From contig NZ_CM020866.1 in assembly GCF_009866525.1 (NCBI RefSeq), forward strand, positions 1,760,914-1,824,913: a stretch of 64,000 nucleotides of DNA. Direction: 5' to 3'. Positions 1 through 64,000 of the stretch are shown piece after piece (position 1 is the stretch's first letter; each line of letters starts with the position of its first letter). Source of the stretch: Spiroplasma poulsonii. Its GTDB lineage: Bacteria; Bacillota_I; Bacilli_A; Mycoplasmatales; Mycoplasmataceae. A model generated the notes under the pieces. That model did not search any database and had not been told where the DNA came from. It saw nothing but the letters and a program-made list of their open reading frames with translations. Both the position numbers and the translations under genes were made by a program.

Positions 1-360
1 TCGTTGTTTCATATTTCGTAGGTGTGTTTGTATTGGATAAGTGCCAATAGTGTTGATTTGATTTTTAATTCAATTTGTGAGTGTTTGGGTTGGAGTAATT
101 CAATGAATTTTACCACCATCAACAAGCCAGTCACGCAAGTTAATTAATTTCGTTTTAAACCGGTCGGGTGACTTGCGGGTGCGTTCAAATTCAAAATAAA
201 TTTCACTATCATCATTTTTGATGATGATTAAATCAGGGTAGACATTTAAATTGCCGTTTTTCATTTTTAACTCCCGCTCCGTTTGATAGTTCTCAATATC
301 AGTTTGACTACAAAGTCATTTGATCAACATATCTTGATGGGGAGTTCATAGCAATTTATT
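1..360 (-). pseudogene. Relaxase-like (replication-relaxation type) protein, C-terminal part
   Basis: The minus strand is open from about 360 to the window edge when TGA is Trp. It contains the block LIIIKNDDSEIYFEFERTR followed by RLKTKLINLRDWL-like helices and GGKIHWITPTQTL. An acidic beta-strand core with E-x-E and a basic helix resembles the nuclease-like core of replication-relaxation proteins of plasmids and conjugative elements, but the assignment is tentative. The 5' part is missing: an in-frame TAA lies at 361-363, where the sequence switches to the propeller gene, so this is a junction rather than a natural start. A second remnant of the same C-terminus (GGKVHWITPTQTL) lies at 46264-46386 on the plus strand. 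The gene may continue beyond position 1. Confidence 0.45.
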
Positions 361-725
361 TTAATTGCTTTTTTATGTTCTAGGCCAACAAAAGTATTAC
401 CTTTATAAGAAAGATAATAATATTGCGATGGGTATGTTGGTCAACTTATTCCATCAATTTTGGTTGGTGTGTCTGAACCCGCAGACAACTTATACGCACC
501 AGTATCAGTAGCATAATAAATACTATTTGAACTATCAATGATAATTCCGTTTATTCATGCACTAATACCATTATTTTTTTTTATTGGTAGGTAGTTGTTG
601 TTTGCGTTAGATGTCAAAGCACTAACATCGCGCTTGACACGAGTTAGTGGTGCATTGGCCAGCAACGGAGTGGGAATGCTTGCTGTCAAGGTTGATATGG
701 TTAAGATACTTAATAATTTTTTCAT
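267..725 (-). pseudogene. Secreted beta-propeller-like protein, truncated and chimeric
   Basis: The ATG at 723-725 follows the ribosome site AGAAAGGAAATAACGAA. The first 25 residues (MKKLLSILTISTLTASIPTP, then LLANA) form a signal peptide, followed by a KRD-containing linker and one propeller-like repeat with IIIDSSNSIYYATDTGAYKL. The N-terminus is a clear paralogue of the protein starting at 2147. After SDTPTKIDG the sequence leaves the repeat and runs through non-homologous residues to TAA at 267, overlapping the relaxase-like fragment in another frame. I read it as the 5' end of a surface protein cut by recombination; the last 50 or so residues are probably not native. Confidence 0.5.
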
Positions 726-928
726 TTCGTTATTTCCTTTCTGAATTCTCTTTTTAACAAAAAAGAGAATAGCACCACCGCACTATTCCCACATGCAATT
801 TTCCAACATATTTGACAGCACCACAAAGCATATAACACCATCAAATATGTTAAAATTGTCTGTGGAAACGCTAGTTTGTCGCTAGTGTTTCCAAGATACT
901 AAATTGTTTACAAGACAATTTAGTATCA
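726..928 (-). promoter_or_regulatory. Structured leader, copy 1, upstream of the propeller gene
   Basis: About 200 bases before the start codon fold into four hairpins in the same order as at 2148-2353: GATACTAAATTGT with its complement, TGGAAACRCTAG with its complement, an AACATATTTG/CAAATATGTT stem with a long loop, and ATTCTC/GAGAAT beside the ribosome site. The third stem ends in G-C here and C-G in copy 2, a compensatory change. It is probably a transcribed 5' UTR; the function is unknown. Confidence 0.6.
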
Positions 929-984
929 CTTTATTAAATTTTAGCAAAAGTAAGGAGATACAAACTACTTATTTATATTATTTT

Positions 985-1008
985 ACCATATCTATAAATA
1001 GATATGGT
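985..1008. repeat. Palindrome between the two propeller genes
   Basis: CCATATCTAT-aa-ATAGATATGG is a perfect inverted repeat followed on the plus strand by seven T. It sits 75 bases past the stop of the propeller gene read from 2147 and 57 bases before leader copy 1. It could be an operator of leader 1 or a terminator; the T tract lies on the plus-strand side although neighbouring genes read minus, which makes simple termination less likely. Confidence 0.45.
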
Positions 1009-1082
1009 TTTTTTATATAAATTGCTATTTATCAAAGTTTTTATTACCTTCTTTCTATCGTTTCTTGTTATTTTTTATATAT

Positions 1083-2147
1083 TTATATAAAAAATAAGTA
1101 CCAAGAACAAGTACACCACACCAATACTTGAACAATTGCAATAAATGCAATTTCAATGTGAGATAATTTATTACTTAATTCAGGTACGTGCGCAGGTGGT
1201 GTTGGTTTAACAATCGGAGTTAATTTATAAACCCCATATCTGTCCCAAAATATACATATCTTTACTATCAATGTCAATAAATCAAACATATCTATTAATA
1301 TTTTCATTTTTAGTTGCAGTTGTAGAACCCTGTTTAAGCACAAAAGCTCCATCAGCTGTCCCAAAATAAATGTTATCTTTACTATTAATCGCAATAGAAA
1401 GAACATTACCACTTATACCATCAATTTTGGTTGGTGTGTCTGAACCCTGTTTCAAAACAAACGTACCATCACTTGTCCCAAAATATACATTATCGTTGTT
1501 ATCAATTACAATATTATTAACATAGCCAATAATACTATCAATTTTAGTTGCAGTGTCTGACCCCGCGAACAACTTATATGCACCATTATTTGTTCCAAAA
1601 TATACATTATCTTTACTATCAACTATAATTGTTCTATCATCACTGATACCATTTATTTTTGTTGCAGTTGTAGAACCCTGTTTAAGCACAAAAGCTCCAT
1701 CAGCTGTCCCAAAATAAATGTTATCTTTACTATTAATCGCAATAGAAAGAACATTACCACTTATACCATCAATTTTGGTTGGTGTTGTTTCCCCGTGTTT
1801 CAACACAAACGCACCATTGTTTGTTGCAAAATAAACATTATCGTTGTTATCAATTACAATATTATTAACATAGCCAATAATACTATCAATTTTAGTTGCA
1901 GTGTCTGACCCCGCGAACAACTTATATGCACCATCAGCTGTTCCAAAATATACATTATCTTTACTATCAACTATAATAAAAATGTACTATTAATATTTTT
2001 TATTTTATTTAATGGTAGGTAGTCGTTGTTGGAATTAGATGTTATAACATCGCGTTTATTACGAGTTAAAGATGTGTTGGCAAGCAACGGAGCAGGAACG
2101 TTCGCCGTCAATGTTGTTATGGTTAAGATACTTAGTAATTTTTTCAT
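1083..2147 (-). pseudogene. Secreted, membrane-anchored beta-propeller-like surface protein, frameshifted
   Basis: The start ATG (2145-2147) follows AGAAAGGAAATAACGAA. A signal peptide (MKKLLSILTITTLTANVPAP) and a KRD linker lead into six or more repeats of about 39 residues with the pattern IxxDSKDNVYFGTxDGAYKL and GSDTATKIDSI, resembling bacterial propeller blades. Near the end come a Pro-rich stalk (TPIVKPTPPAHVPE) and a hydrophobic helix (IEIAFIAIVQVLVW) fitting a C-terminal membrane anchor, so the ancestral protein was probably displayed on the cell surface. The frame is lost near 1978 (T-rich run) and again around 1230-1290, so the parts lie in three frames. Adhesin function is only an inference. 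Confidence 0.6.
1313..1980 (-). repeat. 348-bp tandem duplication inside the propeller gene
   Basis: Two near-identical tandem units, 1313-1660 and 1661 to about 1980, have a constant offset of 348 bp at several marker strings (for example CTTATATGCACC at 1573 and 1921). 348 bp is 116 codons, about three propeller blades. The low divergence points to a recent unequal crossover. Confidence 0.85.
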
Positions 2148-2353
2148 TTCGTTATTTCCTTTCTGAATTCTCTTTTTAACAAAAAAAGAGAATAACACCA
2201 CTGCACTATTCCCACACGCAATTTTTAAACATATTTCACAGTAGTACCACAGAAATACTACCAAGAAATATGTTAAAAATTGTCGGTGGAAACACTAGTG
2301 ACAAGCTAGTGTTTCCACGATACTAAATTGTTTACTAGACAATTTAGTATCAC
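2148..2353 (-). promoter_or_regulatory. Structured leader, copy 2, upstream of the propeller gene
   Basis: On the minus strand there are two back-to-back perfect hairpins, GATACTAAATTGT/ACAATTTAGTATC (2321-2353) and GTGGAAACACTAG/CTAGTGTTTCCAC (2287-2319). They are followed by the stem AACATATTTC/GAAATATGTT and a final ATTCTCTTTTT/AAAAAGAGAAT stem next to the ribosome site. A TATAAT box lies 35 bases upstream (2388-2393). The arrangement, not only the sequence, is shared with copy 1. Confidence 0.65.
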
Positions 2354-2387
2354 CAAATTTTTATTAAAAATATTTAATTACATAAAT

Positions 2388-2418
2388 ATTATATCACTAT
2401 AAACAATATTGTTTATAG
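2388..2418 (-). promoter_or_regulatory. -10 box plus 22-bp palindrome ahead of leader copy 2
   Basis: TATAAT (minus, 2388-2393) is preceded by the perfect palindrome CTATAAACAATATTGTTTATAG at 2397-2418, which covers the spacer and -35 zone. No canonical -35 is visible, which fits a regulated promoter with a repressor or activator site; it could alternatively be a plus-strand terminator because T-rich sequence follows it. Confidence 0.4.
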
Positions 2419-2556
2419 TTTTTTAATTTTAATATTTGGCACAAAAAATATAGAAAAAATTTGCATTTAATACATTTTGATATTTACTATATTTGATACA
2501 TTTGGGCTAGATACCAAAGATAAAAATATCTTGGTAAGGAAATTATACCCAAATTG
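2419..2556. other. AT-rich intergenic stretch
   Basis: I see no coding potential, hairpin or promoter that I would defend between the palindrome and the small CxxC gene. Confidence 0.5.
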
Positions 2557-2712
2557 TTATTTTTTACCGCAGTTTTTATTTCCCGTGTTAATCGTAAATC
2601 ACTCATCATCCACTTTTTGAATGGTGAAACTACAATTCAAACACTTTTGTAAATCAACATCAACAATCATTAAATTATGATTTTTAGTATCTTTATTCTC
2701 TACTTTTTTCAT
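2557..2712 (-). CDS. Small CxxC-containing protein (51 aa), unknown
   Basis: ATG at 2710-2712 to TAA at 2557-2559, using one TGA as Trp. The product has a Lys/Asp-rich N-terminus, then IVDVDLQKCLNCSFTIQKVDD and a terminal NKNCGKK. The CLNC pair plus a later Cys could bind a metal. It begins 3 bases after the stop of the replication-protein remnant at 2715, so both were probably one transcript of a plasmid or virus. No ribosome site is obvious; I do not recognise the family. Confidence 0.4.
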
Positions 2713-2714
2713 TG

Positions 2715-2846
2715 TTATTTGATTTCCTTGATGAGTTCTTCATGGGCTTGTTTTTGCCGCCAATAATATGGGTTCTCCCAAATGCTATTAAAATCATTTT
2801 CACTTGTAGTAAAATTTTCAGAATGTTTTATAAAATATTTAATAAA
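2715..2846 (-). pseudogene. C-terminal remnant of a plasmid/virus protein (NPYYWRQKQAHEELIKEIK type)
   Basis: The minus frame gives ENDFNSIWENPYYWRQKQAH followed by EELIKEIK and TAA. The same ending, ENDLSSIWENPYYWRQKQAY-EELIKEIK, occurs at 47973-48158. An in-frame TAA cuts the upstream part here. The family is not recognised with certainty; a Spiroplasma plasmid or plectrovirus replication protein is the best guess from context. Confidence 0.45.
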
Positions 2847-2975
2847 TTATCATATAAATTTATTTCTTTTAATCATTTTTCAAATTTATACAAGTAATAT
2901 CACAAACCAAGTTAATACATTTTACTATGCAAATAGTAAAAATACTATCATACTAGTTAAACCAACAGCAAGTAA

Positions 2976-3188
2976 GCAAATAGTGTGATAACAGGGGTTG
3001 TGTACAGTTGTGATGAAAATTGACAAAAAAATGGGGAGCAAGATACTATTGATTTAACAAATGATATTAAACTTGATGGTTCACAACTAGATACTTATCA
3101 AGGTCAATATTTAATAGAAACAGAAGATAATGCAAAAAACAAAAGTAGTTATTATGTTGTTATTAACAAAGATACAGAAAAAGATTAA
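2976..3188 (+). pseudogene. C-terminal fragment of an unknown acidic protein
   Basis: A plus-strand frame bounded by TAA at 2973 and 3186 encodes a 70-residue piece with DTIDLTNDIKLDGSQLDTYQ and ends NKDTEKD. It has no start and reads like the tail of a larger secreted or regulatory protein. One TGA is used as Trp. It overlaps the next frame by 35 bases. Confidence 0.3.
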
Positions 3189-3303
3189 TACACTTAATGA
3201 AAATACAAACATTAACTGAAAATGGAAAAATTATTTAAAATATTCATTAGATATTTTAAATAATGTAAAATCTGAAAAAACTGTTATGAGATATATTTAT
3301 AAT
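3154..3303 (+). pseudogene. 5' part of an unknown gene cut by IS copy A
   Basis: ATG at 3154 opens a frame (MLLLTKIQKKINTLNENTNI, then NWKWKNYLKY) reading without stop into the IS end at 3304. It is Lys/Asn-rich and uses TGA as Trp. The remainder is not found on the other side of the IS, where a minus-strand lipoprotein fragment lies, so flanking DNA was lost or rearranged. Confidence 0.35.
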
Positions 3304-4367
3304 AGACTTCTTGCGATACCCTTTTTATTAAAATATTATTATAAAATATAATTTATGAGGACATAAAAATATGAACAATAATAAATTTAATACTCTTAAT
3401 GATAGAGAATGGTTAAGATTAACAGGAATAAAAAAATCCACTTTTAATAAAATGTTAGATATTTTAAAAGTTGCTGAAATAGAAAAATTTAAAAAAGGTG
3501 GTAAAACTAATAAATTATCATTAGAAAATAGATTATTGATGACTTTATTATATTGACGAGAATATCAGACTTATTTTCATCTTGGTAAAAGTTTTGATAT
3601 TAGTGAGGCTAATTGTTATCGTAATATTAAGTGAATTGAAGATATTTTAATTAAAAACTCTGATTTTCAACAACTTGCTGGTAAAAAAGCACTAATAAAT
3701 GATTATTTTAATGATAAAACTATTATTATTGATGCTACCGAAACTCCAATCCAACGCCCAAAAAAAGACAAAAACAATCTTATTCTGGTAAAAAGAAAAA
3801 ACACACGATCAAAACACAAGTAATTATCGAACAAGAAACCAAAAAAATTATTGCAACAAGTTTTTCGCTCGGAAAAAATATGATTATGCTTTATTTAAAG
3901 AATCAAAAATCCCAATTTTAAAAAATACCAAATTAATAGTTGATAGTGGTTATCAAGGAATACAAAAAAATCACAATAATGTTCTAATACCTACAAAGAA
4001 AACAAAGAAAAACCCTTTAAACAAAGAACAAAAGCAATATAATAGACTAGTTTCAAAAATGAGAATTATTATTGAAAATATTTTTGCTATTCTTAAAAAA
4101 TTTAAAATTATTACAGAAAAATATCGTAATCGAAGAAAAAGATTTGGTTTAAGATTTAATTTAATTGCCTCAATTTATAATTTACAATTATTATATTTAA
4201 CATAAAATATTTATTTAAAATTAAATAATTTAAATAATAAATTAATTTTTCGTTGTGGAAAAATATTAAATTTTTAAATAAAAAACATAATTAATTAAAA
4301 TTATATTTTTCTATTAGTATCTTTTTTACAAATATTTGCAATTTTTAACAAGTAATGCAAGAAGTCT
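3304..4367 (+). mobile_element. IS copy A (IS5-like), full length, mutated
   Basis: Ends AGACTTCTTGC and GCAAGAAGTCT. Flanking triplets AAT and ATT differ, so it is not a simple insertion. A 1-base loss in the A tract near 3878 breaks the second half of the transposase. Confidence 0.9.
3371..4205 (+). pseudogene. IS5-like transposase (orfA/orfB), orfB frameshifted
   Basis: orfA runs 3371-3823 and is intact; the orfB frame is disturbed near 3878 where GAAAAAATATG replaces GAAAAAAACATG, the same change as in copy H at 44955. This copy should make orfA only. Confidence 0.75.
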
Positions 4368-4499
4368 ATTAAAGACTTTAATGTCTTTTGCTGTAATACT
4401 TTCGTTGCTAAGATTTTTTTTGTTATGACAAGCAACAACATTTGGCGCAACAGTTCCAACTAATGTTATTGTCCCTAAAATACTTAATAGTTTTTTCAT
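4368..4499 (-). pseudogene. Lipoprotein N-terminus cut by IS copy A
   Basis: ATG at 4497-4499 starts MKKLLSILGTITLVGTVAPN-VVACH, a signal peptide ending in the lipobox VVAC. About 44 residues remain before the IS end; the rest of the gene is absent. A GAGGG ribosome site lies just upstream (4508-4513). Confidence 0.65.
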
Positions 4500-4817
4500 T
4501 GTTTTTTCCCTCTTTGCTTTTAGTTATATTTATTTAAAATTTAAAAACTAAAATTTAGGCGGGATATGTATCTTACGAAATAAACATAAACATTTTGTAT
4601 GCAAAAAATTAATTAGAAGGGCAATTTTATAATAAAATTTAATTTTATAAACAATCAACATAATTCTTTCATCTCTATTCTCTACTATTTTTATGTGTTA
4701 ATAAAAAAACTATAACTTTTAATTATTATATCAAATTATTTAAGTTATTTTAATAATTAGTTTTGACAAAAAGTGGAATCAAGCCTTTACGATTTACTAC
4801 ATAATGCCATATATAAT
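4500..4817. other. Non-coding flank between IS copies A and B
   Basis: It presumably holds the promoter of the truncated lipoprotein (minus strand). A TTGACA at 4764-4769 on the plus strand has no convincing -10 partner and points into IS copy B. Nothing else is recognised. Confidence 0.4.
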
Positions 4818-5884
4818 AGACTTCTTGCATTACTTGTTAAAAAATTGCAAATATTTGTAAAAAAGATACTAATAGAAAAATATAATTTTAATTAATTATG
4901 TTTTTTATTTAAAAATTTAATATTTTTCCACAACGAAAAATTAATTTATTATTTAAATTATTTAATTTTAAATAAATATTTTATGTTAAATATAATAATT
5001 GTAAATTATAAATTGAGGCAATTAAATTAAATCTTAAACCAAATCTTTTTCTTCGATTACGATATTTTTCTGTAATAATTTTAAATTTTTTAAGAATAGC
5101 AAAAATATTTTCAATAATAATTCTCATTTTTGAAACTAGTCTATTATATTGCTTTTGTTCTTTGTTTAAAGGGTTTTTCTTTGTTTTCTTTGTAGGTATT
5201 AGAACATTATTGTGATTTTTTTGTATTCCTTGATAACCACTATCAACTATTAATTTGGTATTTTTTAAAATTGGGATTTTTGATTCTTTAAATAAAGCAT
5301 AATCATGTTTTTTTCCGAGCGAAAAACTTGTTGCAATAATTTTTTTGGTTTCTTGTTCGATAATTACTTGTGTTTTGATCGTGTGTTTTTTCTTTTTACC
5401 AGAATAAGATTGTTTTTGTCTTTTTTTGGGCGTTGGATTGGAGTTTCGGTAGCATAAATAATAATAGTTTTATCATTAAAATAATCATTTATTAGTGCTT
5501 TTTTACCAGCAAGTTGTTGAAAATCAGAGTTTTTAATTAAAATATCTTCAATTCACTTAATATTACGATAACAATTAGCCTCACTAATATCAAAACTTTT
5601 ACCAAGATGAAAATAAGTCTGATATTCTCGTTAATATAATAAAGTCATCAATAATCTATTTTCTAATGATAATTTATTAGTTTTACCACCCTTTTTAAAT
5701 TTTTATATTTCAGCAACTTTTAAAATATCTAACATTTTATTAAAAGTGAATTTTTTTATTCCTGTTAATCTTAACCATTCTCTATCATTAAGAGTATTAA
5801 ATTTATTATTGTTCATATTTTTATGTCCTCATAAATTATATTTTATAATAATATTTTAATAAAAAAGGGTATCGCAAGAAGTCT
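4818..5884 (-). mobile_element. IS copy B (IS5-like), full length, degenerate
   Basis: 1067 bp with both ends present. Flanking triplets AAT (left) and AGT (right) differ, so it arose by recombination or has lost its original flank. It is the most mutated full-length copy. Confidence 0.9.
4981..5816 (-). pseudogene. IS5-like transposase, inactivated
   Basis: Compared with other copies: GAA to TAA (stop) in the IEKF region near 5704, the Trp TGA to TAA near 5633, and the first catalytic Asp of IIIDATE changed to Tyr near 5458. All three changes kill activity, so this is an old copy. Confidence 0.85.
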
Positions 5885-6247
5885 AGTTAAATAATGCAAT
5901 TCTTTAATTGCAGTGTTGCAAATCGCTTGATAACCTGCTAAACGATATTTGTTATTATCTCTTGTGTTATAAATTCAGTAGGTAAATAACATATCAATGC
6001 CAACCAAAAAGTATTTACCAGTTTTATCAATAAAACACATTATTTTTGGTACACAAATAAATTTGTCATAAATTTTGACTTTGTAGCTAGTTTCGCGGGT
6101 AGGGTGTTGGCGAACATATTTTTTCGGAATGTAAAAATTAGAGACATGTTTATTCTTGTCAAGTTGATTAATAACTTTATAGTTCAATCCATTTATCTCC
6201 ACAAAGTGGTAATTGACTTGTTCTGCTTGCTGTACTAAATTTTCCAT
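5885..6247 (-). pseudogene. Unknown plasmid-type protein cut by IS copy B
   Basis: ATG at 6245-6247 follows AAAGGAACAGAAATT. The 121-residue product (MENLVQQAEQVNYHFVEING, later SYKVKIYDKFICVPKIMCFI and DMLFTYWIYNTRDNNKYRLA) reads through one TGA and ends inside the IS. It is the last gene of the minus-strand conjugation-like cluster starting at 8.9 kb. I do not recognise the family; the short beta-rich pattern fits a small accessory protein of a mobile element. Confidence 0.45.
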
Positions 6248-6370
6248 AATTTCTGTTCCTTTATTTGGTTTTGAGCGAATTTAACCCCCTTATTAGCGTT
6301 GATATTTTCCAAAATGTAATCCCTTCTTTTGGTTAGTTTAAACGCTAATTTAAAGGTAAAAATTTATGAT

Positions 6371-6715
6371 TTATAAATTGTGTTCTTTTTTGATTTGTTC
6401 AACGCGTTTTTTATATTCGCGTTGTTTTTCTTTGTCTAAATTGCTGTATCAGCTACGTTTTCATTCCTGACGAACTCTTACCAATTCAAACTTTTTCTTT
6501 TCTAACGCCAATTTGTTGGTTATTAGTTTGTATTCTTTTTGTTTTTCTTTAGTTAAGTTTTCAAATCAACCACTTTTTCACTGTTTCTCTCACTGTTTTA
6601 AAGCAAGGCGACCAGGGTGGTGTTCGATTTGGTATTGCTTTACCCGACGTTGTTCTTTTTGAACATCATTTTGATCATAATCAATTTTTGTATCAATATA
6701 ACTTGCTCTGCGCAT
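6371..6715 (-). CDS. Small basic helical protein with two W-x-NLxKEKQxEYK repeats (114 aa)
   Basis: ATG at 6713-6715 lies behind AGAAAGGACATGATGTT; the stop is TAA at 6371. Four to five TGA codons are Trp, so it is invisible with the standard code. Two copies of one motif can be seen, GWFENLTKEKQKEYK and SWYSNLDKEKQREYK, in an otherwise Lys/Glu/Gln-rich, probably coiled-coil protein. It lies between the coupling ATPase and the 6247 gene in the mobile cluster. A nucleic-acid-binding or structural role is possible but unsupported. Confidence 0.6.
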
Positions 6716-6757
6716 AACATCATGTCCTTTCTAATAAATATTTTCATAAATAAAAAA

Positions 6758-6790
6758 ATAGGTAGATGACTTTTTTATCATTCTACCTAT
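6758..6790. terminator. Inverted repeat ATAGGTAGA/TCTACCTAT
   Basis: A 9-bp perfect stem (6758-6766 with 6782-6790), extended by TGA/TCA around a T-rich loop. It sits between the small RNA candidate and the 6715 start, so it may end a transcript or form part of the promoter region. Confidence 0.45.
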
Positions 6791-6810
6791 ACACAAAAAT
6801 TAAAAAATGT

Positions 6811-6920
6811 TATAATTTAACTGACCTACCAAAAGGTGGGGTTAAATTAATAAGCCCTAGTTAAGTGGTTGTCCCCGCTTAATAGGTGTATAGAAGAATG
6901 ACTTGCGTGTCATTTTTCTT
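6811..6920 (+). ncRNA. Candidate small structured RNA in the conjugation cluster
   Basis: A perfect TATAAT (6811-6816, preceded by TGT, an extended -10) is followed by about 100 non-coding bases: hairpin CCTACC-aaaa-GGTGGG (6825-6840), hairpin TTAAGTGG/CCGCTTAA (6861-6882) and a terminator AATGAC-ttgcgt-GTCATT (6897-6914) with TTTCTTTTC. It is unusually G/C-rich for this genome and opposite in direction to the flanking genes. The layout resembles plasmid copy-control or fertility-control RNAs; the target is unknown. Confidence 0.5.
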
Positions 6921-6978
6921 TTCGTTTATTTAGTTGTGTTTATTATAGCACAGGTAGAGTGTATTATTTATTTAATTG

Positions 6979-8482
6979 TTAAAATAAATTATCTAAATAA
7001 GTTGGGTCAACTTGAATTTTTTTAATAAATAACTTGCCACTCGGTAGAGTGGTTTTTAAATAGCATTCCCCGATTTTAAGGTTTTTAAGGTCATTCGGAT
7101 GAACAATAAATTCATCCACCGAACGCACCGACCCCATATCAGCCGTGTTGTTTTTAAAATCAAGTTGTCGAGTTAGTTTTTCGGTTTCTTGGGTGCCAAA
7201 TACACTTGCTATATATTCGGCCGTGTTTGGGTCTTTCAATGAGTGACAAACAATAGTGCTAACATTTCCAAAAATGGTATCTGTTAAATTCATATTGTTT
7301 GTTTTTAGGTCATTGATTGTTTGGGAAGATAAGAAACACTGATAATTAAAACTACGCGACTTATTTATCAAGTTGATAATCGTTTCACTCGCAAAGACAT
7401 TAAACTCATCTAAAACAATGTTAATTTTTTGATTAACTGGTTTTAGCGTGGTTAATTCTTTTAAGTCTTGGATAATGATTTTACCAACTGAACCCGCTAG
7501 TTTGGGATACATCAACGAATTGATTACTAAACAAAATCGTTTTATGTTTAGTAATCAATTCTAACAAAGTATTTTTATTGCCCAAACTATTGTTTAGTTG
7601 TGTGTTGTAAACATTTAATTGATTAAAAAGACTGTTAATGTCTTTTTAATCAAAATTTGATAATAACGAAATGCTATTGTCATTAAAAGCAATTAATTTT
7701 TCTAATTGTTTAATAGGAAAATATTTAACTAAATTATCAAAAGTAATAGCTATATCATTTTTTAAAAGTGTATCAAGCAATAGTAATAAATAATTATGTG
7801 CTAAATTTTGATAATACTGTTCGGAAAAGTCAAACAACGACATTATTTTATCCGCTAAAATAACTTTATTTTTATTTGCAAATGGTTTATATTCCGTTGT
7901 GCCACCAATTTCTCAAATAAAAGCGTTAGGGTATTGTTGTTTAATTTTTTCAATTAAATCAACATCCCCTTTTCCATCAATAATAATTGTGGTTTCACGG
8001 AATTTAAACCTTAACTCTTTTATAATTTGCATTAATGTCGTTGTTTTACCGCTCCCAGTTGTACCAACTAGGAGAGTATGTTGAGTTAAATTTGATTTTA
8101 TTAAACCAAAGTTTTTATTTAATTTAAGCAAATTACTTTGTTGAATTTGTTTAAATTCTTGTTCTTTTTGTTTTGCTTTTTTCTTTTGTTCATAATCAAA
8201 CATATCAAAGTGTTGTCATTTTTGATAACCAATAAAACCAGCAACGACAAGCACAACGATAGTGCTGATAATTGCTGAAATTTTAAAGCAAATATCTTTG
8301 CTATAAGCAGTTGAAAAGGTTTGTCAAGTAACTGCTTTTAATTTTATTCCTGCATAGCCAAGCGAAATAGTAATATTAATTAAAGCAACTAGCAAGAAAA
8401 AAGTTAATATAGCAAAAATAATTCAAAAGATTACTTTTTCAAATTTATTAAGTTTTTTATATCATTGTTTTATTTTCCGCAT
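6979..8482 (-). pseudogene. Type IV coupling ATPase (VirD4/TraG-like), frameshifted twice
   Basis: The ATG at 8480-8482 follows GTTAGGAG. The N-terminus has two membrane helices (FWIIFAILTFFLLVALINI and ISAIISTIVVLVVAGFIGY), then Walker A LVGTTGSGKTT and IIIDGKGDVD. After a stop at 7646 the frame resumes (KDINSLFNQLNVYN, then ILFS), shifts again near 7535 and ends with YPKLAGSVGK, the Walker B-like INIVLDEFNVFA and SSQTINDL. Re-joining the three frames gives an otherwise complete coupling protein, which would pump relaxase-bound DNA to a conjugation channel. Two one-base indels in A-rich runs break it. It follows the VirB4-like gene by 11 bases, so both were one operon. Confidence 0.75.
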
Positions 8483-8493
8483 AAATTTTACTC

Positions 8494-8892
8494 CTAACTA
8501 AATGCTTCTTGTTCTATTTCACTTGCTTCAACATTTAACAGCATTCGGTTATTAGCACCAATCGAAAACAGACATGTTCCCGTTGGTGCGGTTGCAATCG
8601 TATCTTTTTGATATTGATTTAATCGCCCACTAGTGGCAATTAAATTATCATAATCTTGTAAATCGCTTGCCGCTAAATGATGAACAAACTGATATAAACA
8701 GTTGTTGATTATTCCTTGGGTTTGCGTTTTAATATTCGCATTGCCCATAAAGTCGTTGATATTTTGCGTCATAATATATAAAATACCATTATATTTTCGA
8801 ATGCGTTTTGTCATTTCAAATAAGAAATTCAACGCTAAGGTATTGTTTTCATTAATCAATAAGTGAGCTTCATCGATGGCAATACAAATTCA
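8494..8892 (-). pseudogene. VirB4/TraE-like conjugation ATPase, C-terminal part
   Basis: The frame enters from IS copy C with WICIAIDEAHLL, a Walker B motif, continues with NFLFEMTKRIRKYNGILYIM and TQNINDFMGNANIKTQTQG, and stops at TAG 8494. TQNINDF and the later LASDLQDYDNL pattern match the C-terminal half of VirB4-type ATPases that power type IV secretion. The Walker A half is gone; nothing matching it appears beyond the IS copies C/D. Confidence 0.7.
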
Positions 8893-8894
8893 TT

Positions 8895-9370
8895 AGACTT
8901 CTTGCATTACTTGTTAAAAAATTGCAAATATTTGTAAAAAAGATACTAATAGAAAAATATAATTTTAATTAATTATGTTTTTTATTTAAAAATTTAATAT
9001 TTTTCCACAACGAAAAATTAATTTATTATTTAAATTATTTAATTTTAAATAAATATTTTATTTTAAATATAATAATTGTAAATTATAAATTGAGGCAATT
9101 AAATTAAATCTTAAACCAAATCTTTTTCTTCGATTACGATATTTTTCTGTAATAATTTTAAATTTTTTAAGAATAGCAAAAATATTTTCAATAATAATTC
9201 TCATTTTTGAAACTAGTCTATTATATTGCTTTTGTTCTTTGTTTAAAGGGTTTTTCTTTGTTTTCTTTGTAGGTATTAGAACATTATTGTGATTTTTTTG
9301 TATTCCTTGATAACCACTATCAACTATTAATTTGGTATTTTTTAAAATTGGGATTTTTGATTCTTTAAAT
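8895..9370 (-). mobile_element. IS copy C (IS5-like), right-end fragment
   Basis: About 476 bp from the right end inward. It breaks off where copy D (9371) starts; only a few more bases (TAAA at 10440-10443) may belong to it beyond D, so most of this IS was already lost before D inserted. Confidence 0.85.
9058..9370 (-). pseudogene. IS5-like transposase orfB fragment
   Basis: It holds the C-terminal half (VDSGYQG and IIENIFAILK remain) with the stop at 9058. The last Thr codon is changed to Lys (TTA AAA TAA). Confidence 0.7.
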
Positions 9371-10437
9371 AGACTTCTTGCGATACCCTTTTTTATTAAA
9401 ATATTATTATAAAATATAATTTATGAGGACATAAAAATATGAACAATAATAAATTTAATACTCTTAATGATAGAGAATGGTTAAGATTAACAGGAATAAA
9501 AAAATTCACTTTTAATAAAATGTTAGATATTTTAAAAGTTGCTGAAATAGAAAAATTTAAAAAAGGTGGTAAAACTAATAAATTATCATTAGAAAATAGA
9601 TTATTGATGACTTTATTATATTGACGAGAATATCAGACTTATTTTCATCTTGGTAAAAGTTTTGATATTAGTGAGGCTAATTGTTATCGTAATATTAAGT
9701 GAATTGAAGATATTTTAATTAAAAACTCTGATTTTCAACAACTTGCTGGTAAAAAAGCACTAATAAATGATTATTTTAATGATAAAACTATTATTATTGA
9801 TGCTACCGAAACTCCAATCCAACGCCCAAAAAAAGACAAAAACAATCTTATTCTGGTAAAAAGAAAAAACACACGATCAAAACACAAGTAATTATCGAAC
9901 AAGAAACCAAAAAAATTATTGCAACAAGTTTTTCGCTCGGAAAAAAACATGATTATGCTTTATTTAAAGAATCAAAAATCCCAATTTTAAAAAATACCAA
10001 ATTAATAGTTGATAGTGGTTATCAAGGAATACAAAAAAATCACAATAATGTTCTAATACCTACAAAGAAAACAAAGAAAAACCCTTTAAACAAAGAACAA
10101 AAGCAATATAATAGACTAGTTTCAAAAATGAGAATTATTATTGAAAATATTTTTGCTATTCTTAAAAAATTTAAAATTATTACAGAAAAATATCGTAATC
10201 GAAGAAAAAGATTTGGTTTAAGATTTAATTTAATTGCCTCAATTTATAATTTACAATTATTATATTTAACATAAAATATTTATTTAAAATTAAATAATTT
10301 AAATAATAAATTAATTTTTCGTTGTGGAAAAATATTAAATTTTTAAATAAAAAACATAATTAATTAAAATTATATTTTTCTATTAGTATCTTTTTTACAA
10401 ATATTTGCAATTTTTTAACAAGTAATGCAAGAAGTCT
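9371..10437 (+). mobile_element. IS copy D (IS5-like), full length, nested beside copy C
   Basis: 1067 bp with AAT on both sides (9368-9370, 10438-10440), fitting a true 3-bp target duplication inside the remnant of copy C. Confidence 0.9.
9439..10274 (+). CDS. IS5-like transposase (orfA/orfB by -1 frameshift)
   Basis: orfA starts at 9439; the orfB frame is open to 10274. One coding change, Ser to Phe (IKKFTFNK), in the N-terminal helix region; otherwise it looks functional. Confidence 0.75.
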
Positions 10438-10708
10438 AATAAATGACTTTTAATAATCAAAAAAATTAATAATGCAAAAATTAAATAACTACCCAAAGCA
10501 TAACGAAAAGCACTCCTTGTTGCTAACTTCGCATTAAACTTTGGTAATAAAAAACTAATAGTAATAAAACAACAACCATACTTAAACCAACACCAAATTC
10601 AATTTCAAAAGTAACAGGTCCATTCGGTTGTGCTCATTGACTACCTAAGGGGTCAAAAAAACCTCAAGGTCCGTTCCAACCACCAAAACTATAACTCATT
10701 AAACTCAT
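10438..10708 (-). pseudogene. Plectrovirus-like small membrane protein, frameshifted
   Basis: ATG at 10706-10708 (ribosome site GGAGG five bases away) gives MSLMSYSFGGWNGPWGFFDP-LGSQW, then a helix beginning EFGVGLSMVVV. The frame stops at 10523, but the -1 frame continues the helix as FITISFLLPKFNAKLATRSA-FRYALGSYLIFALLIFLII. Two membrane helices and the upstream 81-aa basic partner resemble the small membrane genes of spiroplasma plectroviruses; the assignment rests on context. The 3' end is cut by the C/D junction. Confidence 0.45.
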
Positions 10709-10723
10709 TGGCGCCTCCATTTG

Positions 10724-10969
10724 TTACTTTTGCTTTTTCTTTTTTGCCTTTTGCTTTACTGCTAGTTTTTCTGTTTTTTTCTTCTTATGGTTTTTACGAA
10801 TTTTCTGTCATAAACTTTCAATCTTGACTCTTTCACTATGATTTTCAATTTGATCTGTTTTTCGTTTAAAGAACAAAACAAGCCCAACAACAATTGCTAA
10901 AATTACAATGACGATTAATAATGCTGCTCATCACGGAAGAACATCAAACAATGATTTTACCATTAACAT
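10724..10969 (-). CDS. Plectrovirus-like small basic single-pass membrane protein (81 aa)
   Basis: ATG at 10967-10969 is preceded by AAGGAGG. Residues 12-35 are one membrane helix ([20 protein letters not shown]), followed by a strongly basic tail ([10 protein letters not shown], later [20 protein letters not shown]). The next gene starts 16 bases after its stop, so the two form one transcript. A short N-terminus, one helix and a basic DNA-facing tail are typical of filamentous-virus coat or assembly proteins; which one cannot be told from sequence alone. Confidence 0.5.
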
Positions 10970-11015
10970 CACTTAATTTTCCTCCTTTATAATATCTACC
11001 ATTATACACAAAAAT

Positions 11016-11050
11016 AAAAAATTAATAACATTCGTTATTAATTTTTTATT
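11016..11050. terminator. Strong hairpin with T tract
   Basis: AAAAATTAATAAC/GTTATTAATTTTT (arms 11016-11029 and 11034-11047) with a 4-base loop. It lies between IS copy E and the plectrovirus-like pair and could stop transcription in either direction. Confidence 0.7.
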
Positions 11051-11073
11051 TGCTTAACTTCGTTTTGATGATT

Positions 11074-12140
11074 AGACTTCTTGCGATACCCTTTTTTATT
11101 AAAATATTATTATAAAATATAATTTATGAGGACATAAAAATATGAACAATAATAAATTTAATACTCTTAATGATAGAGAATGGTTAAGATTAACAGGAAT
11201 AAAAAAATCCACTTTTAATAAAATGTTAGATATTTTAAAAGTTGCTGAAATAGAAAAATTTAAAAAAGGTGGTAAAACTAATAAATTATCATTAGAAAAT
11301 AGATTATTGATGACTTTATTATATTGACGAGAATATCAGACTTATTTTCATCTTGGTAAAAGTTTTGATATTAGTGAGGCTAATTGTTATCGTAATATTA
11401 AGTGAATTGAAGATATTTTAATTAAAAACTCTGATTTTCAACAACTTGCTGGTAAAAAAGCACTAATAAATGATTATTTTAATGATAAAACTATTATTAT
11501 TGATGCTACCGAAACTCCAATCCAACGCCCAAAAAAAGACAAAAACAATCTTATTCTGGTAAAAAGAAAAAACACACGATCAAAACACAAGTAATTATCG
11601 AACAAGAAACCAAAAAAATTATTGCAACAAGTTTTTCGCTCGGAAAAAAACATGATTATGCTTTATTTAAAGAATCAAAAATCCCAATTTTAAAAAATAC
11701 CAAATTAATAGTTGATAGTGGTTATCAAGGAATACAAAAAAATCACAATAATGTTCTAATACCTACAAAGAAAACAAAGAAAAACCCTTTAAACAAAGAA
11801 CAAAAGCAATATAATAGACTAGTTTCAAAAATGAGAATTATTATTGAAAATATTTTTGCTATTCTTAAAAAATTTAAAATTATTACAGAAAAATATCGTA
11901 ATCGAAGAAAAAGATTTGGTTTAAGATTTAATTTAATTGCCTCAATTTATAATTTACAATTATTATATTTAACATAAAATATTTATTTAAAATTAAATAA
12001 TTTAAATAATAAATTAATTTTTCGTTGTGGAAAAATATTAAATTTTTAAATAAAAAACATAATTAATTAAAATTATATTTTTCTATTAGTATCTTTTTTA
12101 CAAATATTTGCAATTTTTTAACAAGTAATGCAAGAAGTCT
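11074..12140 (+). mobile_element. IS copy E (IS5-like), reference copy
   Basis: 1067 bp, ATT on both sides. Ends AGACTTCTTGC/GCAAGAAGTCT. It forms the left border of the amplified PTS region and supplies the TAG stop codon of PTS copy 1 at the junction (12139-12141). Confidence 0.92.
11142..11977 (+). CDS. IS5-like transposase, orfA plus orfB joined by -1 frameshift
   Basis: orfA (11142-11594, 150 aa) starts MNNNKFNTLNDREWLRLTGI after GAGGACATAAAAAT and carries the first catalytic Asp in IIIDATETPIQRPKK. At A AAA AAA G near 11527 a -1 slip moves into orfB, giving RQKQSYSGKKKKHTIKTQVI, the second Asp in LIVDSGYQG and the Glu in RIIIENIFAILKKFK, ending LLYLT at 11977. The fused product of about 278 aa has the DDE order and YSGKKKKHT block of IS5-family transposases. 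Without the slip only a short orfA protein is made, which often inhibits transposition. TGA is Trp in LLYWREYQTYF. All other copies below are compared with this one. Confidence 0.85.
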
Positions 12141-14330
12141 ATTGTTTTTTAGCGATATTGTTTTTGTTCTCTTTTTTAGCTACTTTAATTTTTTTATCAG
12201 CAGCAACTTTATCAGAACGTGTTTTTAAAACAAATTGTTTCATTGAAATTGTTTCACCAGTACGTTTTTTATCAGCAATTTGTCAAAATCCATACATAAA
12301 GGCAGTAATTAACGCTCCAATCGCCATAAATAAGAATGCTAATAATGTTCATCCTCAAGCACCAGCTCAACCATAAACACCAGTGTCACCGTTTCCACGA
12401 CCTAAAGCGGATAAGAACCCAACAATTGGACCACTATGTCCAGCTAAATCAGCAATACCTACTGCTCCAGCTAATCCACCAGCAATCGCTGATCCAACAA
12501 TATTACTTGGAATAACACGTTTTGGATCATTTACCGCAAACGGAATAGCTCCTTCTGAGATTCCGATGCAACCCATAAAGAACGCTGTTGAACCCATTGT
12601 TCGTTGTTCTTCATTATAAAATGGTTTAAAGATTCATGTTGCAATTCCCATTCCCATTGGTGCAACTGGGATTGCAACTGCCATTGCTCCCATTGGAGTA
12701 TAAATTTTTGAACCAATTAAACCAGTACATGCTAAGAAAGCAACTTTATTAACTGGTCCTCCCATATCAAATCCAGCCATTGCCCCAATTAATAGACCAA
12801 AGGCTAATCCAATTGCAACATTAGCAGCATTTGAAGTATTTCCTCATGTTTTTGAAATTCATTCTTGGAATTTTCCCATTACTCATCCAACTGCTGAACC
12901 AATTACGAACATCATAATCATTCCATAAATAAATCCAACAACAATTGGAATAAAGAAGATTGGCATTACTGGTTTTAAACCTTTTGGCACGTTTCATGTA
13001 TTAATTCATTTAACGGTATAACCAACAGCTAATCCAGCCGCAATCGCTCCAATAAATCCAGTTGGCGTATTAACTGCTTCAATCCCTGGTAAAGGATAAA
13101 AGTTAGCAGCATTGTTACCAATAAATGAAACAACAATTGCTGGCGCAATTGCAGAACGACCAGCAATTGAGTTAGCAATAAATGCTCCTAAAACAGGAAT
13201 CATTAACGTAAATGCTGATCCCCCCAAAATATTTAAATAATAGAAAAAGTTCTTAGGATCAGTTAATGGGTCAGTATAGAATAACTCTCCTCAATGTGTT
13301 GTTCCTCCTGCTGGGTCAGGAATTCAACCCATCCCTTTTGAAGAACCGTGGAAGTTTTCATAATTAGGACCATAAATTGCTTTCGCCAATCCTAATGAGA
13401 TAGCAATAAAAATCCCCCCAAGATAACAATTGGCACCATATATGATACCCCTGCCATCAAGTGTTTCATAACTCCAACTTTCTGACCATTATTACCACCA
13501 CTTTTTGTTGCAAACTCTCCAACTGGTGTAGTTTTTCCCTCCTTTAAAGCAGCATTAATAACTCCTTCAGGGTCTTTAATTGCTTTAGCAACAGGGCAAA
13601 TATATACCTTTTTTCCACCAAATCTTGCCATATCAAGACCAATATCAGTTGCCGCAATAATTACTTCTGCTCGTTTAATTTCTGCTTCAGTAAAATCGTT
13701 ACGAATTCCTTCTGCCCCATGCGTTTCAACTTTAATATCATATCCTAATTTTGAACCAGTTTGATTTAATTTATCAGCAGCCAGGAAAGTATGCGCTACT
13801 CCTGTTGCACAAGCTGTCATTGCTAAAATCAACGGTTTTTCACCAGTTGGTTTAGTAGTTTCTTTCGTATCGTTTTGATCAGAACCAGCTAATAATGCTG
13901 CTTGAATTTTGTCCTTATTTGTTTCAACTTTCATTTCTTTTTTAAAGTTTTCATCCATTAATTTTCGAGTAACTTCACTTAATATTCCTAAATGAATATC
14001 ACCTGATTTACCCTCAGGAATAATTAAGGCAATTGCCACTTTTGTTGGTTTTCCATCCATTGCTTTTCAATCAATAGCATCTTTAAAACGAATAAACAAA
14101 ACTGCTTCTTTTTTAACTGCTTTAATCCGCGCATGCGGAATTGCAAAACCATCTTCAAAACCTGTTGAAGATTCTTTTTCACGAGCCTCAAAACCTTTAA
14201 CAAGTTCGTTCGGGTCAGAAACATACCCTAATGTTTCAGCCAACTTAGCAAGTTCTAAAAAAGCTTCTTCTTTAGTCTTTGCGGTTGAATCTAAAATGAT
14301 ATGCTTCTCATTAAAAATTTTATTATACAT
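12139..14330 (-). pseudogene. fruA: Fructose-type PTS EIIABC, tandem copy 1, frameshifted
   Basis: ATG at 14328-14330 follows AAGGAGGAAAAAACTAT. Domain order: EIIA (1-145, phospho-His in FAIPHARIKAV), EIIB (about 175-275, phospho-Cys in AMTACATGVAHT), EIIC membrane domain (from KHLMAGVSYMVPIVILGG to the end). It phosphorylates incoming fructose or a related hexose. At 13425 the run TTGGGGGGATT lacks one G relative to the frame, ending the protein at LLLSH; the EIIC frame resumes at once as IFIAISLGLAKAIYG and is open to the end (730 aa if joined). The slip site G GGG GGA could in principle be a -1 frameshift signal. The stop codon TAG is formed with the IS end. The native promoter is separated from the start by IS copy F, 36 bases upstream. 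Confidence 0.85.
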
Positions 14331-14366
14331 ATAGTTTTTTCCTCCTTTAAAATATACTCACTTATT

Positions 14367-15433
14367 AGACTTCTTGCGATACCATTTTTTATTAAAATAT
14401 TATTATAAAATATAATTTATGAGGACATAAAAATATGAACAATAATAAATTTAATACTCTTAATGATAGAGAATGGTTAAGATTAACAGGAATAAAAAAA
14501 TCCACTTTTAATAAAATGTTAGATATTTTAAAAGTTGCTGAAATAGAAAAATTTAAAAAAGGTGGTAAAACTAATAAATTATCATTAGAAAATAGATTAT
14601 TGATGACTTTATTATATTGACGAGAATATCAGACTTATTTTCATCTTGGTAAAAGTTTTGATATTAGTGAGGCTAATTGTTATCGTAATATTAAGTGAAT
14701 TGAAGATATTTTAATTAAAAACTCTGATTTTCAACAACTTGCTGGTAAAAAAGCACTAATAAATGATTATTTTAATGATAAAACTATTATTATTGATGCT
14801 ACCGAAACTCCAATCCAACGCCCAAAAAAAGACAAAAACAATCTTATTCTGGTAAAAAGAAAAAACACACGATCAAAACACAAGTAATTATCGAACAAGA
14901 AACCAAAAAAATTATTGCAACAAGTTTTTCGCTCGGAAAAAAACATGATTATGCTTTATTTAAAGAATCAAAAATCCCAATTTTAAAAAATACCAAATTA
15001 ATAGTTGATAGTGGTTATCAAGGAATACAAAAAAATCACAATAATGTTCTAATACCTACAAAGAAAACAAAGAAAAACCCTTTAAACAAAGAACAAAAGC
15101 AATATAATAGACTAGTTTCAAAAATGAGAATTATTATTGAAAATATTTTTGCTATTCTTAAAAAATTTAAAATTATTACAGAAAAATATCGTAATCGAAG
15201 AAAAAGATTTGGTTTAAAATTTAATTTAATTGCCTCAATTTATAATTTACAATTATTATATTTAACATAAAATATTTATTTAAAATTAAATAATTTAAAT
15301 AATAAATTAATTTTTCGTTGTGGAAAAATATTAAATTTTTAAATAAAAAACATAATTAATTAAAATTATATTTTTCTATTAGTATCTTTTTTACAAATAT
15401 TTGCAATTTTTTAACAAGTAATGCAAGAAGTCT
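14367..15433 (+). mobile_element. IS copy F (IS5-like), between the two PTS copies
   Basis: 1067 bp, ATT on both sides. It is the middle one of three direct repeats that define the 3293-bp amplification unit. It shares a one-base A for C change near its left end (GATACCATTTTT) with copy G only. Confidence 0.92.
14435..15270 (+). CDS. IS5-like transposase
   Basis: Both frames are open; one Arg to Lys change (FGLKFNL) near the C-terminus, shared with copy G, which supports a common origin of these two. Confidence 0.78.
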
Positions 15434-17623
15434 ATTGTTTTTTAGCGATATTGTTTTTGTTCTCTTTTTTAGCTACTTTAATTTTTTTATCAGCAGCAAC
15501 TTTATCAGAACGTGTTTTTAAAACAAATTGTTTCATTGAAATTGTTTCACCAGTACGTTTTTTATCAGCAATTTGTCAAAATCCATACATAAAGGCAGTA
15601 ATTAACGCTCCAATCGCCATAAATAAGAATGCTAATAATGTTCATCCTCAAGCACCAGCTCAACCATAAACACCAGTGTCACCGTTTCCACGACCTAAAG
15701 CGGATAAGAACCCAACAATTGGACCACCATGTCCAGCTAAATCAGCAATCCCTACTGCTCCAGCTAATCCACCAGCAATCGCTGATCCAACAATATTACT
15801 TGGAATAACACGTTTTGGATCATTTACCGCAAACGGAATAGCTCCTTCTGAGATTCCGATGCAACCCATAAAGAACGCTGTTGAACCCATTGTTCGTTGT
15901 TCTTCATTATAAAATGGTTTAAAGATTCATGTTGCAATTCCCATTCCCATTGGTGCAACTGGGATTGCAACTGCCATTGCTCCCATTGGAGTATAAATTT
16001 TTGAACCAATTAAACCAGTACATGCTAAGAAAGCAACTTTATTAACTGGTCCTCCCATATCAAATCCAGCCATTGCCCCAATTAATAGACCAAAGGCTAA
16101 TCCAATTGCAACATTAGCAGCATTTGAAGTATTTCCTCATGTTTTTGAAATTCATTCTTGGAATTTTCCCATTACTCATCCAACTGCTGAACCAATTACG
16201 AACATCATAATCATTCCATAAATAAATCCAACAACAATTGGAATAAAGAAGATTGGCATTACTGGTTTTAAACCTTTTGGCACGTTTCATGTATTAATTC
16301 ATTTAACGGTATAACCAACAGCTAATCCAGCCGCAATCGCTCCAATAAATCCAGTTGGCGTATTAACTGCTTCAATCCCTGGTAAAGGATAAAAGTTAGC
16401 AGCATTGTTACCAATAAATGAAACAACAATTGCTGGCGCAATTGCAGAACGACCAGCAATTGAGTTAGCAATAAATGCTCCTAAAACAGGAATCATTAAC
16501 GTAAATGCTGATCCCCCCAAAATATTTAAATAATAGAAAAAGTTCTTAGGATCAGTTAATGGGTCAGTATAGAATAACTCTCCTCAATGTGTTGTTCCTC
16601 CTGCTGGGTCAGGAATTCAACCCATCCCTTTTGAAGAACCGTGGAAGTTTTCATAATTAGGACCATAAATTGCTTTCGCCAATCCTAATGAGATAGCAAT
16701 AAAAATCCCCCCAAGATAACAATTGGCACCATATATGATACCCCTGCCATCAAGTGTTTCATAACTCCAACTTTCTGACCATTATTACCACCACTTTTTG
16801 TTGCAAACTCTCCAACTGGTGTAGTTTTTCCCTCCTTTAAAGCAGCATTAATAACTCCTTCAGGGTCTTTAATTGCTTTAGCAACAGGGCAAATATATAC
16901 CTTTTTTCCACCAAATCTTGCCATATCAAGACCAATATCAGTTGCCGCAATAATTACTTCTGCTCGTTTAATTTCTGCTTCAGTAAAATCGTTACGAATT
17001 CCTTCTGCCCCATGCGTTTCAACTTTAATATCATATCCTAATTTTGAACCAGTTTGATTTAATTTATCAGCAGCCAGGAAAGTATGCGCTACTCCTGTTG
17101 CACAAGCTGTCATTGCTAAAATCAACGGTTTTTCACCAGTTGGTTTAGTAGTTTCTTTCGTATCGTTTTGATCAGAACCAGCTAATAATGCTGCTTGAAT
17201 TTTGTCCTTATTTGTTTCAACTTTCATTTCTTTTTTAAAGTTTTCATCCATTAATTTTCGAGTAACTTCACTTAATATTCCTAAATGAATATCACCTGAT
17301 TTACCCTCAGGAATAATTAAGGCAATTGCCACTTTTGTTGGTTTTCCATCCATTGCTTTTCAATCAATAGCATCTTTAAAACGAATAAACAAAACTGCTT
17401 CTTTTTTAACTGCTTTAATCCGCGCATGCGGAATTGCAAAACCATCTTCAAAACCTGTTGAAGATTCTTTTTCACGAGCCTCAAAACCTTTAACAAGTTC
17501 GTTCGGGTCAGAAACATACCCTAATGTTTCAGCCAACTTAGCAAGTTCTAAAAAAGCTTCTTCTTTAGTCTTTGCGGTTGAATCTAAAATGATATGCTTC
17601 TCATTAAAAATTTTATTATACAT
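15432..17623 (-). pseudogene. fruA: Fructose-type PTS EIIABC, tandem copy 2, frameshifted
   Basis: It is almost identical to copy 1 over its whole length, including the same missing G (TTGGGGGGATT near 16718) and the same junction-made stop. I noticed only two differences: AGHGGP here against AGHSGP in copy 1 (near 15728), and one silent change near 15750. The shared frameshift means it preceded the duplication, is a repeated base-calling error, or is tolerated by ribosomal slippage. IS copy G lies 36 bases upstream of the start codon; beyond it is manA in the same direction, so the ancestral order was manA then this PTS gene. Confidence 0.85.
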
Positions 17624-17659
17624 ATAGTTTTTTCCTCCTTTAAAATATACTCACTTATT

Positions 17660-18725
17660 AGACTTCTTGCGATACCATTTTTTATTAAAATATTATTATA
17701 AAATATAATTTATGAGGACATAAAAATATGAACAATAATAAATTTAATACTCTTAATGATAGAGAATGGTTAAGATTAACAGGAATAAAAAAATCCACTT
17801 TTAATAAAATGTTAGATATTTTAAAAGTTGCTGAAATAGAAAAATTTAAAAAAGGTGGTAAAACTAATAAATTATCATTAGAAAATAGATTATTGATGAC
17901 TTTATTATATTGACGAGAATATCAGACTTATTTTCATCTTGGTAAAAGTTTTGATATTAGTGAGGCTAATTGTTATCGTAATATTAAGTGAATTGAAGAT
18001 ATTTTAATTAAAAACTCTGATTTTCAACAACTTGCTGGTAAAAAAGCACTAATAAATGATTATTTTAATGATAAAACTATTATTATTGATGCTACCGAAA
18101 CTCCAATCCAACGCCCAAAAAAAGACAAAAACAATCTTATTCTGGTAAAAAGAAAAAACACACGATCAAAACACAAGTAATTATCGAACAAGAAACCAAA
18201 AAAATTATTGCAACAAGTTTTTCGCTCGGAAAAAAACATGATTATGCTTTATTTAAAGAATCAAAAATCCCAATTTTAAAAAATACCAAATTAATAGTTG
18301 ATAGTGGTTATCAAGGAATACAAAAAAATCACAATAATGTTCTAATACCTACAAAGAAAACAAAAAAAACCCTTTAAACAAAGAACAAAAGCAATATAAT
18401 AGACTAGTTTCAAAAATGAGAATTATTATTGAAAATATTTTTGCTATTCTTAAAAAATTTAAAATTATTACAGAAAAATATCGTAATCGAAGAAAAAGAT
18501 TTGGTTTAAAATTTAATTTAATTGCCTCAATTTATAATTTACAATTATTATATTTAACATAAAATATTTATTTAAAATTAAATAATTTAAATAATAAATT
18601 AATTTTTCGTTGTGGAAAAATATTAAATTTTTAAATAAAAAACATAATTAATTAAAATTATATTTTTCTATTAGTATCTTTTTTACAAATATTTGCAATT
18701 TTTTAACAAGTAATGCAAGAAGTCT
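17660..18725 (+). mobile_element. IS copy G (IS5-like), right border of the amplified region
   Basis: 1066 bp, ATT on both sides. It separates the PTS gene from manA. One base is lost in the A tract near 18364. Confidence 0.92.
17728..18562 (+). pseudogene. IS5-like transposase, orfB frameshifted
   Basis: orfA is intact; loss of one base in TTKKTKKNP (near 18364) puts the Glu-containing C-terminus out of frame, so a functional fusion is unlikely. Confidence 0.72.
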
Positions 18726-18782
18726 ATTATATCAAAAAAATACTTAAAAAAATCTATTTTTTTAAAAAAACTGGAATTTTTT

Positions 18783-18809
18783 TCTATAAAAAATGGTTTT
18801 GAATAAACC
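18783..18809 (-). terminator. manA terminator
   Basis: On the minus strand TGGTTT-attca-AAACCA is followed by TTTTTT, directly after the manA stop. It suggests that manA does not simply run into the PTS gene today. Confidence 0.65.
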
Positions 18810-18811
18810 AC

Positions 18812-19720
18812 TTATTTCTTATAACTTAGTAAGGCTTTCCCATTAACCTTAACCGTAATCTTTTGATTTAAATCAACAATAATTGCTGATTCACCAGCTT
18901 TAAGCGTTTCTGTTCCAATTGTAATTTCCCCTTCAACAACTGTTACTTTCCCTCATTGCACTAATGATAAATCAAGGACCTGCGTTTTTGTTAATAAGTG
19001 TAAGGTAAAATATTGATTATCAACCAATATTCCTTCTATAATATGTTGGACTTGTTCATTTGAATCTGGAACTGTTGTTACATCAAAACACTCTTGCAAA
19101 TGTAAGGGACGCAAGTTCCCGTCTTTATCGGCTCGATTAAAATCATAAAAACGATATGTCACATCGGATGAACGCTGTAACTCAAAAACAGTCACTCTCG
19201 GTGTTATTGCATGAACTTTTCCCGGTGGGACATATAAAAAATCACCTTTCTTAACTTTTACTTTAGTAAATAATTGTTCTCATACTTTTTGTTCCACCAT
19301 TGTAATCAATTCCGTTTTGGTTTGTGCTTGATGACCATAAATCATTGTGGCATCAGATGGACAATCAAGAATATATCAACATTCTGGTTTTCCCAACATC
19401 TTATTGTGCTTTAAACTATATTCATCATCAGGATGCACTTGCACCGATAAATAATCATTTGCTGTAATAATTTTTGACAATAACGGAAACTCGCTTTCCG
19501 TAGTGCCAAAATATTCAGGATGGTTTTTATAAAATGATTTTAATGACGTTCCTTGCTCTGGGCCAGTTGCAATATAACTCATACCATTATCTAACGCACT
19601 AATAACTCATGCTTCGCCATATAAATCATTTGTTGGTAATTGAAACCCAAAATCCTTCAACTTGTGGCCCCCTCATAATCGTTCAGAAAAAAACGGGGTT
19701 ACTTTAATTACTTTATACAT
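18812..19720 (-). CDS. manA: Mannose-6-phosphate isomerase, class I
   Basis: ATG at 19718-19720 follows AAGGAGGACATTT; 302 aa, one uninterrupted frame with four TGA Trp codons. The zinc-site motifs of type I isomerases are present: YLSVQVHPDDEYSLKH (His and Glu) and GDFLYVPPGKVHAITP (His). It interconverts mannose-6-phosphate and fructose-6-phosphate in the cytoplasm, linking mannose uptake to glycolysis. Its position upstream of the fructose/mannose-type PTS gene, before IS copy G separated them, suggests joint sugar use. The length of about 300 aa matches the short Gram-positive form. Confidence 0.92.
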
Positions 19721-19830
19721 AAATGTCCTCCTTAGGTTTTCATTTATATTTAACCATAAAAACCGAAAAAATAATATTATCTTATCAATTTATAGTAAGA
19801 TATAAATAACTAGCAGAAAAGGAGTTCAAA

Positions 19831-20325
19831 ATGGAAATTATTAATATTCGTAGCTATCTTAAAAAAATAAAGTGGCATTTGTTATGGCTTCTTGCCGCTT
19901 TAGGGTTGGTTACAATTATCTTTTTAATTATCTTTTTATTACAGAAAAAAATGTCAGCCCAAGATAAATTAATGTACTGTTCAATTTTTATTGTCATTAA
20001 TTTGTTGCTATTATTTATTAACTATTTAATTATCAAAAACCCCTTTGTTTTTTCAAAAATTTATTGTTATAATAGTGAAAAAAATAGATTAAGTCTAAGT
20101 TTTTACTTTTATATTTTTGTTTTTATTATTACCCTTGTTTTTTTCTTTTTAACAATTGTTTCAATCCAACTAATTTTAAAAACAACTTTTAACAATGCAA
20201 TTAAACAATTATGATATGCTGGTTTTGGTTATGCCTTATGAAGTTGTTCTATTATTGGTGATTTTAATACAGTAAATTTAATTATCTTAAACCGACCAAT
20301 TCCCCCATCAAAACCTAATTCTTAA
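19831..20325 (+). CDS. Small membrane protein, unknown (164 aa)
   Basis: The ATG at 19831 follows AAAAGGAGTTCAAA. Three hydrophobic helices are visible: WLLAALGLVTIIFLIIFLL (about 20-38), IFIVINLLLLFINYLII (50-66) and FYFYIFVFIITLVFFFLTIV (90-110). The C-terminus reads two TGA as Trp (IKQLWYAGFGYALWSC). It is transcribed toward, and overlaps by 11 bases, the convergent DUF3137-type gene. It diverges from manA with 110 bases between. No known family is recognised; location in the membrane is the only safe statement. Confidence 0.7.
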
Positions 20326-21334
20326 AATCATAGGCCTCAATTAACTGCAATGATTTTAATAATCATTCTAAATCATTACGAATAACATTAACAACATTGG
20401 TTATCGCTTTTTGGTAAGTTCCAACAAAAGAAAAACCAAGCAACATCCCCGTTATATCATTAAAACTATTAACATTATAATTATTGAAAGCAATTGTAAT
20501 ATAACCACCATCAAATTGCATTAAGGGGATTTTCTTATTGTTATTAGCTAATTCAATTAGATTAACCATTACTTTTGGGGTTAATAGTTTTCGAATTAGA
20601 ATTTGATCATTTGCATTAACAGCAAATATTTTTTCAAATTCTGTTGATTCTAAGTCCGCATTATCTTTTGATTTAAAGATTTTTAAAAAAGTTCGCATTG
20701 CCTTAATTGTCGCAATTAACATTCATGGTTCATTAACATCAATTATTAAATATGGATAACGTGTATAAATAATATCTTTGCTTTTCCCCATATCAATTAC
20801 TTCTTTACGGGTTAAAGTTCCAAACGAATAATTAACATTTGTTGTTTGAAAGTTAATAACATAATCTTGTCTAATTTCACTTTTTGCTGGGACTCCAACA
20901 TGGGGAAAAAGATCAAACTCTTTTTTAACGGTGTCAACTTGATATTTCTTTGTTGTGATAGCATCTAATTCTGTTTGGTAGAATTTTGCTAAGGGTAATT
21001 CTTGAATAATAAGTTTTTGTAATTTAATTGCTTTTCAATATTTAAATGTTAAATATCCAGCACCACTTAACGAACCTAAACTAGCAAGAAAAATGAGAAC
21101 TTGACCAGTAATTCCCACCGAATTTAGAGCTGCTAAAAAGAACAAACTAAGCTTAATAAAAGTTATTATTAATAAAAATCATAATAAAAATGTAATTATT
21201 ACTAAAAACCAATTCAAAAACATATAGCGCTTTTTAAAATATTTAAAATTAATATTTGTTAATTTATATTTCATAACCAGGTCGGTAAACTCTTGTGTAA
21301 CAACCGCTTCTAAAGGTAATATATTATTTTCCAT
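20315..21334 (-). CDS. DUF3137-type membrane protein, partner of LemA
   Basis: ATG at 21332-21334 after AAAAGGAAGC, TAG at 20315; 339 aa. Two adjacent N-terminal membrane helices (FLNWFLVIITFLLWFLLIIT and GQVLIFLASLGSLSGAGYL) precede a soluble domain with YFKRRYM and a C-terminal part containing GYITIAFNNYNVNSFND. The pairing with an upstream lemA gene on the same strand (gap 53 bases) is typical of DUF3137 proteins in many bacteria. The function is unknown; a membrane-associated complex with LemA is an inference from gene order. Confidence 0.72.
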
Positions 21335-21387
21335 TGCTTCCTTTTAATTCCCCCATTAATTTAAAAAATAGAATTAGGAACAACTAA

Positions 21388-22002
21388 TTATTGTCCTAAA
21401 TCTATTTTAACATCTTGACAATCAACAGCATCTGCTTCAAAATATAAGAACGTGTTTAAACGTAATGAACTTGCCGCAACATTTGATGGCCAAGTTTTTA
21501 AACTTGCATTAAAATCACGAACTGCTGAATTATAAAAACGACGAGCAGCAGCAATATTGTCTTCGCAATCTTTAATTCCTGTTTGTAATTCAATAACACT
21601 ATTGTTTGCTTTTAAATCTGGATAATTTTCTAATAAAACATTAATTTTCCCCGCTTGACTAGTAATTGCATTATTAACCTTATCTAATTCTTTAACATTT
21701 AAGTTTTGATTAGTTTTATTTCTTAGCTCAACAACTGCTGTCAAAGTATCTTTTTCATACTTCATATATTGTTTTGTACTGTCAATTAATTTTGTTAACA
21801 TATCAACTCTTCGCTTTAATTGAACGTCAATATCTGATGCTGTTTCCTCAATTTTTTCTTTATTACGAATCAAATTATTTCTTGATAAAATAAATAAGAA
21901 AATTGGAAAAATTAAAATAAACCAAATATAAACAAAGAATTTGCCAAAAAAACTACTTTTTGCTGCAACTTCTGCATTATTTACTGTTGGATTATATCCC
22001 AT
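21388..22002 (-). CDS. lemA: LemA family protein
   Basis: 204 aa with ribosome site AAAGGAGGAACAAAA. One N-terminal membrane helix (VYIWFILIFPIFLFILS) is followed by a long helical domain. LemA hallmarks are present: SDIDVQLKRRVDMLTKLIDS, then ENYPDLKANNSVIELQTGIK, NIAAARRFYNSAVRDFNASL and a C-terminal FYFEAD. LemA proteins have a four-helix extracytoplasmic fold of unknown biochemical role. It is followed by the DUF3137-type gene in one probable operon. Confidence 0.93.
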   Translation of the reverse strand: MGYNPTVNNAEVAAKSSFFGKFFVYIWFILIFPIFLFILSRNNLIRNKEKIEETASDIDVQLKRRVDMLTKLIDSTKQYMKYEKDTLTAVVELRNKTNQNLNVKELDKVNNAITSQAGKINVLLENYPDLKANNSVIELQTGIKDCEDNIAAARRFYNSAVRDFNASLKTWPSNVAASSLRLNTFLYFEADAVDCQDVKIDLGQ

Positions 22003-22081
22003 TTTTGTTCCTCCTTTACGGGCCTATTTGTTAATCATTATATAAGAAAATAATAATAAAAACAAGATAAAATTTTAAATA

Positions 22082-22116
22082 ATAAAAAATAGCTCGTACT
22101 TGAGCTATTTTTAAAA
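22082..22116 (-). terminator. tuf terminator
   Basis: AAAAATAGCTC-aagtac-GAGCTATTTTT is a perfect 11-bp stem with a T tail, just beyond the tuf stop codon at 22124. Confidence 0.88.
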
Positions 22117-22123
22117 AAGTTAA

Positions 22124-23314
22124 TTATTTAATAATTGAAACAACTGTTCCGGCACCGATTGTACGACCACCTTCACGAATTGAGAATTTTGTTCCTTCTT
22201 CAATCGCAACTGGGGCAATTAATTCAACTGTCATTTCAACATTATCAGCTGGCATAACCATTTCTACTCCAGCTGGTAATTTAATTGAACCTGTAACATC
22301 AGTTGTACGGAAATAAAATTGTGGACGGTAATTTCCGAAGAATGGTGTATGACGCCCTCCTTCTTCTTTACTTAAAACATAAACTTGTGCTTTAAATTCT
22401 TTATGTGGTTTAACTGAACCTGGTTTTGCAATAACTTGCCCACGTTCAACATCGTCGCGGTTTACTCCACGTAATAAAATCCCAACATTGTCTCCAGCTT
22501 TAGCGTCATCTAATAATTTTCTGAACATTTCTAAACCTGTTGCAACAACTTTTTTAGTGTCTTCTTTTAATCCAATAATTTCAACTTCTTCATTAACTTT
22601 AACAACCCCACGTTCAACACGTCCTGTTGCAACTGTTCCACGTCCTGTAATTGTGAAAACATCTTCAACTGGCATCATAAATGGTTTTGCGATATCTCTT
22701 TCTGGTTCTGGAATTCAAGTATCAATTGCATCCATTAATTCCATAATTTTTTCTTCTCATTGAGGATCACCTTCAAGTGCTTTTAACGCTGATCCTCTAA
22801 TAACTGGGTTATTTTCTCCATCAAATCCGTATTCACTTAATAGGTCTCTAACTTCCATTTCAACTAAGTCGATCATTTCAGTATCGTCACCCATCATGTC
22901 ACATTTGTTTAAGAAAACAACCATTTTTGGTACACCAACTTGTCTTGATAATAAGATATGTTCTCTTGTTTGAGGCATTGGCCCATCAGTTGCCGCAACA
23001 ACTAAAATCGCACCATCCATTTGTGCGGCCCCTGTAATCATGTTTTTAACATAATCGGCATGGCCTGGACAGTCAACATGAGCATAATGTCTTTTTTCAG
23101 TACGGTATTCAACGTGTGAAGTATTAATTGTAATTCCACGTTCTTTTTCTTCAGGTGCTTTATCGATATTATCATATCCTTGTGCTTCTGCAAATCCTTT
23201 TTTAGCTAATACAGTCGTAATAGCTGCTGTTAAAGTTGTTTTACCGTGGTCAACGTGACCAATTGTTCCAACGTTTATGTGTGGTAAACTTCTATCAAAT
23301 TTTTGTTTTGCCAT
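22124..23314 (-). CDS. tuf: Translation elongation factor Tu
   Basis: About 396 aa. G1 [10 protein letters not shown], switch region [13 protein letters not shown]3 [10 protein letters not shown]4 NKCDMM, and domain 2/3 motifs [13 protein letters not shown] and GTVVSIIK are all present. Two TGA codons are Trp ([20 protein letters not shown]). It delivers aminoacyl-tRNA to the ribosome. It lies behind fusA but has its own promoter (23358-23386), ribosome site TAGGAGGAAAAG and terminator, so it can be expressed separately from the str operon. Confidence 0.98.
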
Positions 23315-23357
23315 TTTAATCTTTTCCTCCTATATTTAATATACAAATGTCATAACT

Positions 23358-23386
23358 ATTCTAAATTAATTTGTCTTGCTTTGCAA
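23358..23386 (-). promoter_or_regulatory. tuf promoter
   Basis: Minus strand: TTGCAA (23381-23386), 17-bp spacer, TAGAAT (23358-23363). The start codon lies 44 bases downstream. Confidence 0.75.
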
Positions 23387-23430
23387 TCCTTTTTTAATAA
23401 TGGTGGATAAAAACCATCGGTGTAATAACC

Positions 23431-25509
23431 TTATTCAGCTGATTTTCCAGCTTTTTTAATAATTTCTTCGGTAACTGATTTTGGTGCTTCTTGATAGTGT
23501 GAGAATAACATTGTGTATGTTCCTCGCCCTTGTGTAAAGCTTCGTAAATCAGTTGCATATCCAAACATTTCTGATAATGGAACTTTTGCCTTAACAACTT
23601 GGGCATTTCCACGTTGATCATTTCCTTCGATTTGACCACGACGTGATGATAAGTTCCCCATTACATCTCCATAGTATTCTTCTGGAACAGTAACTTCAAC
23701 CGCCATAATTGGTTCTAAAATAACTGGTTTAGATTTTTTTGCCGCTTCTTTTAAAGCTAAACTAGCAGCAAATTCATACGCCATTTGTGATGAATCGACA
23801 TCATGATATGACCCATCAAATAAAGTTGCTTTAATATCAATCATTGGATACCCTGCTAATTTACCAGTTTGCATTGATTCTTCAATTCCTTTTTTAACAG
23901 AACCAATAAATTCTTTGGGAATTTTTCCCCCAACAATTGCATCAACGAATTCAAAACCTTTATCATGGTTTGGTTCAAACTTAATTCATACGTGACCATA
24001 TTGTCCACGTCCTCCTGATTGCTTAATGTATTTTCCTTCTACTTCCGCGCTATCTTTGAAGGTTTCACGATATGAAACTTGTGGTGCTCCAACATTGGTT
24101 TCCACCTTAAATTCACGTTTCATTCGATCAACTAGAATGTCTAAGTGCAACTCACCCATTCCAGAAATAATTGTTTGCCCTGTTTCTTCATTTGTTCATG
24201 TTCTAAATGTTGGATCTTCTTCTGCTAATTTTTGTAATGCTAAACTCATTTTTTCTTGGTCTGCTTTTGTTTTTGGTTCTAACGCTAAACTAATAACTGG
24301 TTCTGGGAAAACCATTGATTCTAAGATTACTTCATTTTTTTCATCACAAAGAGTATCTCCCGTTGTTGTTAACTTTAGCCCAACTGCAGCAGCAATATCA
24401 CCCGCATAAACTTCTTCAATTTCTTCACGATTATTAGCGTGCATTTTTAATAACCGTCCAATTCGTTCACTCTTATCTTTTGTTGAGTTTAAAACAGAAC
24501 TTCCTTTTTTTAATACTCCTGAATAAACTCGGAAAAATGTTAATTTTCCAACAAAAGGATCAGTCATAATTTTAAATGCTAACGCTGAAAATGGTTCACT
24601 ATCATTTGCATGACGTTCAACTTCTGTTCCGTTTGCTAATACTCCTTTAATCGCTGGAATATCAACTGGCGAAGGTAAGTAGTCAATTACCCCATCCAAC
24701 AGTAATTTAACTCCTTTATTTTTAAAGGCACTTCCACAAAAGACTGGAAAAAAGTCTCCCGTTAATGTTGCCGCACGAATTGCACTTTTAATTTCAGGAA
24801 TTGTAATTTCATTACCATCCAAGTATTTTAGCATTGACTCTTCATTGAAATTAACAACTGCTTCAATTAATCTTGTACGATATTCTTCCACTAAATCTTT
24901 TAAATCATCAGGAATTGGAATTTCTTGGGCTTCTTCATTTGCTGCTCCATCGTAATGGTAAGCTTTACGTTCCACAATATCAATGATTCCTGAAAATTGA
25001 TCTTCTGCGCCAATTGGGATTTGCACTGGATGTGCATTTGCTTGTAAACGGTCATGAATTGTTTTTACTGAGTATAAAAAGTCAGCTCCAATTTTATCCA
25101 TTTTGTTAACAAAGACAACTCGTGGTACCCCATAAGTTGTTGCTTGTCTTCAAACGGTTTCTGTTTGGGGTTCAACTCCTGATTGTCCATCAAGAACAGC
25201 AACTGCTCCGTCTAATACTCGCAATGATCTTTCTACTTCCACAGTAAAGTCAACGTGACCTGGAGTATCAATAATATTTAAACGCATATTTTTTCAAAAG
25301 GCTGTTGTTGCCGCAGAAGTAATTGTAATTCCACGCTCTTGTTCTTGGGCCATTCAGTCCATTTGACTAGCCCCATCATGTGTTTCTCCAATTTTATGAA
25401 TTTTACCAGTATGGAATAAAATCCGCTCTGTTGTTGTAGTTTTCCCAGCATCAATGTGCGCCATAATTCCAATATTTCTCGTATTTTCTAGAGAATATTC
25501 TCTTGCCAT
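23431..25509 (-). CDS. fusA: Translation elongation factor G
   Basis: 692 aa, ATG at 25507-25509 chosen because [20 protein letters not shown] is the usual N-terminus and AAAGGAATC precedes it; a longer frame exists but is not conserved. G motifs [20 protein letters not shown]-type switch, GTPGHVDF-type G3 ([14 protein letters not shown] region near 25230-25265) and NKMDKIGAD are visible. It catalyses ribosomal translocation. TGA is Trp at several sites. It is third in the rpsL-rpsG-fusA-tuf order; the gap to rpsG is 23 bases, so cotranscription is likely. Confidence 0.97.
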
Positions 25510-25532
25510 TTTTAGATTCCTTTCTATGTTTC

Positions 25533-26000
<468 letters not shown>

Positions 26001-26022
26001 AAAACTCCTCCTTTCTTTTTAT

Positions 26023-26445
26023 CTAAGCTTTAGTTGCTTTTGGTCTTTTTGTACCATATAGTGAACGTCCTTGTTGACGGTTATTAACTCCGGCAGTATC
26101 CAACGTTCCACGAATAATATGGTAACGTACCCCTGGTAAGTCTTTAACCCTTCCTCCACGGATTAAAACAACACTATGTTCTTGTAAGTTATGACCTTCA
26201 CCTGGAATATATGCTGTTACTTCCATTCCGTTTGTTAAACGAACACGGGCATATTTTCGTAACGCTGAGTTTGGTTTTTTTGGTGTCATTGTCGCAACAC
26301 GAGTACAAACTCCTCTTTTTTGTGGTGAGGTTACATCAGTTGGTTTTTTTTGTAAAGAGTTTAGCCCTCTATTTAAAGCGGGGGCTTTTGTTTTTCACAC
26401 TTTTTCTTTACGTGGTTTACGAACTAATTGGTTAATTGTTGGCAT
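26023..26445 (-). CDS. rpsL: Ribosomal protein S12
   Basis: 140 aa, ATG at 26443-26445 with AAAGGAGCAAGTTTA upstream. [20 protein letters not shown] (one TGA Trp), [20 protein letters not shown] and [20 protein letters not shown] are present. The Lys positions associated with streptomycin resistance are the ordinary wild-type Lys. It maintains decoding-centre accuracy. It is the first gene of the str operon, with a strong promoter 61 bases upstream. Confidence 0.97.
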
Positions 26446-26505
26446 TAAACTTGCTCCTTTCTTTTTCACATATCCGAGTGTATCAAAGAATACAATCCAT
26501 ATATA

Positions 26506-26534
26506 ATATTACATAAAACCCAAAATTAAGTCAA
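26506..26534 (-). promoter_or_regulatory. str operon (rpsL) promoter
   Basis: TTGACT (26529-26534), 17-bp spacer, TAATAT (26506-26511) on the minus strand, between the rpoC terminator and rpsL. Confidence 0.82.
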
Positions 26535-26551
26535 TAATTATTTAACTGTTT

Positions 26552-26580
26552 ATCATAAAAAAAGACCAGACGGTCTTTTT
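26552..26580 (-). terminator. rpoC terminator
   Basis: AAAAAGACC-gtct-GGTCTTTTTTT, a compact stem with T tract at the very end of rpoC; it separates rpoBC from the str operon. Confidence 0.88.
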
Positions 26581-30333
<3,753 letters not shown>

Positions 30334-30347
30334 TTTCTCTGCCCCCC

Positions 30348-33300
30348 TTAATTTAATTCTTCTTGATCATCAACATAATCAATTTCGCTTTCAATATCAC
30401 CATTGCCATAAGAGTCTTCTTCTAAATTATTTTGCAAATCAAATTCATCATCAATTTTAGTAAAACCATCTAAAATGTCATCTTGTTGTGGTTCCCGATT
30501 TGTATTTAAAATAAAATTATCAATATCAAATTCATCTTCAAATTCATCATTATCGGTCAACAAATCTTCATCAACATAATCTGATTCATCATAGCTTTTA
30601 ATGTTTTTAATGTTTCCTTCTTCATCAATCATATGAATATTAAATCCTAATCCTTGAATTTCACGAGTTAAAACATTAAATGATTCTGGAATCCCTGGTT
30701 CAGGAATCTTTTTGTCTTTTACAATCGATTCATAAGCACGAGTTCTTCCTTTAATATCATCTGATTTAATTGTTAAAATTTCTCGTAGGGTATATGCTGC
30801 ACCATAAGCTTCTAACGCCCATACTTCCATTTCTCCAAAACGTTGTCCCCCATTTTGAGCTTTTCCTCCTAATGGTTGCTGTGTAATTAACGAGTATGGT
30901 CCAACATTTCGGGCATGTAATTTATCATCAACCATGTGTGATAATTTCAACATATACATTACTCCCACCGAAACTGGATTATCAAATTTTTCACCCGTAC
31001 GACCATCAATTAAAACTTCTTTCCCGAAGTTTTTCATGTTAGCTTTTTCCATAATTTCAATTAATTCTTCATTTGTCATTCCATCAAAAACTGGCGTCGA
31101 AACTTTTTGTCCTAATTTTTTAGCCGCCATTCCTAAGTGAATTTCTAGCACCTGACCAATATTCATCCGCGATGGTACTCCTAATGGATTTAACATAATA
31201 TCAATTGGGGTTCCATCTTCCATATGGGGCATATCTTCTAATGGTAAAATTTTTGAAATAACCCCTTTGTTTCCATGGCGTCCAGCCATTTTATCTCCCT
31301 CTTGAATTTTTCGTTTTTGAACAATATAAATTTTAATGACTTCTAAAACATCAGCAGATAATTCATATTTTTCACGAGGAAAACGTTTAATTGCTTGAAT
31401 AATTCCTTCACCACCATTTGGTACACGTAATGAATTATCTTTAACATTTTTTGATTTTTCACCAAAAATTGCTTGTAACAATTTATCTTCTGGTGATAAT
31501 TGGGTTTGACCTTTTGGTGTTACTTTTCCAACTAAAATGTCACCTGGTTTAACTTCTGTTCCAATAATGACCAATCCATCATCATCTAAGAATTTACGAG
31601 CATTCTCCGAAATATTTGGAATTTCACGAGTAATCTCTTCTCCTCCTTGTTTTGTTTGACGGCGTTCAATTGTATACTCTTCAATATGAATCGATGTAAA
31701 AACATCATCTGAAACTAAGCGTTCAGAAACAATAATAGCATCTTCATAGTTATAACCATTTCAAGTTGTAAAGGCAACAACAACATTTTGCCCTAATGCC
31801 AACTCTCCTTTATCAATTGATGGTCCATCCGCTAAAACTTGTCCTTTTTCAACTTTTTGACCCTGTTTTACTAATGGAACATGTGTCAATGAAGTTCCTT
31901 GATTACTACGTACAAAAGTATCTAAATTATAATTCTTTAGCCCTTCTTTTGTTTTTAAAACAATTCTTGTTGCATCAACATAATCAATACTACCATCATA
32001 TTGTGACACAATCGCTAATCCTGAATCACGTGCTGCCGCATATTCAACTCCTGTCCCAACATATGGTGAATTTGGTGAAATTAGTGGAATTGCTTGACGT
32101 TGCATATTAGCTCCCATTAAAGCACGGTTAGCATCATCATTTTCTAAAAAAGGAATACAACTTGTCGCAATTGAAACAATTTGTTTTGGTGAAACATCGA
32201 CATAGTCAACATCATTACGCGTTGCAATAATATTTTCACCTTGGAATCGTGCAACTACTTGTTCATCTAAGATTTCACCTTTATCACTTAAACGAATATT
32301 TGCTTGTGCAACAACATAATTTTTTTCTTGATCTGCTGTTAAATAATCATTTTCAGCAGTAACTTTGCAGTCAATAACACGACGATATGGTGTTTCAATA
32401 AACCCAAAGGCATTAATTTTAGCATATGTTGCTAAATTATTAATTAATCCAATATTGGGTCCTTCTGGTGTTTCAATCGGGCAAATTCGTCCATAATGTG
32501 AGTAATGGACATCCCGCACTTCTAATCCAGCACGTTCTCTTGATAACCCTCCTGGCCCCAACGCTGTTAACCTACGCTTATTTGTTAACTCTGCTAATGG
32601 ATTTGTTTGATCCATAAATTGTGATAACTGTGATAAATTGAAAAATTCTCCAATAATAGCAGACAATGGTTTATTATTAATAATATTTGATGGTTTCATT
32701 TTGAATAAGTTTGATGTTGACATTTTTTCTTTAACATTTTTTTCAATTCTTAATAAACCAATACGAAATTGATTTTGTAATAATTCTCCAATTGTACGAA
32801 CACGACGGTTTCCTAAATGATCAATATCGTCAACTTCACCAATTCCATCCGTTAAATTTAATAAATATGAAAATGTTGCCAAAATATCTGGTACAGTAAT
32901 ATATTCATCATTTGCATTTGGATCAATTCCAATAATGTTTGCTACACGCGTGCGAACTTCATTATCAACATAAACTTTAATTTTTTGAATTTTTTTTGAA
33001 CAAGTAACTTCATCACTAAATTTAACTTCTTCTAAACAAGCTCCCGCTTTTAAAACTCCTTTTAGTTTATTAATGGCTTCTTTATCCATTAAAGTTCCTT
33101 CTTTAAAAACAACTTTACCATTAACATCTTTAATATCCTCAGCTAAAACTTTGTTATAAATTCGGTTTTCAACAGATAATTTTTGAACTAATTTAAAACG
33201 TCCCGCTTTTGTTAAATCATATTTACGTTTATCAAATAATAATCCGTATAAATATTTTGTTGCACCATCAGGTGTTGCGGTTTCTCCTGAACGAATTTTT

Positions 33301-34262
33301 TTATAAATTTCTTGAACCGCAATACTTTGATCATAAGCAATGTCACCGGTATATGGATCTAATTCATAAGTGCTTTTTACTAATTTATTGTCACCAAAAA
33401 TATCTAGTGCATCCTCTTTAACAATTCCTAATGCCGTTAAGAAATTAGCAACTGATACTTTTCGAGATTTATCAATCTTTATATAAAAAACATTTTCAAA
33501 GCGTTCTTCTTTTCCCACTTTAATTTTTTTATGATCTGATTCAAATTCTAACCATATTCCTCGTGATGGAATTAAATCAACATAATAAACATTTTCCCCA
33601 TTTTTACGGTTTAAATCAATTTTATAATATGCTCCCGGTGAACGAACCAATTGTGAAACAACAACCTTTTCTGAACCATTAACAATAAAAGTTCCTTTTC
33701 CAGTCATTAATGGAAAATCACCAAAAAAGACCTCTCCTTCTTTTTCAATTGTAATATCCACTAATAACTTATCTTCTAGTCTTTCCGTAATTGTTACCGT
33801 ACATGTTGCTGTTTCATCGCCAGAGTGAATATCATAATAAATAACATCTGGTGATTTTTTTAAAATTGTGATCATGTGTCCAACACGTTCTTCAATTCAT
33901 GATTTAATTAATTCTGGTTCCCCTTTAACAATTAATTTTTCTACTTCTAAATCTTTTGAATTAATTGTTAATTTTAAATTGGAATAAATTGGTGCTTCAA
34001 AAATTTTTGACTCATCTTTTGCTTGAGAAATAGTTCGCCGCGGCTCTCTAAATTCTCAATTTAACATCTCTAAAAAAATATTTCCCTCATGTCCTACAAT
34101 TGGAAATACCTCACTGAACACTTCGCTAATACCGATTTTCTTAAATCAATCATATGTTTCAGTTTGAATTTCAATTAAGTTTGGTAAATCTAAATTCCCA
34201 CTTACTTTTGTATAATCGATTCTTTTAGCATAGTGCCCAAATTCTTTTTCTTTTAATGCCAT
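30348..34262 (-). CDS. rpoB: RNA polymerase beta subunit
   Basis: 1304 aa, ATG at 34260-34262 ([20 protein letters not shown]). Conserved parts: [20 protein letters not shown] and [20 protein letters not shown] (rifampicin pocket), [17 protein letters not shown] and [20 protein letters not shown]. The pocket has Asn in DQTNPL where rifampicin-sensitive bacteria usually have Ser, in keeping with known natural resistance of spiroplasmas. The last 80 or so residues form an Asp/Glu-rich tail ([20 protein letters not shown]) beyond the usual end of the family. TGA Trp codons at several sites. Confidence 0.98.
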
Positions 34263-34300
34263 TAATTATTAACCTCACTTTTCACAATATACGCTTATAA

Positions 34301-34329
34301 ATTTTATATTGGTTTAGAAGAAAAGTCAA
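34301..34329 (-). promoter_or_regulatory. rpoBC promoter
   Basis: TTGACT (34324-34329), 17-bp spacer, TAAAAT (34301-34306) on the minus strand, 39 bases before the rpoB start. No rplJL genes lie upstream, so rpoBC has its own promoter. Confidence 0.82.
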
Positions 34330-34392
34330 TCATTTTGACCATTTCCTTATCTTTTTTAAAATCTTTTTGTTCACTTTTTATCACAAGCCTTA

Positions 34393-34548
34393 CTACTTAT
34401 GACGGTCACAGACAAAAATTTCATCATCAGTTGCGCCAACCATTGCTTGTTTCATCTTTCCGAATAAAACTCCCGCAGCGCCACCAGCAACTCCTTGTTT
34501 TTCTTGTTCTGCAACACATTTAAAACATTTTGGATTAAAATCTGCCAT
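34393..34548 (-). CDS. Small Cys/Gly-rich protein (51 aa), possible metal-binding
   Basis: ATG at 34546-34548 behind AAAGGAGGTAAAACAG; TAG at 34393. MADFNPKCFKCVAEQEKQGV is followed by a Gly/Ala segment (AGGAAGVLFGKMKQAMVGAT) and EIFVCDRHK. The C-x-x-C and C-x-x-H pairs frame the Gly-rich centre, as in a tiny zinc knuckle. A possible promoter (TTGCAA 34601-34606, 18 bp, TAAAAT 34577-34582) overlaps the terminator of the upstream lipoprotein gene. The strong ribosome site and intact frame argue that it is real; the function is unknown. Confidence 0.65.
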   Translation of the reverse strand: MADFNPKCFKCVAEQEKQGVAGGAAGVLFGKMKQAMVGATDDEIFVCDRHK

Positions 34549-34587
34549 CTGTTTTACCTCCTTTAAGGTCTTCTTAATTTTACTAAA

Positions 34588-34614
34588 AAATAATTAAGTT
34601 TTGCAACTTAATTA
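34588..34614 (-). terminator. Lipoprotein gene terminator
   Basis: AATTAAGTTgcaaaACTTAATT followed by ATTTTTT on the minus strand, overlapping the lipoprotein stop codon. Confidence 0.75.
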
Positions 34615-36262
34615 TTTATCAATTAAAATTCATGCTCATCATCCATGCTGAACATTAATATCTCCAGCATTTGAACCATATTCTGTATAAAAAATTGAAT
34701 TCATCCGATCTTGGCCAAAAGTAAATGCTAAGCAAAATGATGCGTTTTTATAATTAAAAACAATTTTGTCACGGGTTGGTTCATAATCATTTGGTCCCCC
34801 AATTCATAATGACTTGTCCTTAACTAGATTATGCAAATTGAATAATTCAATATCAGGTAAATTTTTTCCTATCTTACTACGTTTAAAATTAGTTAAGAGT
34901 TTTTTAAAGATTCTATTTGCACTACTAATATCATTTTTAAATTCTGCAAAAAGACTATCCCCAACATGAAAAACACTAGTGTTTTTAAAATTATTAGCAT
35001 CACTACTTCCAAGAACTCGTTTTTTTAATTCAACATTATAGTATTTATGAAATGCTACAATAATTTTCCCAAAATTAATTAATTTGCTATCTAATCCTTG
35101 GCGACTAATTAAAATATTACTTTCAAAAGTTTGATTATTAATTTTTAAAGTTCCTGCCAATGGTAAACCATATAGTGAAATATAATTTAAATTAACATTT
35201 AATTTTGCTAACATCATATTGTTATGATCAACATTAAAAATTGGTAAACTTTTCTTATATTCTGTCACAAAATTTTCTGGTGTTAAACCAATTGGGTTAA
35301 GACCTTCACCAGCTCAAAGCGCGGGTTGATAGTTTCCAATATCATCTTTTTCTAGAATTTGACCGGAATTTTCTGCGGTTATTGTTCCAGAAATTAAACG
35401 CATTAATTTTTTATTTCCACCATTGTCAAATACAATTGCATCACGAACTGATTGGTCAATTTCAGAATCTTCTCTAATCATGTTCTTTAAATTACTAACA
35501 AAAATGTCATCCAACGGTTTAACATCCATATTATAATTAATTTGAAAATTAGTATAAATTGAACGAAACTTGTCATTGCTATCAATAACTACTTTTTAAT
35601 AATTATTAAAGAATCTAATTAAAATTTTAGTCATTGTTTGAATTGAATTTTGTAAAAGTTTTTGAATTTTTTCTGGTTCATTTGTAATAATATAAGTAAT
35701 CGTAAACGGCATTAACTGATTTAAATTTTTAAAACTCAAGTTTAACACAAACTTATATTGTAATTGCACCGCTTTAACGCCCGCCACTGGGGTATTGGTT
35801 AATTTACCAATTTTATCTAAATCAATATAATTTAACGTAAATTTACTTTGTTTTTTATCAAATGTTAATGGCACCGTATTCAAATAATAATTTGAATATT
35901 CTCGAATAATTTCAAAATTTAAATTATCAAAAACAGAGCGAAAACCATTCTCAACGTTTTCTAATCCCAAACTAATCTTTGGGTCTGTTTTATCAAGTTC
36001 GATACTTTGCTGATCTTTATTAACTAAATCATAAAAAGGGGTCAATTCTGAAAAGGCATTTGAATCCTTCAAATTACTATTATTATCATAATCAGTAATA
36101 ACAGAACTAACTTTACTAGAAATTTTAGTTAAATTTATCATATCATTTTGTAAATTTGAGTTGTCATAATCATTAACAATATTTTTCTTATAACAACCCG
36201 CCAGATTAATTGGGCCCCTGTTTTTATAGCCGAAATGGCAAAAATAGTTAATAGTTTTTTCA
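34612..36262 (-). pseudogene. MOLPALP-like surface lipoprotein, disrupted
   Basis: ATG at 36260-36262 (AGAGGAAAC upstream) begins MKKLLTIFAISAIKTG, then one C is missing in GGGGCCCAATT. Restoring it gives APINLAGC, a perfect lipobox. The frame is then open for 200 residues (KSQSKFTLNYIDLDKIGKLT-type core, AVQLQYKFVLNLSFK), hits an in-frame TAA at 35596 and continues in the same frame to 34612 (ending GDINVQHGWWAWILIDK). The length and the YIDxDKI plus VKAVQLQYKF pattern are shared with the lipoprotein at 46401 and fit the Mollicutes MOLPALP lipoproteins. It was probably surface-exposed, perhaps phase-variable, as a TAT tract lies upstream. Confidence 0.65.
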
Positions 36263-36298
36263 TTTTGTTTCCTCTGAAAAACAATACCTTTTGTTTCC

Positions 36299-36325
36299 TA
36301 TTATTATTATTATTATTATTATTAT
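36299..36325. repeat. Trinucleotide microsatellite (TAT)9
   Basis: Nine perfect TAT units, 37 bases upstream of the lipoprotein start. Triplet tracts in this position control phase-variable surface proteins in other mollicutes; here that is an inference. Confidence 0.9.
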
Positions 36326-36353
36326 AAAAAAGCAAGTATTTAACTAAACATAA

Positions 36354-36382
36354 TAAAAAAACAACCAATAGTTGTTTTTTTA
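36354..36382. terminator. nup operon terminator, bidirectional
   Basis: AAAAACAAC-caata-GTTGTTTTTTT with A and T tracts on either side, touching the nupQ stop codon. Confidence 0.85.
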
Positions 36383-37294
36383 CCGCAGGGACTTATCAAA
36401 GGGAATTCCTGACGCTTTTGGAATTTTGGAATATTTAGAAAATGCGACCATTGTCACTAACGCTAAAACAAATGGTAATATTTTTAGCAATTGGTTTGAT
36501 GGATCAGCAATATTTCAACCAGTAAATCGTCATAATGTTCCTGCTAACGCAATTAAGAAACTAAATAAAACAGATCCTAAGGTAATATATTGAATTCTTC
36601 ATTGTCCAAAAATCATAATTGCTAAGGTAATATAACCTTGGCCTTGTACATCACCACGAAATTGACCTGAAACATAATGGGTAAACATTGCACCAGCTAA
36701 ACCAGCTAAACATCCTGAAATAATAACCGCTTTATACCTTGTTTTAATTACATTAATTCCAGAAGCATCAATTGCATTTGGATTTTCGCCACATCCAGCG
36801 TAACGAATTCCTGTTTTAGTAAATCTAAAGAAAACAAAGGTAAAAATCGCTAGAACAATTGCAATAATTAAAAAAATATTAATAATTTTTGCTCGATCGA
36901 TTCCAATTGTGCTAAAACCAGTTTGAATCATATTTCCGGCAGCTAAAGCTGGAATACTAACAAAGAATAATCCTAATCCTGTTGCTAATAAGTTTAAAGC
37001 TGTCCCCGAAATTACTTGCTGTGCTTTTAAAGTGATTGAAGCAAAACCATGCAATAAGGCAAATGCTCCCCCAACAATTGTGGCAATTAATAAAGCAATG
37101 ATTTGCATGCCATTTCCATATTGTGAAAGAACTTTTCCTAACAATGCATAGACTAAAGCCCCAATAATCATCATTCCATCAATCGCAATATTAATAACAC
37201 CAGCTCGTTCTGAATATAACCCCGCCATTGCAGCAATTAATAATACAGCAAAAAGGACCGAACCATTGGCAAATAATTGTGAAACTGCTTCCAT
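36380..37294 (-). CDS. nupQ: ABC nucleoside importer, permease 2
   Basis: 304 aa, ATG overlapping the nupP stop (TAATG). The N-terminus FAVLLIAAMAGLYSERAGVI and NIAIDGMMIIGALVYALLG, and the C-terminal GYITLAIMIFGQWR, match the NupQ/YufQ class of BPL/LPLAT-like permeases of guanosine/nucleoside importers. Eight to nine membrane helices are visible. One TGA is Trp. It pairs with nupP to form the membrane channel. Confidence 0.9.
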
Positions 37295-39459
37295 TAGTTT
37301 TTTCCTCCTTCTTGTGCTGACTTATGATATACTGATTTCTGACGAAGATACTCTGTTTTTAAAATTTTATTATCTTCACCAACAGCCTTAATAATTGTAT
37401 TTAACTTCTGATTTAATTCATTTCTTCACTGCGGTAAATTTGTCCGATGTTTTTCTTTAACAACTTTATTTTCAACATCAAATTGTTGTTTCATCGTTGT
37501 TAATTGTATTGTTAAATCTTTTTTTAACATCATTACTTCTTTTTGAATCCCAGGATCATTTTTTAATTTAACATCAATTGCTTTTAATTCATGTTTAATT
37601 TCTTTTCGTGTCTGGTAATTTGTTATTTTAAACTGACACATTTCTTTCCACTGTTGATGTTTTAGTTTTTTAATTTCTTGATTTAATTGTTTAGTAACAA
37701 CCTTTTCTTTACTTTGCAATGTTTTAAAATCAGTTAAATATTTTTGTTGAATTTCATCAAAAACAGGATAATAACTCTCACGCAACTTTTTAATGGCATC
37801 CTCTTGTTTTAAGATTAAATCACCATATTGTGTTTGTAATTGTACTAATCTAGCATATAAATCTTTTTTCGGTAGACCATAAAGTTGAGAAAGTTTTTGT
37901 TTTGTTTGTCCTTTACATTTTTTAACTGTTTGAACATAATTTCGTTTTAAAAAACTAGCTTGTTGTTTTTTTAATAAATATTCATTTTTTACTTGTACAA
38001 AATGATCCATTGCTGAACCAAGAGCAATAAAAACGGCTAAATCATATTTTGTTTCAATTCCTCGTTGCCCAATTTTTGCTGCTTCTTTGTATTTTGAATT
38101 TGTAAAGAAACGCATTTCTGTTTTTAAAGTTGTAATCTTTCCAGCATATAATGTTAATTCATCATTAATTTCTTCACGATAAGCTTTAATTAATTCCTTA
38201 TCTCCTTGCTGTTTTAATTCATGGATTTTAACTCGATACCTTTTATTGATTGTTTTGATTTGTCTCTGATATGTTTTAATTTGTTGCTTATATTCATCAT
38301 ATTCTTGTTTTCAATCAACATGATGGCGAATATTTCACCAACGACTAATTCAAAAAATTGGTTTGAAGTAAATAAATAGGGCCGAAATCGCGGTCATATA
38401 AATAATAATCCCAAAAATTAATTGTCCCATTTGTTTTGACATTTGAAAATCTGGTAATTGCGTTGCTTGTAACGCTGCGGTTTTAATGATTCCTCATAAT
38501 AAAGCAATTGGTAAAATCGCAACACCATTAGTAAAAGCAACTAATGCAACAGCAATCGCATCAAATCCAACCACCGGCAAAGCATCCGTTGTAAACTGCA
38601 AGACCGTTGATTGAGTCATATAATATAGCATTCCTAAAACACCAGCTAGTCCACCCGATAAGGCCATTGACACAATCATATAGGCACGAACGTTTGTTCC
38701 AGCATATAGTGAAGCATTTCTTGATTTTCCAACCGCTTTAATCCGAAATCCTAATACTGTATAATTCATAATGAAGATAGCTGTTAGTAATAATAACATT
38801 GCAATAATAAATGGAATAATTCAGGTTTGACCATTTAATGTTAAATTAAAATTAGGAGCAGCTGTAACAATATCAATTGTTGAATTATGATTTGAATTTC
38901 ACATCCCATGCGCGGGATTCATAAACATTCATTTCATCACATATCAAACAATTCAATTTAACATAATTGTTGAAACAACTTCATGAATATTAAAATACGC
39001 TTTTAGTGCACCAGCAATTGCTGCTAAAGCTGCTCCAACTAAAATTGAAATAAGCAACGCCCCAACAACACCAGCTCCCTGACTAATAGCTGGATTTTTT
39101 AATCCTAAAACAATTGTCATACTACCAGCAAGGAGCATTTGTCCGGGAACTCCAATATTAAATAGTCCCGCTTTAAACCCAACCGCAACAGCTAACCCCG
39201 CAACAATATAGATTGCTCAATATGTTAATGTTTGGTCTTTTAATAAAGGGTGGAAAGCTAAACGAAAAACATAACTAAAGAATAACAATGGATTTGAAGC
39301 ATTTGCACCAATAATAATAAAACTAAGAATAGCTCCCGCAATAATGGCACAAACAGATGCTTTAAAATAATTCATTTTTGTTTTGAATTCATTTGAACGA
39401 AAGAAAATTTTGGTTTTTTGTCTTAACAATCAGCCATAACTTTTAATTTGTTTTTGCAT
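37294..39459 (-). CDS. nupP: ABC nucleoside importer, permease 1 with long C-terminal coiled coil
   Basis: 721 aa, ATG 39457-39459 inside the end of nupO (17-base overlap). Residues 1-370 are a NupP-type permease (GLAVAVGFKAGLFNIGVPGQ, AYFNIHEVVSTIMLNWI, RNASLYAGTNVRAYMIVSMA, ALPVVGFDAIAVAL). After helix YMTAISALFIYFKPIFW come about 340 extra residues of charged, Lys/Gln/Glu-rich helix (for example YDEYKQQIKTYQRQIKTINK), predicted coiled coil, absent from ordinary permeases of about 350 aa. There is no frame break. Its role is unknown: cytoplasmic docking or regulation is possible. Confidence 0.88.
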
Positions 39460-41008
39460 CAATTTGAGTTCCTTTCTGCTGATATGTCCCAGCCATCATT
39501 AAGCCAATTTCTTCTCGTTTAACCTTGTTTCCAAAAACTTCACCCGTCACCCGACCATTATGTAAAACAACAATGCGGTCAGCTAAACTAATAATTTCTT
39601 CTAATTCATAAGAAACAAGGAGCACTGCGTTACCTTGTGCCTTTTCTTCTAAAATTTTATTATGAATGTATTCAATCGCACCAACATCTAATCCCCGGGT
39701 TGGTTGAACAACAACTAAAATATTATGCTGACGTGATAATTCACGACCAATAATTAGTTTTTGTTGATTACCACCAGATAGTTCTCTTGTCATCGCAAAA
39801 CCAGAGTTAGCACCACGAACATCATATTTTGTAACAATTTGTTGGGCATATAACTGAATTGCAGCTTTATCTAATAAACCATAATTTGAAAATGGTTCTT
39901 GATTAATATTTTGTAACACAACATTATCAATTGCATTAAAATCTAAAATCAAACCATACTTATGACGATCTTCGGGAATATGTGACATTCCATTTTGATA
40001 ACGTTCATAAATGCTTTTCTTCGTAACATTAATATCATTAAAAATTATTTTTCCTGATGTTACTTTTTCTAATCCTGCTAGAGCATTAACTAACTCAGTT
40101 TGCCCATTTCCTTCCACTCCGGCAATCGCAACAATTTCACCGGCCTGAACCGTTAAATTAAAATCATCTAAAGCCATTAAACGCGTTAATCCTTTTTTCT
40201 TTACTGATAAATTTTCAATTTTTAATAAGGCTTCCTTTTGTGGGGCTTTTCCATCATTTTTAATAGCAACCAAATTCCGCCCAACCATTGCTTCAGCAAT
40301 TTCTTTTTCGTTTTTATCTTTAACCTCAAATGTTTCAATAACTTTTCCACGACGAATAACCGTCGCACGATCAGCAATTTTTTTAACTTCATCTAGTTTA
40401 TGTGAAATAAAAATAATTGTTTTTCCATCTTTTTTTAGATCTAACATAATTTTTAATAACCCCTCAATTTCTTGTGGTGTTAATACTGCCGTTGGTTCAT
40501 CAAAAACTAAAATGTCAGCACCACGGTATAAAATTTTTAAAATTTCTACCCGCTGCTGCATCCCAACTGAAATGTTGGCAATCTTTGAACGAAAATCAAC
40601 TTGTAAATTATATTTAATCGCAATTTGGGCAATATCTCGTGTTTCTTTTTGTCGATCAAGAAATACTTTACCAACTACTTTTTCATGTCCTAATGTAATA
40701 TTGTCTAAAACAGTAAAAATATCAATTAATTTAAAATGTTGGTGAACCATCCCAATTCCTAATTTATTTGCTTTAATTGGGTTGCTAATGTATTCTGGTT
40801 TTCCATTAACAAGAATTTCACCTTTTGTTGGTTCATATAACCCAAATAAAATACTCATTAAGGTTGATTTTCCAGCCCCATTTTCACCAATCAAAGTATG
40901 AATTTCACCTTTTTTAACTTTTAGGGTAATATCATCATTTGCAATTAAATCACCAAAAACTTTTGTAATTGACTTCATTTCAATTGCATATTCATTATTA
41001 TTTGCCAT
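39443..41008 (-). CDS. nupO: ABC nucleoside importer, tandem ATPase
   Basis: 521 aa with two ATPase domains, as in NupO and sugar-type tandem ABC proteins. Domain 1: Walker A GENGAGKST, signature NISVGMQQR, Walker B ILVFDEPTAVL. Domain 2: Walker A GVEGNGQTE (degenerate, no GK), signature ELSGGNQQK, Walker B ILVVVQPTRGL in which Gln stands for the catalytic Glu. It powers uptake by nupP/nupQ. It follows bmpA by 14 bases in one operon. Confidence 0.93.
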   Translation of the reverse strand: MANNNEYAIEMKSITKVFGDLIANDDITLKVKKGEIHTLIGENGAGKSTLMSILFGLYEPTKGEILVNGKPEYISNPIKANKLGIGMVHQHFKLIDIFTVLDNITLGHEKVVGKVFLDRQKETRDIAQIAIKYNLQVDFRSKIANISVGMQQRVEILKILYRGADILVFDEPTAVLTPQEIEGLLKIMLDLKKDGKTIIFISHKLDEVKKIADRATVIRRGKVIETFEVKDKNEKEIAEAMVGRNLVAIKNDGKAPQKEALLKIENLSVKKKGLTRLMALDDFNLTVQAGEIVAIAGVEGNGQTELVNALAGLEKVTSGKIIFNDINVTKKSIYERYQNGMSHIPEDRHKYGLILDFNAIDNVVLQNINQEPFSNYGLLDKAAIQLYAQQIVTKYDVRGANSGFAMTRELSGGNQQKLIIGRELSRQHNILVVVQPTRGLDVGAIEYIHNKILEEKAQGNAVLLVSYELEEIISLADRIVVLHNGRVTGEVFGNKVKREEIGLMMAGTYQQKGTQIDAKTN

Positions 41009-41022
41009 TACTGTGTCCTTTC

Positions 41023-42423
41023 TTATAAAGCTGCTTCAATTGCATTTAGAATATAATCTTTTAATTTATCACTACTTTGATAAGTATTTGCTAATGTTTT
41101 TGAAAATACTTGTACAGCAACCGGTGGTTGTCCTTCAATCCCACGTGAATACACATCTTGTAATACTTCAACAATTTTATCAAAAACAGTATCTTTTGCA
41201 TGTTGATCTGTCTCGTTATGAATGAATGCAACAGTATCATCATTAATTGCCTTTGTTTTTTCAATTCCAGTTCAAGTCGGATGTTGAATTGATGATTGAT
41301 CAATATTAATTCAACAGTCAGGAGTTGCTTTACTATTATCTCATGTTTTATTATCTTCTTGATAACCACACGTTGATGAATAAATATTTTTTAATGCTTC
41401 TGAAGTTGAAGTTGCAATTTCTTTTAAAGCACTTGTCACAACAATTTCTTCGCCATAAATTTTTGATTGCTCCGTATCAACCCCAATAACTTTTGCCATT
41501 GATTTATTATATCTAATTCGATCAATTGTATCTTGTGTTTGCGGTCCAGCAACTGGAAAAATAATACTTGCTTTACGAGAAATCAATTCATCAGAAATAT
41601 CTTTGCCTTGCCCAACCTCAAATGATTGTGAAAATCATGATTCATTACTTTTAACAACATTTTGAACTTTTCCAATTGGTTGTAATGATGTAACCTTTGG
41701 ATTCATTTTTTGTACTTGTTTCAAAATATCATTTTTAATTTGATATAGTTCTGGGAAACTACTATCATTAATAATTGTATTGAGGATATCAGCTGCAACA
41801 ATAAAACCTCACATATAGTTTGAAACAGCATCAGGGTTATCCATTCCACCATAGGTCGCAATTTTTAAACCATCAGGATATCTCTCTTGATTAGCATTCA
41901 ATCATAAAGCTGCTGCAATGCCAGCAAAGAAACCAGAAGATTCAGCTTCATAAGTTATTCCAATAATATTTTTTGCTAATGGTCTTGTTGTATCCATTCC
42001 CAAGTGAATATTTTGGCTACTTCCATCAATATAAATAATATTTTGTGCCACTTCTGCTGATCAGCCAATTGTATTACCGTGAACAAACCCTGGTAAAATG
42101 ATCGTTTTAGCTCCGGCAATATTTGCCGTTACATAGGCTGTTTTAAAATCAGAAGGGGTTTGACTTGCTGGTTCAAAATAACTAGCTCGTCAATTACTTT
42201 TTTTCCACTCTGCAGTGGTAATTTTTGGATCTTTTTGTAAAACAACGTATTTACTTGCTCCATCTCATGCTGATTCATTAAATGATGCATCAGTAATTGT
42301 TCCAGCATCAGTAATAACCCAAATATCACTATCAAAAGTGTATTTTTTTGCACAAGCGACAAGAGAAGTACCTGAAGTGGTTATTAACGTTGATACTGTT
42401 AGAAAACTGAGCAATTTTCTCAT
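41023..42423 (-). CDS. bmpA: Nucleoside-binding lipoprotein (BMP/PnrA family)
   Basis: 466 aa, ATG 42421-42423. A signal peptide with lipobox SLVACAKK (Cys about residue 24) anchors it outside the membrane. BMP family features: SDIWVITDAGTITDASFNES near the start, GIAAALWLNAN, VSNYMWGFIVAADILN, and late GVDTEQSK. It captures nucleosides for nupOPQ. First gene of the operon. Several TGA Trp codons; frame intact. Confidence 0.9.
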
Positions 42424-42483
42424 CGTGTGTTTCCTCCTATTATATTTTTAATTTCTATTTGGCAATTGAATATTCCCTTTTAT

Positions 42484-42489
42484 ATTATA
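42484..42489 (-). promoter_or_regulatory. Candidate -10 box of the bmpA operon
   Basis: TATAAT on the minus strand 61 bases before bmpA, with a poor -35 (TTGGGG, 16 bp upstream). The assignment is tentative. Confidence 0.4.
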
Positions 42490-42646
42490 TTTATGATTTT
42501 TAAGACCCCAACAATGTAATATATCATTGCTAATTTATTTTTAACATATTTTTAAGAGAAAAGAAAGGAAATAGTTTTACTTTCCAAATAAAAAAATAAA
42601 TTCATATTAACTGAATTTAACTTTTTTATAAATTTATTGTAATTAA

Positions 42647-42703
42647 ATAAAAATAATATCTTTGAAAGATTCTTTCCTCTTTAAAGATATTATTTTAAAC
42701 TAA
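42647..42703 (-). terminator. Large terminator hairpin
   Basis: AATAATATCTTT/AAAGATATTATT (12 bp) encloses a smaller GAAAGA/TCTTTC stem, with a T-rich tail, between the secreted-protein pseudogene and the bmpA promoter region. Confidence 0.75.
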
Positions 42704-42717
42704 AACTTTATTCTTAT

Positions 42718-43892
42718 TTATTTTAAAGTTAAAATATAATTTTTACTAGTACGCTCATCAATTAAAAAAGCCGAAGTTGGTGTAAAACGATCCATTGCTA
42801 ACGCTTTTAGCGGAACTGGTGTTAAATAACCGCGGGCATTAAGAATATAACTTATATCCATTGATTGTGCACCAATAATGATAATGTTATCGTTAACCAT
42901 AGCATAGTTATTTGTTAACATATTAGGAATTATTCTAATAGTACCGTTATCTGCTAAAAATCAGCAAGTATCTCCTGACATTCCAAAAGCTACATTTCCA
43001 TTCCAATATCTTTCTTCACCAGTATCTGCTGTCGCTGTCAAGTTTCCATCTTCATCAATAAAACTTCCTTTACCATTGATTGCAATGTTTCCTTTTGAAT
43101 CATTGAATTTATCATAAGTTGAAGATGAAAACCCTAAACTAGTAAATCCAGTTGAAGGTTTAAAGATACTGATTTTTTTAAAATTATCATGAGAAATTCC
43201 TCAATTATCATTAATCATTACTAAGTTATCTGCCATTCCATTAAAACTAGTAACTTTCCCTGCTTCTTTATCAACAAAATAAGTTTTGTATGTTTTTCCA
43301 TCTGAGAAAATTGCTGAATATATATAGCTATTATTTGTAACTTTTGAAAAAGTTACTACATTAGAGCCAATAAATTTATAGTTACCTTGTGCGTCAATTT
43401 CGTACATATTACCAGAACTAAATCCAATATTAGTAATTTCTACATATAACATTAAATTTGAATTAATTGCCATAAAATCTCAAACACCAGAAAACGGCAC
43501 ATTAAGGGTTTTAACCGCACCTGATGTATTAACCAAAACGAAACTTGATCCCAAATTAATGATGTAATTAGTTTGGTCAAAGGAAAATACTAATTGTTGT
43601 TTAACCACCACCCTGGTGTCACTTTGACGTTTAAAGCAACAAAATTATCATTCCCTTTAACTAGAAATACTTCATTTGTTTCTCTTTCAACTCCAATTCC
43701 AATTGAATCAGTTCACTTAGATAATATTCTAAAATTCTTAGTCATTTCTTCTAATGAATAATCTTCTGTAATTTTATCAATTTTATTATTAATACTTTTT
43801 GCATGATTGATATGATTAATACTACTTGCTCCTGTACTTATAGAAGCCCCCGTTAAAATAGCAGTAATAATAAATGTTAACATTTTTTTCAT
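42718..43892 (-). pseudogene. Secreted protein of unknown family, frameshifted
   Basis: ATG at 43890-43892 gives a signal peptide (MKKMLTFIITAILTGASIST) without a lipobox Cys, then KITEDYSLEEMTKNFRILSK. The frame stops at 43600; the next frame takes over within 15 residues (VVVKQQLVFSFDQTNYIINL) and is open to 42718 (ends SKNYILTLK). The second part has repeated short strands around Gly/Asp (GNMYEIDAQGNYKFIGSN, GSFIDEDGNLTATADTG) suggestive of a beta-propeller-like exported protein. One base indel near 43605-43615 explains the break. Not recognised. Confidence 0.55.
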
Positions 43893-43928
43893 TTTTATGT
43901 TGCCTCATTTCTTAATCATCAAGGAAAG

Positions 43929-44015
43929 GGGCTACGCCCCCGCGTCGCTACGCGAACGCTCCCCCGCAAACAACACACGGGTAAAAATAAATTTTTTGCA
44001 CCGTGTGTTGTTTGC
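43929..44015. other. GC-rich hairpin cluster of plectrovirus type
   Basis: Three hairpins in a row: GGGG-ctacg-CCCC (43929-43941), GCGT-cgct-ACGC (43942-43953), and a perfect 15-bp stem GCAAACAACACACGG/CCGTGTGTTGTTTGC (43966-43980 with 44001-44015). The segment is far richer in G+C than its surroundings and follows a plectrovirus structural gene. Such hairpins act as replication or packaging signals in filamentous ssDNA viruses; here this is an inference. Confidence 0.5.
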
Positions 44016-44067
44016 TGCCTGTTTTTTCTTGGTCTATGTATGTATATATATTTGTATCATTTTGTTT

Positions 44068-44886
44068 TTATAAAAATCGCAAAATACCATTTAACATCGC
44101 AAGAGTAATAATTGCCCCAAGCAATAATTTAAAAGCAATATCAAAAGCAAAAAAATTACTAATATTATCTCAAAGCAAATTAACATTTTGCATTGTATTT
44201 ACTAATGCATTAGCATATTTTCCAACCTCTTTAATGCCGGGCAAATTATTAAATGCTCAAATAAAACCATTTTTTATATGACAAAATACATTATATCAAG
44301 TACAAGAACTATAAGGTAAATTTCAAATATCACCACCATTAATCTCATTATTTCAATCACTAGCATTATAAATGCTAAAATTAAACCCAAAAAGATTTAA
44401 AGTAGATTTACTAGGCAAATTTTTACTTTGAAAAGTAATTATATTAAAACCACGATATTTATTAGTGTCTGTTGTCATATCAAGCATTTTAACCTTACTT
44501 TCATAACCACCATTACCATTACCAGGCAATACATCAGTTAAATAATCTCAATTTGATAAATAAGAATAATAATTATCATTTGAATTTATTTTAAAAGCAT
44601 TTGCCAATTTTACTTGATATTGTGGGTCAGTACCATTAGAAACTCAAAAATTAAAAATCATTGATTTAGGATATAATAAAAAACCATTTTTTACAAAAAA
44701 CGAAAAACCTAAATTCCCAGTTAAACTAGTAAAAATTAAATATTCTTTATAATTAAAAACATCAAATAAAGTTCTTAAAATATTAGAATAAAAATAATCT
44801 AAAAGTTTAAACAATAAATCTAAATCATTAAAATTATCAGTTAATTTATCATTAAAATAAAACTTAAAATTATTTTGTTTTAAATT
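44068..44886 (-). pseudogene. Plectrovirus ORF1-like structural protein, C-terminal part
   Basis: The minus frame enters from IS copy H and runs 272 residues to TAA at 44068, using eight TGA as Trp. It contains WNNEINGGDIWNLPYSSCTW, NGFIWAFNNLPGIKEVGKYA and ends in a membrane helix (IAFKLLLGAIITLAMLNGIL). A large Asn/aromatic-rich ectodomain with a C-terminal anchor is the layout of filamentous-virus attachment proteins, and the WNLPYSSCTWYN-PGIKEV region resembles spiroplasma virus SpV1/SVTS2 ORF1. The N-terminal side probably corresponds to 45953-46104. Confidence 0.6.
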
Positions 44887-45952
44887 AGACTTCTTGCGAT
44901 ACCCTTTTTTATTAAAATATTATTATAAAATATAATTTATGAGGACATAAAAATATGAACAATAATAAATTTAATACTCTTAATGATAGAGAATGGTTAA
45001 GATTAACAGGAATAAAAAAATCCACTTTTAATAAAATGTTAGATATTTTAAAAGTTGCTGAAATAGAAAAATTTAAAAAAGGTGGTAAAACTAATAAATT
45101 ATCATTAGAAAATAGATTATTGATGACTTTATTATATTGACGAGAATATCAGACTTATTTTCATCTTGGTAAAAGTTTTGATATTAGTGAGGCTAATTGT
45201 TATCGTAATATTAAGTGAATTGAAGATATTTTAATTAAAAACTCTGATTTTCAACAACTTGCTGGTAAAAAAGCACTAATAAATGATTATTTTAATGATA
45301 AAACTATTATTATTGATGCTACCGAAACTCCAATCCAACGCCCAAAAAAAGACAAAAACAATCTTATTCTGGTAAAAAGAAAAAACACACGATCAAAACA
45401 CAAGTAATTATCGAACAAGAAACCAAAAAAATTATTGCAACAAGTTTTTCGCTCGGAAAAAATATGATTATGCTTTATTTAAAGAATCAAAAATCCCAAT
45501 TTTAAAAAATACCAAATTAATAGTTGATAGTGGTTATCAAGGAATACAAAAAAATCACAATAATGTTCTAATACCTACAAAGAAAACAAAGAAAAACCCT
45601 TTAAACAAAGAACAAAAGCAATATAATAGACTAGTTTCAAAAATGAGAATTATTATTTAAAATATTTTTGCTATTCTTAAAAAATTTAAAATTATTACAG
45701 AAAAATATCGTAATCGAAGAAAAAGATTTGGTTTAAGATTTAATTTAATTGCCTCAATTTATAATTTACAATTATTATATTTAACATAAAATATTTATTT
45801 AAAATTAAATAATTTAAATAATAAATTAATTTTTCGTTGTGGAAAAATATTAAATTTTTAAATAAAAAACATAATTAATTAAAATTATATTTTTCTATTA
45901 GTATCTTTTTTACAAATATTTGCAATTTTTTAACAAGTAATGCAAGAAGTCT
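44887..45952 (+). mobile_element. IS copy H (IS5-like), inside plectrovirus remains
   Basis: 1066 bp. Flanking triplets ATT and AAT differ and the virus gene does not rejoin, so a deletion accompanied or followed the insertion. Confidence 0.9.
44955..45789 (+). pseudogene. IS5-like transposase, inactivated
   Basis: Same one-base loss as copy A (near 45462), and the catalytic Glu codon of RIIIENIF is TAA (near 45658). It is a dead copy related to A. Confidence 0.8.
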
Positions 45953-46104
45953 AATAAATGAATTCGTGAAGGTCATGGTTGTGGTTGTTTGGTTTGTCTT
46001 TTGTTTCTGCTTTCTTGTCTTTGATAAGGACTAGCAGCCATAACTGTTGGGACAGCAGTTCCGCTAATAGTTAATATACTTAATAAACTTAAAAGTTTTT
46101 TCAT
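45953..46104 (-). pseudogene. Plectrovirus-type secreted protein, N-terminus cut by IS copy H
   Basis: ATG at 46102-46104 (AGAAAGGAATACAGAA upstream) gives the signal peptide MKKLLSLLSILTISGTAVPT-VMAAS followed by PYQRQESRNKRQTKQPQPWP. An identical type of leader (ISGTAVPTVMAASPYQ) fits plectrovirus ORF1. It reads into the IS end. Confidence 0.55.
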
Positions 46105-46154
46105 TTCTGTATTCCTTTCTGAAATTGTATTATTTTTTTATGTTGCTAAGTCAT

Positions 46155-46263
46155 TATTTGATACAAAATAATATTAACATAAAAATTGATTAGTATTCCT
46201 GTGAAATGTTTAGACCAATTTAAACCGAATAATTTAACTTAATACTCTATAAAAACCCTTATA
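46155..46263. repeat. Non-coding repeat shared with 48150-48250
   Basis: Both loci share ATTAGTATTCnTGTnAAATnTTTAGA, CAATTTAAAnC and AATAATTTA in the same spacing, leading to AACCCTTAT. Here the terminator half of the second locus is cut by the relaxase remnant. Likely a plasmid or virus non-coding region. Confidence 0.5.
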
Positions 46264-46386
46264 AATGGTGGTAAAGTCCATTGAATTACCCCTACCCAAA
46301 CACTCGCCAATTGAATTGAAAACCAAATTAATAACTATGCTTGACAAGAGTTAAACACCTACGAAATCTCAAATAACATAAAATAG
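46264..46386 (+). pseudogene. Relaxase-like C-terminal remnant
   Basis: NGGKVHWITPTQTLANWIEN then QINNYAWQELNTYEIS and TAG, with three TGA Trp codons. It matches the tail of the relaxase-like gene at 1-360 (DGGKIHWITPTQTLTNWIKN) with many silent and some coding differences. Confidence 0.55.
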
Positions 46387-46412
46387 CGAGTATATACTCG
46401 CTATTTTATTTC
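46378..46412. terminator. Bidirectional terminator
   Basis: AAATAGCGAG-tatata-CTCGCTATTT is symmetrical with A and T tracts; it serves the plus-strand remnant and the minus-strand lipoprotein gene, whose stop TAG (46401) lies in the stem. Confidence 0.85.
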
Positions 46413-47957
46413 TATATAAAAAATTGAATTATTATTTGTGCTAGCTAAAGGAATATAATAAAGTTTATTGAATAATGATGATCCATATGTAAATTTTATA
46501 TGTCAATTTGGCATTGAAAGATTATTATCAAAATGTTTTTTGTTATTTTCTTCTTTTATTGGAATTAAATCATTAGTTAAAAAAATGAAATTAAACTTAT
46601 CTATGTTTTTTAAACTGTTATTATTTTTTTTAAACTGTTTAATTAAAGAATTAAATCAATTATTTTGAGATTCTTTGTCATTGTTTTTTAATTTATCATA
46701 AATGTTAAGTTCAACTTTTAATGTTATTGTTTTATCATTATTTAGTTTAGTATCAAAGTATTTAAAGAAATTATAAATTAAATTTCCAAATTCTTTTATT
46801 ATATCTTTAAATGACTGTTTTGATATATAAAAGTTAATTTGATTATTTAAAGGTTTATTTATTAATGGAAGACCAAAAATAGAAATAGCATTTAAATTAA
46901 TAGAAAAAGAATTAATTTTTAATTCATTTTCTATTGTATTTTCATTATAATAAAAATTAACAAAATCATCTCCATTATTTTTTAAATTGTTATCATTAAA
47001 TAGTCATTTTGAAAGAGAATTTTCTTCTAATATATCTTTTTCTGTGCTAACTTTTTGATTTTTTGCTTTAAAATCACGCCATATATTAAAAATATCTTCA
47101 TTGTTGTTATTTTCTGAAATTAAAAAATTATTATCTATTTTTAAATTATTTTCTTCTGGTTTTATTGCTAATTTAGCTTTTAAAATGGATAAAAATTTAT
47201 CATTATTATATTTATTTACTAGTTTAGTATTTTGTGTGTTATCAAAAATATCAATGTCTCCCTTTAAATTATTATATTCTGTTAAATTATCTAATTTTAT
47301 TTTAGAATTATTTTGATTATCATAAAAATCATTAATTTGAGTTTTAATATAATCAACTAATTGCGAAATTTTGTCTAAAATAAAATTTTTATTTGTTGTA
47401 ATAATAAAATTAAATTTGTGATTAAAATTATTTGTAATATTTTTATAAGTTAATTCAAATTGTAAGTCATATATTATTTTAATTCCTTTAACATTATGAG
47501 CATTAACATTAATATTATTAATAATACTGTAAGCCTTTGGATCAATATAATTTATAGTAAATGTTTTTTGAATAATTTTAATAGGTTCAGAATTATAATA
47601 AAAATTATTATATTCAGTTTTTATTTTATTATTAATTTTATCTAATTTATTTTCAATTACTTGTGTAATAATATTACTTTCTGTTCCTGTCAAATTAACA
47701 TTTTTTGATTGATTTGTATTAGAAACTTCACCATATAATGTACTATCATTTATTTTATAAACCATGTCTTCTTTTTTTAGTTCATTCAAAAACATATTTT
47801 TTGCTTCAACTTGTAATTTATTTCAAGTTTTTATATCATCATTGTTTTCTTTTTCTTGTTTATCATTATTTCTATCATCCGAACGGCAAGCAATGATATT
47901 ACTTGTTCCAGTTACAGTTAAACTAACTGTCCCTAATATGCTTAAAATTTTTTTCAT
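46401..47957 (-). CDS. MOLPALP-like surface lipoprotein (518 aa)
   Basis: ATG 47955-47957 behind AAAGGGGGAATTAAAA. The signal peptide MKKILSILGTVSLTVTGTSN ends in lipobox IIAC (Cys about 24), then an Asn/Asp/Lys-rich low-complexity linker. The core has FTINYIDPKAYSIINNINVN and VKGIKIIYDLQFELTYKN, matching the lipoprotein at 34612 (FTLNYIDLDKIGKL, VKAVQLQYKFVLNLSFKN). Late residues ISIFGLPLI correspond to ISLYGLPLAG there. It is intact, so it is the better representative of the pair. It follows a virus/plasmid-type gene end by 15 bases and shares its ribosome region; function unknown, exposed on the cell surface. Confidence 0.75.
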
Positions 47958-47972
47958 TTTTTAATTCCCCCT

Positions 47973-48158
47973 TTATTTTATTTCCTTGATGAGTTCTTCG
48001 TATGCTTGTTTCTGACGCCAATAATACGGGTTCTCTCAAATACTACTTAAATCATTTTCAGTCTTAATAAATGTATCAGAATGTTTAATATTATTTTTTA
48101 TTAAATAATTAGTATATTTTTCTAAGTTGTTATATTTGATATAAAATAATCTTATCAT
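47973..48158 (-). CDS. Short protein ending NPYYWRQKQAYEELIKEIK, probably a truncated plasmid/virus gene
   Basis: The open frame from ATG 48156-48158 to TAA 47973 encodes 61 aa: MIRLFYIKYNNLEKYTNYLI, then KHSDTFIKTENDLSSIWENP and the conserved tail shared with 2715-2846. No ribosome site precedes the ATG, and the sequence just upstream is the non-coding repeat also found at 46155, so I favour a 3' remnant of a longer protein. It is immediately upstream of the lipoprotein gene. Confidence 0.4.
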
Positions 48159-48253
48159 ATAAATTAGTATTCTTGTAAAATATTTAGAGCAATTTAAATC
48201 AAATAATTTAGCCTAGCCCCCTATTTTAAACCCTTATTTTATAAGGGTTTTTA
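48150..48253. repeat. Non-coding repeat with terminator, partner of 46155-46263
   Basis: See the match at 46155. This copy ends in a complete hairpin AACCCTTAT-ttt-ATAAGGGTT with five T (48229-48253). Confidence 0.5.
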
Positions 48254-48342
48254 ATTGTTTGTTTTGCAATCGTCGTCTGTGGTGCATTGAGTGTTATTTT
48301 CATCGGGAAATGGTAATAAAATTTTATAATTAATATTATCAT

Positions 48343-48417
48343 AATTATTTTGTATAAAATAATTATATTTACTATTTAAAGTATAAATAATTATTTTAGA
48401 AAGGAAATAAAATAATT
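48343..48417. promoter_or_regulatory. Operator-like repeats before the ribbon-helix-helix gene
   Basis: AATTATTTT-gtat-AAAATAATT (48343-48364) is a 9-bp inverted repeat; the same AATTATTTT and AAAATAATT half-sites recur just before the start codon. Multiple half-sites are expected for an autoregulating ribbon-helix-helix protein. Confidence 0.45.
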
Positions 48418-48639
48418 ATGCCAAATATAGATAAAGAAAAAACAAATATAACTAAAAATTTAATAAATAAAACATCAAGTTTCAGTGATGTTAAAGAATT
48501 TAAAAAATTAGATAATTCTACTTTTATGCCGCGTATGAAATGCAATTCACAAGTGGTTAAGGAATTTAGAAAAGAAGCAAAAAGTAAGAAATGGCAATTA
48601 ACAACTTTGATGAATGAAATTTTATCAGAAAGATATAAT
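48418..48639 (+). pseudogene. Ribbon-helix-helix DNA-binding protein cut by IS copy I
   Basis: ATG at 48418 after AGAAAGGAAATAAAATAATT. The last 35 residues before the IS, PRMKCNSQVVKEFRKEAKSK-KWQLTTLMNEILSERY, show the ribbon-helix-helix pattern: a beta-strand start, then KEFRKEAKSK helix and TTLMNEILSE helix. Small proteins of this type with a Lys-rich N-terminal extension accompany ParA on plasmids. The frame runs on 26 codons into the IS end, so a fusion could still be made. A ParA-like gene on the same strand lies at 50794. Confidence 0.6.
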
Positions 48640-49095
48640 AGACTTCTTGCATTACTTGTTAAAAAATTGCAAATATTTGTAAAAAAGATACTAATAGAAA
48701 AATATAATTTTAATTAATTATGTTTTTTATTTAAAAATTTAATATTTTTCCACAACGAAAAATTAATTTATTATTTAAATTATTTAATTTTAAATAAATA
48801 TTTTATGTTAAATATAATAATTATAAATTGAGACAATTAAATTAAATCTTAAACCAAATCTTTTTCTTCGATTACGATATTTTTCTGTAATAATTTTAAA
48901 TTTTTTAAGAATAGCAAAAATATTTTCAATAATAATTCTCATTTTTGAAACTAGTCTATTATATTGCTTTTGTTCTTTGTTTAAAGGGTTTTTCTTTGTT
49001 TTCTTTGTAGGTATTAGAACATTATTGTGATTTTTTTGTATTCCTTGATAACCACTATCAACTATTAATTTGGTATTTTTTAAAATTGGGATTTT
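48640..49095 (-). mobile_element. IS copy I (IS5-like), right-end fragment
   Basis: 456 bp of the right end; it breaks at GGGATTTT where an unrelated ABC-permease fragment begins. An internal deletion (TTGTAAATTATAAATTG to TTATAAATTG) near 48825 sets it apart from copy C. Confidence 0.85.
48803..49095 (-). pseudogene. IS5-like transposase orfB fragment
   Basis: C-terminal half only, from VDSGYQG to the end at 48803. Confidence 0.65.
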
Positions 49096-49452
49096 AATTG
49101 GAATTTTAATTGCGCTTTGTTCGAAGGATTTAAAAGTTATTTTAGTAATCTCAATTTCTGTTTTTTTAATTTTTGCTTTTTTAGCAGGCTTATTTTTCCC
49201 AATTGGAGTTGTTCGTAGTGATAAAATCTTAAATATTATTGGTTATTTGTTAACACCAAGTTATTCGTCATCAATTATGGGTAGTGCTTTTTTTGATCAG
49301 TTCCAGAATGAATTTTAGATTCTAATTTATATCCAAATTTAACATATTTTTCAGAGTTACATAATATTTGATTGCCAAGTTTAATTAGTTTTGGGTGAAG
49401 TTTTGCTTTTTTTAGTTTAATTTTTGTTATTAATTATTATCAAGATAAATAA
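49096..49452 (+). pseudogene. ABC-2-type permease, C-terminal fragment
   Basis: The plus frame starts at the IS break (IGILIALCSKDLKVILVISI), continues SVFLIFAFLAGLFFPIGVVR and a loop with IIGYLLTPSYSSSIMGS, stops at TAG 49315, and is taken over by the next frame (SNLYPNLTYFSELHNIWLPS, FAFFSLIFVINYYQDK) to TAA 49450. Three hydrophobic helices and the GLFFP-IGYLLTP pattern are those of ABC-2 family permeases. It is not clearly linked to the riboswitch 45 bases downstream, which begins a new transcript. Confidence 0.5.
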
Positions 49453-49454
49453 AA

Positions 49455-49470
49455 TATGATATGATATGAT
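49455..49470 (+). promoter_or_regulatory. Candidate -10 region of the riboswitch transcript
   Basis: Three overlapping TATGAT boxes (49455, 49460, 49465) in a tandem ATGAT array, 27 bases before the first riboswitch stem. No clear -35 is seen. Confidence 0.4.
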
Positions 49471-49494
49471 ATTTTTAGACAATTTAATATATAG

Positions 49495-49672
49495 TTATTT
49501 AGAGTTAGGGAATTAAGTGTAAATCTTGAGTTGTCCCAGCAACTGTGATATGGACGAACACCACAAGCCACTGAAAATATTTTTTGGGAAGGCGGTTAGT
49601 AGGATGAAGTTAAGCCAGTAGACCTTTCTAAATTTAATTAGTCTTATTATATAACTCCTGGGTGTGAGTCAT
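49495..49672 (+). ncRNA. Cobalamin riboswitch
   Basis: Signature elements are present in order: P1 ATTTAGA (49497-49503) with TCTAAAT (49627-49633); the GGGAAT-type opening (49508-49513); GCAACTGTG after loop 5 (49539-49547); GCCACTG (49567-49573); GGGAAGGC (49586-49593); GATGAAG and the B12 box AAGCCAGTAGACC (49612-49624). The downstream hairpin ACTC-CTGGGTGT-GAGT (49654-49669) exposes CTGGG, complementary to CCCAG in loop 5 (49535-49539), the kissing interaction that senses ligand. The regulated gene is not present: IS copy J follows 30 bases later and beyond it is a ParA-like gene. B12-controlled genes are typically transporters or B12-independent enzymes. Confidence 0.85.
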
Positions 49673-49674
49673 GT

Positions 49675-49701
49675 AATTATTTTGCAAACAAATAATTTAA
49701 T
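49675..49701 (+). other. Inverted repeat after the riboswitch
   Basis: AATTATTT-tgcaaac-AAATAATT lies between the riboswitch and the IS; it may be part of the expression platform, acting as a terminator arm, but no T run follows. Confidence 0.4.
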
Positions 49702-50768
49702 AGACTTCTTGCATTACTTGTTAAAAAATTGCAAATATTTGTAAAAAAGATACTAATAGAAAAATATAATTTTAATTAATTATGTTTTTTATTTAAAAAT
49801 TTAATATTTTTCCACAACGAAAAATTAATTTATTATTTAAATTATTTAATTTTAAATAAATATTTTATGTTAAATATAATAATTGTAAATTATAAATTGA
49901 GGCAATTAAATTAAATCTTAAACCAAATCTTTTTCTTCGATTACGATATTTTTCTGTAATAATTTTAAATTTTTTAAGAATAGCAAAAATATTTTCAATA
50001 ATAATTCTCATTTTTGAAACTAGTCTATTATATTGCTTTTGTTCTTTGTTTAAAGGGTTTTTCTTTGTTTTCTTTGTAGGTATTAGAACATTATTGTGAT
50101 TTTTTTGTATTCCTTGATAACCACTATCAACTATTAATTTGGTATTTTTTAAAATTGGGATTTTTGATTCTTTAAATAAAGCATAATCATGTTTTTTTCC
50201 GAGCGAAAAACTTGTTGCAATAATTTTTTTGGTTTCTTGTTCGATAATTACTTGTGTTTTGATCGTGTGTTTTTTCTTTTTACCAGAATAAGATTGTTTT
50301 TGTCTTTTTTTGGGCGTTGGATTGGAGTTTCGGTAGCATCAATAATAATAGTTTTATCATTAAAATAATCATTTATTAGTGCTTTTTTACCAGCAAGTTG
50401 TTGAAAATCAGAGTTTTTAATTAAAATATCTTCAATTCACTTAATATTACGATAACAATTAGCCCCACTAATATCAAAACTTTTACCAAGATGAAAATAA
50501 GTCTGATATTCTCGTCAATATAATAAAGTCATCAATAATCTATTTTCTAATGATAATTTATTAGTTTTACCACCTTTTTTAAATTTTTCTATTTCAGCAA
50601 CTTTTAAAATATCTAACATTTTATTAAAAGTGGATTTTTTTATTCCTGTTAATCTTAACCATTCTCTATCATTAAGAGTATTAAATTTATTATTGTTCAT
50701 ATTTTTATGTCCTCATAAATTATATTTTATAATAATATTTTAATAAAAAAGGGTATCGCAAGAAGTCT
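49702..50768 (-). mobile_element. IS copy J (IS5-like), between riboswitch and parA-like gene
   Basis: 1067 bp with AAT on both sides, fitting a simple insertion; if so, the ParA-like gene was the native neighbour of the riboswitch. Confidence 0.92.
49865..50700 (-). CDS. IS5-like transposase
   Basis: Both frames open. The only notable change is GCC CCA-region Glu to Gly (ISGAN for ISEAN) near 50464. Confidence 0.75.
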
Positions 50769-50793
50769 AATATAGATTTGGAGAATAGTAATA

Positions 50794-51311
50794 ATGAAGA
50801 TGATTAATTTTGCAGTCAAAAAGTGTGGGGCAGGAAAAACAACCCTTTGCAAAAATATTGCCTACAAGTTGGCACTTGATGAGGCAAAGGTCTTGTTAAT
50901 TGACCTTGACCCACAAGCAACCCTAACACTAAATTTAGTTAATAATATTTATAATAAAAATAAAACAATAAAGTCTGTTTTAACAGAACCAGAATTAATC
51001 AAAATAGCACAAATTATACAAGAAACAAAATATAAAAACATTGATATTATTGTTGGTGGAGAACAACTAAACAAAGTATCTGCTATTTTAAATTTAAATT
51101 ATTCAAATGAAAAAGACCAACATTTAATAGCTGATACTTTGTATATGCAAAATGATAAAACTTTTGATAGTTATGATTATGTGTTGATTGACTACCCACC
51201 AACAATAAATGAATTATCTTTAAGTTTTTTAATGTTGTCTGATTTAATAATTGCACCTTTAACAGATGATGGTGGTTGTTATAAAGGTGTATTAGATTTA
51301 AAAAATACATT
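50794..51311 (+). pseudogene. ParA/Soj-like partition ATPase cut by IS copy L
   Basis: ATG at 50794 behind TTTGGAGAATAGTAATA. MKMINFAVKKCGAGKTTLCK is a deviant Walker A in which the usual Gly-Gly is Cys-Gly; then VLLIDLDPQATLTLNLV (A') and YDYVLIDYPPTINELS (Walker B). These identify the ParA family, which moves plasmids along the nucleoid. The frame is cut after about 173 residues by the IS at 51312, so the C-terminal helices are lost. The Cys variant may already weaken nucleotide binding. Confidence 0.75.
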
Positions 51312-52378
51312 AGACTTCTTGCGATACCCTTTTTTATTAAAATATTATTATAAAATATAATTTATGAGGACATAAAAATATGAACAATAATAAATTTAAT
51401 ACTCTTAATGATAGAGAATGGTTAAGATTAACAGGAATAAAAAAATCCACTTTTAATAAAATGTTAGATATTTTAAAAGTTGCTGAAATAGAAAAATTTA
51501 AAAAAGGTGGTAAAACTAATAAATTATCATTAGAAAATAGATTATTGATGACTTTATTATATTGACGAGAATATCAGACTTATTTTCATCTTGGTAAAAG
51601 TTTTGATATTAGTGAGGCTAATTGTTATCGTAATATTAAGTGAATTGAAGATATTTTAATTAAAAACTCTGATTTTCAACAACTTGCTGGTAAAAAAGCA
51701 CTAATAAATGATTATTTTAATGATAAAACTATTATTATTGATGCTACCGAAACTCCAATCCAACGCCCAAAAAAAGACAAAAACAATCTTATTCTGGTAA
51801 AAAGAAAAAACACACGATCAAAACACAAGTAATTATCGAACAAGAAACCAAAAAAATTATTGCAACAAGTTTTTCGCTCGGAAAAAAACATGATTATGCT
51901 TTATTTAAAGAATCAAAAATCCCAATTTTAAAAAATACCAAATTAATAGTTGATAGTGGTTATCAAGGAATACAAAAAAATCACAATAATGTTCTAATAC
52001 CTACAAAGAAAACAAAGAAAAACCCTTTAAACAAAGAACAAAAGCAATATAATAGACTAGTTTCAAAAATGAGAATTATTATTGAAAATATTTTTGTTAT
52101 TCTTAAAAAATTTAAAATTATTACAGAAAAATATCGTAATCGAAGAAAAAGATTTGGTTTAAGATTTAATTTAATTGCCTCAATTTATAATTTACAATTA
52201 TTATATTTAACATAAAATATTTATTTAAAATTAAATAATTTAAATAATAAATTAATTTTTCGTTGTGGAAAAATATTAAATTTTTAAATAAAAAACATAA
52301 TTAATTAAAATTATATTTTTCTATTAGTATCTTTTTTACAAATATTTGCAATTTTTTAACAAGTAATGCAAGAAGTCT
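51312..52378 (+). mobile_element. IS copy L (IS5-like), between parA-like gene and phage module
   Basis: 1067 bp. Left triplet ATT, right AAT, and neither flanking gene continues on the other side, so it marks a recombination join. Confidence 0.92.
51380..52215 (+). CDS. IS5-like transposase
   Basis: Both frames open; one Ala to Val change (IFVILKKFK) next to the catalytic Glu helix. Confidence 0.75.
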
Positions 52379-53572
52379 AATGAATATTTTGCTGATTTAT
52401 TTGATACCAAAGAAATTAAATGAAAAATTAAAAATGGCCAAAATCAAGAGAATAAACCAGTTCGTGATTTATTTTTAAAATATTTACAAAAGGGTAAATT
52501 TGAGCTTAAATCATGAATGGCTAAATATCGCTCAGGACGATATGGAATTTATAGTTTAGTTATTAATAAATTGCAAACTGAAAGTGTTGATAAAAATCGT
52601 ATTGCTATTACTGAACCAATTATTTTACCAGCCTTTGTTAATTATAAAAATACTCGAAATGGTGAAATATTTGAGGTTTCAGTTAATTATCAAGATAATA
52701 TTATTCATGGTTTATCATTATATACTTTAACTGAAGTTTATTCAGTTAATAATAATAAAGTTAGTGTTACACGTAGTGTCTGGGACATTCAAAAGACCCG
52801 CGAAATTAAAAAACCAAAAAAAGAATTATCGCCAGCAACTTATGCAAATTATCGTTTTGATCGAATTGAATCATTATCACAAAGTTTTTTGCCCGTTGCA
52901 ATAATGCCAGTTGATTTACATGAAAAACCACGTTGTCATAAAATTAAGTCAAAGTTAGAAATGATGGAAAAATACGAAGAAATTAGTGCTATTTTACCTC
53001 ATTGAGAAAAGGGAGGGATTATGACTACTAGTGATCAAGTAGATAATCCTAATGAAGAAAAAAATAATAATGATTTTATTAATTATTTGTTATTAAAAGG
53101 AATGGTTCGAATTAAACCGATTGTTGGTGATGGCCAAGTTTTTTTACCTTTTAACCAATCAGTTGTTATATGGCAACCAAACTCTTTAATGCAAACAATG
53201 CGTAACACACGGAATGATATTTGAAATGAAATTAAAACAGATTTAGGAATACCAAATATTGATGAAATTAAATCTGCGCAACAAACAACTGCTGAAATTC
53301 AAGCCAATCAATTTTTAGTATCGTCAGCTATTGAACGCGAAAAAATGTTATATGTTAATTTTTTACAAGATTTTGGAAAAAAATTTTTGATGATGCTAAA
53401 GGAATGTAATTTAAAAGAAGGGAGTTTATTACAAGGTTATGATTTTAGCGATTGAACAGTTGATTTAGACATTGATTTAACAACCCAAAAAAATATTTTA
53501 CAAACAATGAATATGATCACAAATACCCCAACAATTAATAATAATCAGGAGGATACTAATAATGGAAAATAA
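52379..53572 (+). pseudogene. Phage portal/connector candidate, 5' end removed by IS copy L
   Basis: With TGA as Trp the frame is open from the IS end to TAA 53570-53572, 397 residues. The N-terminal part, NEYFADLFDTKEIKWKIKNG, is followed by an extended beta region (IHGLSLYTLTEVYSV) and KKPKKELSPATYANYRFDRI, then long helices (IDEIKSAQQTTAEIQANQFL, EREKMLYVNFLQDFGKKFLM). A beta-wing then helical stem of this size beside a terminase gene is what a portal or upper-collar protein would look like, but no signature motif is seen. It overlaps the next gene by 11 bases behind AGGAGGA, typical of a phage operon. Confidence 0.45.
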
Positions 53573-55645
53573 ACAATTTGATGATTTAAACGATGATTTT
53601 GTTGAAAGTATTAAAGCAAAATTAAATCGTCGTGAAAAAGCAGATAATTCGCAATTTTATACAGAAGATGAAGTCAAAGATTATTGAATTTATCCGCTTT
53701 ATTCATTAACAGGTAATAATATTAAAAATGGAATTAAAGCTTCAACAAATAAAATAACCATATGTGCAACACAAATTGAACTTGGTCAAAAAATTCGTGG
53801 ATATTTAACCCAAAATAATGTCTTTAGTTTAAATGAATTGGCAGATCCAACTAATCCTTCTGAGTCAATTTTAAAAAATACAGTTAGTTTAGTTTTTTCC
53901 ACTCAAAATGATGAACAACAATTTGATACGGATTACTTATATTTATTGACAAAAGAAGTGATTACAACTGAAAATTTTGAAAACATTGAAAAATTTGTAA
54001 ATCAAGAAATGGAAATTCCTAATATTGAAAATAATAATGATTCAACATCATTTATTTTTCGTGAAATTAAGGATTTAACGAGTTCTTATAAAATATCGCT
54101 AATTAAAATAATTTTATCAAAGCCATTTACTAATAAAATTACTGAATTAAGTTTTATGTATCCCAATGGTTGTTATGTTGGCAATTTAAAATTAAAAAAT
54201 AAACAGGGGAAAGTTCCTAATTTGATTGCAAAAGATGGAACAGTCCTTTTTCCGAAATTAGTTTTTCCATGGCAATTGGAACCAAATATTTCGATGACAG
54301 ATTTTTGAAATGGTAATCAAATTATCCCTTTAAAAGATATTTTCACTTTTTTGGATTCAAAAGGTATTAAATACAATCAAGAGTTTTCATTACAAGATTT
54401 TTTACAACTTGGTGGTTCACAACCACCCTCGTCAATTCAAATTGCTAAAGCAAAAAGAATTAAATTTAATGCCGTTTATGATGGAAATGATCAAGTTCCG
54501 GCTTTTGATAGTGGAACTGGAACAGCTTATTATCAAAAAAATCCTTTTACTAGTCGAAATAAAGTTTTTGAATTAAACTTAGATCAAGTTACAATTTTTC
54601 CTAATTCAGATTTTTAAAATTCTGATAGTACTGCTAAAAGTTTATATCAATCAATTGCATCATATGGATTAGTACCATATCAAGAAACAACAAAATTGAA
54701 TTCAATTATTAATCTTGAAATTATTCCCGATGGTGCAACTCCTTCTTCAGATGCTTTTGAGTTACTTAAAACAATGTTAACATACAGTTACTGAAAAGAT
54801 AGAGAATTTGAACATACAGTTAAACTTATAAAAAATGATAATCAATGAGTAGAAGTAATAGATAGTGAAAAAATTTATAAAATTAGAACTTTATTTGAAG
54901 GTCAAGATAGATATGCAGTAGTAACAAATTTATGAATAGCATGAAAAAAAGAAATCCTACAGTAGTTTTAGAAAATAAAAGTATGGTTAATCGAATTAAA
55001 AATGCATTAGCTATGTTATCAAGTAATTTAAAATCAAATTATTGTATTAATAAAGGAGATAATGACGATTACAAAATTTTATTACCATATTATTTTGAGG
55101 TTACTAATCCATTAGAAAGTCCAGATGCAACTGACTATTATGAATATAAAGATATAGTTGTTAAATTAAAATCAAATTATGGTATTTTTACTGAAAATAG
55201 CTTTGAATTTAACCAAGATATAATTTCAAAAAACTATATTTATCAATTAGACTATAATAACTTTTCATTTCCGGAAATTAATAATTCGTTAGAAACTAGT
55301 TCGATTCCTTCCACAATGCCTTTAGATCAACAGTTAGCTAATGGTAGCTATTCAAAATACTTAGTTCATCGAATTACTAATTTAGATGAAGAAGTCAAAC
55401 AATTATACTCTAGCTATGGTAGTGGCAAAATTGAATTTGATTCTTACAATGATAGTCTTACTAACAAAGGCGAATTCAAGTTACAATCTCCATCTTATAT
55501 CACTGAATTATTAGTTAGTTCAATCTCGGGTTATGAATTATGAGAGTTTAAATTAACTGATGAATATAATGAGACAGTTAAATTTGCAATTGGTTTATTT
55601 GATAGCACTGATCAATCTAGATCATTAATATCCCTTATATTATAA
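53562..55645 (+). pseudogene. Large phage structural protein, broken by a stop and a frameshift
   Basis: ATG at 53562 with AGGAGGATACTAATA upstream. About 350 residues (MENKQFDDLNDDFVESIKAK, KIRGYLTQNNVFSLNELADP, GTGTAYYQKNPFTSRNKVFE) end at an in-frame TAA (54615); the same frame continues DSTAKSLYQSIASYGLVPYQ for 110 residues, shifts one base in an A run near 54942, and the third frame (RNPTVVLENKSMVNRIKNAL, FTENSFEFNQDIISKNYIYQ) runs to 55645. Joined, it would be about 690 aa, beta-rich, with no known motif. The position between portal candidate and terminase suggests a capsid or tail protein. The stop codon overlaps the terminator. Confidence 0.5.
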
Positions 55646-55655
55646 GGGTTTTTAT
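55627..55655 (+). terminator. Phage late-operon terminator
   Basis: ATCCCTTATattATAAGGGTTTTTATTT, a perfect 7-8-bp stem and T tract overlapping the end of the structural gene. Confidence 0.82.
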
Positions 55656-55665
55656 TTGCCAAAAT

Positions 55666-55903
55666 CCACGAGCGTTCGCGCACATGTTTTCTAAAAAAAG
55701 ATTTTCCTTGACTCCAATTTAAAAATAGTGGAGAATTATGTATATCTGTAAATCAGAATGGAATGAAGATTTACAGATTTGAATAATTGTAGAGTACTCC
55801 ATACTTTTAGAATTCGCCGCAAGAAAAATTTTTTTTTGAAAACATAGTGCGCTCGCGCGTAATTTTATTGACTTTTTAAGAAAAATAGTGCATCTATATT
55901 GGC
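55666..55903 (+). promoter_or_regulatory. Phage intergenic control region
   Basis: Two copies of TTGACT-N7-AAAAATAGTG lie at 55708-55730 and 55868-55890, each near a start codon, and two GC-rich islands (GAGCGTTCGCGCAC 55669-55682; GTGCGCTCGCGCG 55847-55859) precede them. An inverted repeat TGTAAATC/GATTTACA sits at 55746-55774. This looks like duplicated phage promoters of one type. TATATT at 55895-55900 ends three bases before the terminase ATG. Confidence 0.45.
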
Positions 55904-55926
55904 ATGGAAACAAAAGAAATAATTAA
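55738..55926 (+). CDS. Possible 62-aa phage leader protein, uncertain
   Basis: ATG at 55738 follows GGAGAATT and the first TTGACT-N7-AAAAATAGTG motif. The frame (MYICKSEWNEDLQIWIIVEY, then FAARKIFFWKH) is open through both GC islands and overlaps the terminase start by 23 bases. It contains an inverted repeat, so an RNA role is equally possible. Low weight. Confidence 0.25.
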
Positions 55927-57580
55927 CTTAAATTGAGATGAACAAAACTGTAATTTTAACATTGACGCATTAGCTAAAATTTTTATTGCTAAATTTTGTG
56001 AGCCAATATCGAAATCAGCAATATTTAAAATTTTAACTGGGGCAAAAGGGTTTGGAAAATCTTATCTTATTTGTTTATTAGCGTTATTTTATACATGCAA
56101 TTTTTTAGATTGAAATTGTCTACTGGCAAGATATACTTACATATCAGCCAAAGATAACTACGATAAGAAAATGACAAGAGTTATTAATGATTTAGAAGAA
56201 TATGAAGTCACAATCAAAGAAGCTATTTCAGAAAAAATAATAAAGAAAAAAGTTAGTGACACTAGATTTGAATATATTTGACCGAATGGCAGAATAATTA
56301 AAGTTGTTGGTTTTGACAACGGAAGTACTTGAGAAGGACAAGATGCATCAATAGGGGAATATGCCTTTTTTGGTTTAGACGAGGTAATTCCGCTAGATGC
56401 AACAATTTTAGATGAAAACGAATACATGTATCGATTATTCAATATGATAATTCAAATTTCACGTGGGAAAAATATTGCAACTACAAGAGAAGTAGTTCCA
56501 CAATTATGTTATTCAGATGATGATGTAACAATGGAATTACGAAAAGAACAGATTATTATTTTTGGCTTTAACAATCATAATGCTGATCATATTATTTATG
56601 AAACATTCGTCCAATCTATTTTTCCATTAACAGAGGAAGTCCAAAAAGAACTAGATGATAATGATATATCATATTTTAATGATCAAACTTTTATGAATGA
56701 TATTGGTGTGACAGTTGTCAGAGGTACTACAAAAGTAAATAACAAAAATCTTAATCAAAGAGTATTTGATTTAGGAAATTGATTAAATGAAAATAAACCA
56801 GAAGTATATGATTCACTATTTCGTGGGGGAGAGCGTCAATTTAATCCTGAACGTTATAGTTACAAAAAAGACTTAATTACTGGTGCCAAATTTTTTAATC
56901 CAAAAGAATTTTATTGAAAAGACATGAACAAATATTGATTTACTAAAATTAAAATTGGTGCAGATTATGCTGATAGTATAAAAGTGCAAGATGATGCCAC
57001 TCAAATTTTAATAGGATTTGAATTTGATAAGGAAGAATTTATTGAAGGAATTTATATTCTTGAAGAACAATCAATATCAAGTACAGAATTTAAGGATATG
57101 ACTGAAAAAGTTGATAGTATGGTTAATAAAATTAATAGTTGATCACAAATTTATCATAACTTAAAGGAAGACTTTAGTTATCGTATTGGGCATGATGCTC
57201 GTACAGTTGGCCATTTTGTTAGAAAAACACTACTTTAAAATAATGATTGAAAAAATATGGATTTAGATATTACAAGATTTTCTACTATTTTAGTTACTGG
57301 AACAAAAGGATGAAGTGTACAAGACCGACATTATAAATGAAAAAGATTATTAGCCGAAGGAAAAATTTATTTTAGTGAGAATTTAGATGTTTTTAAAACA
57401 TTTAATGACAAAGAAGTATTAGTAAAAAAGAATGGTTATTTATATCAAGAATTATTTAACTGTATTAATAATGAGAAAACTAATATTCGCGATGAAAAAA
57501 CTGGTGTAAATAAATTGGATATGATAAATGCAGCTGAATGTTGTTTTAGCTATTTTAGGTTTAAATTATTTAAAAATTAA
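55904..57580 (+). pseudogene. Phage terminase large subunit, one in-frame stop
   Basis: ATG 55904 (METKEIINLNWDEQNCNFNI). Walker A TGAKGFGKSYLICLL, Walker B YAFFGLDEVIP with a catalytic Glu, coupling motif IATTREVVPQ, and nuclease-domain Asp in IKIGADYADSIKV and YRIGHDARTVGH make this a packaging ATPase/nuclease. The frame meets TAA at 57236 and continues unchanged (NNDWKNMDLDITRFSTILVT) to TAA 57578; full length would be 558 aa. Trp (TGA) to TAA is a simple explanation. No ribosome site precedes the ATG; a leaderless transcript is possible. It belongs to a double-stranded tailed phage rather than the plectrovirus. Confidence 0.8.
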
Positions 57581-57622
57581 AAAAATAAGTTATAATTAAT
57601 ATGTAATAGGAGTTGATGTGAA

Positions 57623-57895
57623 ATGAGTAAAAGTGAAAATAAGAATTATATTGACGAAAATTTTAAATGATTTAATGATAATAAAAATGAATTAATTAAA
57701 AAATATAATTTAAAAAATGAGGATATTGTTATAATTTCGGATAAAAAATTTGTAGCAAAATTTTCTAATTATGATGAAGCTAATATTTATTCATTAGAAA
57801 ATTTAAGTGATAAAAAATTCATCGTTCAAAAAATTAGTGATTTAGATCCAAAAATGAATAATTTTGGATCTGTGGGATTAAGTTTTTATGCCTAA
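57623..57895 (+). CDS. Small DUF5678-like protein, partner of the aspartic protease
   Basis: ATG 57623 behind AATAGGAGTTGATGTGAA; 90 aa (MSKSENKNYIDENFKWFNDN). The centre, DIVIISDKKFVAKFSNYDEA, with later KKFIVQKISD, has the pattern of DUF5678 domains, which are often encoded next to retropepsin-like proteases in prokaryotes; the match is by pattern only. Its stop overlaps the protease start codon (TATGCCTAA), so translation is coupled. The function is unknown; it could position or regulate the protease. Confidence 0.55.
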
Positions 57896-58003
57896 AATTT
57901 GAACGTCACTTAAAAATAGAAGATTCGAAGTTGATTTAGTTGTTACTTCCGTTTCCAACAAAGAAATTAATTTAAAGGATGGTTTTTCTTGTAAAGCTTT
58001 AAT

Positions 58004-59061
58004 AGACTTCTTGCGATACCCTTTTTTATTAAAATATTATTATAAAATATAATTTATGAGGACATAAAAATATGAACAATAATAAATTTAATACTCTTAA
58101 TGATAGAGAATGGTTAAGATTAACAGGAATAAAAAAATCCACTTTTAATAAAATGTTAGATATTTTAAAAGTTGCTGAAATAGAAAAATTTAAAAAAGGT
58201 GGTAAAACTAATAAATTATCATTAGAAAATAGATTATTGATGACTTTATTATATTGACGAGAATATCAGACTTATTTTCATCTTGGTAAAAGTTTTGATA
58301 TTAGTGAGGCTAATTGTTATCGTAATATTAAGTGAATTGAAGATATTTTAATTAAAAACTCTGATTTTCAACAACTTGCTGGTAAAAAAGCACTAATAAA
58401 TGATTATTTTAATGATAAAATTATTATTATTGATGCTACCGAAACTCCAATCCAACGCCCAAAAAAAGACAAAAACAATCTTATTCTGGTAAAAAGAAAA
58501 AACACACGATCAAAACACAAGTAATTATCGAACAAGAAACCAAAAAAATTATTGCAACAAGTTTTTCGCTCGGAAAAAAACATGATTATGCTTTATTTAA
58601 AGAATCAAAAATCCCAATTTTAAAAAATACCAAATTAATAGTTGATAGTGGTTATCAAGGAATACAAAAAAATCACAATAATGTTCTAATACCTACAAAG
58701 AAAAACCCTTTAAACAAAGAACAAAAGCAATATAATAGACTAGTTTCAAAAATGAGAATTATTATTGAAAATATTTTTGCTATTCTTAAAAAATTTAAAA
58801 TTATTACAGAAAAATATCGTAATCGAAGAAAAAGATTTGGTTTAAGATTTAATTTAATTGCCTCAATTTATAATTTACAATTATTATATTTAACATAAAA
58901 TATTTATTTAAAATTAAATAATTTAAATAATAAATTAATTTTTCGTTGTGGAAAAATATTAAATTTTTAAATAAAAAACATAATTAATTAAAATTATATT
59001 TTTCTATTAGTATCTTTTTTACAAATATTTGCAATTTTTTAACAAGTAATGCAAGAAGTCT
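58004..59061 (+). mobile_element. IS copy M (IS5-like), inside the protease gene
   Basis: 1058 bp, AAT on both sides; excising it with one AAT rebuilds GCTTTAATAGATACTGG, the Ala-Leu-Ile-Asp-Thr-Gly of the protease. This fixes the IS ends and the 3-bp duplication. Confidence 0.95.
58072..58898 (+). CDS. IS5-like transposase with a small in-frame deletion
   Basis: A 9-base in-frame loss in TKKTKKNP (near 58700) and a Thr to Ile change just before the catalytic DATE (NDKIIIIDATE). The frames stay open; activity is uncertain. Confidence 0.7.
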
Positions 59062-59423
59062 AATAGATACTGGTACTGGTGCAACAAATTCTGTTATATC
59101 AACTAAAATTGTTGAAAAATTAAAACTTGAGTCAAGAGGAAAAATGAAAGTTTCTACTGGTTCTAATTCAGAAGATGAATTTTATACATATATGGTTGCT
59201 TTACATTTACCAACTGACCTTCAAAAAGGAATAGTATCAACACCTGAGGGATTAAAATCTCGAGTATTCTCAAGTTCATTTGTAACTAAGATTACAATGG
59301 TTCACGGAAATGAACATATTTCCAGCCAAGGATTTGACGCAATAATTGGAATGGATGTACTTGAAAGTGGCCATTGTACTATTGCTGGCCCAAATATGGT
59401 ATTATCATTCTAATTTAATTTAT

Positions 59424-59456
59424 AACTGCCAAAAATTAATGGCAGTTTTTTATTTT
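59424..59456 (+). terminator. Protease-operon terminator
   Basis: AACTGCCA-aaaattaa-TGGCAGTT with TTTTTTATTTT, 12 bases after the protease stop. Confidence 0.85.
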
Positions 59457-59556
59457 AATGTTATAATTTTATTAACGGTATGAACTAAATTCTTAAATGT
59501 CTGTGGTTTCCACATGATAAATTAATTTTAAAGTATATTTTAAAGTTAATTTAGGC

Positions 59557-59562
59557 TATAAT
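59557..59562 (+). promoter_or_regulatory. polA -10 box
   Basis: TATAAT 25 bases before the polA start; AATGAGGAGATTATAAA gives the ribosome site. The -35 region is A/T-rich without a consensus. Confidence 0.5.
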
Positions 59563-59587
59563 TTAACATAAATGAGGAGATTATAAA

Positions 59588-62194
59588 ATGAATAAAGTAT
59601 TGTTAATTGACGGGAATGCGTTACTTTTTAGAGCATTTTATGCTACAGCTTATAATGGTGAAATGTTAAAAAGTTTAGATGGAACTCCAACTAATGCTGT
59701 TTATGCTTTTGCTAATATGTTAAATAAAATTTTAAAATCAAATAATTATTATAGCGTTGTTGTTGCTTTTGATAAAGGAAAAAAAAATTTTCGTCATGAT
59801 TTGTTAACTGATTATAAGGATGGACGCAGTAAGACACCAGAAGAAATAATCGTACAATTTCCAATTGTAAAAGAATTTTTAGATAGTTATCAAATCCCAT
59901 ATTTAGAACAAGAGGGGTATGAGGCGGATGATCTATTAGGATGTTTGGCGCAACAAGCAGAAAAAGAGAACTTTTATGTTGATATTTTTTCAAGTGATAA
60001 AGATTTGTATCAATTAATAAGTGATAAAACAAATATTTTGGTCCCGCGTCAAGGTGATACAGCCGATGTTATTGATAAGACGGCTTTAGAAGAAAAATGA
60101 GGGGTTGAACCATTACAAGTTCCTGATTTAAAAGGATTAATGGGCGATCCTTCTGATAACTTGAAAGGAGTTCGTGGTGTTGGTGAAAAAACAGCAATAA
60201 AATTGATTCAAGAATATCATTCAATTGAAAACTTATATGATAATCTTGATCAAATCAAAGGGGCATTACAGCAAAAATTATTAAATAGTAAAGGGGATGC
60301 ATTATTGTGTAAAAAAGTTGCCACAATTTTTTGTGATATTAATTTAAAGCAATTTGCGTTTACGCCATTTCAACCGAACTATGATGTTTTAATGCAATTT
60401 TATTTAAAATATAATATGAATTCTTTTATTACAAAATTATTTAATAACAAAGATGATTTACAAAATTCAGAGTTAAAAGTTGAAATTATTGAGGAATGAA
60501 AAGAAGAATATAATGAAGACAACACTACTGTTTATTTAGAACTATTTGATGAAAATTATCACATTTCAGAAATTATTGGTTTTGGGATCGTTAATTCCAA
60601 AGGAATTTTTTATTTTGATTATATTCATGCTAAATATGATAAATTATGACATCAGTTTTTATACAACCAAAATTATCAAAAGATAACTTATCATGCCAAA
60701 AGTTTAATTGTAGCTTTAGCGCGTGATAATATTACTGTGCAAAATATTAGTTATGATATGATGTTGGCGGGATATGTTTATAATTCTAACGCAAAAAATA
60801 CTCTTGATACGTATATTAATTTATTTGAAAAAAAACAAATTTTAACCGATGATTTATTTTATGGGAAAGGGGTTAAAAAACAAATTCCAATTGATATTGT
60901 TAAATTAAGTCAGTTTATTGGACAAAAAGCATTTTATATTAATAAGTTGCAGCCAAAGATTATTGAATTATTAAAGGCTAATCAACAATATGATTTATAT
61001 TACAATATTGAGCTACCAACGGCTTTTGCACTAGCACGAATGGAAATTAATGGTGTAAAGGTTGACCAACATGAGTTAACAACTCAAACATTACGAATTG
61101 AAAAAATTGTGCAAGAATTAAATAATGAAATTAATGCCATTGCTCAAAAAGAGATTAATCCCAATTCACCAAAACAAGTATCAGAATTATTATATTGTGA
61201 TTTTTCTTTACCTGATCGAAAAAAAGGTTCAACAGCCCAAGAAGTTTTAGAGGAAATAAAGGATACTCATCAAATTATTCCTAAGATTTTAGATTATCGT
61301 AAGTATCAAAAATTATATTCAACGTATCTAAAGGGAATGGAAAAGTATATTTTTAATGATGGCAAAGTCCATACTATTTATAAACAAACGTTAACAAATA
61401 CCGGACGGCTTTCATCGGTTGAACCAAATATGCAAAATATTAGTATTCGTGATGAAGTTCAAAAAGAAGTTCGAAAAATTTTTGTTGTTTCAACAACAGA
61501 TAATATTTTATTATCAAGTGACTATTCACAAATTGAATTAAGAATTCTAGCTCATATGTCAAAAGATTCCGATTTAATTAGGGCATTTAATAATAATGAA
61601 GATATTCATACTAATACGGCAATGAAAATTTTTAATTTATCAAAAGTAGAAATCACGCCTAATATTCGCCGTAGTGCTAAAGCTGTTAACTTTGGAATTA
61701 TTTATGGAATTAGTGAATTTGGATTGGCAACTGATTTAAATATTCCTGTTTATAAAGCAAAAGAAATTATTAATAATTATTATCAGCAATTTCCCACAAT
61801 TAAAGCTTTTATTGATAGTCAAGTTGAATTTTGCAAACAAAATGGTTATGTTACAACTATTTTTAATCGAAAACGATATGTTCCTGAAATCAATGATCGT
61901 AACTATATTCAGCGAGAATTTGGGAAACGAATTGCTATGAATATGCCAATTCAAGGTAGTGCGGCCGATATCATTAAAATTGCTTTAAAAAATATTGATC
62001 AAGAATTTCTAAAATTAAATTTAAAAGCAAAAATAATTGCTCAAATTCATGATGAACTAATTTTTGAAATTCCACAAAATGAATTAGCGCAAGTTAAATC
62101 AATTGTTAAAACTTTAATGGAAGATTCAACAGCGTTAGATGTTAAACTATTAGTTGATATGAAAGCGGGTTTAAGTTGATATGATTTAAAATAA
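59588..62194 (+). CDS. polA: DNA polymerase I
   Basis: 868 aa, intact with TGA as Trp. N-terminal 5'-3' exonuclease domain (LLIDGNALLFRAFYA, YEADDLLGCLAQQAE, SSDKDLYQLISD, GDPSDNLKGVRGVGEKTA). The middle 3'-5' exonuclease region lacks the D-x-E motif (TVYLELFDENYHISEIIG), so proofreading is probably absent. The polymerase domain has motif A LLSSDYSQIELRILAHMS, motif B RRSAKAVNFGIIYGIS and motif C IAQIHDELIFE. It removes RNA primers and fills gaps. It stands alone behind its own promoter and converges on the GNAT gene with a 2-base gap. Confidence 0.97.
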
Positions 62195-62360
62195 AATTAA
62201 ATTATATCAGCATTTTTTATGCCGTAATTTTTATGATTTCGATTTTGACCATAATTTGTTGTAATTTGACACGGTAAGATTCCTAAGTATTCAATTCCCA
62301 TTTTAATTATTGCTTGTTCTGAATTGGTGTTTTCAATATCACATTCAGCAAAAATTCATT

Positions 62361-63427
62361 AGACTTCTTGCATTACTTGTTAAAAAATTGCAAATATTTG
62401 TAAAAAAGATACTAATAGAAAAATATAATTTTAATTAATTATGTTTTTTATTTAAAAATTTAATATTTTTCCACAACGAAAAATTAATTTATTATTTAAA
62501 TTATTTAATTTTAAATAAATATTTTATGTTAAATATAATAATTGTAAATTATAAATTGAGGCAATTAAATTAAATCTTAAACCAAATCTTTTTCTTCGAT
62601 TACGATATTTTTCTGTAATAATTTTAAATTTTTTAAGAATAGCAAAAATATTTTCAATAATAATTCTCATTTTTGAAACTAGTCTATTATATTGCTTTTG
62701 TTCTTTGTTTAAAGGGTTTTTCTTTGTTTTCTTTGTAGGTATTAGAACATTATTGTGATTTTTTTGTATTCCTTGATAACCACTATCAACTATTAATTTG
62801 GTATTTTTTAAAATTGGGATTTTTGATTCTTTAAATAAAGCATAATCATGTTTTTTTCCGAGCGAAAAACTTGTTGCAATAATTTTTTGGGTTTCTTGTT
62901 CGATAATTACTTGTGTTTTGATCGTGTGTTTTTTCTTTTTACCAGAATAAGATTGTTTTTGTCTTTTTTTGGGCGTTGGATTGGAGTTTCGGTAGCATCA
63001 ATAATAATAGTTTTATCATTAAAATAATCATTTATTAGTGCTTTTTTACCAGCAAGTTGTTGAAAATCAGAGTTTTTAATTAAAATATCTTCAATTCACT
63101 TAATATTACGATAACAATTAGCCTCACTAATATCAAAACTTTTACCAAGATGAAAATAAGTCTGATATTCTCGTCAATATAATAAAGTCATCAATAATCT
63201 ATTTTCTAATGATAATTTATTAGTTTTACCGCCTTTTTTAAATTTTTCTATTTCAGCAACTTTTAAAATATCTAACATTTTATTAAAAGTGGATTTTTTT
63301 ATTCCTGTTAATCTTAACCATTCTCTATCATTAAGAGTATTAAATTTATTATTGTTCATATTTTTATGTCCTCATAAATTATATTTTATAATAATATTTT
63401 AATAAAAAAGGGTATCGCAAGAAGTCT
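62361..63427 (-). mobile_element. IS copy K (IS5-like), inside the GNAT gene
   Basis: 1067 bp, ATT on both sides. The second proof of the 3-bp ANT duplication. Confidence 0.95.
62524..63359 (-). CDS. IS5-like transposase
   Basis: Both frames open. One Lys to Gln change near 62889 (EQETQKII) compared with copy E. Confidence 0.75.
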
Positions 63428-63888
63428 ATTTTAACTTCATTTTTTCAAAAGCTAGGTTAATAACTGCTTTCCCTGCTTCAACAATATAATTGTTTCCTCA
63501 ATATTTTTTATTAACAATATAGCCCATTTTTGCATTTGGCATCATTGAATCTAACCGTAAATCAATAATTCCAATCATTTGGTGGGTGTCTTTTAACTCT
63601 AAAGCTCATTTTCCTAGTGGTTGGATCAAAAAGAGTTGTGCAATTATTTTTCTTGTTTCCATAATATTCTGGTGGGGAGCTCATTCTAGAAACTTTATGT
63701 TCTCAATATCTTTGCTATATTCAAAGATGCTACTGGCATCTGCGGGGGGTAATTGGACGCAGAATTAAACGTTCAGTTTCAATGATTTTGTTTTGTTCTA
63801 AAATTAAATAATATTGTTGCATAATAAGCGACTCCTTTCTGAATATTGTATTTAAAAAATGGTTTTAAGATATTGTTTTTGCATAAAA

Positions 63889-63916
63889 ATTAAAAATACT
63901 AATTATTAATTAGTAT
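63889..63916. terminator. Terminator between the GNAT gene and the next minus-strand gene
   Basis: AAATACTAATT-att-AATTAGTATTT followed by T on both strands. Confidence 0.8.
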
Positions 63917-63930
63917 TTTTAATGTACTTT

Positions 63931-64000
63931 TTATTTTTCCAGCATTTTTTCAATTTTATTAATATTAAAATTTTGATTATATATTTTTTCAAGATTAACT
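63931..64000 (-). CDS. Partial gene at the window edge, unknown
   Basis: Minus frame: VNLEKIYNQNFNINKIEKML then EK and TAA at 63931. Only the last 22 residues are inside the window; the terminator at 63889 supports a real gene end. Confidence 0.4.
   Translation of the reverse strand, partial: VNLEKIYNQNFNINKIEKMLEK

Follow-up and report, generated by a model that had tools for sequence, protein, structure and literature searches.

Three conserved hairpins at the right border of Rep-encoding Spiroplasma plectroviruses: a probable rolling-circle origin with a part in integration

Plectroviruses, rod-shaped phages with single-stranded DNA, occur in large numbers in Spiroplasma genomes and have been linked to the rearrangement of these genomes. 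Many filamentous phages integrate by means of a host recombinase or transposase, and insertion of the IS30 type involves a target duplication and terminal inverted repeats. In their 2015 review, Krupovic and Forterre reportedly credit integration by Rep to eukaryotic ssDNA viruses and transposons, with filamentous phages borrowing recombinases or transposases. For plectroviruses, an account of S. citri (PMC8140453) already mentions integrated SVTS2 DNA. For Suturavirus, the genus of SVTS2, the ICTV profile infers replication by the rolling-circle mode and does not state the integration route (PMC8295915). No account of Rep-mediated plectrovirus integration, or of borders at hairpins such as those described below, was found in searches of an open-access library; subscription papers (the SVTS2 sequence, a 1999 paper on SpV1 and the 2015 review) may describe either.

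Two groups of mobile elements are of interest for comparison. Helitrons are described as inserting beside a host A without target duplication, with a hairpin near the 3' end and precise circles (PMC4778049). The IS91 family is described as using a two-tyrosine HUH enzyme and having no inverted or direct repeats (PMC5714925).

The stretch of DNA analysed here (the window) is 64,000 nucleotides long and corresponds to positions 1,760,914-1,824,913 of a 1.97-Mb Spiroplasma poulsonii genome. On its minus strand, the end of a plectrovirus ORF1 is followed by hairpin 1, hairpin 2, hairpin 3, the tail TTTCCTTGA and then a chromosomal gene (Table 1). Provirus sequence gives way to host sequence between 43919 and 43918, or directly after CTTG, one base earlier. 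An earlier note on this DNA had pointed out a perfect 15-bp stem and two GC stems; all three are present, and the longer GC stem is not perfect. As single-stranded DNA, the region 43915-44030 folds with z = -5.84 on the minus strand and z = -7.09 on the plus strand, and on neither strand is any of 200 shuffles as stable.

Table 1. Positions of the plectrovirus remnant and its surroundings in the window.
Feature	Positions	Strand	Remarks
Whole three-hairpin block	43928-44015	-	just past broken plectrovirus ORF1
Hairpin 1	43966..44015	-	perfect 15-bp outer stem, 43966-43980 paired with 44001-44015; AT-rich inner stem
Hairpin 2, GCGTTCGC-GTA-GCGACGC	43942..43959	-	7-bp GC stem, one bulged base
Hairpin 3, GGGGC-GTA-GCCCC	43928..43940	-	perfect 5-bp GC stem, 3-nt loop
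Right-end tail TTTCCTTGA	43919..43927	-	same tail and border in related copies
Plectrovirus ORF1, 3' part	44068..44885	-	open frame 44068-44814, 248 aa; homology reaches IS border
IS copy truncating the provirus remnant	44886..45462	+	right limit approximate; transposase fragment 44955-45407, PF13613
Chromosomal flank	42718..43918	-	signal-peptide gene split over two frames; its start codon lies some 30 nt beyond the border

The window copy is the orphaned right end of a provirus of the SVTS2/SVGII3 type, consisting of the hairpins and the 3' part of ORF1, and cut by an IS. The ORF1 homologue lies upstream on the same strand, matches PF12461 (1.5e-18) and is closest to that of SVGII3 (54% identity, against 51% to SVTS2); by tblastn, the homology extends to 44892. 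The three hairpins come in order and are followed by TTTNCTTGA, and the base after CTTGA is T. Rep is absent from the element, whereas relatives do encode it. Since searches with three phage protein sets found no further plectrovirus protein in the window, Rep included, the rest of the provirus is gone; no left end of this copy was found in the window either. The right flank of this copy was compared with 13 other genomes of the genus, which gave no useful match and did not reveal its own empty site.

The start of the IS, at about 44886, was placed from the start and stretch common to five copies in the window. Its transposase frame (150 aa, apparently the 5' part) occurs in near-identical form at 44955, 50248, 51380, 58072 and 62907, and these five copies surround the plectrovirus remnant and a tailed-phage module. 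The chromosomal gene at the border (42718-43922) is split into two overlapping frames with a break near 43600, which suggests a frameshift. The long frames in the window require UGA to be read as Trp.

The 11-mer GAGCGTTCGCG occurs twice in the window, at 43951-43961 (minus strand) and 55670-55680 (plus strand), and at no other position of the 1.97-Mb genome; chance alone should give about 0.06 repeats among GC-rich 11-mers, so the recurrence is weak evidence. The earlier note had placed the second copy at 55669, beside an unrelated phage module. The copy is real and starts one base later, but at 55670 the other hairpins are absent and the surroundings fold no better than chance. None of the 30 other unique matches of the hairpin scan (one of which, L057, is itself a chance match) contains the 11-mer, which exists because hairpin 2 drifted in the window copy only. 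A link between the two copies is rejected, coincidence being the most likely explanation. The copy at 55670 precedes a terminase-like ORF (PHROG 2, 1e-4). Within 55646-55903, the GC-rich strings GAGCGTTCGCGCAC (55670) and GTGCGCTCGCGCG (near 55848) flank the gap before this ORF and could be phage packaging or binding sites.

The same note had likened the hairpins, beside plectrovirus remains, to the origin or packaging signal of an ssDNA virus, and had proposed a comparison with the intergenic regions of SpV1 and SVTS2. An equivalent block of three hairpins does follow ORF1 in SVTS2, and also in SVGII3, so that the plectrovirus intergenic match on which the note had staked its proposal exists; the SpV1 part of the comparison gave no match with R8A2B or C74. 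In SVTS2 (NC_001270), three like hairpins lie within a stem_loop annotated at 2190-2265, just after the ORF1 region and ahead of rep, to which the record assigns no function. SVTS2 resembles the window copy in its hairpins, its tail and their place after ORF1, and differs in the stem sequence of hairpin 1 and in not being a truncated remnant. In SVGII3 (NC_073761, about 6490-6578; Virgulavirus), the hairpins are present and unannotated. Among the phages, SVGII3 has the closest hairpin sequence (84.6% over 64 query bases), as it has the closest ORF1, but a P89 pseudogene stands between its hairpins and rep.

A covariance model built from 11 SVTS2-like right ends finds the window copy with E = 2e-10 and SVGII3 with E = 2.6e-14. 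It matches 6 of 14 genomes of the genus. Across the class, under stricter filters and a stricter cut-off than in the genus scan, 3 of 296 genomes match the hairpin model, all of the same genus. The model has no match up to E = 10 in SpV1 R8A2B, C74, SkV1 or MV-L1. A search of plasmids gave no match. A match in Halovirus HCTV-5 (E = 4) was discarded as chance, and a peptide-pattern search of viral_contigs and genome_contigs confirmed no relatives. A further diverged right end, L214 (G012:C3:1182237-1182334), reads CTTACTTG followed by TTATAG beside an ORF1 homologue; it stands outside the alignments described below. The SpV1-type viruses (R8A2B, C74 and SkV1; Vespertiliovirus) belong to the same virus family and have a distantly related ORF1. 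Unlike SVTS2 and SVGII3, R8A2B and C74 have an annotated transposase in place of Rep (of the IS30 family in R8A2B); R8A2B, C74 and SkV1 are without the triple hairpin, and the intergenic region is not shared.

Quite probably, the block forms the right end of Rep-encoding plectroviruses of the SVTS2/SVGII3 type when these are integrated, and serves as a rolling-circle origin and terminator, with integration mediated by Rep in a Helitron-like manner. The borders of related proviruses, all from one genus, as are the target data, are the first line of evidence. Right ends pass into chromosomal DNA immediately after CTTG(A), and the chromosomal DNA before a left end is followed at once by TTAASTAACACAAC. 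The A follows CTTG at 15 of 19 right-end host junctions and is missing at 4 (three of the right ends, L131, L046 and L034, have one target family in common). Phage circles join the same two ends, as CTTGATTAAC in SVTS2 and CTTGATTAAG in SVGII3, with the hairpin block just upstream of the junction CTTGA^TTAASTAACACAAC. A clear example is the provirus L253 of genome G012, which is SVTS2 (99.6-99.9% identity) opened at the CTTG(A)/TTAA junction: it measures 6825 nt from TTAAC to CTTG, and the SVTS2 record is also 6825 nt long. Another provirus, L254, is 6441 nt long and has a Rep 95% identical to that of SVTS2.

Uninterrupted copies of the target can be compared with occupied ones. At site A of G012, the borders align without gaps to uninterrupted copies in five other genomes, and at site B to those in 3 of 4 other genomes; one candidate empty copy, L171, failed to align across site B. 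Site A lies within a 100-aa ORF in G010, and site B at the end of a gene that we take to be pyrB. Site E is a repeated promoter-like sequence, AATTATATATAAAAC, of which 3 of 12 genomes contain 23 uninterrupted copies altogether. It is interrupted at ATATA^TAAAAC by the left ends L142, L143 and L246 and the right ends L034, L046 and L131, and the right end L076 lies two bases away from this point. No target duplication was seen in the comparisons of empty and occupied sites, and no terminal inverted repeats at the provirus ends. The exchange is not lossless throughout: sites A and B are each one A short, whereas site E is not, and site C (empty in G002 and G005) is irregular, with a right end of CTTG followed by GTAAAA and a left flank lacking 11 nt.

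In the genome that contains the window (G000, L238/L007), site A is occupied by a diverged provirus, and in G012 (L236/L043) by a near-identical SVTS2. This difference in divergence suggests two separate insertions at one place. Head-to-tail arrays of SVTS2-type copies, with right ends joined to left ends (RE-LE junctions), are found at about 1142-1195 kb of G002:C1 and at about 65-87 kb and 786-796 kb of G005:C1. Four RE-LE junctions have an extra A.

The target itself was examined in seven genomes with the exact left-end core TAASTARCACAAC, which was chosen to avoid bias in the flanking letters. Its 42 exact matches comprise 20 RE-LE junctions, 16 host junctions, 4 second tandem copies and 2 unrelated coding sequences. 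After 3 host junctions that share a site with another were dropped, 13 independent left flanks remained, with A at -1 and T at -4 in every one and T at -3 in 10. The chance of both fixed positions is about 4e-11 (backgrounds 0.43 and 0.37; before correction for choosing the positions). All 13 flanks therefore read TNNA. Since the junction in the phage is TTGA^TTAA, the host targets resemble the phage's own site.

Tandem units at the left end are a further feature. At host junctions they measure 79, 33, 21 and 38 nt, and inside arrays 9 and 4 nt. All begin at TTAA and are preceded by A, and the 21-nt unit ends in CCCA, not TNNA. Repeated cutting and joining at one point would leave such units.

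Alternatively, integration might be the work of another enzyme that recognises the hairpins, either a site-specific recombinase of the host, for instance Xer on a dif-like site, or a transposase supplied in trans. SpV1 proviruses of the IS30 type are present in the same genomes, as are other IS elements, and some targets have been used repeatedly. Against a recombinase, the host flanks have in common only the T at -4, the A at -1 and a richness in T, with no long core; prophages of the Xer/dif type differ in this respect, there being no dif-like core at the plectrovirus target and only TNNA common to the 13 flanks. A transposase of the IS30 kind is opposed by the lack of target duplication and terminal inverted repeats, and neither enzyme leads one to expect tandem units starting from TTAA. 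This alternative looks unlikely.

The second line of evidence for a Rep-dependent origin is the conservation of the hairpins, which is one of structure and not of sequence alone. The 80 matches of the covariance model yield 30 unique right ends. When 28 right ends were aligned with MAFFT alone (omitted from the 31 unique matches of the hairpin scan were L057, a chance match, and the damaged L070 and L089), the stems were out of register, so an 11-row subset and a model-fitted alignment were used. In the 11-row alignment, made blind to structure, 97.0% of cells pair, compared with at most 49.3% in slid versions, and 4 of 31 pairs show a double change, a level reached by none of 500 shuffles. 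The model-fitted alignment of the 30 right ends tends to favour the structure; here pairing holds in 95% of cells, and compensatory double changes are found in 22 of 31 pairs, again matched by 0 of 500 shuffles. Hairpins 2 and 3 are conserved with pair changes among related copies.

Conserved hairpins may also serve in RNA, as nothing but a transcription terminator or 3' structure of the ORF1 transcript, with the borders falling there by chance or selection. They do come after the ORF1 stop codon, the R8A2B record has a putative terminator at the equivalent place after its own ORF1, and the fold is stable in RNA too (z = -5.13, 0 of 200 shuffles as stable). However, neither hairpin 1 nor hairpin 2 is followed by a long run of T, and in R8A2B the terminator consists of one hairpin with AT flanks. 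A terminator would also leave the single-position borders and the TNNA target unexplained, and the two roles could coexist. As the sole function it is less probable still than the action of a recombinase or transposase.

Hairpin 1 occurs with two unrelated stem sequences, each of them in both orientations, and is inverted in 6 of the 28 aligned right ends (L034, L038, L074, L105 and L035 relative to L041, and L122 relative to L002). By eye, L034 is the reverse complement of L041 over hairpin 1, and likewise L122 of L002. The two orientations recall the flip and flop of viral terminal hairpins. The Ff intergenic region has a comparable order of parts. Both this order (last gene, hairpins, rep) and the inversion of hairpin 1, as if it truly extruded, could speak for a packaging signal and second-strand origin whose borders arise by breakage of stalled ssDNA at the hairpins and random joining, but such breakage would neither account for borders that agree to within a base nor select host sites of the form TNNA. 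This is the least probable explanation, even if single hairpins may still have packaging or second-strand jobs.

A rolling-circle origin served by Rep calls for a suitable enzyme. The Rep proteins of SVTS2 and SVGII3 match PF23343 (7.9e-21 and 2.9e-17, respectively) and PHROG 3419, rolling circle DNA replication initiation (1.3e-68). They contain HFH and a pair of tyrosines separated by three residues (KYLAKY, KYVAKY), the motifs of a two-tyrosine HUH enzyme. Intact relatives of the window copy carry an HUH Rep with two catalytic tyrosines. A comparison of Rep with solved structures gave no match. Among the other proteins scanned, 9 of SVTS2 in one set and 8 of SVTS2 and SVGII3 in another, with part of the small ORFs included, no recombinase or transposase family was matched, which leaves some room for an unannotated or host recombinase.

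From the borders and the tandem units we infer the following course, including Rep as the actor, the exact nick and the job of each hairpin. Rep would nick the plus strand at CTTGA^TTAA and remain on the TTAA end. The nick would start rolling-circle replication and, after one round, end it. The displaced strand would run to the hairpins, where the second cut would be made; the hairpins may present the nick site or end the strand. Re-joining of the two ends would give a circle, and joining to a TNNA site of the host would give a provirus. In the latter case, the 5' end TTAA would be joined to the host 3' end TNNA, and the host base that follows would receive the 3' end CTTG(A).

This course resembles that of Helitrons in the insertion beside a host A, the lack of target duplication and of terminal inverted repeats, the hairpin near the 3' end and the precise circles. 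Helitrons such as Helraiser differ in having TC...CTRR ends, as opposed to TTAA...CTTG(A), and a RepHel protein with a helicase; the phage Rep has 309-345 aa and no helicase domain match. The plectrovirus target also does not require a T after the A. The IS91 family has in common with these phages a two-tyrosine HUH enzyme and the absence of inverted and direct repeats; its target is different, and the match of the phage Rep to Y2_Tnp is below threshold (0.0015, 19.0 bits against a cut-off of 20.9). Both parallels are best regarded as parallels of mode, not of membership.

With somewhat less confidence than is placed in the reading of the block itself, it seems likely that an ssDNA phage enters chromosomes through its own replication initiator at accessible TNNA sites, with the hairpins marking where the strand ends and with head-to-tail arrays growing as further copies are joined to resident ends. 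If origin, target rule and enzyme were defined, plectrovirus integration could be tested directly. Copies of the SVTS2 type are described as lying close together within a single repetitive region of S. citri (PMC8140453), and such a rule could explain this clustering. If the proposal is true, it would amount to a bacterial virus living much as a Helitron does.
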